From Ulota crispa (Eukaryota; Streptophyta; Bryopsida; Orthotrichales; Orthotrichaceae), in the NCBI GenBank assembly GCA_963920765.1, contig OY987246.1:14008868-14072867 (forward strand): a stretch of 64,000 nt of DNA. Reading direction: 5' to 3'. Shown here one piece after another: positions 1 to 64,000 of this stretch. The position numbers and the translations under genes were made by a program. Positions within the stretch are counted from its first letter, which is position 1. The number at the start of each line of letters is the position of its first letter. The notes under the pieces are model-generated. The model was given only the letters and a program-made list of their open reading frames with translations, was not told the origin of the DNA and ran no database searches.

Positions 1-151
1 ACAATCATGAAAACGGCACGTAGATTTGGTAGAAGCAACAAACCTTTTGTTCGCTCAAATGAGAACCTCAAGAACAGGTGATCCTTCAGTACTAGAGAAA
101 CTAGTAGAATAATGAGATCACATACGAAATTGATTTAGCAAGGGCTCGTAC

Positions 152-1653
152 CCATGAGGAACTCCATTGAGAGATAATATACTCGCTTAGAATCATTGTC
201 TCGATAGAATTGCTGATTATCGTTCCAGCTTTCAAGAAGTCTATCCCTCACGCTGTTAGCCGTGGCCTGAGCATAGCCCTCTGTATCGTTAGTACTCTCA
301 CATATTCCAAGGAATGTAGCATCAAACCTTAAAGCCACCTCAGCCAAGAGCAGTGAAGATAGTGGGCTGTCTATGAAAGTCGTGGAAATTATGGAGTTTC
401 AGAAAACTCGGCTCAGGAACTAAGAAAAGTTGTTAGATATTCTTCTTTTGGCTCAAGTACTTCTATAGCACGGAATTGCTCCAATAAACTCATAGCGCCA
501 AAAACAAATCAAATATCAGAGCTAGAAGCATTCTGCGGTGCATGACACTTATAACCAACAACTCCCAATTTAAGTGGTTAGCCTAAAGCTTTGTTAAAAT
601 AAAAGTTATCAAAAAATCGAGTCCACCAAGATAAGCTTAAGCCCTAAGCTTCATCATGGTGGACTTGATTTTTTGATGACTTTTTTTTGACAAAGCCTTA
701 GGCTAACCGCTTAAATTGGGAGTTGTTGGTTATAAGTGTCATGCACTATACCATAAGTACTCTATCAGCATGAAAAAAGCTTCTCAAGGAACTGAGAGAA
801 TGACTTCGGTTGTTGCAACATGCTGCCCATCATTCATCCATATACAAAAAGGACATGATTTGCACTTCTTTCAAGTTCAAGAAATATCATGAAACTAGAC
901 AGTCAAGTCGAGTACCTTGTAAGCTTCAAAATCATCAAACTTGAAACGAGAGCGCGCAATGGTGTACTCGACATGATCGACGATGCTTTTTTGAATGCTT
1001 GGCACATCATTCTTCAGGTATTGATCCATGAGCCAAAGAAGGCGCCTTCGTCGTTGAGTTTCAGGATCGCCAATGCTCTGGCTGAGGTTGACATTCTTGC
1101 CGAGGTCAGACCACAACGCCGGATTCAGAACTCTCCGCAAGGCCCTTTCGACGTTCTTAAGGCGTTCAAAATGCACTATTGCATTACCTTCCTGATCTTG
1201 AACACAAAACTTGTAGAAGACATAGCCATCCTTCAGATCAACCGAGGCTTTAATCACTTCCAATTCAAGCACCTTGAACTTATCGGTTATAGAAGCTAAG
1301 ATGCCAGGCCAATTCGGGGCAACAATCTCAATCTCTGTCGTTTTTTTATCTGCAGAAGTGTCTATCAGAATTTTAACCGACTCTTCGGAGGCCTCCTCCG
1401 TCGCCTCTGCAGACGCTGATTTCGCATGAGTCAATGTCACCAAGTCTTGACCTAGTAAATGAAGATTTTTGAATTGCAATTTCGAAGCACAGAAGGGATT
1501 AACAAAATCATTTCCGGGAAGCCTTTGACTGAAGCTCGAGCGACATGCCAGCTGAGGAAAACACGAAATAGAGGCTTTGGAAGGCTTGGATATAGAAAAA
1601 TGAGGAAACAAAGGATTCAGACTCGTTCTCTGACTCAGCGCATAAGCCATCAT
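152..1653 (-). CDS. Alpha-glucan phosphorylase with N-terminal ACT domain, 5' part (exons 916..1653 and 152..266)
   Basis: Phosphorylases release glucose-1-phosphate from alpha-1,4-glucan ends; this form is probably plastidial. Exon 1 encodes 246 residues. Residues 1 to about 80 are Ser-rich and resemble a transit peptide. Residues about 106-178 look like an ACT fold, with the [14 protein letters not shown]-type start. From about residue 205 the reading is classic phosphorylase N-terminus ([26 protein letters not shown]). It splices in phase 0 (AAG|GTACTC, 915/914) into exon 2 (acceptor CAG at 267-269), which begins [10 protein letters not shown] and ends YLSMEFLM plus one base at a GT donor (151/150). 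The rest, including the PLP lysine, lies beyond the left edge. I chose the ATG at 1653 because a pyrimidine-rich tract ending in CAG lies just upstream, so the TTG further up is probably intronic. The ACT fusion is the odd point. The phosphorylase call is firm, the ACT call good. Confidence 0.88.
539..746. repeat. Foldback MITE in phosphorylase intron 1
   Basis: A 208-bp near-perfect palindrome: the left arm begins GTGCATGACACTTATAACC and the right arm ends with its reverse complement, around a short loop near 640. It lies wholly inside the intron (267..915). No ORF is present, so it is a non-autonomous foldback element. Confidence 0.85.
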
Positions 1654-2224
1654 CTCTGCAGCACAAAAGAGGTTCAATCCTTAAAATGTAAACATAAAAT
1701 AAGAGGCACCGAATCCCGAGTCGGTGAAACAGAGGATCCTGAGCAACAAAGGCAAAAAGCATTCTTAAGAAAGGAAGTGTTAACAAGCAACGTCACCATA
1801 GCAAAATTAATCGTAAATTGCGAACTAAAAAAATAGGTTTTAGTCAATACTTACCGGCTTTCCCAGGTCGCAAGAGTTATAGCAAACTGAGCTTGCGGTA
1901 GAGAGCTAAGCACATCAGAATGAATACGCAAATGCTGCAATGCCAAGAACAGACTGAGGTCAATTGCCAGAATTCAATAACCAGAGAACAAAGCAATTTC
2001 AAATCGATAATAGCTATTCCAAGCAAAACATATAAGCAAACGAAAGCTCTACACCAGACCTCAAATTTTCACAGAAACAAGAAGCAAATGCAGCAAATGT
2101 TGGAATCTAAACGCGGCAAAGCACAACAAATCGGTGGCGATTACTGAAAACCTCAAAGAATGCACGATGAAACGATTTCAGCAATGTGCATAGATATGAA
2201 TTCTAGAAACAATGACACTCACGC
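1654..2224 (-). promoter_or_regulatory. Probable 5' leader of the phosphorylase gene
   Basis: Non-coding DNA directly upstream of the chosen ATG. A pyrimidine-rich stretch ending in CAG two bases before the ATG (minus strand, about 1656) looks like the acceptor of a 5'UTR intron. The ORFs here are shadows. No TATA box can be assigned. Confidence 0.4.
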
Positions 2225-3095
2225 CATGGAACCTAAGGTAGTGATTCAGCCAGTGCGCAATACATATGGATTTAAATTTACCAGAAAGGCGTCGAGAATT
2301 TAAACCAAAAGGCTCATCACATCTGGTTAACAGCTATAATCATTCTAATGTAAAAAACGCAAACGTTGCAATACCGAACACAGAGGTTGAATGTCGGAAA
2401 TCAACAATAGAGCAACTTTGACTCGGAAAAAGCGAAATTCCGAGCAGGATGTATAAAAGCAAATGTACTGTAAGCTCTTGAGGCAGCTCTCACATCAAAA
2501 AGAACATTAGCAATTAGCAATGGCATTACGTAGAACCGTGCAAAACTAACCAGATAGGTGAAGATAGATAACAACCTCAACGATTGACACGATTCCAACA
2601 CATTGAATCAGTCGAAATTTCTAGAAAACATCGGAGCCTGAAGTGATAAGCAAGTGCGTTATACAAGTGAATCGAATTTTACCAGAAAGACATCTCACAT
2701 CAAAAAGAACATTAGCAATGGCATTACGTGAACTGTGCAAAACTAACCAAATAGGTGAAGATAATTAGCAACCTCAACGATTACACAGTGAAACGATTTG
2801 AATCAATCGAAATTCCTAGAAAACATTGGAACCTGAAGTGATAAGTATGTGCGTTATAAACGTGAATCGAAAATTACCAGAAAGACATCTCACATCAAAA
2901 AGAACATTAGCAATGGCATTACGTAGAACCGTGCAAAACTAACCAAATAAGTGAAGATAATCTCAACTATTACACAGTGAAACGCTTCCAGCACATTGAA
3001 TCAATCGAAATTTCTAGAAAACATTGGAATCTGAAGTGATAAGTTAAGCAAGTGCGTTGTACACGTGAATCGAATTTTACCAGAAAGACGTCTGT
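2225..3095. repeat. Tandem array of about 200-bp units
   Basis: Three clear copies of a unit of about 200 bp begin near 2489, 2694 and 2889 with CTCACATCAAAAAGAACATT. Each continues through ACCGTGCAAAACTAACCA, GTGAAGATA, CATTGGAA and ACCAGAAAGAC. Diverged partial copies occur at about 2225-2300 and the array ends at about 3090. It lies 0.8-1.4 kb upstream of the phosphorylase gene. No coding sense is seen. Confidence 0.8.
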
Positions 3096-3506
3096 AATCG
3101 AAACCGAAACGCTACATCATACCCGGTCAACTTCTGTAGCTACGGCAAGATGAAGTTTCGGAAGCGCGTTTTGACATGACAGCAAATAGTATCTAAATCT
3201 TACTTCAAGGGCCTCAGAATTCCAGCCATTGGACAATCGAATTGAGCAAGATGCTCGGAGAAAAGCGCAACCAATTGGCGGTGGAGAGGGAGTAAGGAAG
3301 TGCAAGCACGACGACCAGATGTCGAACTAAGAGCATCTCCACTGCAGCCCGTAAAGAGATCTAGCAGGCAATACAGTGGTGCTCAGCGGATTTTTTTTCG
3401 GCAATTTGTCGAAATCTAGCCAATAATACATCATCCCGCCATTTATAGAGTAATAGGCTGGCGTCATTGCAAATTTGGCGAAAATAGATTCGTCCTACAA
3501 AAATGT

Positions 3507-3850
3507 TTTGGTGGTGTTTGGTTATTGTTAACCTTTGTAAGAGCAACAATTGGATAAGATCACAGCCTCACTCCCTTTTTGCTCAAAAGCATGTATTATG
3601 AGTTTGGTTAAGGTCAAGTGTTTGCATAGGGTCAACGTTTTCTTTTCATCAATTTCCATTTTGACTATTTAGTTAGAAAGTCATTTGGTTAGTGTCCCAA
3701 AAACATGGGTGGAAATTAAAGCACCTCCAAAATTGCAATCCTTAGAACTAGGGTAAGTAACACAAATGGAGGGTTTGTTTATGATTAATGCTTGGATAAG
3801 GTCAACACTTTCTACAAGCCCAAAGTGGTGATGCTAACCAAGCACCATTG
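3507..3850. mobile_element. 344-bp MITE, copy 1 (TTGGTGYTTGGTTA termini)
   Basis: The ends read TGGTGTTTGGTTA and TAACCAAGCACCA in inverted orientation. The whole element is the inverted counterpart of 49716..50059, which is also 344 bp, sharing blocks such as CTTGACC/GGTCAAG and CCTCCAAAATTGCAA. There is no coding capacity. This copy has diverged ends and no clear target duplication. Confidence 0.8.
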
Positions 3851-4152
3851 TACTTGGATGAGAAATGTTCAGGCCCCTCAAAAGGTTCTCTTCACTCTCA
3901 ACTTGAGAGTGTTAAGAAATGGCCCTTGAAATTACTATTCGTTTTAAATTTAGTGAGTTTTATCTTTCTCTCCATTTCTTATGCACTTGATGATTGGTCA
4001 AATATTAACTTCTTATGGGACCAAACGATTATTTGTGGAACACACTTGAAGAGTAAGGGTGGGGGACAAGAATTTTGAGGGCTCTCCAAATGCAGATGGA
4101 AACACTTAGCAAGTCATGGATTGAGTGCAAGGGTGCGGATGCTAACTTATGC

Positions 4153-4374
4153 TAAGGTAGACACACCCAATCTAGAGCATGGTCCTAATGTGGTGCATAT
4201 GTACACCGGGAGTAAATTTCAGATCTAAAATCTAGGCAAGTCATAGATAGCTTATTTTCTGTGACACAAAAATAAGCTATCTATGAACTACCTAGATTTT
4301 AGATTTATAATCTACTCACCAATTACATATGCACCACTTTAGGACCATGCTCTAGATTGGGTGTGTCTACCTTA
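4153..4374. repeat. 222-bp foldback MITE
   Basis: The left end TAAGGTAGACACACCCAATC is repeated in reverse complement at the right end (to 4374), with pairing through TAGAGCATGGTCCTAA and AAGTCATAGATAGCTTATTTT to a central loop near 4262. It is non-coding. Confidence 0.85.
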
Positions 4375-5936
4375 CAGCCCACTTTATACTTGGGGCATGA
4401 TTGAGGACAGTGTTTAATTTTTGGTTTTTCCCTAGTAGAGCAACATACATCCCATCATGCCAACAAGTAAGGAAAATTTAGATAGAGTTGGACATAATCA
4501 ACAACGTGAGTACATTCAGCCAATAAATACACTAATGTTAGTAGCTTTCATCCAAAAGCTAGAAAATCTAGTGCAAACATGGGGAGAGATTTTGTGAATT
4601 CATCTATTTTTTTCAGGAAATTTTCTAGCCCTAAAACCGCCCCTCAAGTTTTGAGGCAAGATTTAGGCAAATTTTTGCCAAAAAATTATATGCCAATTGA
4701 GGGCTAGCCCAAAGTTTTTGGATTTCAACATGTTTAGACTAGCAACTGAATAAAATTATCTCAAATGTCAGTGGTTGAAATATCAATTTTGTCTATTGAA
4801 GAGTTCACACTCAAGGTTTTGTGAGGTACTTCAACTTGCCATGTCACCAACCAATAAGTCCATGTCAGCAAACAAGACAGCAATGAAAATTTGAGGATTG
4901 CTCAAAAGGTGGTTCCAAACTTGTCCTATAGAGGAACACTCTTGGACAGCACATCCAACAACTGGATGACGTGGAAAATGTCCTAGCGGATGAAACACCG
5001 CACCAAGTGCCAATTTTTGTGTTTCGTCTAGCCGCTAGACTAAATCAAGCCTAAGATTGGTTGGTTTTCCTAAATCCAATCCAAGGGCTTTATACTAGGG
5101 CCAAGTTGGAATCACAACTAATCCTAGGTGGCTTCGTAGGTGGCACTATACTAGCACCAACACTTTGGGCCCAATTGATGAAATCATCATAAGGTTTTCA
5201 AAGGCCCAAACTCCAAACTTGGGCTAGATTGAGCTTGCCCACTGGATCAAAATCATTGTTACCAATGGTTGGGAAGTGATGTGAGTCATACATCTTCACT
5301 AATTGCTGATCCATCATCACATGGCCACCCGACACATCAAGGGTGTTGTTGCCATTGCTTGCTTGCTTAGAGAATCCATGATTGTCACGGATCTCCACAT
5401 TGTGCTCTTACATATTGCACCAAAGTTGTGTTCTCCGTTGTTGTGGTGAGAGTTTTGTGTTAGGGAAAACACAAGGTTTGTTTTGCAAAAAGTTTGGTCA
5501 AGAAAAACAAATAGTAAATAATAAACAAAAAACTTATATCTCTCAACATACATAAATATACATTTCATAACATAACAACTCTCATACATGCATAATCATG
5601 ATTGATACTTCACAACTCACATACATATAATGAACACCTCCTTCCTACTTTTATAGTCATAATACATTTTTCCTTTTATCCTTTATTTCTCTTTTATTTT
5701 TTCTAATTCACGTATTTATTTATTTATTTGTGTTAAGTAAATTTAGCTAGTTTTCATTATGTGTACTGTGATACTACACAACATACATCCCTTCCAAACC
5801 TACACATCCTTTGTGATGTGCCAATGTTGTTTGGTTTTTTTAAATCTTTATTTTTGCTCTTGGCCTTTGTTTGAATTGCACTTCTTTTGTCATTACAATA
5901 ATATATAATTGTTCTAAAATGTTCAAATATGTAGAA
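4375..5936. other. AT-rich non-coding stretch
   Basis: No gene is recognised. Short ORFs at 4831-5013, 5198-5398 and 5317-5589 have no family features and lie in low-complexity or repeat-like sequence. Confidence 0.5.
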
Positions 5937-5940
5937 TTAA

Positions 5941-6161
5941 CCCCTAAAGGACTGAGCGTACCGTTGCAACCAATACAATACGGGAAATTTTTCTTGTATT
6001 TGGAATGGATTCACACCTCTATTACATTTGAGATCAATAAAGTTGGAAAATAGATCAAAGCAGTTCTAGTGAGCTACTTGAGATTCCATATTAAAACTTC
6101 TTACTGGTAGCAAATACCAATTATATGGCAACGTATAGTATGCCCTATGATCCTTTAAGGG
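5941..6161 (-). mobile_element. TTAA-flanked short MITE, copy 1 (221 bp)
   Basis: The left end is CCCCTAAAGGACTGAGCG preceded by TTAA (5937-5940); the right end is ATCCTTTAAGGG followed by TTAA (6162-6165). The interior is the reverse complement of the elements at 48906..49129 and 52674..52899. It is non-coding and piggyBac-like in its ends and target. Confidence 0.85.
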
Positions 6162-6165
6162 TTAA

Positions 6166-6996
6166 AGAAGTTTTGCTTCTTTTCAAAATCTTTAATCTTG
6201 GTTTTTAGATCTTTACGGGCATGGTGAGGGACTGAACTAAGGAGCTAGGACAAACCATGAGATCAAACCTCCACAACTCAGGTGACCACTCTCAAAATAA
6301 CCACCTCGCCCCAGTTATTTACCCTCCTCAGAATTCACTACTGGTTTTTAATACCTAGGCCATGTCTGTAAGTAGTTGAGAGGTTGAGGCTCCAGATTGT
6401 AAAACCTGCTGCAATTCTGTTAAAACTTCTTCATATTCTCCTGAAAGTTTGAAAACAAATATCTGAACTATCCAAGGGCAGAGCCGGTAAAAATTGCTTC
6501 ATCCACTGTGCGAGAGTAAATAACGAGTCAGAAAATGCCGAAATAGGCGGTATCAACAGAATCATTCTATCACAACGCAAAATGTGCCAATTGAATGAAA
6601 CAAATTGTAATATCGTTTCCAACAGGAAACTGGCCAAATGAATGTGCAACTGCAACGCCATAAGAGTAGTGGATATCCCACACTCAGTATTACAGGGACG
6701 CTGCAAGAGGCATCGTTGCTATGTTCTGATTGTACAAGATTCAAATTTAAGCGTACAGGTGACGCAAGGGTCTTCCACCTAGATTTGTGAACAAAGATCA
6801 CAGAACTGGACTCGTGATGCCGCAGTATTAAAACAATATTGTGATTTGCGATCAGAGGTGTACCCAAAACTAATTTTAAAGTTGTTGGAAATGAAACTGT
6901 GATCCCTTGATTGAGCTTGGCTGCTGAAGGTCCATCATTCCTCCAGAGTTGCTTGCGTAAGAACCCTCCTTTCAGAGTACGATGGAAAGACTGGAA
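6166..6996 (-). other. 3' flank of the LSD1-like gene
   Basis: Non-coding; the proximal part is presumably 3'UTR. ORFs at 6431-6706 and 6562-6867 overlap each other and show no family signature. Confidence 0.4.
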
Positions 6997-9442
6997 CTAC
7001 GGTAGAGAATCCTTCTTAGCAGCACGACCAGATTTGATAACGAAGACTAAAGAATCTCCCGCCGGACCAAGACCTTTTCGCCCAACCAACTTCACCCCAA
7101 ATTTAACACACAGGTGCTGTAACCTTTCATTATCATTTTCCAATCTACTCAAATCGACAGCCTGTTCACGAGTTATGGTAGTATACAAGAACAATTGCTC
7201 AGGAACAATGATTTCAGTTGTCTCTTCTACAGATACTTTGGCACTCTTCGCAGGGGAAATCATATGCACTCTCAAAATCGCCAGCGAGGAGAGGTCCAGC
7301 ACCTGCTGATTAAAAATGACAGCAAAGTTCCCAAACTTGAGATCAGGATTCTTGAAAAGGTCCGCCAAAATTGTTGAATATGTAAGCAAATCTCTTGGTT
7401 CAGTTCTTCCCGGTTTAGATGGGTCCAATCTGGCTAACGCGACTCTTGCCATATTAGATGCTTCACGGAAACCACTCAAAAGTGCTCCATGCATAGTTGC
7501 CGGATACTTGCGAATGGTCGCCTCGCCTGCAAAAAAGAGCCTATCATCGACAGGATCTGCCATTGTATCGTAGTCATCGCCTGATGCCCCAACTCCCACG
7601 TTTGAGTAGGAGCCAAAACAAAGACTATCACTCCCCCATCTTGTGCATACAGTTTGCACCGGATTTGGCACTTTTATCCCCTTCGGTTCAAAAATACCTG
7701 CACCAATTGCTTCAAAACTTTAGTAACATGGTAGTTATATGTTGCAGTGATCATGACCTGACTAAAGAACACCCCTGATCAAAAAGACCCTCCTACTGGA
7801 ATAGCACTTAACGGCACTTAACGTACCGCAAAACACTTCTACAAACTCCGAGTAACCTAAGCATAGTGAGTTTGAAAACGCAGTTACCTCTGAGGATGGT
7901 CATGACACGAGTCACAGAGTCGAGGGGGGCAGTGGACTCGAAAGCAATGGCAGCCTCTCCAGCCACTAAAGCCACTAACAGTGGCCCCCCAGCCACAGCG
8001 GCATAATTGTAAAACATGAAATACGCGCCACGGTTGTGGGGATCTTCCTCGAGATGCCCAAATGTGTCTATATTGGTATCCCAAAATACTCTTGGGAAGA
8101 GCATCACCACCTTGTTCAATAGACCAAAGCCTAACCTCTGAATGGCATCCAGCTTGTATTTAGGCAATGGTGGTTCGAAGGCAATCATGTTCCTCTTCAG
8201 CACCCCCAATGGCACAGTACACAACACCATCTCACCGTCAAAAGACTCATCTGCAGTGTCCACTCGCACCCCATCGTCTCCATATTGTATTCTCTTCACA
8301 GTCTTACCATACAGGATTGGCACATTCTCACACAGAGCGTCTACAAACTGAACATTTCCTCCCTTGAGGAAGCAATGGTCCCCTCCCATTTCAAAGATAT
8401 CATCCTGATCCCAATCAGAAAGTGAAAGACTAGTAAGCAATTGTGCATTGGCGTATTCGAGATTCGCAAAATGCCAATCGAAAAGCTGTCTCTCTGCGGG
8501 AATAGTGCCCATTCCAGAAGTGTGCCGTACAAACTCCAAGATGTTCCCTAGAGAGATCTGAAGTGAATTTTCCTGATTAGCCTCTCGCCATTTGCTACAA
8601 GTGTCCAACAACTGATTAAACTGGGCTTCCACCTTCTTATCAACTTCATCAACAGCAAGCTGACCATTGGGTTGATAAATTGGACACGAGTCCCTGATTT
8701 TCTGCATAGTCCAGTTCATTTGACGAGCCAAAACACCTATAGGATTCCCGTGCATTCCAGTCACAACACTACCCCCTAAATCAGCTGCAGCATGTAGGTT
8801 ATCCACCTTCATCGTCTTAGTATATACTCTACCTCCAGGCCGCTGCCTTCCTTCCAACACAATCACTTCGTGTCCAGAGGCCATCAGATGTCTAGCAGCA
8901 CCAAGACCTGCAAGTCCTGCTCCAACAATAACGACCTTCGCTTTCTTTCTTTCTGCTGGTAACCTAGCTTTGACAGCCAGGGAAACTCCAAAGTTTACGT
9001 AGCCATGGTTCAAGAGAAAGTTGTAAGCCGAAGCAACCAAAGTACTGTGCTGGGGTCGAATGTTCTTCATCACAGTCTCCGGCTCCAGCCAAACAGTCAC
9101 ATCATCCCTCCACTTCGCCAATATATGATTGCGAACAATGATATAATTCTCCTGCTCTTTCCCGCCCAATGTACTCACTACATTTGCTACAATTTCCTCC
9201 TCAGTAAGTGAGTCTCGGGGGAAACCCAAGGCAGCAGCAACAATGGCCTCCACTTCCATTCCTTTTTCCACACTGTCAAATTTTCTCTTAGGCGCTCTCC
9301 GAGTAGACAATCCCTCGATTCGTTCCTCAATTACTTTGTCCATAGCCGATTCATCGTACGTGGACACTTTGGAATGACGCCTAGATGGCCTCTTGTTCCT
9401 CCTCCCTGCCTCTGGCTCTTCCAACTCGATGTTCATTGTCAT
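6997..9442 (-). CDS. LSD1-like lysine-specific histone demethylase (exons 7888..9442, 6997..7697)
   Basis: A flavin amine oxidase of the plant LDL/FLD family, expected to remove methyl groups from histone H3 Lys4 in nuclear corepressor complexes. The two exons give 751 aa. Residues about 63-155 form a SWIRM domain ([33 protein letters not shown]). The FAD dinucleotide motif has G174, G176 and G179. The amine oxidase body includes [29 protein letters not shown], and K444 in [10 protein letters not shown], the position of the conserved catalytic lysine. Exon 2 carries CTRWG, SSGDDYD-type and [20 protein letters not shown]. The 190-bp intron (7698..7887) splices AGAG|GTAACT to CAG|GTATTT and restores LRGIFEPKG. 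There is no Tower insertion, as is normal for plant members. The start ATG at 9442 opens a basic, nuclear-type N-terminus. Which LDL/FLD subgroup it belongs to cannot be settled by eye. Confidence 0.95.
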
Positions 9443-10980
9443 TTTCTCAGATTCTACCTTTTTCTACGCACAGAGTTATTCAATCAAATTCTCTACGAAA
9501 ATTACATGAAAATTTCAAGACAGCAAAACAAAAAGTTCCTCAAATCCATCACGACAAAATTGACCTGCTACTGAAAAATAACGGACGTACGATCCCTACG
9601 GATTAACCAAGACTCCTCACCTCAATTTACTCGTTCCTAACTTCAAGACCTACTGTAACAGGAGGGATAATATAAACAACGATACTTACCTCCAATGCCG
9701 TACACAAAATGCATCCAGAGAATACTAAAAAAGGATAGAAAGCTGACCTCGGATATTTTAACCTCCACAGTTTGTATATGGAGCTCATTCGAAGGCTCCG
9801 TCATCTTGAAGTTCGTAAAACGCACTGCACAGGAAAGGATCCTACATGAAATAAGATGGCCATATCAGAAAGAAAGGTGTCCACAAGAATTTCTCTGCAA
9901 TTTTTGCATGGAATAGAAATCTACGGCATGCATCATCATGAGAACAAACGCTATGGACCACTTAGTATTGTAGAATCCCAAGAATGTCCTACGTGGACAA
10001 GAAAGGCCATGGTCACAGTCTTTAAAGTTCTTAAAAAGTTCCTAACAAGCTCGTCTCTAGTTATATGCCATAAGGTAGCCAATGGCTTAATGTGAATCAT
10101 TTCTGAAGTGACTCTTAGCCTAGCTTAGCACTTCCCCGATCACCAGGACAGCCTTCTAAACAATGTGGACGTCATAGCAGCACATATATATGAATCTTCA
10201 CAACGAATACACCAATCTCTCAGCATCAACTCGGGTGACGCAACATCTGAAGTAATATTCCAAGGTGCACTTTCATTGTTCCAAACCAAGAAACTCGCTC
10301 CGTAAGGCGAAGAAAAGAAAAGACACCATGTCCAAAACCACGGAACTCACCGCAGCTAGAATACACGTAAGCACTACCAGAATGCAAAATATGAACTCGA
10401 CGGGATGCACGAACTATTTGAAAAGAGCACTGTTCGGATGCTTTTGCACAAGCATAATCCAGGGGATATTTTTTTCTCTCAAAGAAATGCTAACCTAAGG
10501 CCAAGACATTTAAAATTTATAGGAATATTCAACGGAATCTATAATAAGAGCTGGTTAACAGTTTTCGAAATATCGAAACAAAAGACCACAAAATTTCAAA
10601 GCCAGCGACGAAACCCTATAAAAGCCAAAGCGATGGTAAGAGTCGACATACCTGAGCAATTAATCGCGCAGCCGCAATAGGCTGGACATACTCGCAGTAA
10701 AAACGCAGAAGTGCTCGCAAAATGTAACCGAGAATTGGTCTTCCGATTTCCTGGTGCGAGCTCGCAAGAACGGTGAATCAAACGGCCTCGTTCACGGGGG
10801 AAAAGGCAACACCGGCAAGCGAACAGGCAGGTGGAGAGGACGACAGTTTCTACGCAGAATCGGTTTTGTTGAATTCTGCCATGGAACTGTCCTTCTGTTG
10901 GAAAAGTTCTTTTTCTCATTCTTGCTGTGGTCCCCGACAAGGTTCGAATACTCAGGGGCGCCGTTCATACTAAGTCCCTA
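9443..10980 (-). promoter_or_regulatory. Leader and promoter region of the LSD1-like gene
   Basis: About 10600-10980 is clearly richer in GC and CpG than its surroundings and abuts AT-rich DNA at 10981, so it is a likely transcription start region. A donor-like GCTCAG|GTATGT (minus strand, about 10650) and acceptor-like CGTAG just before the ATG suggest a 5'UTR intron of about 1.2 kb. The ORF at 10596-10940 has no recognisable domain. Confidence 0.5.
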
Positions 10981-13900
10981 ATCCCAGTCCCTTGTTAAGT
11001 TATAAACGGAAAAATACATTTTTGAAAAGTCTCATTATTCTTACAAAAAAACTATTGACAATTAGTTCCTAGTTTACTTTTTTTAATTTTTAATTTTATT
11101 TTATTTTGCTACACTCAATCCCTAAAGCAATGTTCTACTCTGCTAGGTGACAGTTTTTTCATTTCTATGTAAATGTTACTCACTGAATACGGACTTTGGG
11201 ACTAATTTTTAAGTTATAGGTCCCAATTTTCAACCTCCCAATCAATTAACATTTGAGAGTTAATCGGAATCTGAGACATATTGGGCATTGCCTTCTATTG
11301 CATTAAAGACAAATTCAAACCTTCTCTAATCGTGTTGCATTGAAAAGATTACCTTTTACTATTTTACTAAAATAATGGACGTCAAACTAGATTGTAGAGA
11401 ATGAGCTTCAAAAAATAAACTTTAATTGTTTCCACTAGTTTTGAGAACAAGCAAGCACACATAAAAAATTTAAAAAACTACAAAACCGCAAATGGCAAAA
11501 TTTTGAACATGATGTTGATTTTTGGTGTCTCAATTTTATATGCATTTGTTGTTTATTTCTTTACTATTGTTGGATGCCTCTCGCAAATAAATCCTTTAGG
11601 ACATCCAAGCCTCAACTTTAGCTATCTATCTTAGACCGTGGTACTGCATGTGAACCAATATTTGAAATTTTGCATCCAGTTACCATTTTTAGGCTCATTG
11701 ATATGAAGGAAAACATTGAAGGAAATGGACACTTACTATTTCAAAAGAAAAAAGAAAAAATACTTGCCCTTTACAACTTGAAATCAGAACCGTGTGGAAA
11801 TAAAAAAACAAACAAACAAATTTACCTCCCTAATCCATTTTGAAATCCAATAATTTCTTCATTTGAGACTCAAATTGAAGGGTATAAGTTGAACTCAAAC
11901 ACTACTCTAAGAGCTTAATTTCTACTCGGCTTAAATTACTTTGAATACCCCTCAAACCCAGTCATTAATTACAATCTTGAGTTTTTCTTGTTGGAAACTA
12001 ATGTATCATGCATTCTTTCCTTGACATTATTTGTTTTTTTAAGGACTTCTACAATTGTGAAATAAACTAAAGAAACCAAATTACATAGAAAAACTTCAAA
12101 TGAAGATTAATAATCAATATCATTTGTAGCATATACGAAAAACTAAATTTCAAAACTAGGGTAAAGTAAAATAAATTCTTCTCCTCCAACTTATTCAAAA
12201 ATTCTATGTATCATAAATAATTTCCTATTTCACTGTTGACTTGTTAAACATATACGTAATTTAGAAATTTGAATAAAAACTTATATACCATTGTACATCA
12301 TTTGATTTGAAGGCTTGTATATCCCAAATGACTGATGCTTTACTATTTTTAACTTAACTTCTAATCCAAACGAGGCTAAACATGTCAACCTCAAATCCCT
12401 CAACACTCGACTTACAACTTAATTGTAGTGTCCTTGTATCCATATTATCACCTTTTCAACCATGAATTCTATATCACCATTTTTGCCTCAACCAAAGTAA
12501 TTCAGTTTTTAGTTTGCTTAGAATCCTCCACTTCCTGTTCATTGAGTTTCTTTAAGAACCACTTCCAAAATCTTTGGGAATTTCCAAAAATGAGCAAGGA
12601 TACATATAAATAGCATATGACATTTTTTGAATCAATTGTCTCTTCAAATTGTTTACGAGAAATTATTTGTACATGATTTGTAAATTCTATTATTAAGTAT
12701 TAAGGTATAATTTTTTTTCATATATAAATAAATTCTAATAATTAAGTCCATCTTACAATAAGAAACTCCTGAGGAGCTTCTTTACCTGAAGTAACTTTAT
12801 CATTAAGAGTTTTGTGTAAAAATTGACCTTAACAAGGATTAAAAAAAATAACGCCACATTGACCTAACAAATGTAAAATTTATTTAATTTATCCAAATTT
12901 TTTAAGTGAATCACATGCAAACCTTTTATATAACTGAAGGAAACTTATCAATTAAAAAGAACTTGAAGCCTTAACAAGACTCTATTAAACCACTGTAGAA
13001 ATTGAAAGATAAAATAGGTGGAAATACCAAATATCTCCCAACGCTTTTTTGGGGCAAATTTGCACCAAAGTCTTACATACAACTTGTGGAAGATAGCTGA
13101 AATCACCAAATCCTTCTTAACGAAGTATCAGGTTTGTGAATACTTGAATGAATGTTACCAATAGTAGTCAACTGTACATATGATGTTCTATCCATTTTTT
13201 CTACACATGCATGCATTCATAAGAGTACAAAATCACAAAACAATTACAAAAGGGGCACACAATCTGAAGTATTAATCGAAGGCACGCCTACACTAGTGTT
13301 GGTACCCTGTTAGTCAAGTGGCAAAAAAAAAAGTTGCCTCAGAGCAAGAAGATACAGTATATGCAATAAAAATTTAAGTATGATCTTGAAAATGAGGCAA
13401 GAAGGAACACAACACAAGTGCATATGAGCAGAGAGTGATGGGACTTGGAAAGACCAAAGGTTGAGAACAAACGACAAGCAATTGCCATCATGCAACATGG
13501 GGCAGTAGTGAGTACTTAGAAGTGGTGATATTATGGGTGCGCCCTTATTTGTTATTTCTTTTAATCAATGTTTTTGGTATACTAAATAGTGCATTTAAGT
13601 TGTTCCATATTGGTTTCTTGGCATTTTACTACATATAAAATTTTATTGATGCTACAATAATTTTCATAATTATAGCAACAAATAAATTTTAACAACAATT
13701 GGCAACATTAATGACGCTCTCAGGAAACAAACTAGTAGTGTCAAGGTTGTAAACTGCGTGAAACTCTAATACTTCGAGAGTTGCATCTGTCTCAAGTGGG
13801 TCAAGTGATGAGTCATGAGGTGACTTTATAAGATAAGGCAACCTAATTATTAAGGTAACCAGAACATTTAGTTAAGATAGTTAAAGCATCACCACCTGAC

Positions 13901-14161
13901 CTGTAGGAAATCATCCTAGGGGATGACAAGTGCGGCTTGTTTCTAGTGCTCAATAGTAATCTCCCTACCTGTCAAACTAGGTAGAATAGTGTTCAACCAA
14001 CATACCAAGCCTTCTTGTTTGAAAAAGCAGATAGATTCTCCATCATGGCTTAGCCAACTTATTAATTGTTCAAAGAAAAGCAATGTTAGAAAGAGTTGCC
14101 GTGCACTACAAAAATTCCAATTTTGCAATGCAAGAGAGAATTTTTTTTGTGAGTCTAAGCA
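10981..14161. other. AT-rich intergenic DNA
   Basis: Long homopolymer and AT-rich runs, with no ORF of interest. I see no gene and no well-bounded element. Confidence 0.6.
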
Positions 14162-14165
14162 TTAA

Positions 14166-15104
14166 CCCCTAAAGAATTGTTGTCCCTTTGGGGGACAAAT
14201 GGGATTCCGGGCATGTACCTATGGCTAAACTACTTTGTGTGATTTCTTGAAAATTTGATTGCAGGTAGAGAATTCAAAGATCTATTTGGACATCCAACTT
14301 TTTCTTCATTTCAACATTTATTGAAGAAGTTGTGCATGAATTTTTGGGAAACCGAGGAGGGCAAGCAACCCAAAATTTATTTAAATTTTGCATTTTTTTT
14401 GAAATGAAAATCTAAAAGTGGTTCTTTAGATATGTGTACATGTGGGAAGCTTTGAATCATTCAATTTTGATTGATGAGTGAGAAGTTTTAGTTTGCAAGT
14501 AGGTATGGGACTCCCAAACCTCCATTCCTTTTACCCCTTGTAAAATTTGGTGCTTTACTTTTTTGAGCTCTTTGTGTATTTTCGTTTTGACTTTTTTTTT
14601 CCAAGTTGTAGTAGACTAAGATTCCTTGGTTTTCACCAATTGGATCACAATAGTTCAAATTTTTGAATTTTACATTTATCCTCCATTTTTGCCTAGTGTA
14701 TATGCAAATTTCATGGCCTTATGGCATTGCAAGATTTTACAAAGTATGATTCACACCTCCAATTCATTTGAAAAATCTCCCATACTTACCTAACTTGGTC
14801 TTCTACATGACAAAAAAAATCTCAACTTTGAGAAGAGCAACTATTTAGATGTAGGAGAGGTCAAAGGCTTTTGAAATTTTTGGGCTGCAAGGAAAAAATA
14901 TTTTTTTTGCACTTCAAATGTGAATTTCTCACTCCTCTACATTTAGAATGAGCTAATTTTTCCCACAAGTACCTCCCATAGTCTAGGGCAAGATCCTACG
15001 GTTGGATTTTAAAAAACAAACTAATTTTTCACCTTTCTATTCATTGCCATAGAAGTGGCAGTTTTCAATGACTTTTGCAAAAAAAGGGTTCACTCCTTTA
15101 GAGG
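14166..15104 (+). mobile_element. TTAA-flanked long element, copy A (939 bp)
   Basis: It begins CCCCTAAAGAATTG after TTAA (14162-14165) and ends ACTCCTTTAGAGG before TTAA (15105-15108). The interior matches 51665..52588 and the inverted 30786..31914 in order, for example GGGCATGTACCTATGG, GAATTCAAAGAT and GCCATAGAAGTGGCAGTTTT. There is no transposase ORF. Confidence 0.88.
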
Positions 15105-15565
15105 TTAACTCCCTCCTTTTCATCCAAAAGTGTACCTAACACAATGTTTTGCCGAACATGTGGAGATACTATTAGTGATTATGTGCCATTCTTGAAAAAT
15201 TCTAAATCATACTACTAAAATCCCTATGATCCTTGGAATATCACATCTCAACCTTTGCAATATTACATTTTATCTAACACATGAAAATTTGAATAAAATT
15301 CTAAAGGTGGATGCGTATGCCAATAGCTAATCTTACTACCAAACTTTCAATGCCCCTTGTAATATCAAATCTCTACCTCTGTGGTATCACATCTCTAGTC
15401 TCTATGATATTATCACATAGATACAATTTAAATGTTTATTGAAATCTTTACTTTGCATTCTATTTAACATAAAAAAATCCAAAAAAAGTTATAATGGTGA
15501 ATGGGTAGTGTAGCAAGAGCCAACTGCTAGTGTAAAATAAAAACAAAAATAAAAACCTCTTAAAT

Positions 15566-15660
15566 CAACCTACCATGGTTTTAGGTACTTCGGTTCAAAG
15601 GTGGTCCATTGCCTCACTGATATTTACAAGTAGTACAGTAAGGTAGGAGGTTCTTAAAGC
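15566..15660 (+). repeat. Duplicated segment, copy 1 of a repeat upstream of the GT47 gene
   Basis: It contains GGTTTTAGGTACTTCGGTTC and AAAGGTGGTCCATTGCCT, then CTCACTGATATTTACAAGTA. The first blocks recur at 16043-16090 and the last at about 16831-16860. Confidence 0.7.
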
Positions 15661-15671
15661 ATGCAAGCTCT

Positions 15672-15773
15672 AAAATGATGCACCTCCTCAAATGTACTTT
15701 GTTTGTACATGTTTTTTCTCATAGCCCTTCAACAAAGTACAATCAATGTACATTTGAGGAGGTGCACCATTTT
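15672..15773. repeat. Short inverted repeat
   Basis: Arms AAAATGATGCACCTCCTCAA and its reverse complement, extending to the GTACATTTGAGGAGGTGC type, surround a loop of about 50 bp. It is a small foldback and is non-coding. Confidence 0.75.
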
Positions 15774-16001
15774 AGAACCCTATGAACTTTCCACTTCAAA
15801 ATTTCATAACTAATTCTGCAAAGTTCCAAAAAATATGAAATAACTTGGGTTAAATGCCAATTCCTCTTGTCTTTCAAGGAAAATTTACTGGAAAATATTC
15901 CAAAATGTTTTACCTACCCAAACTTCAGTTTCAGCCCTCAGATGCTCCATTTATGAGCCTCCTACTCTAGGGGTCAAGTGCTCCATATTAGAACCTCCTC
16001 T

Positions 16002-16092
16002 TACGGCAGTAGGTAACCGTCCATCGTGGGAAAAGGAAGAATGCCACGTGGTTTTAGGTTCTTCGATTCAAAGGTGGTCCATTGCCTGCCAG
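16002..16092 (+). repeat. Duplicated segment, copy 2
   Basis: It contains GGCAGTAGGTAACCGTCCAT, GGGAAAAGGAAGAATGCCAC, then GGTTTTAGGTTCTTCGATTC and AAAGGTGGTCCATTGCCTGC. It shares its second half with 15566-15660 and its first half with 16831-16902. Confidence 0.7.
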
Positions 16093-16411
16093 TGAAAACG
16101 TTTTGATGCTAATTATGGCTTTTTTGCTACACCAAAATTGGTGTGGCTGATTGTTCTGTAGTATTTTTGAAAAAATATAAAATATTTAGCCAACTTTTAT
16201 GCACGGGTTTGGCAATAGGAACCCTAATTTTAGGGTTTCACTTGATGTCGTCTCATTCTATTAGTACAATATTTTAATTTCTCACAAAACCATCATAAAA
16301 TTTAGTTTTGATGAAAAGTTCAAAGCATCCAACTTTAAGGTAGCATCATCCATAGGCGTTGTGTCCCCATGGGCGTCACGTGACAGTGGTAGGGTTAATT
16401 AATAAAAAATA

Positions 16412-16470
16412 AATGGTTGTGGGTGATGGATTGATGGTTATGGGTGATGGATTGATGGTTGTGGGTGACA
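16412..16470 (+). repeat. Short tandem repeat, period about 24 bp
   Basis: GGTTGTGGGTGATGGATTGA is repeated about 2.5 times with single-base variation. Confidence 0.75.
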
Positions 16471-16830
16471 ACATGACGGTTTTGAGTACCCATCTCACTA
16501 TTTAAGAACCAACAAGCCTTGTTTTTAGGATCTCTTACACATGGTTCTTACAATTTTAGTGATTTGGACTTTAAAAAATCCTTGTGAACAAATGCTTGCA
16601 GTTGGAACCTTGAAATTGATGCCAATATTTTTGGTTTCCACTTCCTAACTTACAATATTTTTTTCAAAGTTAGTCAATTATTTTACCTACTCCAAAACCC
16701 TTATTTCCACGCTTATGGGTGCGCCTACTTTACATCTGTAAAAAAGTGTAGCCATCCTTGCTACTCAACCATTTTTTGGTTAGAAAAAAAACTAAGTCCA
16801 CTTCATCCAAAATATTTTCACTGTTGCCTG

Positions 16831-18347
16831 CCTCACTGATACAAGTAGTGACGGTAGTAGGTAACCTTTTCATCCAGGGAAAAGGAAGTCAGAATGCCAC
16901 GTTTGCGATCAAGGAAAGCTGCTGTTGCAGTAAATCTCTGACGCCCGCACTAATTGCCTGAAATAGGCCTTTCTGCGCACACGACCCGCCTCCAGCGCCA
17001 CAAACTCCGCCCTCGCATGCCAACATCCTCGTCCTCGTCCATCGCTTGTCGCCCTTCGCGCTCGCCGCTGCAGCCGCGTCCAAAGCAGCACCCTTTTCTG
17101 TTCTTATCCGTTCTTGATGCACTTACAGGGGCTCGGCAGTACCTTTAATGGACAATGCCTCGTTCCTCACTGTTGTTGCAGCTGCTTCTGACATTGCACA
17201 GTCTGCGCACACTTTGCTCTGCAGCCCTCACCAGCCACGACCTCTGATTACGTTGGCACAACCATTTGCCAATACCGTCGAGCAGTGCTGTGGATGTTGA
17301 ATGACGAATTTTGAATACCAGGTGTGTGTGTAATATGCGTTGTTCGGGATTTCCGCCCTTTTGTTTTCGTTAGGAATTGACCCCGGATTGTGAGGTGACG
17401 TTCGCATTTGAAGATTTGAACGCCTTGGAGGTGGTGATGGTGGTGGACCTTCAGGCAGGCTGTGTTCAAATTTGGCTGTTTTAATTTTATTACCGTGAAG
17501 TTAGTTAGTTAGGTTCGGTCGATTTGTCTTCGTTATTATTTTTCTTCGTTTCGTTTTTTAGGATTTTCATTAAGATAGGTCGTCGTTAAGTTACTCGCCA
17601 TTTGTAAATTGGAATTGGTAGCGAAGCCTGCGGGCAGTTGTGTGGTTTGACTGCGTCCGACTTTAGATCTGATGCGCGGCATGCCATCTGGGAATTTTGC
17701 GTAGAAAATTGATTGAAAGCCTGACGAATGGCTTGAGCGATGTACGGAATTTGAAGTTAGGGTTCATTGAGCGGTAATTTGACGCTGTTTTTCTACTTGC
17801 AGGGTGTTGGGAAAGGGCCTTGGTTAAATATGATGTGAATGCAATTAGTTGCTATTCATTCTTATGATTTGTTTGCTTGCAATTGCCGAATCTTGGCGGT
17901 GCTGCTACAATGGTGGTTGAATGCGGAATTTGTGGTCAAATGCGACGTGTTGATAGCAAGCTTGGGAGGCCTCAAACTGCAGCTAACGTTCTTTGTAAGA
18001 ATGTGTATTAGCTGGAGAGATATTTGTGATTTCGGACGGACGCAATATTGAAGCCAATAAGTGTGGGAGCTTGCTTTGATGGCGTTAAATGAGGGGTTGC
18101 ATATGCACATGATGGTGAACGGAGATCCTGACAGGATGAATAGCAAGTATTTAATGGTAAAGATCTGAGCCTTTGAGGTAGTTACATTCATCAGAACCGT
18201 TCTCACCTCCGGGAATTTTACTGGCTATGTGCGAATTGCGAGACGAGTATATTCATGAGGAATTCTGAAGAATATTTTATGGTTTTTGACTATTTTACAC
18301 ATTTGTGGTGGGACGGATAAGGTTGTGCAAAAGTCCACTTTATTGCA
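16831..18347 (+). promoter_or_regulatory. Promoter and 5' leader region of the GT47 gene
   Basis: 16831-16902 holds a third copy of the upstream duplicated segment. About 16900-17250 is GC- and CpG-rich and resembles a transcription start region. 17250-18347 is non-coding leader, probably with a 5'UTR intron. The short ORFs here (16954-17148, 17839-18051) have no features. Confidence 0.45.
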
Positions 18348-20289
18348 ATGGCGTCAGGTGACGATCAACAACCGTACAGGGTTGACAAAGTCATGAAACG
18401 GGTAAAGGACTTTTCTCCGACAAAGGCAACCTTAGGAGAGCTGCAGAATGATTTTACTGTTTCTGCCTTCTTTCCGAACGAGGTGAAATCGACTTGGCCA
18501 TTTCGTTTGCGGTTGTGGCGTGGATACGGAGAATGGACTTCACGAAGTTATATACTTTCTCTCATCTCTATTCTCTCCATATTCGCTCTGTCAGGCTCCT
18601 TTATCTTTACTTATTCAATGAGAGCCCCGTCTAAATTGATAGAAGGAAATGATACAAACCCAAAGTTAGGTCTTTCATGGGAGGAATCGAAATTGCTCGG
18701 TGACCAAAGATATGTATATACCTCAAGTTCGTCAAGGTCTGTCCTGGGCAGCGCTGATCAGGATGTGTACCCTGGTGATGGAGGCGGAGGGGCTCCTTTT
18801 GGTTGCAATTCCAAAAGTGCGAAACTAAAGCTCTTCATGTACGATCTTCCTCCTAAGTTCCACTATGGTATGCTTGTGGACAAGGCTTACACGGGTGGAC
18901 AGATATGGCCAAAGAATGTGACCGATGTTCCATTGTATGCTGGAGGCCTTTACCAGCAGCACAGCCCCGAGTACTGGCTCACCACCGACTTACTCACGTC
19001 AAGTATGGCAGGTCGCCGATCCCCCTGCACAGCGTTTCGAGTCAGTGATTGGAAGGAAGCAGACCTTATATTTGTTCCTTTCTTTGCGTCGTTAGCCTAC
19101 AACAAGTATACGAAGTCGGAACGCAAAGCGGGAGCTGCAGAGCTGAATTTACTCGGTGACAAAAATCAGAAGCTGCAAGAGAATTTGTTGACATATCTGA
19201 GGAAGCAGCCCCCATGGCAAGCTTCAGGTGGCAAGGACCATATCCTTGTCATCCATCACCCGAACAGCTTCTTTGCAATGAGAGATTTCTTTAGGAATGT
19301 TATGTACGTGGTTGCAGATTTCGGTCGCTATGCCCCTGACGTGGCTAATATGGAGAAGGATATTGTGGCTCCATACAAACATGTGATTCCCTCGTTTGTT
19401 GATGATACGACTGTGTTTGAAGACCGCGACAACCTCCTGTTTTTCCAGGGTACCATCCATAGGAAGCAGGTTTGTCCATCATCTTTCTCGGGTCATACCT
19501 TCTGTGGATGACAAATGTTTAAGCTGGAATAGGTTGTGCAAACTCTTGGCCAATTTGTATGGAATGAACATATATATAGAGCTGATTGCTGTCACACAAG
19601 GGAAAGGATTCTTGCTGCAACGTTGGTCAATGAAATTTGCTTGGATGGCCAGGCTCTTATGTCATCTTGTCCAGTCAACGACGATGAAGAAGATGGAAAG
19701 AACATCTAGAAATTTGTCAGTGCTTTGGATTTGACCTTCCAAGGCTAACCCTCCCTTCGTTTCGTTAAATTGTGTGTAGGGTGGTGTCATCCGAAAGCAA
19801 CTCTACGAGATGCTGAAAGATGAAAAAGGAGTACATTTTGAAGAAGGGTCCAGTGGGCGTGAAGGCATTAATAGCGCAACGATGGGCATGCGGAGATCCA
19901 AGTTTTGTCTCAACATTGCTGGTGATACGCCTTCCTCAAACCGTCTATTTGATGCAATTGCGAGCCATTGTATTCCTGTCATCATCAGTGACGACATCGA
20001 GGTCCCATTCGAGGACGAGTTGGATTACTCTGAGTTCTGTATCTTCATCAAGACGACAGATGCACTCCAGGAGAATTTTGTGATCAATTTCTTGAGAAAA
20101 GTCAGCAAAAATGAATGGACGGTTCTGTGGAAGAGATTAATAGCAGTGTCTCGTCATTTTGAGTACCAGAATCCCACGAAACCTTACGATGCCGTTAACA
20201 TGGTGTGGAGAGCTATCGCTCGGAGAGTGCCGTCAGTGAAGCTGCTACTTCACAAGGACAAGCATTATTCGAGGACAGTGCGAAGTTGA
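18348..20289 (+). CDS. GT47 exostosin-family glycosyltransferase (exons 18348..19469, 19780..20289)
   Basis: A type II Golgi membrane glycosyltransferase, expected to build cell-wall polysaccharide or glycoprotein glycan; the donor and acceptor cannot be read from sequence. The protein is 543 aa: a cytosolic N-tail, one membrane segment at about residues 68-89, a stem, then the exostosin domain from about residue 160. Visible blocks are LKLFMYDLPPKFHYG, GGLYQQHSPEYWLTTDLL, ADLIFVPFFASLAYN, KDHILVIHHPNSF, VADFGRY, EKDIVAPYKHVIPSF, LLFFQGTIHRKQ, then in exon 2 SKFCLNIAGDTPSSNRLFDA and PVIISDDIEVPFED. The 310-bp intron splices in phase 0 (CAG|GTTTGT to TAG|GGTGGT). Reading past the first donor gives a false end at 19511. 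The start ATG at 18348 gives the usual short basic N-tail. It is in the plant GT47 family; the subgroup is uncertain. Confidence 0.93.
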
Positions 20290-22039
20290 ATAGGACAGGT
20301 AAAATCAGAGCGCTGAGCACAATAATCTGCTTATATCTATAAACGAGAAATGCATTCTTTGTTGAATGGCTCTACTTCCAAGATGGGTATTGAGCATTGC
20401 TAGAGACCGGGATTCCCTGGTATGCTTATTTTGCAGATGAGTGGTACAAAAATTTGAGTGCTTTCTCCTGTTCAAGACGCGTCTTGGAATCTGATAAGCT
20501 CCAGGTTCCTTCTTCCTGTGAAGTCGCCTCGGTTTCAACGGATCTGTGTAGAATAGGACTACATTTATAGTTTTAAATTATAAGTCCGTTTGTGTTGTCC
20601 AAGCCAGTGGGTACTTGAATAGAAGGAATGTCATACTCTGTTACATTTGCTACGTCTTTTGGGCAACTCCTTTGTAAAGGCTGTTTGCAATTCTCTCTTT
20701 CAAATCAAACCAAAGGCCGAGTTGAGGTTGACAGCGGTGTTTCATGAAGTCTATTTGGGCATTCACGCTTTAATGCGTCCACAGGAACTGTTTATGTTCA
20801 TGCATGGTCTTTTGGGACATTGATATTGCTCTGGCTGCAGGCTGCGTGTTACAACGAATGTGTTTGAAGCTCTACTGCATTATTTAAAATCTTCATCTTT
20901 CTGATATGAAGAGTACTCGTGGTTCAATTTTTTAGAATTGCAGATGCTGTTTTACTAGCATTCTGGTTGTGTGTGCCTTGAGCTTGAAGTCCTTAAGTTG
21001 TTCAGTTTCATATGGTCATATACCAATTGAGTACACCATAATATGAGTTTATCAACGTGGTGAAATCACAAATCTGGATTTCTTGTTAGTTGTGTTCAAA
21101 TTTGTTTGAGGGAGACTTTGAATTCTGTATTGTGGCTCATTTTTTTCCATAGATTACAATATGGTAAATTTTAGAAATTCCAGCATTTTCCCCATGTGCA
21201 ACTTTTTGGAAATTTTCTCCCTGGAGTCCTAACTAAGCATTGAAAGATAGTCTCCATTTTAACCCCTAAATGCCAATGCACCCGATTTCGGTGTTCAGAA
21301 AACTTTGGGAAACTTTGAAACCCTGTTGAAGGCACGGATTTGATTATTTTAAGGTTTTTTTTCAATTGTTTTTGGTGAAAGCTAAAATGTAAGTATACAT
21401 TTTGTGTCATGAATAGTGTCATTGAGCCTATGACAAGTTTCCACATTGAAAAGACAAGCATCAAGTTGAGAAAAAAATGAAAATTTCCCTTGGGCAATAA
21501 AGGCCCTTTTACTGAAATTTTGTCATTTAACAAAACCTAAAAGTGCTTTTGGACTAATTTCACTTGGAATGTATTTGTTACGGAAATTCAAATTCATTCA
21601 CTATTGAATTTTCTTTCATTCATAATGAATTTTGGGTCAATAATTGAAGCTAAAATAATTCTTTATATAAGGCAATTGCACTTTGGCAATTGCATTGCAG
21701 GCTCATTTGTGAAATTGTGGTCATGGATTTTGAAAGGGAGCCATTAGTTTTCAAGTAACAATAGGTGGTTGTTTCCCAAGTTTGTATCCAAAAGGTTGTC
21801 AAATTGCATTAAAAGTTTCATGCGGCTCCAAAAAAAGTATAAATATATGTACTCATCCACATTCAATCACAAATAACTTAAAATCCGCATGGCCAATTTG
21901 AATTTTTTGGGTAGCTCCATCTAAAAGCCTTGAAGTTCAAGATTCTACGGTTACACTTTAGTTTTGGTGTTTAAATAATGATCTTACAAGGATAATTCAA
22001 AAACTTCAAAATTGACTTCCAAAAACAAGAAAATCATCC
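20290..22039 (+). other. 3' flank of the GT47 gene and AT-rich spacer
   Basis: Proximal sequence is probably 3'UTR. A lone TTAA-flanked terminus TTAACCCCTAAATGCC lies at about 21260-21275 without a clear partner nearby. No gene is seen. Confidence 0.5.
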
Positions 22040-22297
22040 TTCGGAAAGGTTTTACAAATACACTTGGACCAAAATTTTCAGGCGTTTGTTTTATTGTGCA
22101 GTGTCACTTATTTCTCCCTTTGTGCGCACACCACTTCTTTTTTATTATGTATGCGCACAAAGGAAGAACGGAAGTGACATACACAACAAAATAAACACCT
22201 AAAATTTTTAGTCCAAGGTTATTTGTGAAATTTCTGAAAAAGCAAGAATATCTACAAAAGTATGGCAAACTTCATGGATATCCATGAAACTTTCCCT
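22040..22297. mobile_element. Foldback MITE (GGGAAAATTTCATGGATA family), left-truncated copy
   Basis: Right end GGATATCCATGAAACTTTCC; the interior has CTTTGTGCGCACA inverted against TGCGCACAAAGGAAG, and ACCAAAATTTTCAGGCG. It matches 22986..23293 and the copies in the anion-channel introns. Confidence 0.8.
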
Positions 22298-22379
22298 AAA
22301 TCATACTCCGTATTATATATTTCCTATATTCATATTTATGTTGTAATACACTATAAATAGATTTTTTGAAATCTTGATC

Positions 22380-22888
22380 AGATTTTTAGCCGATATTCAA
22401 ATTTCAACCGATTTTTTGTAATTTCAACCGGTTGACAAGACACTACCTGCCGGTTCTCTCCGGATCTCCCCGGACGTTGGTCAGGTCGCACCGGCAGATG
22501 CCATGTCCACCCGGTCACCCACACCGGTTCCCGTTTCGCATGCTCGCTCACGACCCGTTCTTCGAGGTTTTGCCAGAAAGTGTTCTCGCAGTCCAAGCCT
22601 CAATCGATCCATTCCATTCCATAATTCCATTCCATTCCTGGCCTGGCCTTGGCTTGCAGGTCTTCTCGGTTGCTTTTGTCGGAGTGGCGATTGATCTCCG
22701 TGACAGACATTCATCATGATCACTCTTTGATGCTTCATCATGATACAACCAAACCCCAGGACCAGAAGCAGAAGCAGGGGCACCGATCGCTTTGGATTGT
22801 CTTCTTAATTTCAGGATTCGGGTTGCTGGCGGAGTGAGCGCGCTTGATCGGTTGGATTTCGCAATCGAAAGTGTGCTTTTTTACCAGG
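22380..22888 (+). promoter_or_regulatory. Promoter and 5' leader region of the MEMO gene
   Basis: A CpG-rich island (about 22430-22860) contrasts sharply with AT-rich flanks and runs directly into the first coding exon. It includes a repeated CATTCCATTCCATAATTCCA run. ORFs on both strands here look like composition effects. Confidence 0.5.
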
Positions 22889-25800
22889 ATGACGTGCAGA
22901 AACGCGTCTCACGCTGGCTCCTGGTACACCGAGAATGGTATTTGAACTAATCACCCTTTTTGAGGTTTTCGACATTCAATATTTAGGGAAAATTTCATGG
23001 ATACCCCTGAAGTTTGCAATATTTTCATACGTACCCCTGCTTTTTCAGAAATATCACAAATACCCTTGGGCTACCCAAAAAGATTAGGCGTTTTTTTTGT
23101 TATTCATGTCACTTCCTTCTACATTTGTGTACACACTACTTCTTTCTTGTTGTGCGTGCGCACAAAGGATGAAGGGAAGGGGCATGCACAAATAACTAAT
23201 CTTTTTGGATCAAGGGTATATGTGATATTTCTGAAAAAGTAGGGGTATCTATGAAATATTGCAAACTTCAGGGGTATCCATGAAATTATTCCTAATATTT
23301 ATAGTATTTGTGTTGCTTCGATATCTTGTTCAAGAGGATGTCCCTCCCTACCGGAATTGCTCTGTTCCATGTGACCCGTGCTAATGTAACCATCGTTTTG
23401 AGAATTAGGGTTGCAGGGGTTGGCTTCTCATGATCAGTCCTATTTATTTGTTTGTTTGCTTGTTTGTATGTATGTTTGATTTTTATGGCATGAGCTGATA
23501 CTTGACTGTCGTCTTTGTAGCCGAGGAGTTAACTCAGGAATTGGACCAGTGGTTGCGGTCCTCAGGGCTACCCAAGCTCTCCAATGCCCGTGCTGTTATT
23601 GCTCCGTGAGTTCTCTTCGATTTTTGTAATACTAGGGTTGCATTTTCTTGAAGCTGCTTGTGAAAGCACAACCTTTGAAGTGCCTGGTTTGAGACCTGGT
23701 AAGGTGAGAGCACATATGGAGAATTTCAGCATACTTGTAGGCGGAGTTAAAAATTAAGAACACTTTTGACGAAATAGTGAATCTCCAAGAACAGAGAATT
23801 AAGAGTATTGAGTTTAAAGAAGGAACTTTTATGATTCTTAGAGAGTGTGGCATGTCAAACCAATACTTGTAATCTTTTTACACTTGGAATGTATTTGGAA
23901 TTTGGGAAACTGGGAACATTGTTGGGATTAGGTGCAGTAACCTCCGCCTTTTTATGATGATATCAAATGTGTATGTGTGCTTGGTTTTCAAGCAATGTGA
24001 CGAGTGGTGGCTCTCTGGCAGGCACGCTGGCTACCGCTACTCAGGACGGTGTGCAGCTTACGCTTTTGCCAATATTGATCCACAGCGGATGTGAGTTTCA
24101 TCGAATTCCCGTTCTAGAATTACTTTTATTTGCGGAAGAAGCAATATTGGCAGTGTGGTGGTTCTTTTCAAGAGCCGGAATTGTTGATCTGATGGGGGTG
24201 TGTGTTGTGGACGGGGCTTCCCAGACAAAGAGTGTTTCTGTTGGGACCATCACATCATCATTACACAAGGAAGTGTGCATTGTCAACTGCTGCTGCTTAC
24301 AAAACTCCCATTGGAGATCTTCCCATTGATCAAGAAGGTAAAAACTGTCCACCTTATTCCACCTAAGTATATAAAGTCCTCCTTGAGCCCATTCTAGCGT
24401 CACTTATTGAGTGTGCATTCCACATTTTCTCACTTTTTTGCTTCAAATTTTGACCAATTTTTGAGCAAATATATTCAAGTATGTAGCTTTGCATTACCTC
24501 TAGAGTCTTGAATGCGTTGTATAGCTTAAAATTGGAAAAGACAGGGCACGGAGTCATTTGCGGGCTTTTGCAAAAAAGGTAAAAAGTCCTAAATTTATTT
24601 TTGAGACATAATGCAAGCTATATAACGTTTCTATCGCTCTTATGCTATAGCCAAGCTACATGCTTACACATATTTCTCAAAATATTGGCCAAAAATTGGA
24701 GTGACCAAAAATAAACGTCCTTGTCATACCCCGTCTTGGCCTATCTAGCTTGTATTGATACGTGTTGTTATGTTCTTTGGAGCTCCCTAAATTATCTTTT
24801 TTTAAAATCTTCAATGGATGTGAAATCAACCAATTTTGGTCATTTGAGCAATTTGGGGTTACTCTTGCAATAAGCTAAGCATGTAGATTATATTTATATC
24901 TTAGTAATGCCCTTCTACGTAATGAATCTGTCTCATAGAATTGATTGCTACAGTTCCACTGATGCAAATTGTTTTCACAGTTTACGATGAGCTCCGAGCA
25001 ACTGGCAGGTTTGAGAACATGGACATGAGTGTTGATGAGGCGGAGCACAGTATGGAGATGCATTTACCGTACCTGGCTAAGGTTTTTCAAGGGTATGTGA
25101 ACCAGCAAGTTGCAAGTATACTTTTCTTTTCCTTTTTTTTGCAATGTTGTGTTTTTGACATAAATTTTGTATCTTGGAGAACCAAGTTCATCGCTAGAGT
25201 TTCCATGTTTCCACTTTGCGCAGGACGTCTGTGAAAATTGTGCCTATCATGGTAGGTGCTTGTCCTCCTGAGACTGAGGCCACGTATGGGCGTATATTGG
25301 CAAAGTACATTGATGACCCAGCCAATTTCTTTTCAATTTCTTCAGATTTCTGCCACTGGGGATCACGGTGAGTCTTTTGCTGATTTCAATAATCCTCTAG
25401 TGTTTTTTTCAAAGTATTCAGAAATCATCTCCAGTAGTGTTAGGATCTAGAGCTACCTTTGCTTATGAAATGTAACCATCCTACGTGTCAGCTCCAAATG
25501 GCCAAAAGCGGCCATTTCCAGTTGTTGAGGATCTGAGATAGATCATTTAAGAAGGTATCAAGGTGGCAGAGTATATCAATAGATAGAAGAAAATCTTGCG
25601 CTACAATTTTGAACGATAAAAAAATGTTTTGAAATTTGTTGAATCAGCTTGTTTCCGAAGAAGACTTTCTGTTTTTATCTTGGGCATTTAGGGGTTAATA
25701 AAGTTCTAATCAGCGAGATCAGTAAATATGCTTGTTCCTCTCAACATGAGTGTTGCAAAGAACTTTTTATTTCAACAAGCACGTTCCTCACGAGGGCACT

Positions 25801-26262
25801 TGATTTTTTTCTTTTTGCTATTTTGTCACAGATTTGGTTACCAACACTACGAGAAGAAACGGGGTCCCATTTACAAGTCTATTGAAGCCCTGGACCAGAG
25901 TGGCATGGACATAATTGAATCGGGCAGCCCAGACGCCTTTCAAGAGTATCTGAGCGAATTTGAGAACACAATTTGTGGACGGCACCCCATTGGAGTTTTC
26001 CTTCATGTCAGTTTGCTTCTTACTTCACGAATGTTTGTCCTTTTCGCTTTTAGTTTTTTGGACCCCTCTTTTTCATGGCTGTTTCTTTTGACCATATCAA
26101 TGATTGTGATGTTTTTTTGTCCGTATACTTTTACAGATGTTGAAGCATTGCGCTTCCCGGATGCGCATCAAGTTCTTGCAGTATGAGCAATCAAGTCAAT
26201 GTAAGAGCATGCGTGACAGCAGTGTCAGCTATGCGTCTGCTGTGGTTACAGCTTTGCAATGA
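22889..26262 (+). CDS. MEMO1-family protein (eight exons)
   Basis: Exons: 22889..22937, 23521..23605, 24022..24090, 24225..24337, 24981..25092, 25224..25367, 25832..26006, 26137..26262; 873 bp, 290 aa, close to human MEMO1 (297). All junctions are GT/AG and close in frame. MEMO proteins have a dioxygenase-like fold and bind copper or a redox metal; their plant role is poorly defined. Visible blocks are [25 protein letters not shown] (H46), [100 protein letters not shown] (C239) and [17 protein letters not shown]46, the H78-H80 run and C239 occupy the positions of the family's metal-site His/His/Cys. Intron 1 holds a MITE; intron 6 carries a lone TTAA-type terminus near 25690. Confidence 0.95.
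22986..23293. mobile_element. Foldback MITE with 8-bp target duplication, in MEMO intron 1
   Basis: A 308-bp palindromic element beginning GGGAAAATTTCATGGATACC and ending in the complement. It is flanked by the direct repeat AATATTTA (22978-22985 and 23294-23301), which suggests hAT-type insertion. It is the best-bounded copy of the family also seen at 22040, 40880, 42350, 43407 and 53030. Confidence 0.9.
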
Positions 26263-28744
26263 CACGAGTACCTCAAAGCTTTCTTTTCAGTAGTTCTATT
26301 GCTGCTGCACAACTCAATTTGCACCACACAGTGAAGCCGAAGCTGTTCAGCTTCATTTTGGTGCTTAGACTAGTGGAATTTCGTATTGATGGCAGCGCTT
26401 GTCGATCTGGAAGCTGACATGTTACTTTTATCCGGGTTGGGAGCTTGGTCAAGTGTTGCATATGCTGTAACTCTTGACAGAGTATGCTTACTGGAGATGA
26501 TTAAGTAATGTACACCTAATAATACGCAGGTAACGTTTGGGAATGTATTGTTGTGTACCGGTTTTTCAAGTAAATTCTAGTGCGCCTAGTAAGTATTTTT
26601 TGAACACTCACAAATGAGTACTGGAGACTTATTGATTGGAAAGTTGCAAGTGTACTGAGAGCAGATTTTCATTTCTTTGAAGTTGGCAAAGGGCTAAGAC
26701 ATTTGCCGATTGCCGAGTTGGTAAAGTATATTTCTACTTTGACAAACAAAAGTTGTGTCCATCACTTTTCACTTTACTTGTGAGTAGGGAGGAATCATTA
26801 CTGTAGTTCTTTAACAGGCATTCAAAATGTGCTGAATTTTATAATGCATTTCAAGAGTCCTTCAACAAATTGCTGAAATTTACAGTGTTACCATGAATTC
26901 CTTCTCGAAGTTCCTTTGTATTCAAATTGGATGCATATATATTGGTGGAAAGCTATTGACAATATCTTTCCAATGACATATTACAGGCCTCGATTGTAAT
27001 CTTGGTCTAAATTCTACCAGGGCATTCAGAAATAATGACCTCCTCGTGCAAGGCAAATTCAAGTACAAAGTTCTTCCAAAGTTTTCAATTGACTTCGACT
27101 CCGTAACCCTTGAACACTCGGCTAGTCACCGTGATTGCCCCCAATACAATAGCTCTACACATTGGTATGGCAAGTGCCTGTCCATTATGATACTATTTCT
27201 AAAAGTTCCAAAAGTCAATAGTATGTGCAAATCTTATGAAAATTACAAGAAGGATTGCATTGGACCTAACCATGCATTTGAATCTTCTCACAATTTGAGG
27301 TACCTAAAAGTATGAATGCATTTGATGAGGTTGTTTTTTTGCCTTTCATGATGCACCATGAATTTATGATTACTTCTAAAAAAATTCTGATGAAAAATGA
27401 CTTTTTCTTACCTAAACATTCTTTTGATGAGTAACGAACCAAAAAAACATCCCCTTGAGCATTTAAGGGTAAAAACACAAGCTTTGTCCAGAAATCAAAT
27501 CCACCGTGTTTACCAATTCTTTTTTTTATTTTTTGGCCAACCAACCACACTTCCACGCGCATTGATATTGACCCATACAGTCTTTACAAACCTTGGACTG
27601 CCGAAGTCATCTAACTTACGCATGCAAAGCCGCCATCATGAGGCAGAGGAATTTAAACCTGCTCCTGTCTTACACGTACGTGGCGTTCAGTCAGCAAGTG
27701 GGGTAGAAAGTTTGAGAAAGCATGGCTCAACTTCAATGACCACGGACCTTTGAAATACAAAAAGAGTTTATCTAAAGTCACTTCAACAGCGGTCAACAAC
27801 TTCGTACCTCAAATGATTGCGTAAAGCATTGCCCAGAAACATTCACTTCATTTCAAAAATATTTCTTTAGCAAAAATCTATTTTCACGTGGTTCCAGGAA
27901 TCAAGCTGGTTTGCCAACCGCCTGCATCAATTTCGTCACCTGGTATGTGCTTTTAGGTGAAGGAAAAATGCTCGACTCATCCGAAACTATCAACATAAAC
28001 CCCTTCCTTATAAGCTTTGACCTCCTTGCTAGGCTTTCAAATAACAGTTCGTTCCTTATTAGGTATTCCTGTACAAATACAAAATTCATACGAAGTGATA
28101 AGAGCTTGATCTCAACAGTATTGACTCTTAAATCCACAGTAAACTCGCCAGTAAGAGCTCTATTGAGTGATCTCCCAATGAAAGCACACTCATACATACT
28201 AAATAGAATACTACAAACGCTTAAAACGACAAAAAGATAGCTTGTATCTTTGTATATATACACAAAGTGCCCACTCTGCTAAAAACCCTAAAATTCCTAT
28301 ACAAATTGTTATCACGCAAACCCAACATTTGCAGCAATACTGTAAAGGTCGGGAGATTACTGAATCATTCAGGGAGGCCGGCCGATCCGGCGGAGCATAA
28401 CCTCAGGAGTGGGGATTGTTATCAAGTGGTGGAAAGGAAAATAAGCATGAGTTGGCTAAATGTCGGTGCTCTTTGAATGGAAATAGGGTTGGAAATATCA
28501 TTGTCGTCTACAACCTCTCAACTTTGAAACTACAGAAGATAATTCATAGGAAGTGATCAGCGTTTAATCCCTACAGCTTAGGCTTATGAGCATGCTTAAA
28601 CAGCAACTGGTAAACTGCAAGGGATGTCAAGACTGTGGATCCTGAAGCTCAAGACCTCAAATCGCTGCACAAAGCTCTCATCACACAAATGCAACACTAA
28701 GCACGGTTACCGGCAAACTGGATCGATCGATCGGCAAGGAGTGG
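26263..28744. other. Convergent spacer between the MEMO and PLAC8 genes
   Basis: The 3' ends of both genes face each other. 26263 to about 26700 is probably MEMO 3'UTR and about 28400-28744 PLAC8 3'UTR. Complementary ORFs at 27901-28263 and 27911-28240 have no family features. No mobile element boundary was seen. Confidence 0.5.
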
Positions 28745-29323
28745 TCATCGGCGCATGGCATCCGGGGAGGGCACGGTCATGGGATGCTGCGGCACCGCGT
28801 AATGGCGCGCCACGTCCCACCCCAACGACGGATCCAAGCCGCGGCTCTGAAGCTCCCGATGCTCCTGGCAAAGCGCACACGCGCTGCAACAGCAGTGCGC
28901 GCAAAAATCTCCACACGGCCCCTTCTTCAGCCGGAACTTCTGTCGCAGTCTCTGCCGAAACATAAATGAGTACACACACGGGATGCCCACGGAGCACAGC
29001 AGTGCGTAGATCGCCCCTTGCGATCCGCACGACGTCTGGCCCTCGTCCACGATCTCCGCCACCTGGCCGAACGTGACGCACGGGCACCAGCATGTCTGGC
29101 AGCATATGTCACAGTCGTTGCAGCTCCTCGTGCAGCTCCCGCACAGCGTGTTCGTCCATTCCTCGGTGTTCAGCACTTCGGGATGCCCTCGCAGCATCGG
29201 CGCCGCGTCACGCATGCCCTGATCGTAAGTCGCGTGCTTGTACACCACCGGAGGATACACCGGGTGCCCCATCACTGGCTGCTCCGGTGGCGCATTACTC
29301 GTGCCCTGCTCATACATCCCCAT
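28745..29323 (-). CDS. PLAC8 (PCR/CNR-type) cysteine-rich protein
   Basis: A single-exon 192-aa protein of the plant PLAC8 family. Members sit in the plasma membrane and affect cell number, cadmium resistance or ion transport; which applies here is unknown. The N-terminal third (about residues 1-60) is Pro/Tyr-rich. The PLAC8 core spans about residues 60-160: NTLCGSCTRSCNDCDICCQT, CWCPCVTFGQVAEIVDEG, a hydrophobic stretch GAIYALLCSVGIPCVYSFMF, RQRLRQKFRL, then CGDFCAHCCCSACALCQEHR and ELQSRGLDP. I chose the ATG at 29323 (MGMYEQG); upstream in-frame codons are TTG/GTG only. The gene is much richer in GC than its surroundings. Confidence 0.93.
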   Translation of the reverse strand: MGMYEQGTSNAPPEQPVMGHPVYPPVVYKHATYDQGMRDAAPMLRGHPEVLNTEEWTNTLCGSCTRSCNDCDICCQTCWCPCVTFGQVAEIVDEGQTSCGSQGAIYALLCSVGIPCVYSFMFRQRLRQKFRLKKGPCGDFCAHCCCSACALCQEHRELQSRGLDPSLGWDVARHYAVPQHPMTVPSPDAMRR

Positions 29324-29850
29324 GCTCGCAACCACCACGGGAACCACCACCACCAAAATTCTCTACCAAAAAATCACCGAAACGAGCTCTGCACAGACAG
29401 ACGAACTTGTTGCAATTGTTTCAAGGTCTGGTGCCGATCGATTTGTTACAAATGCTGAACATGCATCCAGAGCAAGTGCAGTAACTTAGTGATCCACGAG
29501 GGGCGCGTGTAAGACTTAACGAAGAGACGAGGAAGCGTGAGGGAGCTGCCATTGCTGTTGCGAGTGTGCAGGCGCTGCGGCGTACAATCAGAGAAGCTGC
29601 GGTGACGACGACTGGACCGTAACTTGGTGAAGCGCGTGTTAATGCCCGCCACGGGCGGCGAGTCCTCGAATGTGCGGAGGGTGATGATTTTGGATGAGAA
29701 GTGTTCGAGTGGTGAAGATTGTGTGCGCCAGCTGAAGTCGGTCGGTCTCGCGGTGGGACCGGGACGTGGGAGGTGGGAAGTGGGAGGGTGAGACCCGTCA
29801 CCTGTGATGGGTGGAGTAGCCATTTTGGACTGTTGGATAAGGGTCTCAAA
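29324..29850 (-). promoter_or_regulatory. 5' leader and promoter region of the PLAC8 gene
   Basis: GC- and CpG-rich non-coding sequence running directly into the PLAC8 start and ending abruptly in AT-rich repeat DNA near 29850. Minus-strand ORFs at 29421-29849 and 29446-29823 overlap in different frames and have no domain. Confidence 0.45.
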
Positions 29851-29907
29851 TTTTCATAATTAATTGAAACCTGTCGGGAACAGGCTTCCCGTCTACTATG
29901 AGTACTG

Positions 29908-30771
29908 TACAGTACCTGTTAGTATTGATAGGTAGAACATGTTTTAGCATTCCAAAGAAGTTTGTATAATAAAAAATGTAAAGGTCATTTTAATCTCATA
30001 TTTTTGGTATATGATTCTCATGCAATCCCAATTGACCATACCAAATTTTGGTTACTAAAATCCAAAATCTTATTTTAGGTAAGTTTTTTTGTGTCAAAAT
30101 CACGGTTTTACAAGAAAGTTGATTAAAACACATTGGTGATGAATTTTTGAGATTTGATTGCATGGATAGGTAGGAGACCCATACACACATCTTTCCTTTT
30201 AACAAACATCTTCAAAAAGTTTAAAATTTTGTCAATAGAGGTTCAAATGCTCAAGTGATCATGACCAAATTTAGTAAGATAAATATCTTTTTTTTTAATT
30301 AGCTTTTGGCAAAATAAACATATCATCATGTTCAAAGGTATAGATTTAATCATAATATATGGGTCAAATAGCACAATTTAATTACCATGAAGAATTATCT
30401 ATTTTACTAAATTTGGTCATGATCACTTGAGCATTTGAACCTCTATTGACAAAATTTTAAACTGAAGATGTTTGTTAAAAGGAAAGATGTGCGTATGGAT
30501 GTCTCCTACCTATCCATGCAATCAAATCTCAAAAATTCATCACCAATGTGTTTTAATCAACTTTCTTGTAAAACCGTGATTTTGACATAAAATAACTTAC
30601 CAAAAATAGGATTTTGGATTTTAGTAACCAAGATTTGGTATGGTCAATCGGGATTGCATGAGAATCATATACCAAAAATATGAGATTAAAATGACCTTTA
30701 CATTTTTTGTTATACAAACTTCTTTGGAATGCCAAAACATGTTCTACCTATCAATACTAACTGGTACTGTA
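29908..30771. repeat. 864-bp inverted repeat (hairpin)
   Basis: Left arm about 29908-30285 and right arm about 30398-30771 are near-identical reverse complements of about 375 bp around a loop of about 110 bp. Paired blocks include GTTAGTATTGATAGGTAGAA, GGTCATTTTAATCTCATAT, CACATTGGTGATGAATTTTT and GGTCATGATCACTTGAGCAT. One diverged single arm with loop is found at 35717-36250. It is non-coding. Confidence 0.92.
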
Positions 30772-30785
30772 GATTTAACCCTTAA

Positions 30786-31914
30786 CCCCTAAAGGACGTA
30801 ACATTGTTAACCTTCAATAGGGGTACCCTTTTGCTCCCCACAATATGAGAATCCCCCAGCAAATGGCACGAGCTGGCTCTCGCCCTCGCCAATCGGCTCT
30901 CAAGATCTTTAACTAATCTCTCCCCCCAGGTATCCGGGGGAGAATATCCTTCCATTTGCTAGGGGGAGGAATACAGCTGGTTAACAATGTTATGAACTGA
31001 GCCATTTTTTCAATGAAAATCACTCAAAACTGCCACTTTTGGAGGGTTTAGTAAGAAGGTAATTTTTTTTGAAAATTTGCAAAATCTAACCATAGATCTT
31101 GCCCTAGACTAGGTTAGGTACTTGTGGAAAAAAAATCAGGTTGTTCTAGATGGACATGAGTGAGATATTTACATCTAAAGCAAAAAGAAAAGTTTTTTTC
31201 ATGCTGCCCCAAAATTTTAGAAGCTTTTGACCATTCTTACATGAAAATAATTGCTCTATGCAACTTTGTGCTTTATTTTACCCAAGTAGGAGATCAAGTA
31301 AGAGATGTGTGAGAGAATTTTCAAATCAATTGGAACTACACAACACATGGGAAAAATCAGTAAGTAAAAATAAGTAGAGAATGAGTCAAATCACTAAATT
31401 GTTACAAATTTAATTATTAAAATGAAAATTGCAAATCCTATTGGTCATAATGTTGTGATAAACAATCTAGTTCCTTTGGTTTTTTTTTTTTTTCCAAAAT
31501 AATGAAATTGAGTAAAATAAAGGAATTCAAAGTTTAGTTTAGAGTAGAGAATCCATAACTGCCCGCAAACAAAAACTCCTCATAATTTTGATCTCATTGA
31601 TTGAAATTGAATGATTCAAAGCTTCTCACGTATAAATAAAATCTAAAGAACCAATTTCAAATTTTAATTTTAAAAAAATTAATTTTTTAAAAAGTTTTTG
31701 GGCTGCCCTTGCGGGCAGTCCTCCCCAAATTTTCAGAAATTATTGCGTAACTTCTTCAATAATTGTTGGAATGAGGAAAAAATTAGATGCCCGCATAGAT
31801 CTTTGAATTCCCCACCTTCAATAAAAGTTTCAAAAAATCACACAAAGTAGCTTATCCAAAGGTACATGCCCAAACTCCCACCTGTTCCCCAAAGGGACAA
31901 TAGTCCTTTAGGGG
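30786..31914 (-). mobile_element. TTAA-flanked long element, copy B (1129 bp, about 935 without the nested insert)
   Basis: Ends CCCCTAAAGGAC (30786-30797) and GTCCTTTAGGGG (to 31914), with TTAA on both sides (30782-30785, 31915-31918). The interior is the reverse complement of 14166..15104 and 51665..52588. It is inserted in the TTAA inside the end of the outer element and carries a third insertion. Confidence 0.88.
30799..30992. mobile_element. Nested MITE (194 bp, TAACATTGTTAAC ends)
   Basis: Ends TAACATTGTTAAC and GTTAACAATGTTA are perfect inverted repeats. It is GC-richer than its host and contains GGGGGAGAATATCC. It splits copy B just inside its left terminus. A relative with matching ends lies at 47606..47774. 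Confidence 0.82.
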
Positions 31915-32651
31915 TTAAACGTCGCAGAAGCCATTTTGTGGCTTTTGGATGACTGAAAAGTGCTCTCAAAGTGGAATAACACTGTTTTTCATCTAAGATT
32001 CTTGAATTGTGCAGTTCTAGAGCATGTAGATAGATAGCTTTTGCATTCACAAAAGGGTCCCACTTGCCAATTGAGTAGTAAAGATGCACCACTGTGTAGT
32101 GTGTTTTGAATTTTGAGGATCTTTTTACCAAAATTCAATTTAAGTTATTAAAAAGATGTGTTTTTAATTTGAGCATAACAAGCTATAGAAAGTTTACCAA
32201 ATCTAGTTTCTCCTTGTACTTTAAGATTTTGAAAAAATTTAAATTTTGAAAATTTTATTACTATCACAAGTTGAGTACCTATTACCACATAATGGTTACT
32301 TTTTCTAATTTTACCAACATGGGAAGAGAAATTTTATCATGATGATCTTCATCATGGTTCACATCCACAATAAAAAAAATTGGCATAATTCAATACATTT
32401 TGTAATTTATATGAATTTCTTTAGCATTTGCTTCAAAAAATTACAATAATTTCAAATTTTAACCAAAATTTATGAACATTTTTTATACATGTAGTATGCA
32501 CATACCTTCTTCTACCAAAATTATATTATTGAATTTTGATGTTGATTGCATTGCCAAAATAACTCCTAGAAGATGATTGCGATTCCATGGAAAATCCATG
32601 GTTGTAGGCCGGTCCTTTAAGGGTTAAAGTAAACACGTATGTCTGCACATA

Positions 32652-33059
32652 GGGAATTGATACATGTAGCACCACCCCTTCTTAACACACCCAGCTATAT
32701 ATGGTCAATATTTACAATATTAAAATAAGTGTGGGTCATAGGAAAAACATAACTAATTTGAAAATACAACTTGATACAAAAGATAAAATTTTCTTTTAAT
32801 TTTTCAACTCTTAATCCCACTCATAGTATCAATTTTAAAAAAAACTAAACTAAACCCCTAATTTAGGTTTTTAATTGATACTATGAGCAGGATTTGAAGC
32901 TAAAGAGCAAAATTAAAGTTGCAACTCCTATGTCAAGTTGTATTTTCAAATGATTGATGTTTTTCTTGTGGTCCATACCTATTTTGATATTGTAAATATT
33001 GACCGTATATAATAGGGTGTGGTAGTATAGTCAAGAAGGGGGTACATATATCAATTCCC
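32652..33059. mobile_element. Foldback MITE with GGGAATTGATA ends
   Basis: The left GGGAATTGATACATGTAGCA is inverted at the right end (about 33030-33059). Arms extend through AATATTTACAATAT and CATAGTATCAATT to a central loop. Imperfect 8-bp flanks CTGCACAT/CTGCATGT fit hAT-type insertion. Confidence 0.8.
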
Positions 33060-33415
33060 CTGCATGTAACTCATGGTGTTCCAAGTATTGTAAAAGTCTA
33101 ATGTATTTTTAATGGTATAAGTATGTCTTGTACGCACTTCTTATTGTGTTTCTCTTAATTTTTTGTGATTTTTTAAGGTGATTTGTCAATCTTACTTTTC
33201 CTTGTTTTTTTCTTTCCCTCTTCAACTTGATTTTTTTTGACTTTCTATCCTACCATTCCTTGCAATTTCCTCTCCCTCTCCTATTTTTGACTTTAAATTT
33301 TTGGGTGACAGACAAACACCCAATGCTATATATTAGAGAATTTTAAGTTTATGGTGTTAATAGAGAATTTTGAATATTGCATAATAGACAAATAATCCAT
33401 GCTTGATTATTTATT

Positions 33416-33417
<2 letters not shown>

Positions 33418-33480
<63 letters not shown>

Positions 33481-33508
33481 GTATATATATATGTATATAC
33501 ATATATAT
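33418..33508. repeat. AT microsatellite
   Basis: About 90 bp of (TA)n with a few G or C interruptions. It directly borders the MITE at 33511. The ORF at 33349-33615, rich in Ile-Tyr repeats, is this repeat translated. Confidence 0.95.
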
Positions 33509-33510
33509 AG

Positions 33511-33917
33511 GGGATTCCTACAACGACACCCTAAATTGCTAATGGGACACCTCTTTGAGCATGAAATTTGACAATTTAGTGCTATTTTTGATTTATTAAG
33601 TGGTCTATCATTCATTTAATCACAACATTATCACTTTCTTGAAAGAAAACATGACAAATACAATATTTTTTTGAAATATTATTGCACCAATATGATTTTT
33701 TGATATATTCTTGTATTAAGTAACTCAAAAGTCCTATATTTTTAGTTTGAAATTTAAGCACACCTGTTTTTTTTAGTATAGCCTTAGAATAATAAAGGTG
33801 AAATAATAAATCTTTTGATCCAAATAAAAAAATTAGCAAAATCAGCATTAAAAATCACATTTTCATGCTGAGAGGGGTGCCCTATTAGCAGTTTAGGGTG
33901 TCGTTGTAGTAATTCCC
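33511..33917. mobile_element. MITE inserted in an AT microsatellite (407 bp)
   Basis: Ends GGGATTCCTACAACGACACC and GGTGTCGTTGTAGTAATTCC(C) are inverted repeats, with a second paired block CTAAATTGCTAAT/ATTAGCAGTTTAG. TATATATA lies on both sides, so the duplication cannot be told from the repeat. It is non-coding and related to 34494..34791 in its ends. Confidence 0.85.
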
Positions 33918-34493
33918 TATATATATAGTATAGACACTCGTCGGTCTGACGGGGCGCAAAATAAGATCAATTCCAATTACGCAAAACAATTCTTTTGCAA
34001 GAAAACAATTCTTTTGCAAGAAAACAATTCTTACTTTTTGTCAAAACACTCCAATTTCAGATTTTACCCGTGCACTAAACATTTGTCTTTGTTTACAAAA
34101 CATTTGCTTGCAGTAATATACCCATAGAATTTTTAACCACGCAGTAAATGGAATGTCAAAAATTTTTGAACACAAAAAATATTATTTATTTTCTACAAAC
34201 ACAATTTTTTTACCCACATAGTAATTATTTACACATTTTTTTAATATGTTTTTGTCTTTCACCCACACAATTAGAATACATTTTTTATTATTTACCCACA
34301 CATTTTTTTACACATACAATTTTTACCCATAGATATTTTTCTCATGCAACTTTTTACTTGCTCAGATTTTGATATATGCAAGTTTTTACCCAAACATGTT
34401 TATTTACCCATGCGGTAAAATATTGCAAGAAAAGGATCGCCAAATGGGTAAATTGTATTTTGTTATATATATATATATATATATATATAGGTA
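33918..34493. other. AT-rich spacer with a second AT run
   Basis: 34464-34489 is (TA)n. The rest holds a three-fold near-repeat AAAACAATTCTT (33983-34032) and T-rich sequence. No gene is seen. Confidence 0.6.
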
Positions 34494-34791
34494 GGGAATT
34501 GCTAAAGACACACCCAAGTTTGCTAATGCCACACCCATGTGAGCATGTAATTTGAGAAGTTAATGCTATTTTTTAATTTATCTTTGCTTCAAGTAATTCA
34601 AAAGTCTTATGTTTTTAGTTTCAAATTCAAACACCTCCATTTTTTTATATATAGCCATAGAATGACAAAGGTGAAACAAATCCTTTGCTTCAAATTTAAA
34701 AAAATTAGCATACAATTCTCACATTTCATATGCAAAAAGCACACCTTAAGGTGTGGCATTAGCAATTTTGGGTGTGGCTTTAGCAATTCCC
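34494..34791. mobile_element. MITE inserted beside an AT microsatellite (298 bp)
   Basis: Ends GGGAATTGCTAAAGACACAC and GTGTGGCTTTAGCAATTCCC are inverted repeats, with inner pairs GCTAATGCCACACC and GGTGTGGCATTAGC. It belongs to the GGGAATTRCTA group. Confidence 0.87.
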
Positions 34792-35716
34792 TATATATTG
34801 GACCCATGTATTGGGTTGGTGAATATTTTTTTGTTTGGAAATCCAAGATTTGTTTAAAAATATCAGAATCAAGTTTTCATATCAATAAAATTTAAAAATG
34901 AAAACTTGCCTTTTATACCTCTTTTCCTTGAAGATTTACGTCCCATGGGAATTGGTACTAAACAAAATTTTAAAAAGAGTGAGTTAATGATTAATTTTAA
35001 GTCGGTGATGTAGAGATGTACTATTTCTTTTACCGTCTTGGATAAGGAAGTTGGCTATAAACTTACATTCTTCCACCTTCTTGAAAATAACATCATTGTG
35101 CAAGAAAAGAGATGTACATGTTAAAACCTAGAAAACATTTGTAATAGAGGTTGTGATTGTTTATGTGTTGAGTACAGTGAAAATCTAGATTTCTTTGAAT
35201 TCCAAACCTTGTTGAAATTTGAGATTTTTGGATTGCACAAAGATAGTTTACTACTTGAACAAGTGACTAATTTTACAACGGCCTATTGTATTATACACAA
35301 CATAACATGTGGTTGGAAGTCTAGTTCTTCAAACAAAATGGAGTCTTGTATATAAAGAAAAAAATTCTAAAAATAATTGAACTTTGGATGAATAGATTTA
35401 CAATATTTCAAACCTACAAGTAAACCTTAGTTCTTTAAGCTGAGCATTGCATTATATGTACGCACTCTAATTCGGTAACTTGCTTTATCAATTGCTGGCT
35501 AATCTTTCACCTTCATTACACTTATTTATGCCAACCTTACACATTATCTTTGCAAATACTATTGATTCCTTAGTATGATGGGAAGTTTTGAGGCCTTTTA
35601 AGTGTTTTGGGTTTTATATCCTTGGTAATGTACAATGCCTTCCAACAAGTCCTCAAACATCTTATTTTGGCTATTCAAAGAACTTTGCTAATACATAATA
35701 TAAATGGTGTTTTCTT
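34792..35716. other. AT-rich non-coding spacer
   Basis: No gene, bounded repeat or RNA gene recognised. Confidence 0.5.
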
Positions 35717-36250
35717 GTTTTGAATCATAGAAATTTGATTCTTATGCAATCTCAATCAAGCATACCAAGTTTGGATTACTCAAAACTAAAATCCTACTTT
35801 TGGTGAATTATTTTGTATTAAAGTCATAGTTTTAGATGATAATTGGTTGAAGAAAATTGGTGATGAATTTTTTGAGATTTGATTTCAAAGGTTTGTAGGA
35901 AACATCCATAGGCACATCTTTTATTCTAAAAAGAACCCCCTTAAGGAACAAACTTAGTTTTCCAAAGATTTTAATGTGACCTAACGCTATATTTGTTAAA
36001 TTGGGAAAATTTAGATTCCCAAGTTGTACCCTAATGCTTAGTTTAAGTTGGTAAACTTAAACCCAAAATGTTACAAAATTCTCAATTTAATGAATATGGC
36101 ATTACCTATGATATGCCCAAATTTTGTAAAATAGATAGAGTTATTTTTTAACCAATTTTTCTCCATGTAAACATTACATCATGTTCAGAGGTACAAACTT
36201 AGTCACAACATATAAATCAAATAGCAAAATTTGATATTCCATATTAGCAA
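35717..36250. repeat. Single-arm relative of the 29.9-30.8 kb hairpin
   Basis: 35740-35940 matches one arm (TTGATTCTTATGCAATCTCA, ATTGGTGATGAATTTTTTGA). 36106-36245 matches the arm end and loop (ACATCATGTTCAGAGGTA, ATATAAATCAAATAGCA). It is interrupted by the MITE at 35985..36105. Confidence 0.75.
35985..36105. mobile_element. MITE with CATATTCRTTAAWTTGGG ends, short copy
   Basis: Ends CGCTATATTTGTTAAATTGG and CTCAATTTAATGAATATGGC are inverted repeats. The flanks share ACCT. The same termini occur at 41565..41854 and 42557..42834. Confidence 0.75.
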
Positions 36251-37345
36251 AGTTTTTAAATTGGAATAACAAGATGTTTGGGGAATTGTTGGAGGGCATT
36301 GTGCATGTAATTGTGATTATTGTTCCTAATAACAAATGTTATTGTTTAAAAGTTGATGAATTAAGTTTGTTTTGGATATTTTGATCATCATCTTTGGAAT
36401 GACTATGTATAATATCTAAGCAATAAGTAACTGCATTGGATTACATCAACTCCTCAAATCAATGCTATTATGATAAAGTTGCTAGCCACTTTGAGTGCGT
36501 GGTAACGTGGGATCTATTCTAATTCAAAAAAGCATTGTTTGGTACAAGTTTTTATGTTATAGCAAGAAAAAAAGAGTAGCAATATCTTCTTGCAATCCCT
36601 TAATGCAAAAGAGGTAAGGATAATAATTCTTCTTTCTTATTAGACCTAAAGGATCAAACATTTTTTTTTGCCTACTTAGAATTTTTGAACATCTAATTGT
36701 GAATGGAAATTGACTTGGGTTCAGTTGAACTTTTGAAAGAACTGTGTGCAAAGTACCATTTGGCGCATTTATTTTTGTTATGATTAAGAAAAATGGCAAA
36801 AAAAAATATGATAGAACACGTGACTCCTTTTTGACCAAGTAGTATGGGCAACCACCAAAAAAAAGGTCCATTTGGTTTGAAAATTTTCAAATATAGTTTT
36901 AACAATCCCCATGTAATATATTCTAAAGAGTCATGACAACAACAAGCACATGAAGTGGATTTAGGAGCATTTGATAACTAGTTATTAACTTTTGGGGAAT
37001 GTCCCAAAATAAAAAAGCCCAATTGTAAAGGCTTCTAAGTCCAAAGCCATTGGTTTGTACTTTTTGGTTTTTCCATGATTGAGAAAGATCAGAGTGTAAG
37101 CTAGGTGCTCACTATTGTGACTTTCCAAAAATATTAGAATTCTATTTTTTTGCATTCTTCAAAATCTATCTTTGTATGTTGGAATCGCTAAGAATTGCTA
37201 GACCCCGAGTTACAAATATTTTATTTTCACCATGAGAAATATGTCTAATCAATATGATTTTTCCACATTTACTTTCAGCACAATTAAACGAGGCATCCAG
37301 CAATTAAGAGATTAACATGCAAGTGAAAAATAAAGGATAAATTAA
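36251..37345. other. AT-rich non-coding spacer
   Basis: ORFs at 36557-36871 and 36693-36905 overlap in different frames with no family feature. No gene is recognised. Confidence 0.5.
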
Positions 37346-37820
37346 GGGGAACTTACAAATGGGGGCATGAAAATGAAAAAAAGTATAGGTAGGGGTGTAG
37401 TTTTAAAATTATTACAAATAGGGGCATGAAAATGAAAAACATTATAGGAAAGGGGCATAATTTCAAAATAATTACAAATTGGGGCACAATTTCAAAGTGT
37501 TTTGTAAAATTTTGTGAGTTTTTTTTGTTTGTACATTTGTTGATTTAGATGTATTACATAAGATGTTAGTTAACTCTTAAAAAATTTAAAGGCTTCTCCA
37601 AATCAACTTAATCAAGCCTAAGCAAAGAACTTTTAGGGAAAGGGATGGCATTTTTTGGAGGAATTTCTTAGTTTTTTGGAAATTAACTAACATTTAATGT
37701 GATACATCTAAATCACCCAATTTCCAAACCAAATGAATTTCAAAAATTTACAAATTATTTTGAAATTGTGCCACTATTTGTAGTATTTTTCATTTTCATG
37801 CCTCTATTTATAATTTCCTC
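37346..37820. mobile_element. Foldback MITE (475 bp) with internal tandem units
   Basis: Left arm (from 37346) and right arm (to about 37820) pair over GGCATGAAAATGAAAAA and AAATTGTGCC blocks. The left arm holds two to three copies of an ACAAATAGGGGCATGAAAAT unit of about 60 bp. The flanks show a near-match AAATTAA, fitting an 8-bp duplication. Confidence 0.75.
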
Positions 37821-40596
37821 AAAATTAATCTTGTCAAAAGCATAATTATGAAACAAGAGAAATGAGTGGTAATAACAAAAAAGAAGGCCAACACAAGATT
37901 GGACAATGATTTGGAAATTACTGGCAAAAATCTTGAAAGCAAGAGATGGCCTTAGTGTTGTCAAAGGGGCGAAGTGAAGATTGCCCACGTGGACAATGGT
38001 CAACATCCGGAGCATCGTCCTCCGAGGGGGCGTTCGCAACGAACTAACTGCCAATGGCCATTTCAGCTGAAGGCCCTGACGGACGGCGAGGCTGTCAACG
38101 CCGCGTTGACAGCGCCTCTTAAGAGCTCCAAGAGTCGCCGCCTCCAACCCTAATCACATTCTCCCTTTCAGTAAACTCAAGCCCTTTCCAATCGCTCTCC
38201 GGCCTTCGAATGCACGGAATGGTAAAACTCATTTCCCAAAACTATTTCCACCTTTTACCACATGGCACGCTGCTAATGGCCAACATTCCACAACCACCCC
38301 TACATCAAACCAGTTTTGACCCCGACGCAAGCGAGTAGCTTCAGCATGCAGTAAGATCGATCAGTGGCAAGCTACAGTGTTGGACTGCTGGCTGGTTTCA
38401 AAGCTCCGTTGCACTAGTAAGTTCGTGGTCACTCAATCCAAACCAAATATAATACACGCAAATATAAAACTGTTAGTGCAGTTTATGTAAAGGAGTGAAA
38501 GCATGCACACAATTGAAAGCTTGTTGCGGCCCAAGGAGTGGAGTGTCCGGACGAGTGCACTATAGCCCATGCATCGCTAGCTACAGATCGCCTGGTGAGT
38601 CGTATTGCTTCTACCTTCTCTGTTGCGGTGTCCATTGGAGGTGCGACGTGAAGGAGTGAGACAAACTACTTCATTGATTTTTTCGTCCTAGCCGATGCTG
38701 CTGTTTTGCTGATTGCAGACATAGCTAGCTCTCTGGCAATTGAGCTACCAGTGTTGTCTGTTGTTGATGGGATGGACCAAATTTCGGTAGTCTAGTGGAA
38801 GGTACGGTATTCCTTGTATGTCTAGTTTTATCTTGAATTTAGAGTGGACGAAGACGTGCCAGCTTTTCACTGCAGTACTTGGTGGTCTCGAACCATCTCG
38901 TTTGCAAAGAATTCGCTCTTTCAAGTGTGCTTGACCGTATCGAAGTGAATATATTACCGTGGAATCTACTTGACAGTGTTGTTCTATGGTGAGTATTGCG
39001 GAGCAACACTCTTTAAAGTCTAGTATTCTCTGTGATCTAATGTGATAATTTAATAAGAGGAAATTAGTTGATACGGATTCTCGTCAGTTCTAGGGGTCTA
39101 AAAATGTATAATTTAATTATGTGAAATTCTTTCTCGAATAATGTTTTGAATTATTCGAGCATCTTTGTGAAGGGAAGACACAGATAATTGGAGCTTTGGC
39201 AACTTACCGAGTCCCGATGATCCGCATACCACGTTACTGGGATTCAAACTAGAACGACCCTCTCGGACTACGGGTCGTAAAAGTGTCCATATTCAAGTGT
39301 ACACGGATTCAGTTCTAGCCTGTAAATTTAGATCCTCGTGGGATAATTATGGAAATTCAGTCTCGTACTGTTGTAGCTGTGGAGACCTCTGAATCCAGAA
39401 TAACTTGACTTACCGACAGTCGAACTTTTCATTGGAGAATGTTTTCATTGTTGCTCCGCACTAGTACTGTTACTTCTTAAATTGTTCCTCTTGGTGCCCG
39501 TCCTTGCCTAAATATGGTTTTTTGGATACACAACGTTACTACGAATTTCAACTCAACGCAGTTTTTACTGTTTTTTTGGGTTGGAGTCAACCGATTACGC
39601 TGCATAATGAATTGACGATAAATATGATCAATAGAGTTCTTACTTTCAAAGTTTTTGAATGTGCTCTGTAGGCTTCTTTTATCAAACCCATTCAAAGTAT
39701 GGGTAGTATAAGTTTAACAAAAGTCTAGATTTTAACATCCACTACACAAGTACGTAAAATAGCTAAAATATATCTTTTCTACAAGTAATTTGGAAATCAG
39801 TACGAAATTCTGAAGAAATTGCATGGAGCAGCCTAAATTGACATGGAAGATTGACATTTTCACCAATTAGAGTAGAAAGTTTGTAAACCACCAGACTGTA
39901 AACCGCTAAATATAAATGTTATCGTAAGCTTATGCATAATCTTTTGGACGAGATTATACAAGTCAACGGGGGGGGGGGGGGGGGATTCTAAATATCAGAG
40001 GCATTCTATCGATATGAGAGCATTTGTGAGCAGACTACTTAGAACGAGCTTGGTATTGTTCCTTCTTTAGAATATTCCCAAAGTTGAGGTTCTGTTTAAT
40101 AATATTATGGGAGAGAGTCGTGAAATTCACTTGTTTTGCACAAACTTTGAACCTCGAAATCAAAGCAGAGGCCCATCTCCTTCTCAAATCAAATTCTCAC
40201 ATCACATTGATCCGTGCCAGCAGGCTCTGATTGAAGGCTCGTAACCAGATCCAAAGATGCAACACAAAAGCTGCGACAGGTGCAACGTGGAGATCATTTT
40301 GGACATGTCACAACTTTCTCGAAAGCTTGAAAGCTCGGTGGTGTCATTAGGTATTATCGCATTTAACTTTCATCATGTCCATTAAGCTCCGTTCATATAA
40401 TTATGAGCAGAGTTCTTGCTGGCTCTAACTTTGATGCTTTAAAGCTTTTGTATACAATATCCAAATAACACATTATTTTAGCTCATTGAAATCTTCTTTG
40501 ATTTTCTACTAATGTGACATGCTTACAGTCTCAGTTTTAGGTTAGCGGTTGATACACTGTTGACAAGGATTGTGTGTATGTGTGTATGTGGCAGGG
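37821..40596 (+). promoter_or_regulatory. Upstream and leader region of the anion-channel gene
   Basis: A small GC-rich island at about 37950-38200 carries a minus-strand ORF (37755-38147) without a domain. 38300-39480 is less AT-rich and may be transcribed leader. TGTGGCAG just before the ATG at 40597 looks like the acceptor of a 5'UTR intron. A run of 17 G lies at 39968-39984. Confidence 0.35.
39968..39984 (+). repeat. Poly-G run (17 G)
   Basis: An uninterrupted run of 17 G in AT-rich DNA. It could be a true mononucleotide tract, a G-quadruplex-capable site or a sequencing/assembly artefact. Confidence 0.9.
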
Positions 40597-44663
<4,067 letters not shown>

Positions 44664-45782
44664 GCGAGCCACGGCGCGGCCGGCGCGGCCGGCGACGCCG
44701 CACTTGTGCGACTTTGTAAAGCTACACCAAATAGGTCATTTAGGTTGCCCCACACTAATTCTCATATCTTACTCTTCTATTACTGTAAAAATAATTTTCA
44801 TCACTTACTGCTTTTTTTAGGGCCTTGCAACCATTACAAAGCTGTTGAAAAATAAATTAACAACATTTAAGCTGTAAACCATAAGAAATCCAATCATGGT
44901 CAACATATAGTTTAGGGCAACCTAATTGCACTATTTGGTGTAGAGTTGTTTATAACTTTACAAGTTATTGAATCACGTAAGGATCTTCAAAGTTTGCAAA
45001 TATTGAGATGTGATTTACGTACAAGCAACCCCTAGGGAGCATGCCTAATTATCCCAAGGATGAGCTTGGATGTTGAAGGAAAACTTGCTAAATTGTCCTA
45101 AAAGAGGGCATTTGTATAATTATGTTAAAACATCAATTTTGTGTTCATTATATTCTTTGTTGTGTTTATAATGATTGAAAAATTGTTCACAATGACCTTT
45201 TTAATTACAATTTAGTCATCATGAAAATTGGTTTTCTTGTAGTGTATAGTGTTTGATTTTTGAGAGCTCTTGCAATGAATTCTTAGTCTTTTGTTTTAAG
45301 TGAACTTTGAATAAATGCTTTTTAGAGCTTTGTGGGGTCATATCCCTAGACTAGACACTTGGCAATTTGTATTAGTAGTGAAAATTGGGGACTATGTAAT
45401 GGCTTGGTATAAACCATATTCCCTTTTGTAGAAACAATGCAACCACTCCCCATGGAATATAGCCTCTGATTCGGCTTGTGCCTCGATGTTTGCAACCAAA
45501 TGGTGGAATGTCTTCCATAATGCAGCTTTAGCCTGAAGTGTAGAAGTCCAAGCGCTAGCTAATTTAGCTTTATTTATTTAATTGGAAAAAGCTTACATAT
45601 TGGGACTTTTGAATTTTTTATTTTTAAGAGTTTTTAGGTGAGAACAAGGTGGGAACAGATTTAGTTATGTAGACAAGTTACTATAATCAATGCCCAAGAA
45701 ATTGCTGAGGTACTTCTTTTGAACAAAGTCATGACAAAGCACATAGTCCAAATCCTCAATCAACAAGGTTGGTGTTTAAAAA
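44664..45782 (+). other. 3' flank of the anion-channel gene and AT-rich spacer
   Basis: 44664 to about 44830 is probably 3'UTR, with a GC-rich CGGCGCGGCCGGCG block just after the stop. AT-rich DNA follows, with no gene recognised. Confidence 0.5.
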
Positions 45783-46186
45783 GGGAATGACTAGGGGGAC
45801 ACCCCCTAGTTGCTACGTGGACACCCCCTACAGCTGAACTTATTAAATTTGAGATTATCATTACGTTGAAATATGAAATAAAACTAAAACAAAATTTCAA
45901 CACACATCTGTGTTTACAAGTAGTGTGAACATATAACAAATATGTTTCATTTGTGACATGATCAAGAGTTAAACCAATTGCTCCCTTGATTTATAAGTTT
46001 ACATTTTGACCATGTCACAAATGAGACATATTTGTTGTATGTTTGCAATGCTTGTAAACACAAATGTAAGCTAAAATACTATTTTGATTTTATTTCATAT
46101 TTTAATGTAATAATAATCTCAAATTCAATAGGTTGGGCTATAGGGATGTCCACATAGCAGCTAGGGGTGTCCCTCTAGTAATTCCC
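45783..46186. mobile_element. Foldback MITE with clear 8-bp target duplication (404 bp)
   Basis: Ends GGGAATGACTAGGGGGACAC and GTGTCCCTCTAGTAATTCCC are inverted. Inner arms pair through AGACATATTTGT/ACAAATATGTTT. TTTAAAAA occurs on both sides (45775-45782, 46187-46194), as for hAT elements. Confidence 0.92.
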
Positions 46187-46501
46187 TTTAAAAATACCCA
46201 CATGTCATTCCACCAACTGACCAAGTCATCTTGGGCAAGATTTCAACAATTTCTGGGCAGCCCCTTCCTCTAATCTCTTTGTATATATGTTTTTTTGAGG
46301 ATGCCAAGTTTGACATCATAATCACATTTGGTGCCATATCTTTTTATAAAATCATTCAATTCCATATTTTTTTGAGAGGCCAAATGCAAGCTTTTCAATA
46401 CAATCACTTGCACTCTTTTTTCACAATCTTGTCTTAGGTGTTTACATAGGAAATCCTTGCCCAAATATCCAAAAGTTCAAAGTGGGCTTCTTGGTCCTCT
46501 A

Positions 46502-46509
46502 GGGGTTAA
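46502..46509. repeat. Lone TTAA-type terminus
   Basis: GGTCCTCTAGGGG followed by TTAA (about 46493-46509) resembles the right end of the piggyBac-like group. No left partner was found nearby, so it is a solo or diverged end. Confidence 0.5.
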
Positions 46510-46666
46510 ATCAAAACCTTCCAGTCCAAAAGTGACTTCAAAATTCTCAAATCTGAATTGCAATGATCAATCCCCCAATGAAAAATATTATCAATCCTTA
46601 CATTTTTTGGCTAGTAATAAATCTATGGTTTTCCACCTTGGCCCCACAAAGCAGCATGCCATTTAA

Positions 46667-47015
46667 GAGCATCTCTTGCCACCCACTTAGAGAAACCCCA
46701 ACACACAAAATTTAGAGGGGATGATAGCACAAAGTAGCGAGGCAAGGCATGAAGTTCACGTGCAACTCGACATGAAGTCCCTTGCAAAAACACAAGGGAG
46801 CTTGCTTCTCTAATTTCCTCAATTTTGCTTCTATGTGTGTGTTAGGATCGTAAAGGAGTCATGTACAAAACTAGAATTTGCCATGAATGTGGCTTAACTT
46901 GAAGGCCATGTGCTTGCACATTAACAAGTACAATGCCGTTGGAGACTTGGAACCAAGAAGCCGTTACGGATTGAACTTGCATGGCTCATCAGTTACCGGT
47001 TGGCAAAAGATGCTC
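46667..47015. mobile_element. PIF/Harbinger-type MITE flanked by TAA (349 bp)
   Basis: Ends GAGCATCTCTTGCC and GGCAAAAGATGCTC are inverted repeats, with TAA on both sides (46664-46666, 47016-47018). A 3-bp TAA/TTA duplication is the PIF/Harbinger signature. Confidence 0.88.
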
Positions 47016-47018
47016 TAA

Positions 47019-47531
47019 GAGCATCTACAATGCACCTAGTAAGCAGGCCCAATATATCATGTTTAGTCTTTTAATAGACAATAAATCTTAACATATTCTT
47101 TTATGATTTGAAGGGCATTGAAAATATTATTGTAAAAACGTAATAAGATTTGGGTTTGGACATTGACTAATTTAAATACATCTCATCAAATATTACCTAG
47201 CTTCCAAAAAATTTAGAGGGCTCTCCAAATCAAGCCTACAAAAGGGAAATTCAGCCAAGGGGATAGTACAATGACACCCCAATATTGTCCCTTTGGCAAA
47301 ATTTTCCTCTTTTAGGTTTGATTTGGAGAGACCTCTAAATTTTTTAAAAGTTGGGTAACATTTGATGAGATGTGTCTAAATTAGTCAATATCCAAACCCA
47401 AATTTTATTATTTTTTCACAATAATATTTTCAATGCCCTCCAAATCATTAAAAAAATTTAAAAATATATTATCTATTAAAAGACCAAATATGATATACTG
47501 GGCCTGCTTGCTGGGTGTATTGCAGATGCCC
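47019..47531. mobile_element. PIF/Harbinger-type foldback MITE (513 bp)
   Basis: GAGCATCTACAATGCACC at the left and GGTGTATTGCAGATGCCC at the right; arms pair almost to the centre (GCAGGCCCAATATATCAT, CAATGTCCAAACC-type blocks). It abuts the previous element, sharing the TAA at 47016-47018; TAC follows on the right. Confidence 0.85.
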
Positions 47532-47605
47532 TACCCCCAGTAGATTCTATAGTTGGCCTTTGATGTAAGCTGAAATTTCAACCGGGCCCTTTTGTGCAAG
47601 CACCG

Positions 47606-47774
47606 TAACATTACTTACAAAGTCATATTCCTTCCCCCACTGGAGGAATATTTGCCCCTAGATACCTGGGCTCGAGTTTAGTTAAGTTGACCCAAAACTC
47701 GCGCATAACATTGGCTGAGAGATCCTTGTATTGGGGGAGCAAAAGGAAACCCCCAGTGAAAGTTAACAATGTTA
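47606..47774. mobile_element. Small MITE related to 30799..30992
   Basis: Ends TAACATTACTT and GTTAACAATGTTA match the termini of the nested MITE at 30799. The interior has CCCCCACTGGAGGAATAT-like sequence. It lies just upstream of the DUF7804-like gene. Confidence 0.65.
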
Positions 47775-48191
47775 TGACAGCGCCGGACAGATTCAGGCCA
47801 CGACGTAGATTGCTTACTGTAGTAACTTAGTAAGTTAGTAGATTCTAAAGCGAGAATGGCACAGGAAGGGCAGTTAGAGAGGCGTGGACGCCACATGGGA
47901 TTGTCACCTGTCGGCACCAACGGCGTGCCTCTTCCACCAGTGCTCGCCACACCGCACCCACGCTTTCCACCTAGCCGGACACCCACACCCACACTCTCTC
48001 GCATTCTTCAGCTCTCATCACTCCCCATTTGCCAATTGCACCCCTTCTCTCTCTCGCACGCTTGCTCGCTCGCTTGGTACTGCGTTGTCTTCCTTGCAGA
48101 CCAACTCCACAACTTCGCAACACGCCACATCGCCAATTCCACAGCCGCACGAACTTTTCTATCTATACCCTCCTCTTTGAAACACCGCATT
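47775..48191 (+). promoter_or_regulatory. Promoter and 5' leader of the DUF7804-like gene
   Basis: A GC-richer, CT-rich region (CTCTCTCGCACGCTTGCTCG and similar) directly before the first ATG. Overlapping ORFs in both strands are composition effects. Confidence 0.45.
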
Positions 48192-50555
48192 ATGGCTCGA
48201 GCTGTGGCGTGGAGCCCCTGCTCTCGCCTTGCCTGGTAATCCACCCTCTCCCCTCCCCCCAACTTTGCTGTTTCCCTGTCCAATTCACATTTTGGCATCG
48301 ACGGATTCGTATCTGGTAGCTGCAAAATGGGGTCCTGCTCGTTTTCTGCCCCGGGAATCACGAACCCAATCGTGTGTCTGTTACTTGGAGAGGTGACGAC
48401 CTAATTTGGCGTTTGTTATTTAGCTCCTGACATTGGATTGTTATTGAATTGTCGATGTTCAGGGCAAGCGATGTGTCGTGCTCTAGACAGGATTTCTTTT
48501 CAGGGAAACGTGGTGACGATCTCAGCGTGAGAAGGCCACCTGTACGCAATCCAGGTGCAGCAGCACTCCGAAGCTCCTACTCCTCGGATGCGTCGTCGTC
48601 GTCGTCGTCGACAGGCTTTCAAGCACGTTGTGCGACTTTTAATCAGCCGTCTAGCGCATGGAATCGTTCGACGAACAATCGAGATACCAATGCACAACGC
48701 TGGGTCGAAGAATCTGTGCACGAGGTACGTCCTAGCCCATTTCTTTCTGCCATCTTCATATCCTGCTTGACAGAATAATACACCGTCTGCACTCGAAGTT
48801 CTGTAAGCTCTTTTGATGCAAGTACCCGTGGCTGCTTTGAAGCAGCGCCCTCAAAACAGCGGCAACACCTGATTCCAACTGCAATTTTCTCTTCTCTCTT
48901 TAACCCATAAACGACCATAGAGCATAGTATATACGCTGACGTATAATTGTCATTTGCTACTAATAAGTAATTTTAATTTGGGATCTCAAGTAGCTCACTA
49001 GAACTGCATTGACCTATTTTCCAACTTCTTTGTTAGTCTCAAATGTAGTAGAGGTGTGGATCCATTCCAAATACAAGAAAAATACCTCGTATTGTATGGG
49101 TCGCAAAAGACCTTTCAGTTGTTTAAGGGTTAACCAATTTCAGCCTAAGGTAGACATACCTATTCATTCCCGAGCGTCCAAGGGTTTAGGGTATCGTAGG
49201 GTCTTGGAAAATTCAGGAAAAAAATCTGGAGGGTTAGCCTTTCAACAAGCTATCATGGAATGTCATTTTTGTGGAAAAAGTATTGTAGAATGTTTTGTAT
49301 TAAAGGGCAAAGTTACAGCTCATGAGGTCCATACAAGGAACTTTGAACTAACCCTCAAACTGATGTGTTCCTATAACAATACTTGATGGTCCTAATCCCA
49401 ACCCTCCCAAACTAGCTTAGTAGTTTACATGTGGCAGGATTTGTTTGTGCAAGTAACGTTCACGGCTTCACTTTGGGTTCAATAGTGTGAAACCCTCAAA
49501 TCTAGTGTGCAGAATTGGGAGCCGCTCGAGAATGGGTGTGTCTAGCTTAGTAACCCTCACATAGTCTCATTTTAGAATCACCTCTTTTTGATATTTTTGG
49601 AAACCATATTTGAGTTGGATGTTTCGAAATCATGCTATTTTCCGAGCGTTATGAGTAGCGCTCAAGTCAATCCTTTTGGTGTGGTTACATGTGAGAATGG
49701 TGTGATGGTTTTATGCATTGGTGCTTGGTTAACATCAACACTTTGGGCTAGAAAAAAGTGTTGACCTTATCCAAATATTGATCATAAATGAACACTCCAT
49801 TTGCATTATTTTTCCTAATTTTGGTGGTTGCAATTTTGGAGGTGCTTTCCAACCCATGTGTTTGGTACACTAACCAAATGCCTTTCTAACTAAGGAGTCA
49901 GAATGGGCATTGAAGAAAGGCAAACGTTGACTATATGCAAGCACTTGACCTAACCTAGACCAAGTTCATAATATATGCTTCGGGCAAAAGGGAGTGGGGC
50001 TGTGATCTTATCTGTGATCTTATCCAATCATTTCTGTTGACGTTAACCAAACACCAATGTATGCAGATTGTGCGGAACATCCAGGAGGCACCGTTCTTGC
50101 AATACGTGTCCTTCTGCAAGGACAGGCTTGGACACTCACAGCGGCAAAAGATCTCCCAGGAGCTTTTGAGAAACGGCGACCACTGGTCTCCAATATCGGA
50201 GTCTTTGTCCGACGTGGATCCCGATGTTGTCATCCTTGTGCAGAAGCTGGATCCAAGCGCAGACCCATCCGAATATTCTTGTTCTCTTGATGGAGCTTTT
50301 CAATCGGCAAACGACGGAGGAGATGAAGAAGACGAAGAAGGCAGGGTGTGGCCTCCCTTGCAAGCTGAGGGAGCAGAAACCAACCTGTGGGGAGTGCTTG
50401 TGCAGGCACGAGGCGTGCAAGTAAATGCTTGCTACCTGTTGACAACGTCAAGGGTGTTGTCCTCTGCTGGAATCTGCACTCGGTACTGTTTGACAAGAGC
50501 CAAGTGTTGTGGGCCTTCTTATGTTGACCAGCTTGAAAATGCTTGGCTGCTGTGA
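48192..50555 (+). CDS. DUF7804-like, probably plastid-targeted protein (exons 48192..48235, 48463..48724, 50067..50555)
   Basis: A 264-aa protein of unknown function, resembling the plant-specific family that includes Arabidopsis AT1G27385. The function is not known. Residues 1 to about 85 are Ser/Arg/Ala-rich without acidic clusters and look like a chloroplast transit peptide (MARAVAWSPCSRLAWASD, then a run of six Ser). The conserved region starts RWVEESVHEIVRNIQEAPFL, continues with HWSPI, PDVVILVQKL and an acidic linker GGDEEDEEG, and ends WGVLVQARG, CYLLTTSRVLSSAGICTRYC and QLENAWLL. The first intron (48236..48462) joins TG|GTAATC to CAG|GGCAAG, giving LAWASD in frame. The second (48725..50066) holds two MITEs, the last touching the acceptor. 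The family assignment rests on the memory of the C-terminal motif and is fairly sure. Confidence 0.82.
48906..49129 (+). mobile_element. TTAA-flanked short MITE, copy 2 (224 bp), in intron 2 of the DUF7804-like gene
   Basis: Ends CCCATAAACGACC and CAGTTGTTTAAGGG with TTAA on both sides (48902-48905, 49130-49133). The interior matches 52674..52899 closely (TTTTAATTTGGGATCTCAA, AAATGTAGTAGAGGTGTGGA). Confidence 0.88.
49716..50059. mobile_element. 344-bp MITE, copy 2, ending at the exon-3 splice acceptor
   Basis: Ends CATTGGTGCTTGGTTAAC and GTTAACCAAACACCAATG are 18-bp inverted repeats with one mismatch. TATG is duplicated at 49712-49715 and 50060-50063, and the right copy is part of TATGCAG, the acceptor used by exon 3 (50067). 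Inverted relative of 3507..3850. Confidence 0.88.
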
Positions 50556-51660
50556 ATACCTGCATAAGGCGTCTGTGAATATATCAAATTCTTTACAAAT
50601 TTAGGAAAAAATATTTTATATTGTACGGTAGGATACACGTGTAGAATGATTGTTTTTGCTGGAGCTCTGGACGTTGTGATGCCGATTAGGAACAAAGTTC
50701 CTAGTGTCGAGCAACTTGGAAAGGGACTGGAGTGAGGAGATTAGCTAAAACTGAAACGATGTTGATTTTCACATGGTTTCATCTTACTGAAAATGCTACT
50801 CCGGTGGGAAGTCGGAGAATACGTTGGATTCAGAAGCAAGGAGTTACACATGTTGTAGGCTTCATTAGAAACCTGCATGTGTAGTGTTGCAAAAATTGCA
50901 TCTAGCCTATATTTCACAAGCGTGCTCATAAGTAGTGTTTGAAGCCTTTAAGAGTGGAATAGCAAAGACTTGATTTGAAAAGTTTATGGAAACAATTCGA
51001 GGATGCCTTTTCTCGTAGCCGACTTAAAACAGTTTGATACTAGGCAGTGAGTGAAAACCTCCCAACATGAATACATCAATCCAGAAGAGAACAAGCATCC
51101 ACTGGATAGAAGATGAATGTTTTTAACCATTTCTGCTAAGTAACGTACGAAACGAATGACGTGCATCCAAAACTTTGCTTGAAAAGTAATTTTTGTATAC
51201 TCGTCAGGTATGTGACTAGTTTAATCTTAGGATGTACTGTATCTTTGTCACACCGAGAAACTTTTATATATAAGCTGATTCGATTTTATGCTGTTGTTGA
51301 AACGAAAACATAGTAGCATTGCAGCTCACATTTTTATAGCACCAATCTATCAGTATGGAGTTCAGAGTCTGGACGGTATCTTCTTATAGTGAATCTATGG
51401 CCACGCTAGTCAAATGTCCAGAGCTATAGTTGAGCAATAGCGAGCTGCACGTCTGGATCTCTTGGCCTTACCGTCTCGCATATTACACATTGAGCAGCTG
51501 CGTGTTGTCAAAACAAATTCAATCCCTTTGTGACTAATTTTTGAATGTATTGAGATGCTTGTATAGTCATTGGACAACAAGGTTAGTGGCATTTGGGAGC
51601 TAAAAGTGTTACTAGCTAGTGGCCATGGCTGACAACAAGTTCTCAATAATGTTTGACAAT
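50556..51660 (+). other. 3' flank of the DUF7804-like gene
   Basis: Non-coding; the first few hundred bases are probably 3'UTR. No RNA gene or bounded repeat recognised. Confidence 0.5.
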
Positions 51661-51664
51661 TTAA

Positions 51665-52588
51665 CCCCTACAGGACCAACTGTCTGTTCAACAGACAAAT
51701 AGGATTTTGGGCATGTACTTATGGTCAAATTACTTTGCATGATTTTTTGAAATTTTTATTGAAGATGGGAAATTCAAAGATATGTGTGGGCATCAAATTG
51801 TTATTACAATTGATGCCGGGGAGCAAAAGTTGTGCCCAAATAAGCACAAATTTGGGGACTCCGGGCAGCAAAAAAAATTCTTATAAAAACTTGAAAAAAA
51901 AAAATTATTTATTTTTTCTCATAGATTACATTTTTTTCTACATCTGAAGCTTTGATTCATTCCATTTGGACAAGATATGAGAAAGTTATGGACAATCTTG
52001 TTTCTTGGGCAACTCAAGCATCTTCTTGAAAAAATAACTTGTAAACTTCATTTTTGAATGTAATTTTAGCATTTTTTCAAAAAAATTTGTTGGAGAGGGA
52101 GAAGTTTGCTTTCTAGAACAATCTCAGCATTGGGATCATTGCATTTCAATTCCATTGCAAGGTTATTAGCGATTTAAGTTTTTGTTCAATCTCATACCTT
52201 CTTTTGCTTAATGTTTTTTTTAAAGAATGAAAATTAATTATTTTTTGTTTTTTTTTTTTCCCAAGATTACCAACTCAACTTCCCACCATGCAAAAATAGA
52301 ATTCCAAACTCTAAGGTGCAAAAATTTTAAGTTAAAAAAGTTCAAAGTTAAATAATCTAGTCATGCAAGGTGCAAAAAAGTTGTATTTTACTTTTTAAAA
52401 GCAAATATCTTCCAATCTGTACAGTCAAAGTTCTTGAGTTTTGTATGACACATTCTTACAATAGTCTAGTAAAAGATCCTACGGTTAGATATGCAAAAGG
52501 ACCGATTTTCAAACTTTTTTACTTTTTGCCATAGAGGTGGCAGTTTTGAGTGTCTTCTGACAAAATAAAGGCCATGGTCCTTTAGGGG
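51665..52588 (+). mobile_element. TTAA-flanked long element, copy C (924 bp)
   Basis: Ends CCCCTACAGGACC and GGTCCTTTAGGGG with TTAA on both sides (51661-51664, 52589-52592). It is colinear with 14166..15104. It is the cleanest uninterrupted long copy and has no transposase ORF. Confidence 0.9.
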
Positions 52589-52673
52589 TTAAAACAGCGC
52601 ATACGCAATACATATTGTAGGCATCCAATAGGGGCTTCAAACCTAGACAATTCTATCTTAGAAAGTTGCTTAA

Positions 52674-52899
52674 CCCCTAAACATTAGGAGGGCATAGTAG
52701 ATACGTTGCTGTATATTTGGCATTTGCTACCAACAAGAAATTTTAATTTGAGATCTCAAATAGCGCACTAAAACCGTGTTTATCTATATTCAAACTTTTT
52801 TGTTGATCTCAAATATAGTAGAGATGTGAATCCATTCTAAATTCTAGAAAAATATCCCATATTGTATTGGTTGCAGAAGGCCATTCTGATGTTTAAGGG
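52674..52899 (+). mobile_element. TTAA-flanked short MITE, copy 3 (226 bp)
   Basis: The left end CCCCTAAACATTAGG follows TTAA (52670-52673); the right end GATGTTTAAGGG is followed by TAAA, one base changed from TTAA. It matches copies at 48906 (direct) and 5941 (inverted). Confidence 0.85.
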
Positions 52900-53029
52900 T
52901 AAAATGATCTCAAGTGTTTGGGTATATTAACTTTGGTCAACCAAGCATTTGTCCACTCCAAAATTGACACCTACATTCATTTCATTTCATATGAGTGATT
53001 ATATGAACATCACGAAACTTGAGTGTACA

Positions 53030-53247
53030 GTACTTTTTTATTGTTATGCATGCGCGCAAGGAAATAAGGGAAGTGGCATGCACTATAAAACAAATGCCTA
53101 AAATTTTTGGTCCAATACTATGTGCAATATTTCTGAACAAATGCCTAAAATTTTTGGTCCAATACTATGTGCGATATTTCTGAAAAAGTAAGGGTATCTA
53201 TAAAAATATTGCAAACTTCAGAGGTATCCATGAAAATTTTCCTTGTT
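53030..53247. mobile_element. Foldback MITE, left-truncated copy with internal duplication
   Basis: It carries GCGCGCAAGGAAATAAGGG and the right end GGTATCCATGAAAATTTTCC of the GGGAAAATTTCATGG family. A block of about 43 bp containing CCTAAAATTTTTGGTCCAAT is tandemly repeated at 53096-53181. Confidence 0.8.
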
Positions 53248-55719
53248 TCTAATGCTGAAATTATTATTGACTTCAATAATTGATACAAATTTTTTGATTT
53301 GTCCTGTTGGAGAATTATTTTGTATATTATTTGAAAGTTGTTTCATATTCTGCTTCGAAAAGGTGAACCTAACATAGTTACAATACATTAATTCAAGCGT
53401 TACCTTACCCTTCGATAACTTAGTATTTCATGACAACTTTACAACTTCAATCTTTTATTACATTTGCATAAAAGATCCATTTAAAGCTTACTTTAGGGCA
53501 TTAGAGTCCATTTGCCTTGCTTGCCTTGGCCATGTTTGTGATATTCAGACAAGCCTTCTTCCAGTGGTGCAGGAAGGCTAACTACAAGGACCCATTAAAG
53601 CTTGCATGTTGCTAGACCAAAAATGAGTTAAGTCAACATTCAAAATCGTTGTTAGGTGCCGCAACTTACAATGATTTTTCACACTGGATTGGAGCCTCCT
53701 TGGCTAGAGCAATACCTACTTCAAATGGATACCGGTAAGCAAGAGAGGCAAGGAAGGCTGCTCAGAAATCTTCATATCTGAAGTTTTCACAGAGAATTCT
53801 GACACTGATCTCAACCACAGTAAACTGTCACGACCAAGGGCAATTTGAAAACACCACATTAACTTCTGTGAACAAGTAATACAATTTGACACGCTGTAAA
53901 GAGAAGTGATTCTGCATTCAGGTCAGCCTGAGTACAGGAGAAAAAAACCGGAGCATCAGCCAGAATATGGAAAATCACTGACTTCAGAAATCTACCTCCA
54001 CTTTTCCGGTGACAGTGCTGAGATGATAGCAAAATAGTATTTAAGCTCCGAATGTCTATATACAGTACGATATCTAATCAAAAAGGTATAGCTATTCCAA
54101 TTACAGCATATGATATGGCGAGTAGGCTACCTGGGTCACGATCAGCGTCCACCACTACGTACTCGGCAATGCACTTCTTCTGAACAAGTAAGCAGGTTGC
54201 AGTACTCGAGCAATGCTTTTCAAAGTCCGTACTATAGGTTCATGATATCCCAGTTTAATACCAGAAAAAGCTGAATAGGATGCAAAGATTGAAGAGGGAG
54301 AATTGCACGAGCGGAAGGAAATAAGAGGATCCAAGACCTCCCTTAGTTCAGGCCAGCTATAACGTACTGCAGTACTTACCAGAGATCAGCAGTTGTCAGG
54401 AAATCCGCACACTATCTTCTGAGATTGTTTTCTTGGCCAGAAAGCTTTTAAATGATTTCACGACTTCATAAAGGGTTCACGTCACCATCCAAAAAGCTGA
54501 CTCAAGAAAGAAGATTCCTAACGTAAAGAAAGCAATTTTGAATGAGCCTAAATCTATGGAGAGGAGGTATACAGACAAGAAACACCAGCTTAGTATAAAC
54601 ACCACCGCCTGTATAATGTTGGGAGCACAGACAGCCAACATGGACACAAACATTTGTAACAAGCTGCTACACTACGAGTGGCTCTGGCCCTGTAACAACT
54701 GCTCGCTATTTAAGTAAAAGCCTACTCGAACTTCCTCGCGTTAGCTGTCCCCACATTCACTGCAGATGTAGTAGCTTCTGTTGATGCCAAGCCTCCTCCC
54801 TTCCGATCCAGAGCCAATAAATCTTACCAACTATCCAAATGACGGTCCGTATTGAAAGAGACTAAAACGCCGACTGAAAATCAACTGTCGGAATACCATA
54901 CAGCAACGGAAACCTTAACCAAATTTCTAGAATACCAATCCTTTCTAGGTAAACAAGAGCTTTCCCGAAAGAAAAGACAAACGCAGAAGAGAAGATTTCT
55001 TACTTAACGCAGTCAGTCTAAGGACAACCACGTCCGAAAGACAACCTTGCTTACCTTTCAATCAGATCCAATGGTCATTAACACCGACAGACCTTCACAT
55101 AACGCCCGGTTGACGCGGTGTAGGATGATTCAAGGAACATGAACTGACCTGAAACAAGCGTGACTTACCATAATGGCCTAACCCACCATTCTGGTATGCT
55201 GACTCTGACTTCAAATAACTTGAAAGCTAACTAATACAAGAAAAGAATACAATAGGAACCAGCCAAAATATACCTACGTGCCGAATTTGTTGCCATTGTC
55301 CACGACCATACCTTAAGTTCAGTTGAAATGACACCCTGTTCAACTATCTACAAGATTTGTAAGGTCATATGACTTCCATAACTTCCCTTCCTGGTTGGGG
55401 AACCTCGACCCCCCACAATGTGGCATCATCCGCAGAACGTAGAACGCAGACACTGAAACAGTTGTCAATCCACCACAAAGACTGTTCACCTGACTATCCT
55501 ATGCGAGTACATCTTGACCAGAAAGCACTACCTGCGCCGATTCCTCCCACCAAGCACGCTTCGAACACATTGCCGCTGTAGATAGAAGGTGGACCACCAC
55601 CCACTGCATGTGATAATAAGCACATTCGCTCCAAGCAGCCTCAATGCAAATCCATGTCTACTGCTTAGACCATAATAGTCCAATTCTACACTGAGGGTTG
55701 TCGTCTCACTTACACCAGT
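53248..55719 (-). other. 3' flank of the U1-C gene and spacer
   Basis: About 53750-55700 is less AT-rich than neighbouring spacers and has no recognised repeat, so it may be transcribed as long 3'UTR or non-coding RNA. A hydrophobic 61-codon minus ORF (54477-54662) has no family match that I recognise. Confidence 0.35.
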
Positions 55720-58031
55720 CTACCTTTGATAAACGGGGCCCTGGTTGTATGTTGATGGCAGCGGCACCCTGGTAGGTCCATTAGAATACTGCTGCTCCTG
55801 AGAACCACCACCGCTTGCTTGATACTGACCTGGTGCGCCATTGGTGCTTGACATATACTGGGATTGTGCACCCGAGCTACTTGAGGAATAGGACGGCGGT
55901 GCTGAGCTGTTGCTAACTGAATACTGCTGCCGAGTAGTTTCCACCATCGTGTTGCAAATTAAAAACACAAATGATCAGAGAATGTCTCTCAGGCAATCGG
56001 GTTTTAAATAACGATAGAGTCCGACATTACACAATTAAGTCAAGCAAGAAAATTGCAGTGAACATACTTCAAATTACGTCTACAGTCTACTTCCACATGC
56101 CTGGAAAGAAGCTACAAATAAAGAGAACAAAATGTTACAGGAAAGAAAACTCAAAACAAAACAACTGAAATAATCCTGAGATACATGATTACACACAGAT
56201 GATAATCTGAAAAAAATATTGCTCAATCTATAATCAGCTCCATGCAACTGTGCACACAAGAGGTCAACACTTTCAAAATAGAATCCTCCACAAATAGGTA
56301 TTTCTCTTCCGTCTATAACAGATACTAATGTTCCAAAAAGAGTACACACAAGCAAGAACCGCAGTAAATTTACCTGTGGTGCACCATTGCTGGTCGAGTA
56401 TTGTAGCTGCGAAGGACCATTGTTACTGTAATACTGCGTGGGGCCACCGCCAGGAGGCATAGCTACTGGAGGTCTGTAAGTGGGTGGCGCTCCACTTCCA
56501 TAGCCTATATTACACAAAACGAAGAAAGCAGCAATTCCCGTCAGAAAACGACCAAATATACAATTGTAAGCACAAGATCTCATTGAGGGAGACATTCTTA
56601 CTTCTGCAGGGGCCAAAAACCATGCACTCAACCTGTTCCTTGTACCTGAAGGTCCAGATGGTGGGGGCAGAACAGGAGGCCGTACAGTTGCCAATGTGGG
56701 AGGCCGTAAAAGGCCTGGAGCAGCAATAGGTTTATACTGGCCTCCCAAAGTGGCTAGATGTGAATAAACAGCTCCACCAACTTGTTGTTGTGCTAATGCA
56801 GCGGCTGTGGTCTGTCCCAAGTGTTCTTTCACTTTCTGGTCAATCAGACTCTGAGTCTGCTGCTCCTCGAATTGCTGATAGTATTGCCGTACATTTGCCT
56901 GAAATATCCCGAAAACTCTTCAAAAGGTTGACTAATTAAAGCAACACAATGCACTGTTATCTTATTGCGAGGACTAATGCAAGCTTGAAATATCATCCAA
57001 TACTTTGTTCCAGACTCCATACTAAACAATAGCTGGACACCTAAAGGTAACATTCAGAGAACAGGAAGTTTAACACACCTTGTGCTTGTATCCTGCACAA
57101 TGTTGTTTTCTCACTGAAGGCTGCATTCACAAACATATATCCCATTAACCACTGAAAAAGATGCACTCAAAACCAGCGCAAGAAAAACATAGGGTTAGCA
57201 CGACCCTGCTTGCTATGATTTATTCTACACATTGCGAACCAATAGCCTCGTGAACAATCCTTGATACAATGCTATAACCTAATTAACATCTGCGCAACAC
57301 TACACTGCAAGGACATCGCAAAGCCAAGTGAATATTTACTTGCCAAATGCACTCGTTTGTAATGTGACGAGATTTAAGATACATACCGAATCATGAGTGA
57401 GGTGCGTGTCACAATAGTCACAATAGTACCTGCAGAAAATCAAGAAACAGACGCCCACCACGTCAGCTACGAGGAGATGTTGCACATAATCTATCAGGCT
57501 GGAAATAAGCATGTAGCTGACCACTACACTAATATTGTCTTATCAGGCATTCCTCCAAAAAGAAGCAAACAGACTCTGATGTAGCAAAAGGAAAAAGCAA
57601 GCCAATGAACCTAAAAAAGGCGACAAATTTAAACCGAACCTTTTCAAAAACTCAAGCATTACTTCCCGAATCTGTTTATCAACCGCTAAAGCTAAGCACG
57701 ACAAAGCCCTAACATCCGAAAAAGCTTATTAAGCATCTTCAACGAACGAAAGATCAGCAGAGAAAAATGAGATATGAACATCAAAGTCGAGCAACGCTAC
57801 CTCGGCAAAAGGAAAAAAAAGGGCCAATGAACCTAAAAAAGGCCACAAATTTTAACCAAACCTTTTCAAACACTCGAGCAATACGTCCCGAGTCTATTTG
57901 TCAACCGCTAAAGTTAAGCACGACAAAACCCTAACATCTGAAAAAGCTTATTAAGCATCTACAACGAACGAAAGTTTAGCAGAGAAAAATGAGGCATGAA
58001 CATCAAAGGTTGAGTGACGCTACCTCGGCAT
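55720..58031 (-). CDS. U1 small nuclear ribonucleoprotein C (six exons)
   Basis: Exons in transcript order: 58024..58031, 57387..57429, 57079..57120, 56646..56898, 56374..56504, 55720..55926; 227 aa. U1-C binds the U1 snRNA/5' splice-site duplex and stabilises early splice-site pairing in the nucleus. The N-terminus reads MPRYYCDYCDTHLTHDS, PSVRKQHCAGYKHK, then ANVRQYYQQFEEQQTQSLID. The matrin-type zinc finger ligands C6, C9, H24 and H30 are all present at the positions of human U1-C. Residues about 55-227 are Pro/Gly/Gln/Ser-rich and low in complexity, as in plant homologues. Exon 1 encodes only MP plus two bases of R3. Exon 6 has a tandem acceptor GCAGCAG. An ATG-led frame at 55968 runs through intron and is not the real start. 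Confidence 0.95.
57585..58030 (-). repeat. 223-bp tandem duplication across the U1-C exon 1/intron 1 boundary
   Basis: Two copies (about 57585-57807 and 57808-58030) share GCCAATGAACCTAAAAAAGG, AACCTTTTCAAA, GTTAAGCACGACAAAA-type and AAAAAGCTTATTAAGCATCT. The inner copy repeats the donor GCCGAG|GTAGCG at about 57797-57806 but has TTG where exon 1 has ATG. Confidence 0.9.
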
Positions 58032-58407
58032 GATGACAGCCCGCAAAGCGAACCAAATTGAGCGGGCTTTTCTTCCACGCCAATGCGACACGATAGAGAG
58101 CGATGAACAGCACGTGCAGCGGCGCGGCAGTCTGTCTGGTATTGCCTGCAACAAGAACAGAAGCGATGCGGAGGGCGTGCAGATGCGGAAACAGAAGAGG
58201 AATGCGGCAAAACCTAAGCTTGCGATGCCTGCGACGATGATGACGACGACGACGAAGAAGACGACCACGACGCCAAGCTTGGGCAGAAACAGAGCATCTC
58301 CGCCAGCACCTGAGGAGCCCCCCCGAAAAGTAAAAGTACCCTAATTGGCATCCTAGTTTACTTAGCAAACTCGTTAGCTTTAAAGCAAAAGCCTTAAACA
58401 AAACAAA

Positions 58408-58797
58408 TGGAATTACTAAATCCACCACAATTTTTGTTAAATTCACCACACTTTTTGTTAAATTCACCACATTGCATCATGTTTGGGAATTTCTTAAGGA
58501 ATACAAGGGAAAATTTTGAATTTATTAGATGATTATTTGATGATGATAGCAAACATACTTTTTCTAGGATTATATGTTATGAAAACTAAAAAAAATAAAA
58601 AGAAGAAGAAAGAGAAGAGTGAATAATGAAAGAAGAACAAGAAGAGTGGATTTTTTTTTCATTTTAAAGGTGAGGTGGAATATGTTTGCTGTCATCACTA
58701 ACTAGTTATCTTGCTGGTTATCCAATAAATACAAAAATTTGTCCTTTTTTTAAGGAATTCCTAAACATGGTGCAATTTGGTGGACTTAGCGATTCCC
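58408..58797. mobile_element. MITE of the GGGAATTRCTA group (390 bp)
   Basis: Ends GGAATTACTAAATCCACCAC and GTGGACTTAGCGATTCCC are inverted repeats, with inner blocks TTTGGGAATTTCTTAAGGAA and TTAAGGAATTCCTAAACATG. CACCACATTTTTGTTAAATT-type units are repeated three times near the left end. Confidence 0.8.
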
Positions 58798-59469
58798 TAA
58801 AGAAAACAGCTATCTTGGAAATAGTAAAAAGTTCCCATGGTTTACATTTTATTCTTTTGTTCTAGTCTATCTATCTATTATAATAATAAAATACAATTCA
58901 CCTTTTGGTGATCTTTTTACCATGAGGGTAAAAAACTCATGGGTAAAATTAAAAATTATTGTATGAACTAGATTGTGCGGGTAATTTTTTTTACTACATG
59001 GATAAATTGGATTATGTTGGTAAAAACAAAAAAAAAAAGGATTCTTTCATTATTTGAGTAAAAACAAAAAAATGGATCATTTTACTACGTGAATAAAAAC
59101 CAAAATTTTTTTATGGCATGGCCAGAAAACAAAAATTATTTTATTGCAAACAGCAAATGTTTAATTATGTGCAAAACATTTTGTGAAATTGGGTTTGAAA
59201 TTGTTTTACCTCCCATCAGACAAGGTATCTACACTAGTAGAACATAACAACAAATCTTATTTATCATGTTCTTTTCATTGAGTTTTAATAAAAATTGGGC
59301 TCTTAATGACATACAATTCTCCTTCTAATTCAATAAACAAAAAATATGAAGCCATTAAAACTTGCAGATTAGGACTTGTGGAATTTCAGACGATTGAAGG
59401 ATTTGAGGTATTCAAGGAAGTGATGAAAGAAGGTGAGAAAATATAGTGAAATACATTTTAGAGCTATTA
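58798..59469. other. AT-rich non-coding spacer
   Basis: Poly-purine and A/T-rich sequence with no gene or bounded element recognised. Confidence 0.55.
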
Positions 59470-59780
59470 GGGGCTTCAAACATCAACTTTTTTAGGTGAC
59501 TCACGTTACAATTCACCTCTGTGCATCCACTCATGAACCGCTAGGTGATTCACCTCTGGACTTCACTCCTAACGTGAGTGAATTTTGGAAACTCACTTTC
59601 GTGGCTTCTCGCGGCTCATTCATTTGCGTCCTCAAACCTCAAAACTTCTCTCGCATAAACTTTTGTAAACTCACGAGTGTCTCAGACTTTATACGTGCCA
59701 GGGAACAAAAACAATTCACTAGTGAGCGGAGGTCTGTGAGGTGAGAAGATCGAAGACCAAATTTTATGTTTTGAAGCCCC
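59470..59780. mobile_element. MITE with GGGGCTTCAAACAT ends (311 bp)
   Basis: Left GGGGCTTCAAACAT and right ATGTTTTGAAGCCCC are inverted repeats, flanked by TATTA on both sides (59465-59469, 59781-59785). The interior is CpG-richer than its surroundings and includes a GTGAGTGAATTTTGGAAACT stretch. A lone related terminus lies at about 52628. Confidence 0.82.
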
Positions 59781-60155
59781 TATTAGATAATAATTTGTGT
59801 ATGGAATCCGAGATGAAATCAATAATCTTTTCCCTGTGCAATGCAATTCAAACTCTTCGAAGGTTTGTGACAAAATCGTGAATTGTACATGCTTATTATA
59901 AAAATGTACATTGTTTAAACCTGTGCTTAAGATTGGTTTTGAAATAGTACAAACTGGTTTAAAGCATGTCAACCTACAATAACTTATTCAGCAGTTTCTT
60001 GCTAAATCAACTCTATAAGTAAGGTTATTGAGAAGAAACCCTTATTCGTTCATGTGGAATTGTTGTCGTAATTTTGTGGTCAACATCAAAAAAGTGTACA
60101 AAAGATAGCCCTGACTTGGCTTTGAGGTGTTTAGGATGAATTTCATAAATAAGAC
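59781..60155. other. AT-rich non-coding spacer
   Basis: No gene or repeat boundary recognised; the minus ORF at 59682-59972 has no features. Confidence 0.5.
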
Positions 60156-60159
60156 TTAA

Positions 60160-60246
60160 CCCCTAAACATCCAGGAAGATGTTTTTTGTCCCCGCAAATA
60201 AACTGAACTTAGTGTATCCACGGTGACCCCTCTAGATGCTTAGGGG
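60160..60246. mobile_element. Minimal TTAA-flanked element (87 bp)
   Basis: Ends CCCCTAAACATCC and GATGCTTAGGGG with TTAA on both sides (60156-60159, 60247-60250). It holds little beyond its two termini. Confidence 0.8.
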
Positions 60247-60719
60247 TTAATGTATATGCTTGAGGATGCCCTAGCAATCAAATGCAAATCTATTTCTTAA
60301 GATTATTGAAGATAACGACTAAGCATTTTGAATAAAATTGCACTAATGATGACCAAGAAACAAAAATGTTCATAGAATATCATAAAGTTGTGCATACTAC
60401 ACTGTTAGTCACTTTGTTAAGTTTTTGATGTGAAGTTGCAACAACCTATAATTTCTTTTTGGCTTTAAAAAAATAATTGTAGAACAAATATCGATTGAAA
60501 CACTTGAATTTATACAGTGTCTTAAGGCTTTGTGTGCATTTCATTTGTGATAGAAATCTAAATGAGTAAATGCCTATTCAAACCAAAATGTCCATTTTCA
60601 TACTTTGTTAACCAAAAAGGAGACTTAGAAGATTTTTGAAAATGATATTAATGATTTTGGAACATTATTATGATTTTTTTGTTTAATTGGTAAAATACAA
60701 GGCTCCTACTTATAGTAGA
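60247..60719. other. AT-rich non-coding spacer
   Basis: No gene or repeat boundary recognised. Confidence 0.5.
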
Positions 60720-61199
60720 CTAGTAAAGAGGCACGTGCTTTGCGTGAATAGGACATGTATGACTAATGCAACATTCAAATTGATGTCTCATAAATCAATT
60801 GGTCTAAAATCTAATCCTGATGTACTATACAATAAATCAATATCTCACTATTGGTCTAGAATCTAATTCACATGCACCATCATTTTGTCCTTTTTTGATA
60901 CCAACAATACCAATTGCTTTCATCACAATGCTACTCTTTTATATTTGCTAGGAGGCGCCTGGCATTATATTGATTTCTAGCACATGGTTGGAGGACATTT
61001 GGTGTTCTATATTTGAGGCATCCTTCATCGTTTCAACTACCACCAAAAAGTTCTACAAAATTTTGGAAATGATTATAATTAGAGGGCGCTTGATGTTCTA
61101 TATATAAGACGTCCTTTGTTGCTTCAACTTATACCAATATTTCTAGAAGGTTCTGGAAAAAGGCACACTTAGGGTAATCCTCCCACTTAATAGTATAGA
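60720..61199 (-). mobile_element. Non-autonomous Helitron, copy 1 (480 bp)
   Basis: On the minus strand it begins TCTATACTATTAAGTGGGAG after an A (61200) and ends CACGCAAAGCACGTGCC, a short hairpin, then TTTACTAG before a T (60719). TC at the start, a hairpin about 10 bases before CTAG, and insertion between A and T are the Helitron hallmarks. There is no Rep/helicase ORF. Confidence 0.88.
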
Positions 61200-61757
61200 T
61201 GATTGTACTAGTGAAGCAAATGGAACACTCAACTTCAATATACTCTAAACCTAACCATTTTATTGCTTTCAAGGACTAAAAGCAACAAAATTTTAGAAAA
61301 ACATGTTGATTACCCAAAAATCAATCTTTCACGTAGTGGATTCCTAGAAGTAAACTTCTTAAAAACTAAAAGTAATCCAAAAAAAAACTAAACCTTGTTT
61401 GAAATCAATCCATAGTATAGTAGATTCTCAAAAGTAGCCATTTTTATAAATCACAGTATAATTCAATTATTGCTATTTGCATATCCAACAATTCATCATC
61501 ATCAATACCTTCAACTTTATCAAACAAGAATAATAAATGCATAAAGTAACTATCAATACATCTAATGCACAACTATTATTTTAGTGTATTTTCTAATATT
61601 CAACATCAATCATCTCAAATTAGCCTCTTAGGTGCTCTCAAAGATGTAAAACACCTAAAAGTTAGAAAATACAAAGAACAAATTAATGAAGGATACCTAC
61701 AAAAGCCAAATTAGGACTTATAAGAATCCCAATAATAAGACTCACATCCACAAACCA

Positions 61758-62289
61758 TCTATACTATTAAGTGGGAGGATTTCCTTGAGTGCGCTCTTTT
61801 CTAGGACCTTCTAGATTTTTTTTTTGTAAGTTGAAGCAACAAAGGAGGCGCAAGATATAGAACACCAAGTGTCCTTCAATCATATCAGTTTCCAAAATGT
61901 TCTAGAATTTTTTGGTGGAAGTTGAAACAATAAGCCATGCTCCAAATATAAAACATTAAACGCCTTCCAACCATGTGCTAGATATTTAATCAAATACCAA
62001 ACACCTCTTAGCAAAGTATTAAAGAATAGCATTGTGATGAAGCCATACCATTGGTATTTTTGGTCTTACCAAAATGATGGTGTATGAGGGTTAGATTCTA
62101 GATCAATTGTGAGATTGATTTTTGTACAATACATCTAGATTAGATTTTAGATCAATTGTGAGATTGATTTTTGTACAATACATCTAGATTAGATTTTAGA
62201 TCAATTGAATTGAGATATTAGTTTCTTGTAAAATTGAATGTTGCATTCCATACATGGCCAACTCACACAAAGCATGTGCCTATATACTG
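61758..62289 (+). mobile_element. Non-autonomous Helitron, copy 2, opposite orientation (about 532 bp)
   Basis: It begins TCTATACTATTAAGTGGGAG after an A (61757) and ends CACACAAAGCATGTGCC and TATACTG near 62289, a mutated form of the CTAG end. It is colinear with the inverted copy 1 (AAGTTGAAGCAACAAAGGA, CCAACCATGTGCTAGA). It contains an internal 54-bp tandem repeat. Confidence 0.85.
62090..62210 (+). repeat. 54-bp tandem repeat inside Helitron copy 2
   Basis: TTAGATTTTAGATCAATTGT followed by GAGATTGATTTTTGTACAAT is repeated about 2.3 times with almost no divergence, so the expansion is recent. Copy 1 has only one such unit. Confidence 0.88.
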
Positions 62290-63221
62290 TACAACATAAA
62301 GTGTAGTTCAAATCCAACCTAACAAACTTCTAAGCAAGTTACAATCCCGGTTACAATGCATATTGTATAGAACTTATTCTAACAATACTTTAAGTTAATA
62401 ATAGTTTAAGTTAGAACTAATTGAGAATTTACATATATTCATAAATTGTGACTATCAGCACATCATAACAACATGATGAAAGTTTTGGTATCATTATAGT
62501 GCTCAATTTTTTCAAAAAGAAGATTAAAATCTTTAGAATCATCCAACAAAAAACAGTAATAGATTGGAATGTTTGAAACACACATTAAGTTTTCCATTTG
62601 GCAAGGCCAACCTCATAACTTATGTACAAAGCTTGAATGGATACAATTTATAAATTGCTCTTCTTTGGTTCTTCAAAAAAATTGAACCAAACTCCTTTTT
62701 GAAACGACAACATTTCCTATGGTTTTTAATTCTTCATTTGGTTAGTTTTGAGCTAACATTTCTTTGTAAAAGACCTCTAGAAAAGTGAACTAGTTTATCA
62801 AGGAGCTCTTATGGTTATTTTCTTTATTTTATACTATAAGTAAATTTTTTAAATGTTTTTGACTAGTTTTTAGTCGAAGTTTGTAAATTGCAAACGGTTT
62901 TTTCTCATTTCAATCGGCTAGCATTGAACTAGTAGTTGGTTCTTCCTGGACGTTGCATATGACATTCAAGTTAGCAATTGGGCCCATGTTCTTGAATTGA
63001 GTCAATGGCTCAATGCATTGTGGTGATCCAATTTTTTTTGACTTGAACCCAATTGTCAACACCAATAATCTGTCACAACAACAACCATGTCATCAACAAG
63101 ACTGATTGGGCCAACCTTTAGAATAAAGCATGAGGGCACAATGGATGATTTTATTTGTGAATTTGAGTAATCATACTGGTTCATTTAGGTGATTCTTCAA
63201 ATGGACCAACAATTAGACCTT
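62290..63221. other. AT-rich non-coding spacer
   Basis: No gene or bounded repeat recognised. Confidence 0.5.
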
Positions 63222-63990
63222 AGGGGCAGTTTACACTATGCTGTCCCACATCCCATATGTGCAAGTCTCACCTCAACATGAGATCTTGATTTTGTTATAT
63301 TATCAAGGGTAAAAAGGAGTACTAAAGAAAGTCATGAACATTTTATGTAAAATATTGGTGGGACTTAGACTAAAATTTGGGTTTAACAAAATGATCAATT
63401 CAAACCTTGAGTAAAGTCCCACCTTCTTTGGTGCCAAAACTTCCAAAAAATATTATGAAAGTAGAATCACCCATACCTAATAACTTCAAAAATTTTGCAA
63501 CAAACTACAAAGAGTTTGAGGCAACAAATATTTTCCCATGTAGGAAGATAAGAAATATTGGGATTGCTCAATTTGCTTTATTTTATTTGCAAAATTGAAA
63601 TTATAGTGAATTTTGGGAGTCAAAAAGAGCTCTAAATCCATTGCCAACCTCTAAACTCATGCAATTCTAATAATAGCCAAACTACTTTCCGCTCATTAGT
63701 TCCTACTTCACTTTGGGACACATGACATGACGTATGTGGTCCCAACCTTGAAAAGGATAGAAGAGCACTCCAAAACACCTATCCTCAATGATATTGGAAA
63801 TAGCGCACCATATTGATTGGGTATGGGAGATTGTTAGCTATGAGTGCTTCCACCTAGTGCAAGCAACCCAGACATGGGACTTGAGAGATGTAGTGTGAAG
63901 AGCCAATTCCCAGCTTTTGGCCCTACACCAATTAGATTCTCAGGATTCAGTGGGACGTGGAATGTGGGAACATAGTATAGACCGCCCCCT
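63222..63990. mobile_element. Terminal-repeat DNA element (about 769 bp)
   Basis: AGGGGCAGTTTACACTATG followed by CCCACATCCCA at the left is matched in inverted form by TGGAATGTGGGAACATAGTA and GACCGCCCCCT at the right. The interior ORF (63407-63598, 63 codons) has no recognised domain. No target duplication is clear. Confidence 0.7.
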
Positions 63991-64000
63991 TCAATATTAA

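Follow-up and report, generated by a model that had tools for sequence, protein, structure and literature searches.

TTAA-flanked miniature elements and their large piggyBac-type relatives in the genome of the moss Ulota crispa

The window, the whole 64 kb stretch of DNA analysed here, is located in contig C5 of the 274.8 Mb Ulota crispa genome (157 contigs) and encodes SLAC1/SLAH-type channel, LSD1-like, GT47 and PLAC8 proteins. It also harbors seven elements of three size classes, each found at, or no more than two bases from, the place given in the initial annotation; together they make up ~3.8 kb of the 64 kb, a figure that applies to this window and should not be extended to the genome. 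The long element at 51661..52592 (subfamily D; no strand is assigned here or below unless indicated) measures 932 bp with both TTAAs, has inverted ends of 19 nt that are 95% complementary, is bounded by TTAA and is overlapped by no open reading frame of 110 or more amino acids. Two further long elements are found at 14162..15108 (subfamily A; 947 bp with TTAAs) and, on the reverse strand with its left end at 31918, at 30782..31918 (subfamily B). The latter contains a nested insert of ~200 bp (~30797-30995; CATTGTTAACC...GGTTAACAATG), apparently another small inverted-repeat element within the piggyBac-type MITE. Short elements are present at 5937..6165 (229 bp with TTAAs), 48900..49133 (234 bp with TTAAs; 82% identity to the former) and 52670..52899 (79-80% identity to the other two), and a tiny element of 87 bp without TTAAs, with ends CCCCTAAACATCC and CCCCTAAGCATC, at 60156..60250. 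The originally reported lengths of 939, 924, 221-226 and 87 bp, counted without TTAA, are correct, while the copy placed at 48906 has its CCC beginning at 48904. The elements are flanked by TTAA as had been described, except that the copy starting at 52674 has it on the left only, the right TTAA being lost and the flank now reading GGGTAAAA.

A 13-base end, CCCYTAAAGGACC, had been proposed as common to the termini. The elements and termini are real, but the sequence is matched exactly by just two termini in the window (32611 and 52576), and the remainder are mostly one to three bases off; three termini, namely the right one of the 60160 copy and the two of the 52674 copy, diverge further and give no match at up to four mismatches in 17. 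At up to two mismatches, the window contains 11 matches to CCCYTAAAGGACC, where 1.63 would be expected; no shuffle out of 100 reached as many. Four single related ends were also observed (21259, 25698, 32627 and 46509). Among these are an exact end, CCCTTAAAGGACC, at 32611..32627 and an end with one mismatch at 46493..46509, neither with an assigned partner, and an end of a sister type, CCCCTAAATGCCC, at 25682..25698, all three on the reverse strand and adjoining TTAA. Matches at 27473 and 47469 have four mismatches each, at which level chance matches also occur (0-7 in each Markov control). An alignment of 14 long MITEs, from which the shorter pairs L051, L052 and L057 and the duplicates L043 and L050 were omitted, resolves five groups, several with unrelated interiors and all of ~900-960 bp; MITE pairs of 499-727 bp exist as well (L051: 499 bp; L052: 727 bp; L057: 725 bp).

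The initial annotation had called for a genome-wide examination of the sequence adjoining these ends. Exact copies of CCCYTAAAGGACC occur 10,851 times in the genome (reversed control: 5), and 9,236 of them (85%) follow TTAA (TTAACCCYTAAAGGACC; control: 0), leaving 1,615 exact ends that do not. TAA precedes the end 9,600 times (TAACCCYTAAAGGACC; control: 0), and T occupies position -4 at 9,236 of these sites (96.2%). These counts bear on the possibility that the elements are Tc1/mariner-type MITEs with a TA duplication, next to which an outer T and A would stand by chance or preference. TA is indeed contained in TTAA, but the retention of the outer T in 96.2% of the TAA sites excludes a TA-only duplication, and a DDE_Tnp_1_7 transposase lies between ends of this type, as described below; we therefore consider the Tc1/mariner explanation vanishingly unlikely.

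The conservation of TTAA nearly equals that of the ends themselves, which could be taken to mean that the element includes TTAA and that the real target duplication is to be sought further out. However, among 45 distinct sites (47 less two with near-identical flanks) the information per base is 1.6-2.0 bits within TTAA and at most 0.25 bits beyond it; TTAA is present in 42 of these 45 sites, a biased fraction since most sites were fetched for having TTAA. Likewise, two abutting elements at L046 have a single TTAA between them that is common to both. Furthermore, L042, of which L043 is a duplicated copy, is an insertion nested in a subfamily-E MITE, and its insertion point is represented by one TTAA in four independent empty copies of the host MITE (L039, L004, L047 and L041). 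The reading of TTAA as target rather than element thus stands, and we give its inclusion in the element next to no credence.

The filled copy at L042 has GTAA and AAAG as its own flanks; these are decayed, and the original target was TTAA. L042 therefore illustrates a route by which flanks other than TTAA arise, with decay demonstrated for this one such element. Among 37 candidate pairs tried in the empty-site test, several of which represent the same locus fetched twice, L042/L043 is the sole clear case. Two other comparisons are weak or adverse: L049, compared with L050, has its place in a short tandem array, related units of which show TTCA or TCCA instead, and a 75%-identical sequence for the L047 site (L047/L053) lacks TTAA and is too diverged to decide. 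In the same test L046 and L052 matched themselves only, and no empty copy was found for the flank of the window element at 51661.

The window was reported to contain no transposase, and in agreement with this a tblastn search of it with 38 transposase rows gave no match at an e-value of 1e-3. The genome, by contrast with the window, yielded 120 matches to PF13843 (DDE_Tnp_1_7) when 116 out of 528 candidates were scored; the matches listed all lie above the curated cut-off and they are spread over contigs C1-C11. None of 14 control genomes gave a match, although these controls are not established as plants and say little on specificity. The L019 frame aligns with the solved structures of piggyBat (9c0f; e-value: 2.5e-20) and of what we take to be Trichoplusia ni piggyBac (6x67; e-value: 7.2e-19), and its aspartates align with piggyBac D268, D346, D447 and D450. 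Across 38 rows from 37 loci, aspartate occupies these columns in 34, 28, 32 and 31 rows, respectively, the residue otherwise being mostly asparagine. At D346, asparagine accounts for nine of the ten lost catalytic aspartates. Such losses fit, as expected, C-to-T decay on the other strand, which is perhaps caused by DNA methylation. In addition, piggyBac transposase-like frames in which the domain match is free of stops were observed at L075 (C1:1179600-1182600), L076, L077 and L019; one of these could be a domesticated gene. A C-terminal piece of T69 displays, by eye, the spacing CVVC..CPSC..C..C..H, for which Pfam returned no zinc-domain match.

Long flanks were fetched for eleven transposase loci (L059-L064 and L065-L069), with further extension for five, those of T64 and T68 not being extended. 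The seven DNA-related loci among them (L063-L069) comprise four with CCCYTAAAGGACC-like ends on both sides, two with one such end (T64: 3′ end only; T67: 5′ end only) and one with neither (T68), proportions that do not represent a genome-wide rate since the choice of L065-L069 was guided by their resemblance to L064 at the DNA level (29 matches). A DDE_Tnp_1_7 transposase with the same ends as the miniature elements, for which the initial annotation had proposed a search, is therefore present. The two-ended elements are T66 on C5 (8829 bp with TTAAs), T65 on C4 (8434 bp with TTAAs), T63 on C9 (8530 bp with TTAAs) and T69, also on C9 (7956 bp with TTAAs); seven of their eight ends adjoin TTAA and one adjoins TTAT. 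On the miniature elements, too, short inverted termini that are CCCYTAAAGGACC-like and start CCY are found on either side. At L064, TTAACCCCTAAAGGACC is located exactly at the limit of homology with L063, 1.8 kb past the transposase domain. T67 is absent from the scored PF13843 list and was assigned on the basis of DNA and protein similarity.

The transposase domain of the large elements is separated from the 3′ end by ~1.5-1.8 kb and from the 5′ end by 4-6 kb. For this reason the first 30 transposase loci, fetched with 1.5-kb flanks, displayed no GGACC end, a flank-length artefact. L068 was discarded as a two-ended element, the ends being those of a MITE near its transposase and not its own.

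The long MITEs of the window share 73-84% identity with the large elements over 98-216 bp on the left and 70-82% over 56-603 bp on the right. Thus, 14162-15108 matches T66 over 179 bp on the left (83.8%) and over ~530 bp (534 bp) on the right (74.9%; e-value: 1e-98), 30782-31918 matches it over 200 bp on the left (84%) and 339 bp near the right end (77%), and 51661-52592 of subfamily D matches it only over 142 bp on the left (81%) and 135 bp on the right (73%). The end of L064 aligns with the window at 15108-14699 (74.9%; e-value: 3e-76) and 30996-31330 (75.1%; e-value: 1e-56), and four long MITEs of C1 resemble the large elements over 168-210 bp on the left (75-92%) and 347-539 bp on the right (71-80%). 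In the short class, the match of 5937-6165 to T64 and T63 is restricted to 21-23 end bases, while 48900-49133 and 52670-52899, as well as the tiny 60156-60250, have no match to the large elements at an e-value of 0.01.

The ends held in common with transposase-bearing elements, together with aspartates that align with D268, D346 and D447, identify the long miniatures as piggyBac MITEs. The original assignment to piggyBac is thereby upheld for the long classes, whereas the 225-bp and 87-bp classes are putative piggyBac MITEs by virtue of TTAA and their outer ends. Kolobok and Sola3, as other TTAA-targeting superfamilies, could also be envisaged as the source of the MITEs, given that they have this target in common. 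The transposase within the same ends is, however, of the DDE_Tnp_1_7 family and aligns to solved piggyBac structures, and CCC opens the ends, a start found also in five of six beetle piggyBac end motifs listed in a recent study (PMC12732532). A Kolobok or Sola3 origin is refuted for the four two-ended elements and is very improbable for the MITEs at large; a search that covered DDE_Tnp_1_7 as its sole family showed no element in which another transposase type sits between such ends.

A conserved frame beginning MPR is found 1.07-1.49 kb from the 5′ end of T63, T65, T66, T67 and T69, interrupted by stops in some copies, while the DDE part is situated near 5-7 kb, kilobases after the MPR frame. 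Third codon positions are the most variable in six pairwise comparisons, four of the MPR frame and two of the DDE part, with a weak excess for T63 against T67 (44 versus 38 and 35); this excess reads as a mark of past coding selection. Pfam assigns the MPR frame to no family; it may be the opening portion of a split transposase gene, or else a separate, second gene. Some of the large-element lengths are inflated by nested palindromic inserts. Palindromic fold-backs of ~300-900 bp were observed inside or beside these elements (L063: 5443-6317; L064: 5611-6023; L066: 810-1133 and 2232-2655; L069: 5295-5657), those of L064, L066 and L069 being related to each other.

In a tree of the 38 transposase rows, 28 of which have no assigned ends, a 100/100 branch separates all seven rows with GGACC-type ends (from six loci, of which two carry the label by virtue of a single end) from the other labelled group, three rows of the CATTGCC or CACCGCC type. 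Among the labelled rows, end type follows transposase clade. A 5.03-kb pair, L059/L060 (90% identity), was considered as the partner of the window elements and rejected, as it is piggyBac but has other ends (CCCCTCATYGCC); relative to the CCCYTAAAGGACC type, the ends of L059-L062 as a whole are different or unresolved. A further end type, TTAACCCTTTAGTGTCC, was observed at L061 6409 (L061/L062; L023/L024 clade), exactly at the homology boundary of the transposase pair. Another abundant TTAA family, with ends CCCYTAAAYGCCC, contributes 4,034 exact TTAA-flanked ends (TTAACCCYTAAAYGCCC; control: 0); its listed pairs include elements of ~635 bp and 79 bp, and it is represented in the window at 25682-25698 and 21259. 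The transposases fall into several deep clades whose members are decayed, suggesting that piggyBac has been long-lived in this lineage or entered it more than once. All GGACC-clade transposases seen have stops or broken frames, which makes present activity unlikely, and the family is probably inactive here now unless an intact copy exists among the unscored candidates.

Copies of the 932-bp window element were sampled from 6,177 candidates, of which 40 were scored; all 40 align, 36 of them over positions 1-932, and 39 share 89-91% identity with it, the remaining one being the element itself. Seven copies, namely that of the window and six drawn from the seven best-scoring after it, and hence the closest copies only, lie 0.038-0.056 K2P from their majority sequence, with 91-94% pairwise identity, and each is flanked by TTAA on the left and on the right. 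L044 and L049 are more distant, at 0.11 from the majority sequence. This star-like divergence suggests a past burst of the window's family, ~4-6% divergence ago. For the 229-bp class all 40 scored copies likewise align (3,274 candidates; 39 at 87-89% identity, the other being itself), in what appears to be the same flat pattern. The scored MITE copies are distributed over contigs C1-C10.

The best-studied piggyBacs are those of animals, and as such animal contamination, or a recent single transfer, has to be weighed as the origin of these sequences. The assembly is nevertheless that of a plant genome, as the initial annotation held: contig C1 has TTTAGGG repeats near both ends (a single four-unit match at 2.5 kb from the start and, within the final 3 kb, a long array), the genes of the window are of plant type and the genome contains 56 matches to chlorophyll a/b-binding (LHC) proteins. 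The Lhca3 protein (L085) has its best solved relatives in 6l35, 7xqp, 7ksq and 8htu, 29 bits above the next, while for an LHCII protein (L084) the multi-repeat chains of 9vfj are top in total and 7xqp and 8htu provide the best single-domain chains; 6l35, 7xqp, 7ksq and 8htu are presumably from Physcomitrium patens. Eight similar-scoring LHC genes were also seen clustered within 0.4 Mb (C4:21391382-21771811). With transposases on C1-C11 and scored MITE copies on C1-C10, several deep and decayed transposase clades, and MITEs nested in MITEs, contamination is refuted and a recent single transfer is highly unlikely as an explanation, although piggyBac may have entered by an old horizontal transfer.

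The long elements are, almost certainly, miniature non-autonomous piggyBacs: they carry the ends of the 8-9 kb elements of this genome, which are of autonomous size, but no longer the transposase gene. The same or a sister transposase probably served the short classes. The piggyBac superfamily is best known from animals, and is characterized by a TTAA target and ends that start with CCC. T. ni piggyBac (IFP2) and piggyBat resemble the moss elements in TTAA target, CCC ends, a related transposase (6x67 and 9c0f) and aligned aspartates. In known piggyBac systems a trans-acting transposase nicks at CCC, a TTAA hairpin is formed, insertion duplicates 4 bp and the donor site is repaired precisely. 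While targets, ends and enzyme can be read from the sequence, the catalysis proposed here is by analogy: a transposase supplied in trans would bind the MITE ends and nick at CCC, the TTAA hairpin on the excised element would be opened, the element would be inserted at another TTAA with a 4-bp duplication, and the donor site would be rejoined precisely.

Pokey of Daphnia is a large piggyBac-derived element. The intact beetle piggyBacs measure 2074-3465 bp with one open reading frame (PMC12732532), whereas the moss elements reach 8.0-8.8 kb including nested inserts and have a 5′ frame, 1.1-1.7 kb in, separate from the DDE part. Teratorn of fish attains 41-182 kb (PMC6431247). Teratorn and Pokey are thus similar in that piggyBac-type elements may exceed 5 kb, although the size of Teratorn derives from herpesvirus genes, none of which was recognised here in a Pfam search of the 5′ frames and DDE part. 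In animals, piggyBac MITEs are of the Looper/MER75/MER85 type. Those are, like the moss MITEs, internally deleted, non-autonomous and TTAA-flanked, but the present ones differ in their plant host, in more than 10,000 exact ends and in five long-copy groups, several with unrelated interiors.

PiggyBac is no stranger to plant repeat annotation: it is among the superfamilies found in all groups surveyed, including land plants (PMC4438587), has 1,230 copies in a repeat table of the C-fern (PMC6890710) and is named among angiosperm MITE superfamilies in a review (PMC10004981), while a 2025 paper terms its plant occurrences occasional (PMC12732532). These land-plant annotations, as far as the sources could be consulted, are table or list entries, whereas the present analysis connects ends and targets with empty sites and with elements of autonomous size. 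A search of the plant, moss, liverwort and bryophyte literature exclusive of subscription papers and preprints, mostly at the level of titles and the starts of abstracts, returned no description of a native moss piggyBac. The superfamily is accordingly known and listed for land plants, and the interest of the present case lies in the host, the scale and the enlarged elements.

For work in animals piggyBac is a standard tool. In rice it has been employed for marker excision (PMC5505980), yet native copies in plants have barely been described in the literature searched. The thousands of native TTAA insertions document, in a natural setting, how piggyBac behaves in plant chromatin, the moss elements offer ends that are adapted to plants, and vertical descent versus horizontal entry into land plants becomes testable by means of other bryophyte genomes. 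On balance we favor, with some reserve, the view that mosses harbor a deep, diversified and once highly successful piggyBac radiation, with several old transposase clades that each have their own TTAA-CCC end type, autonomous elements enlarged to 8-9 kb in which the transposase gene is split, and MITE bursts that maybe amount to several percent of the genome. If this is true, piggyBac would rank among the major transposons of plants for one land-plant lineage or more, and would not be an animal speciality.
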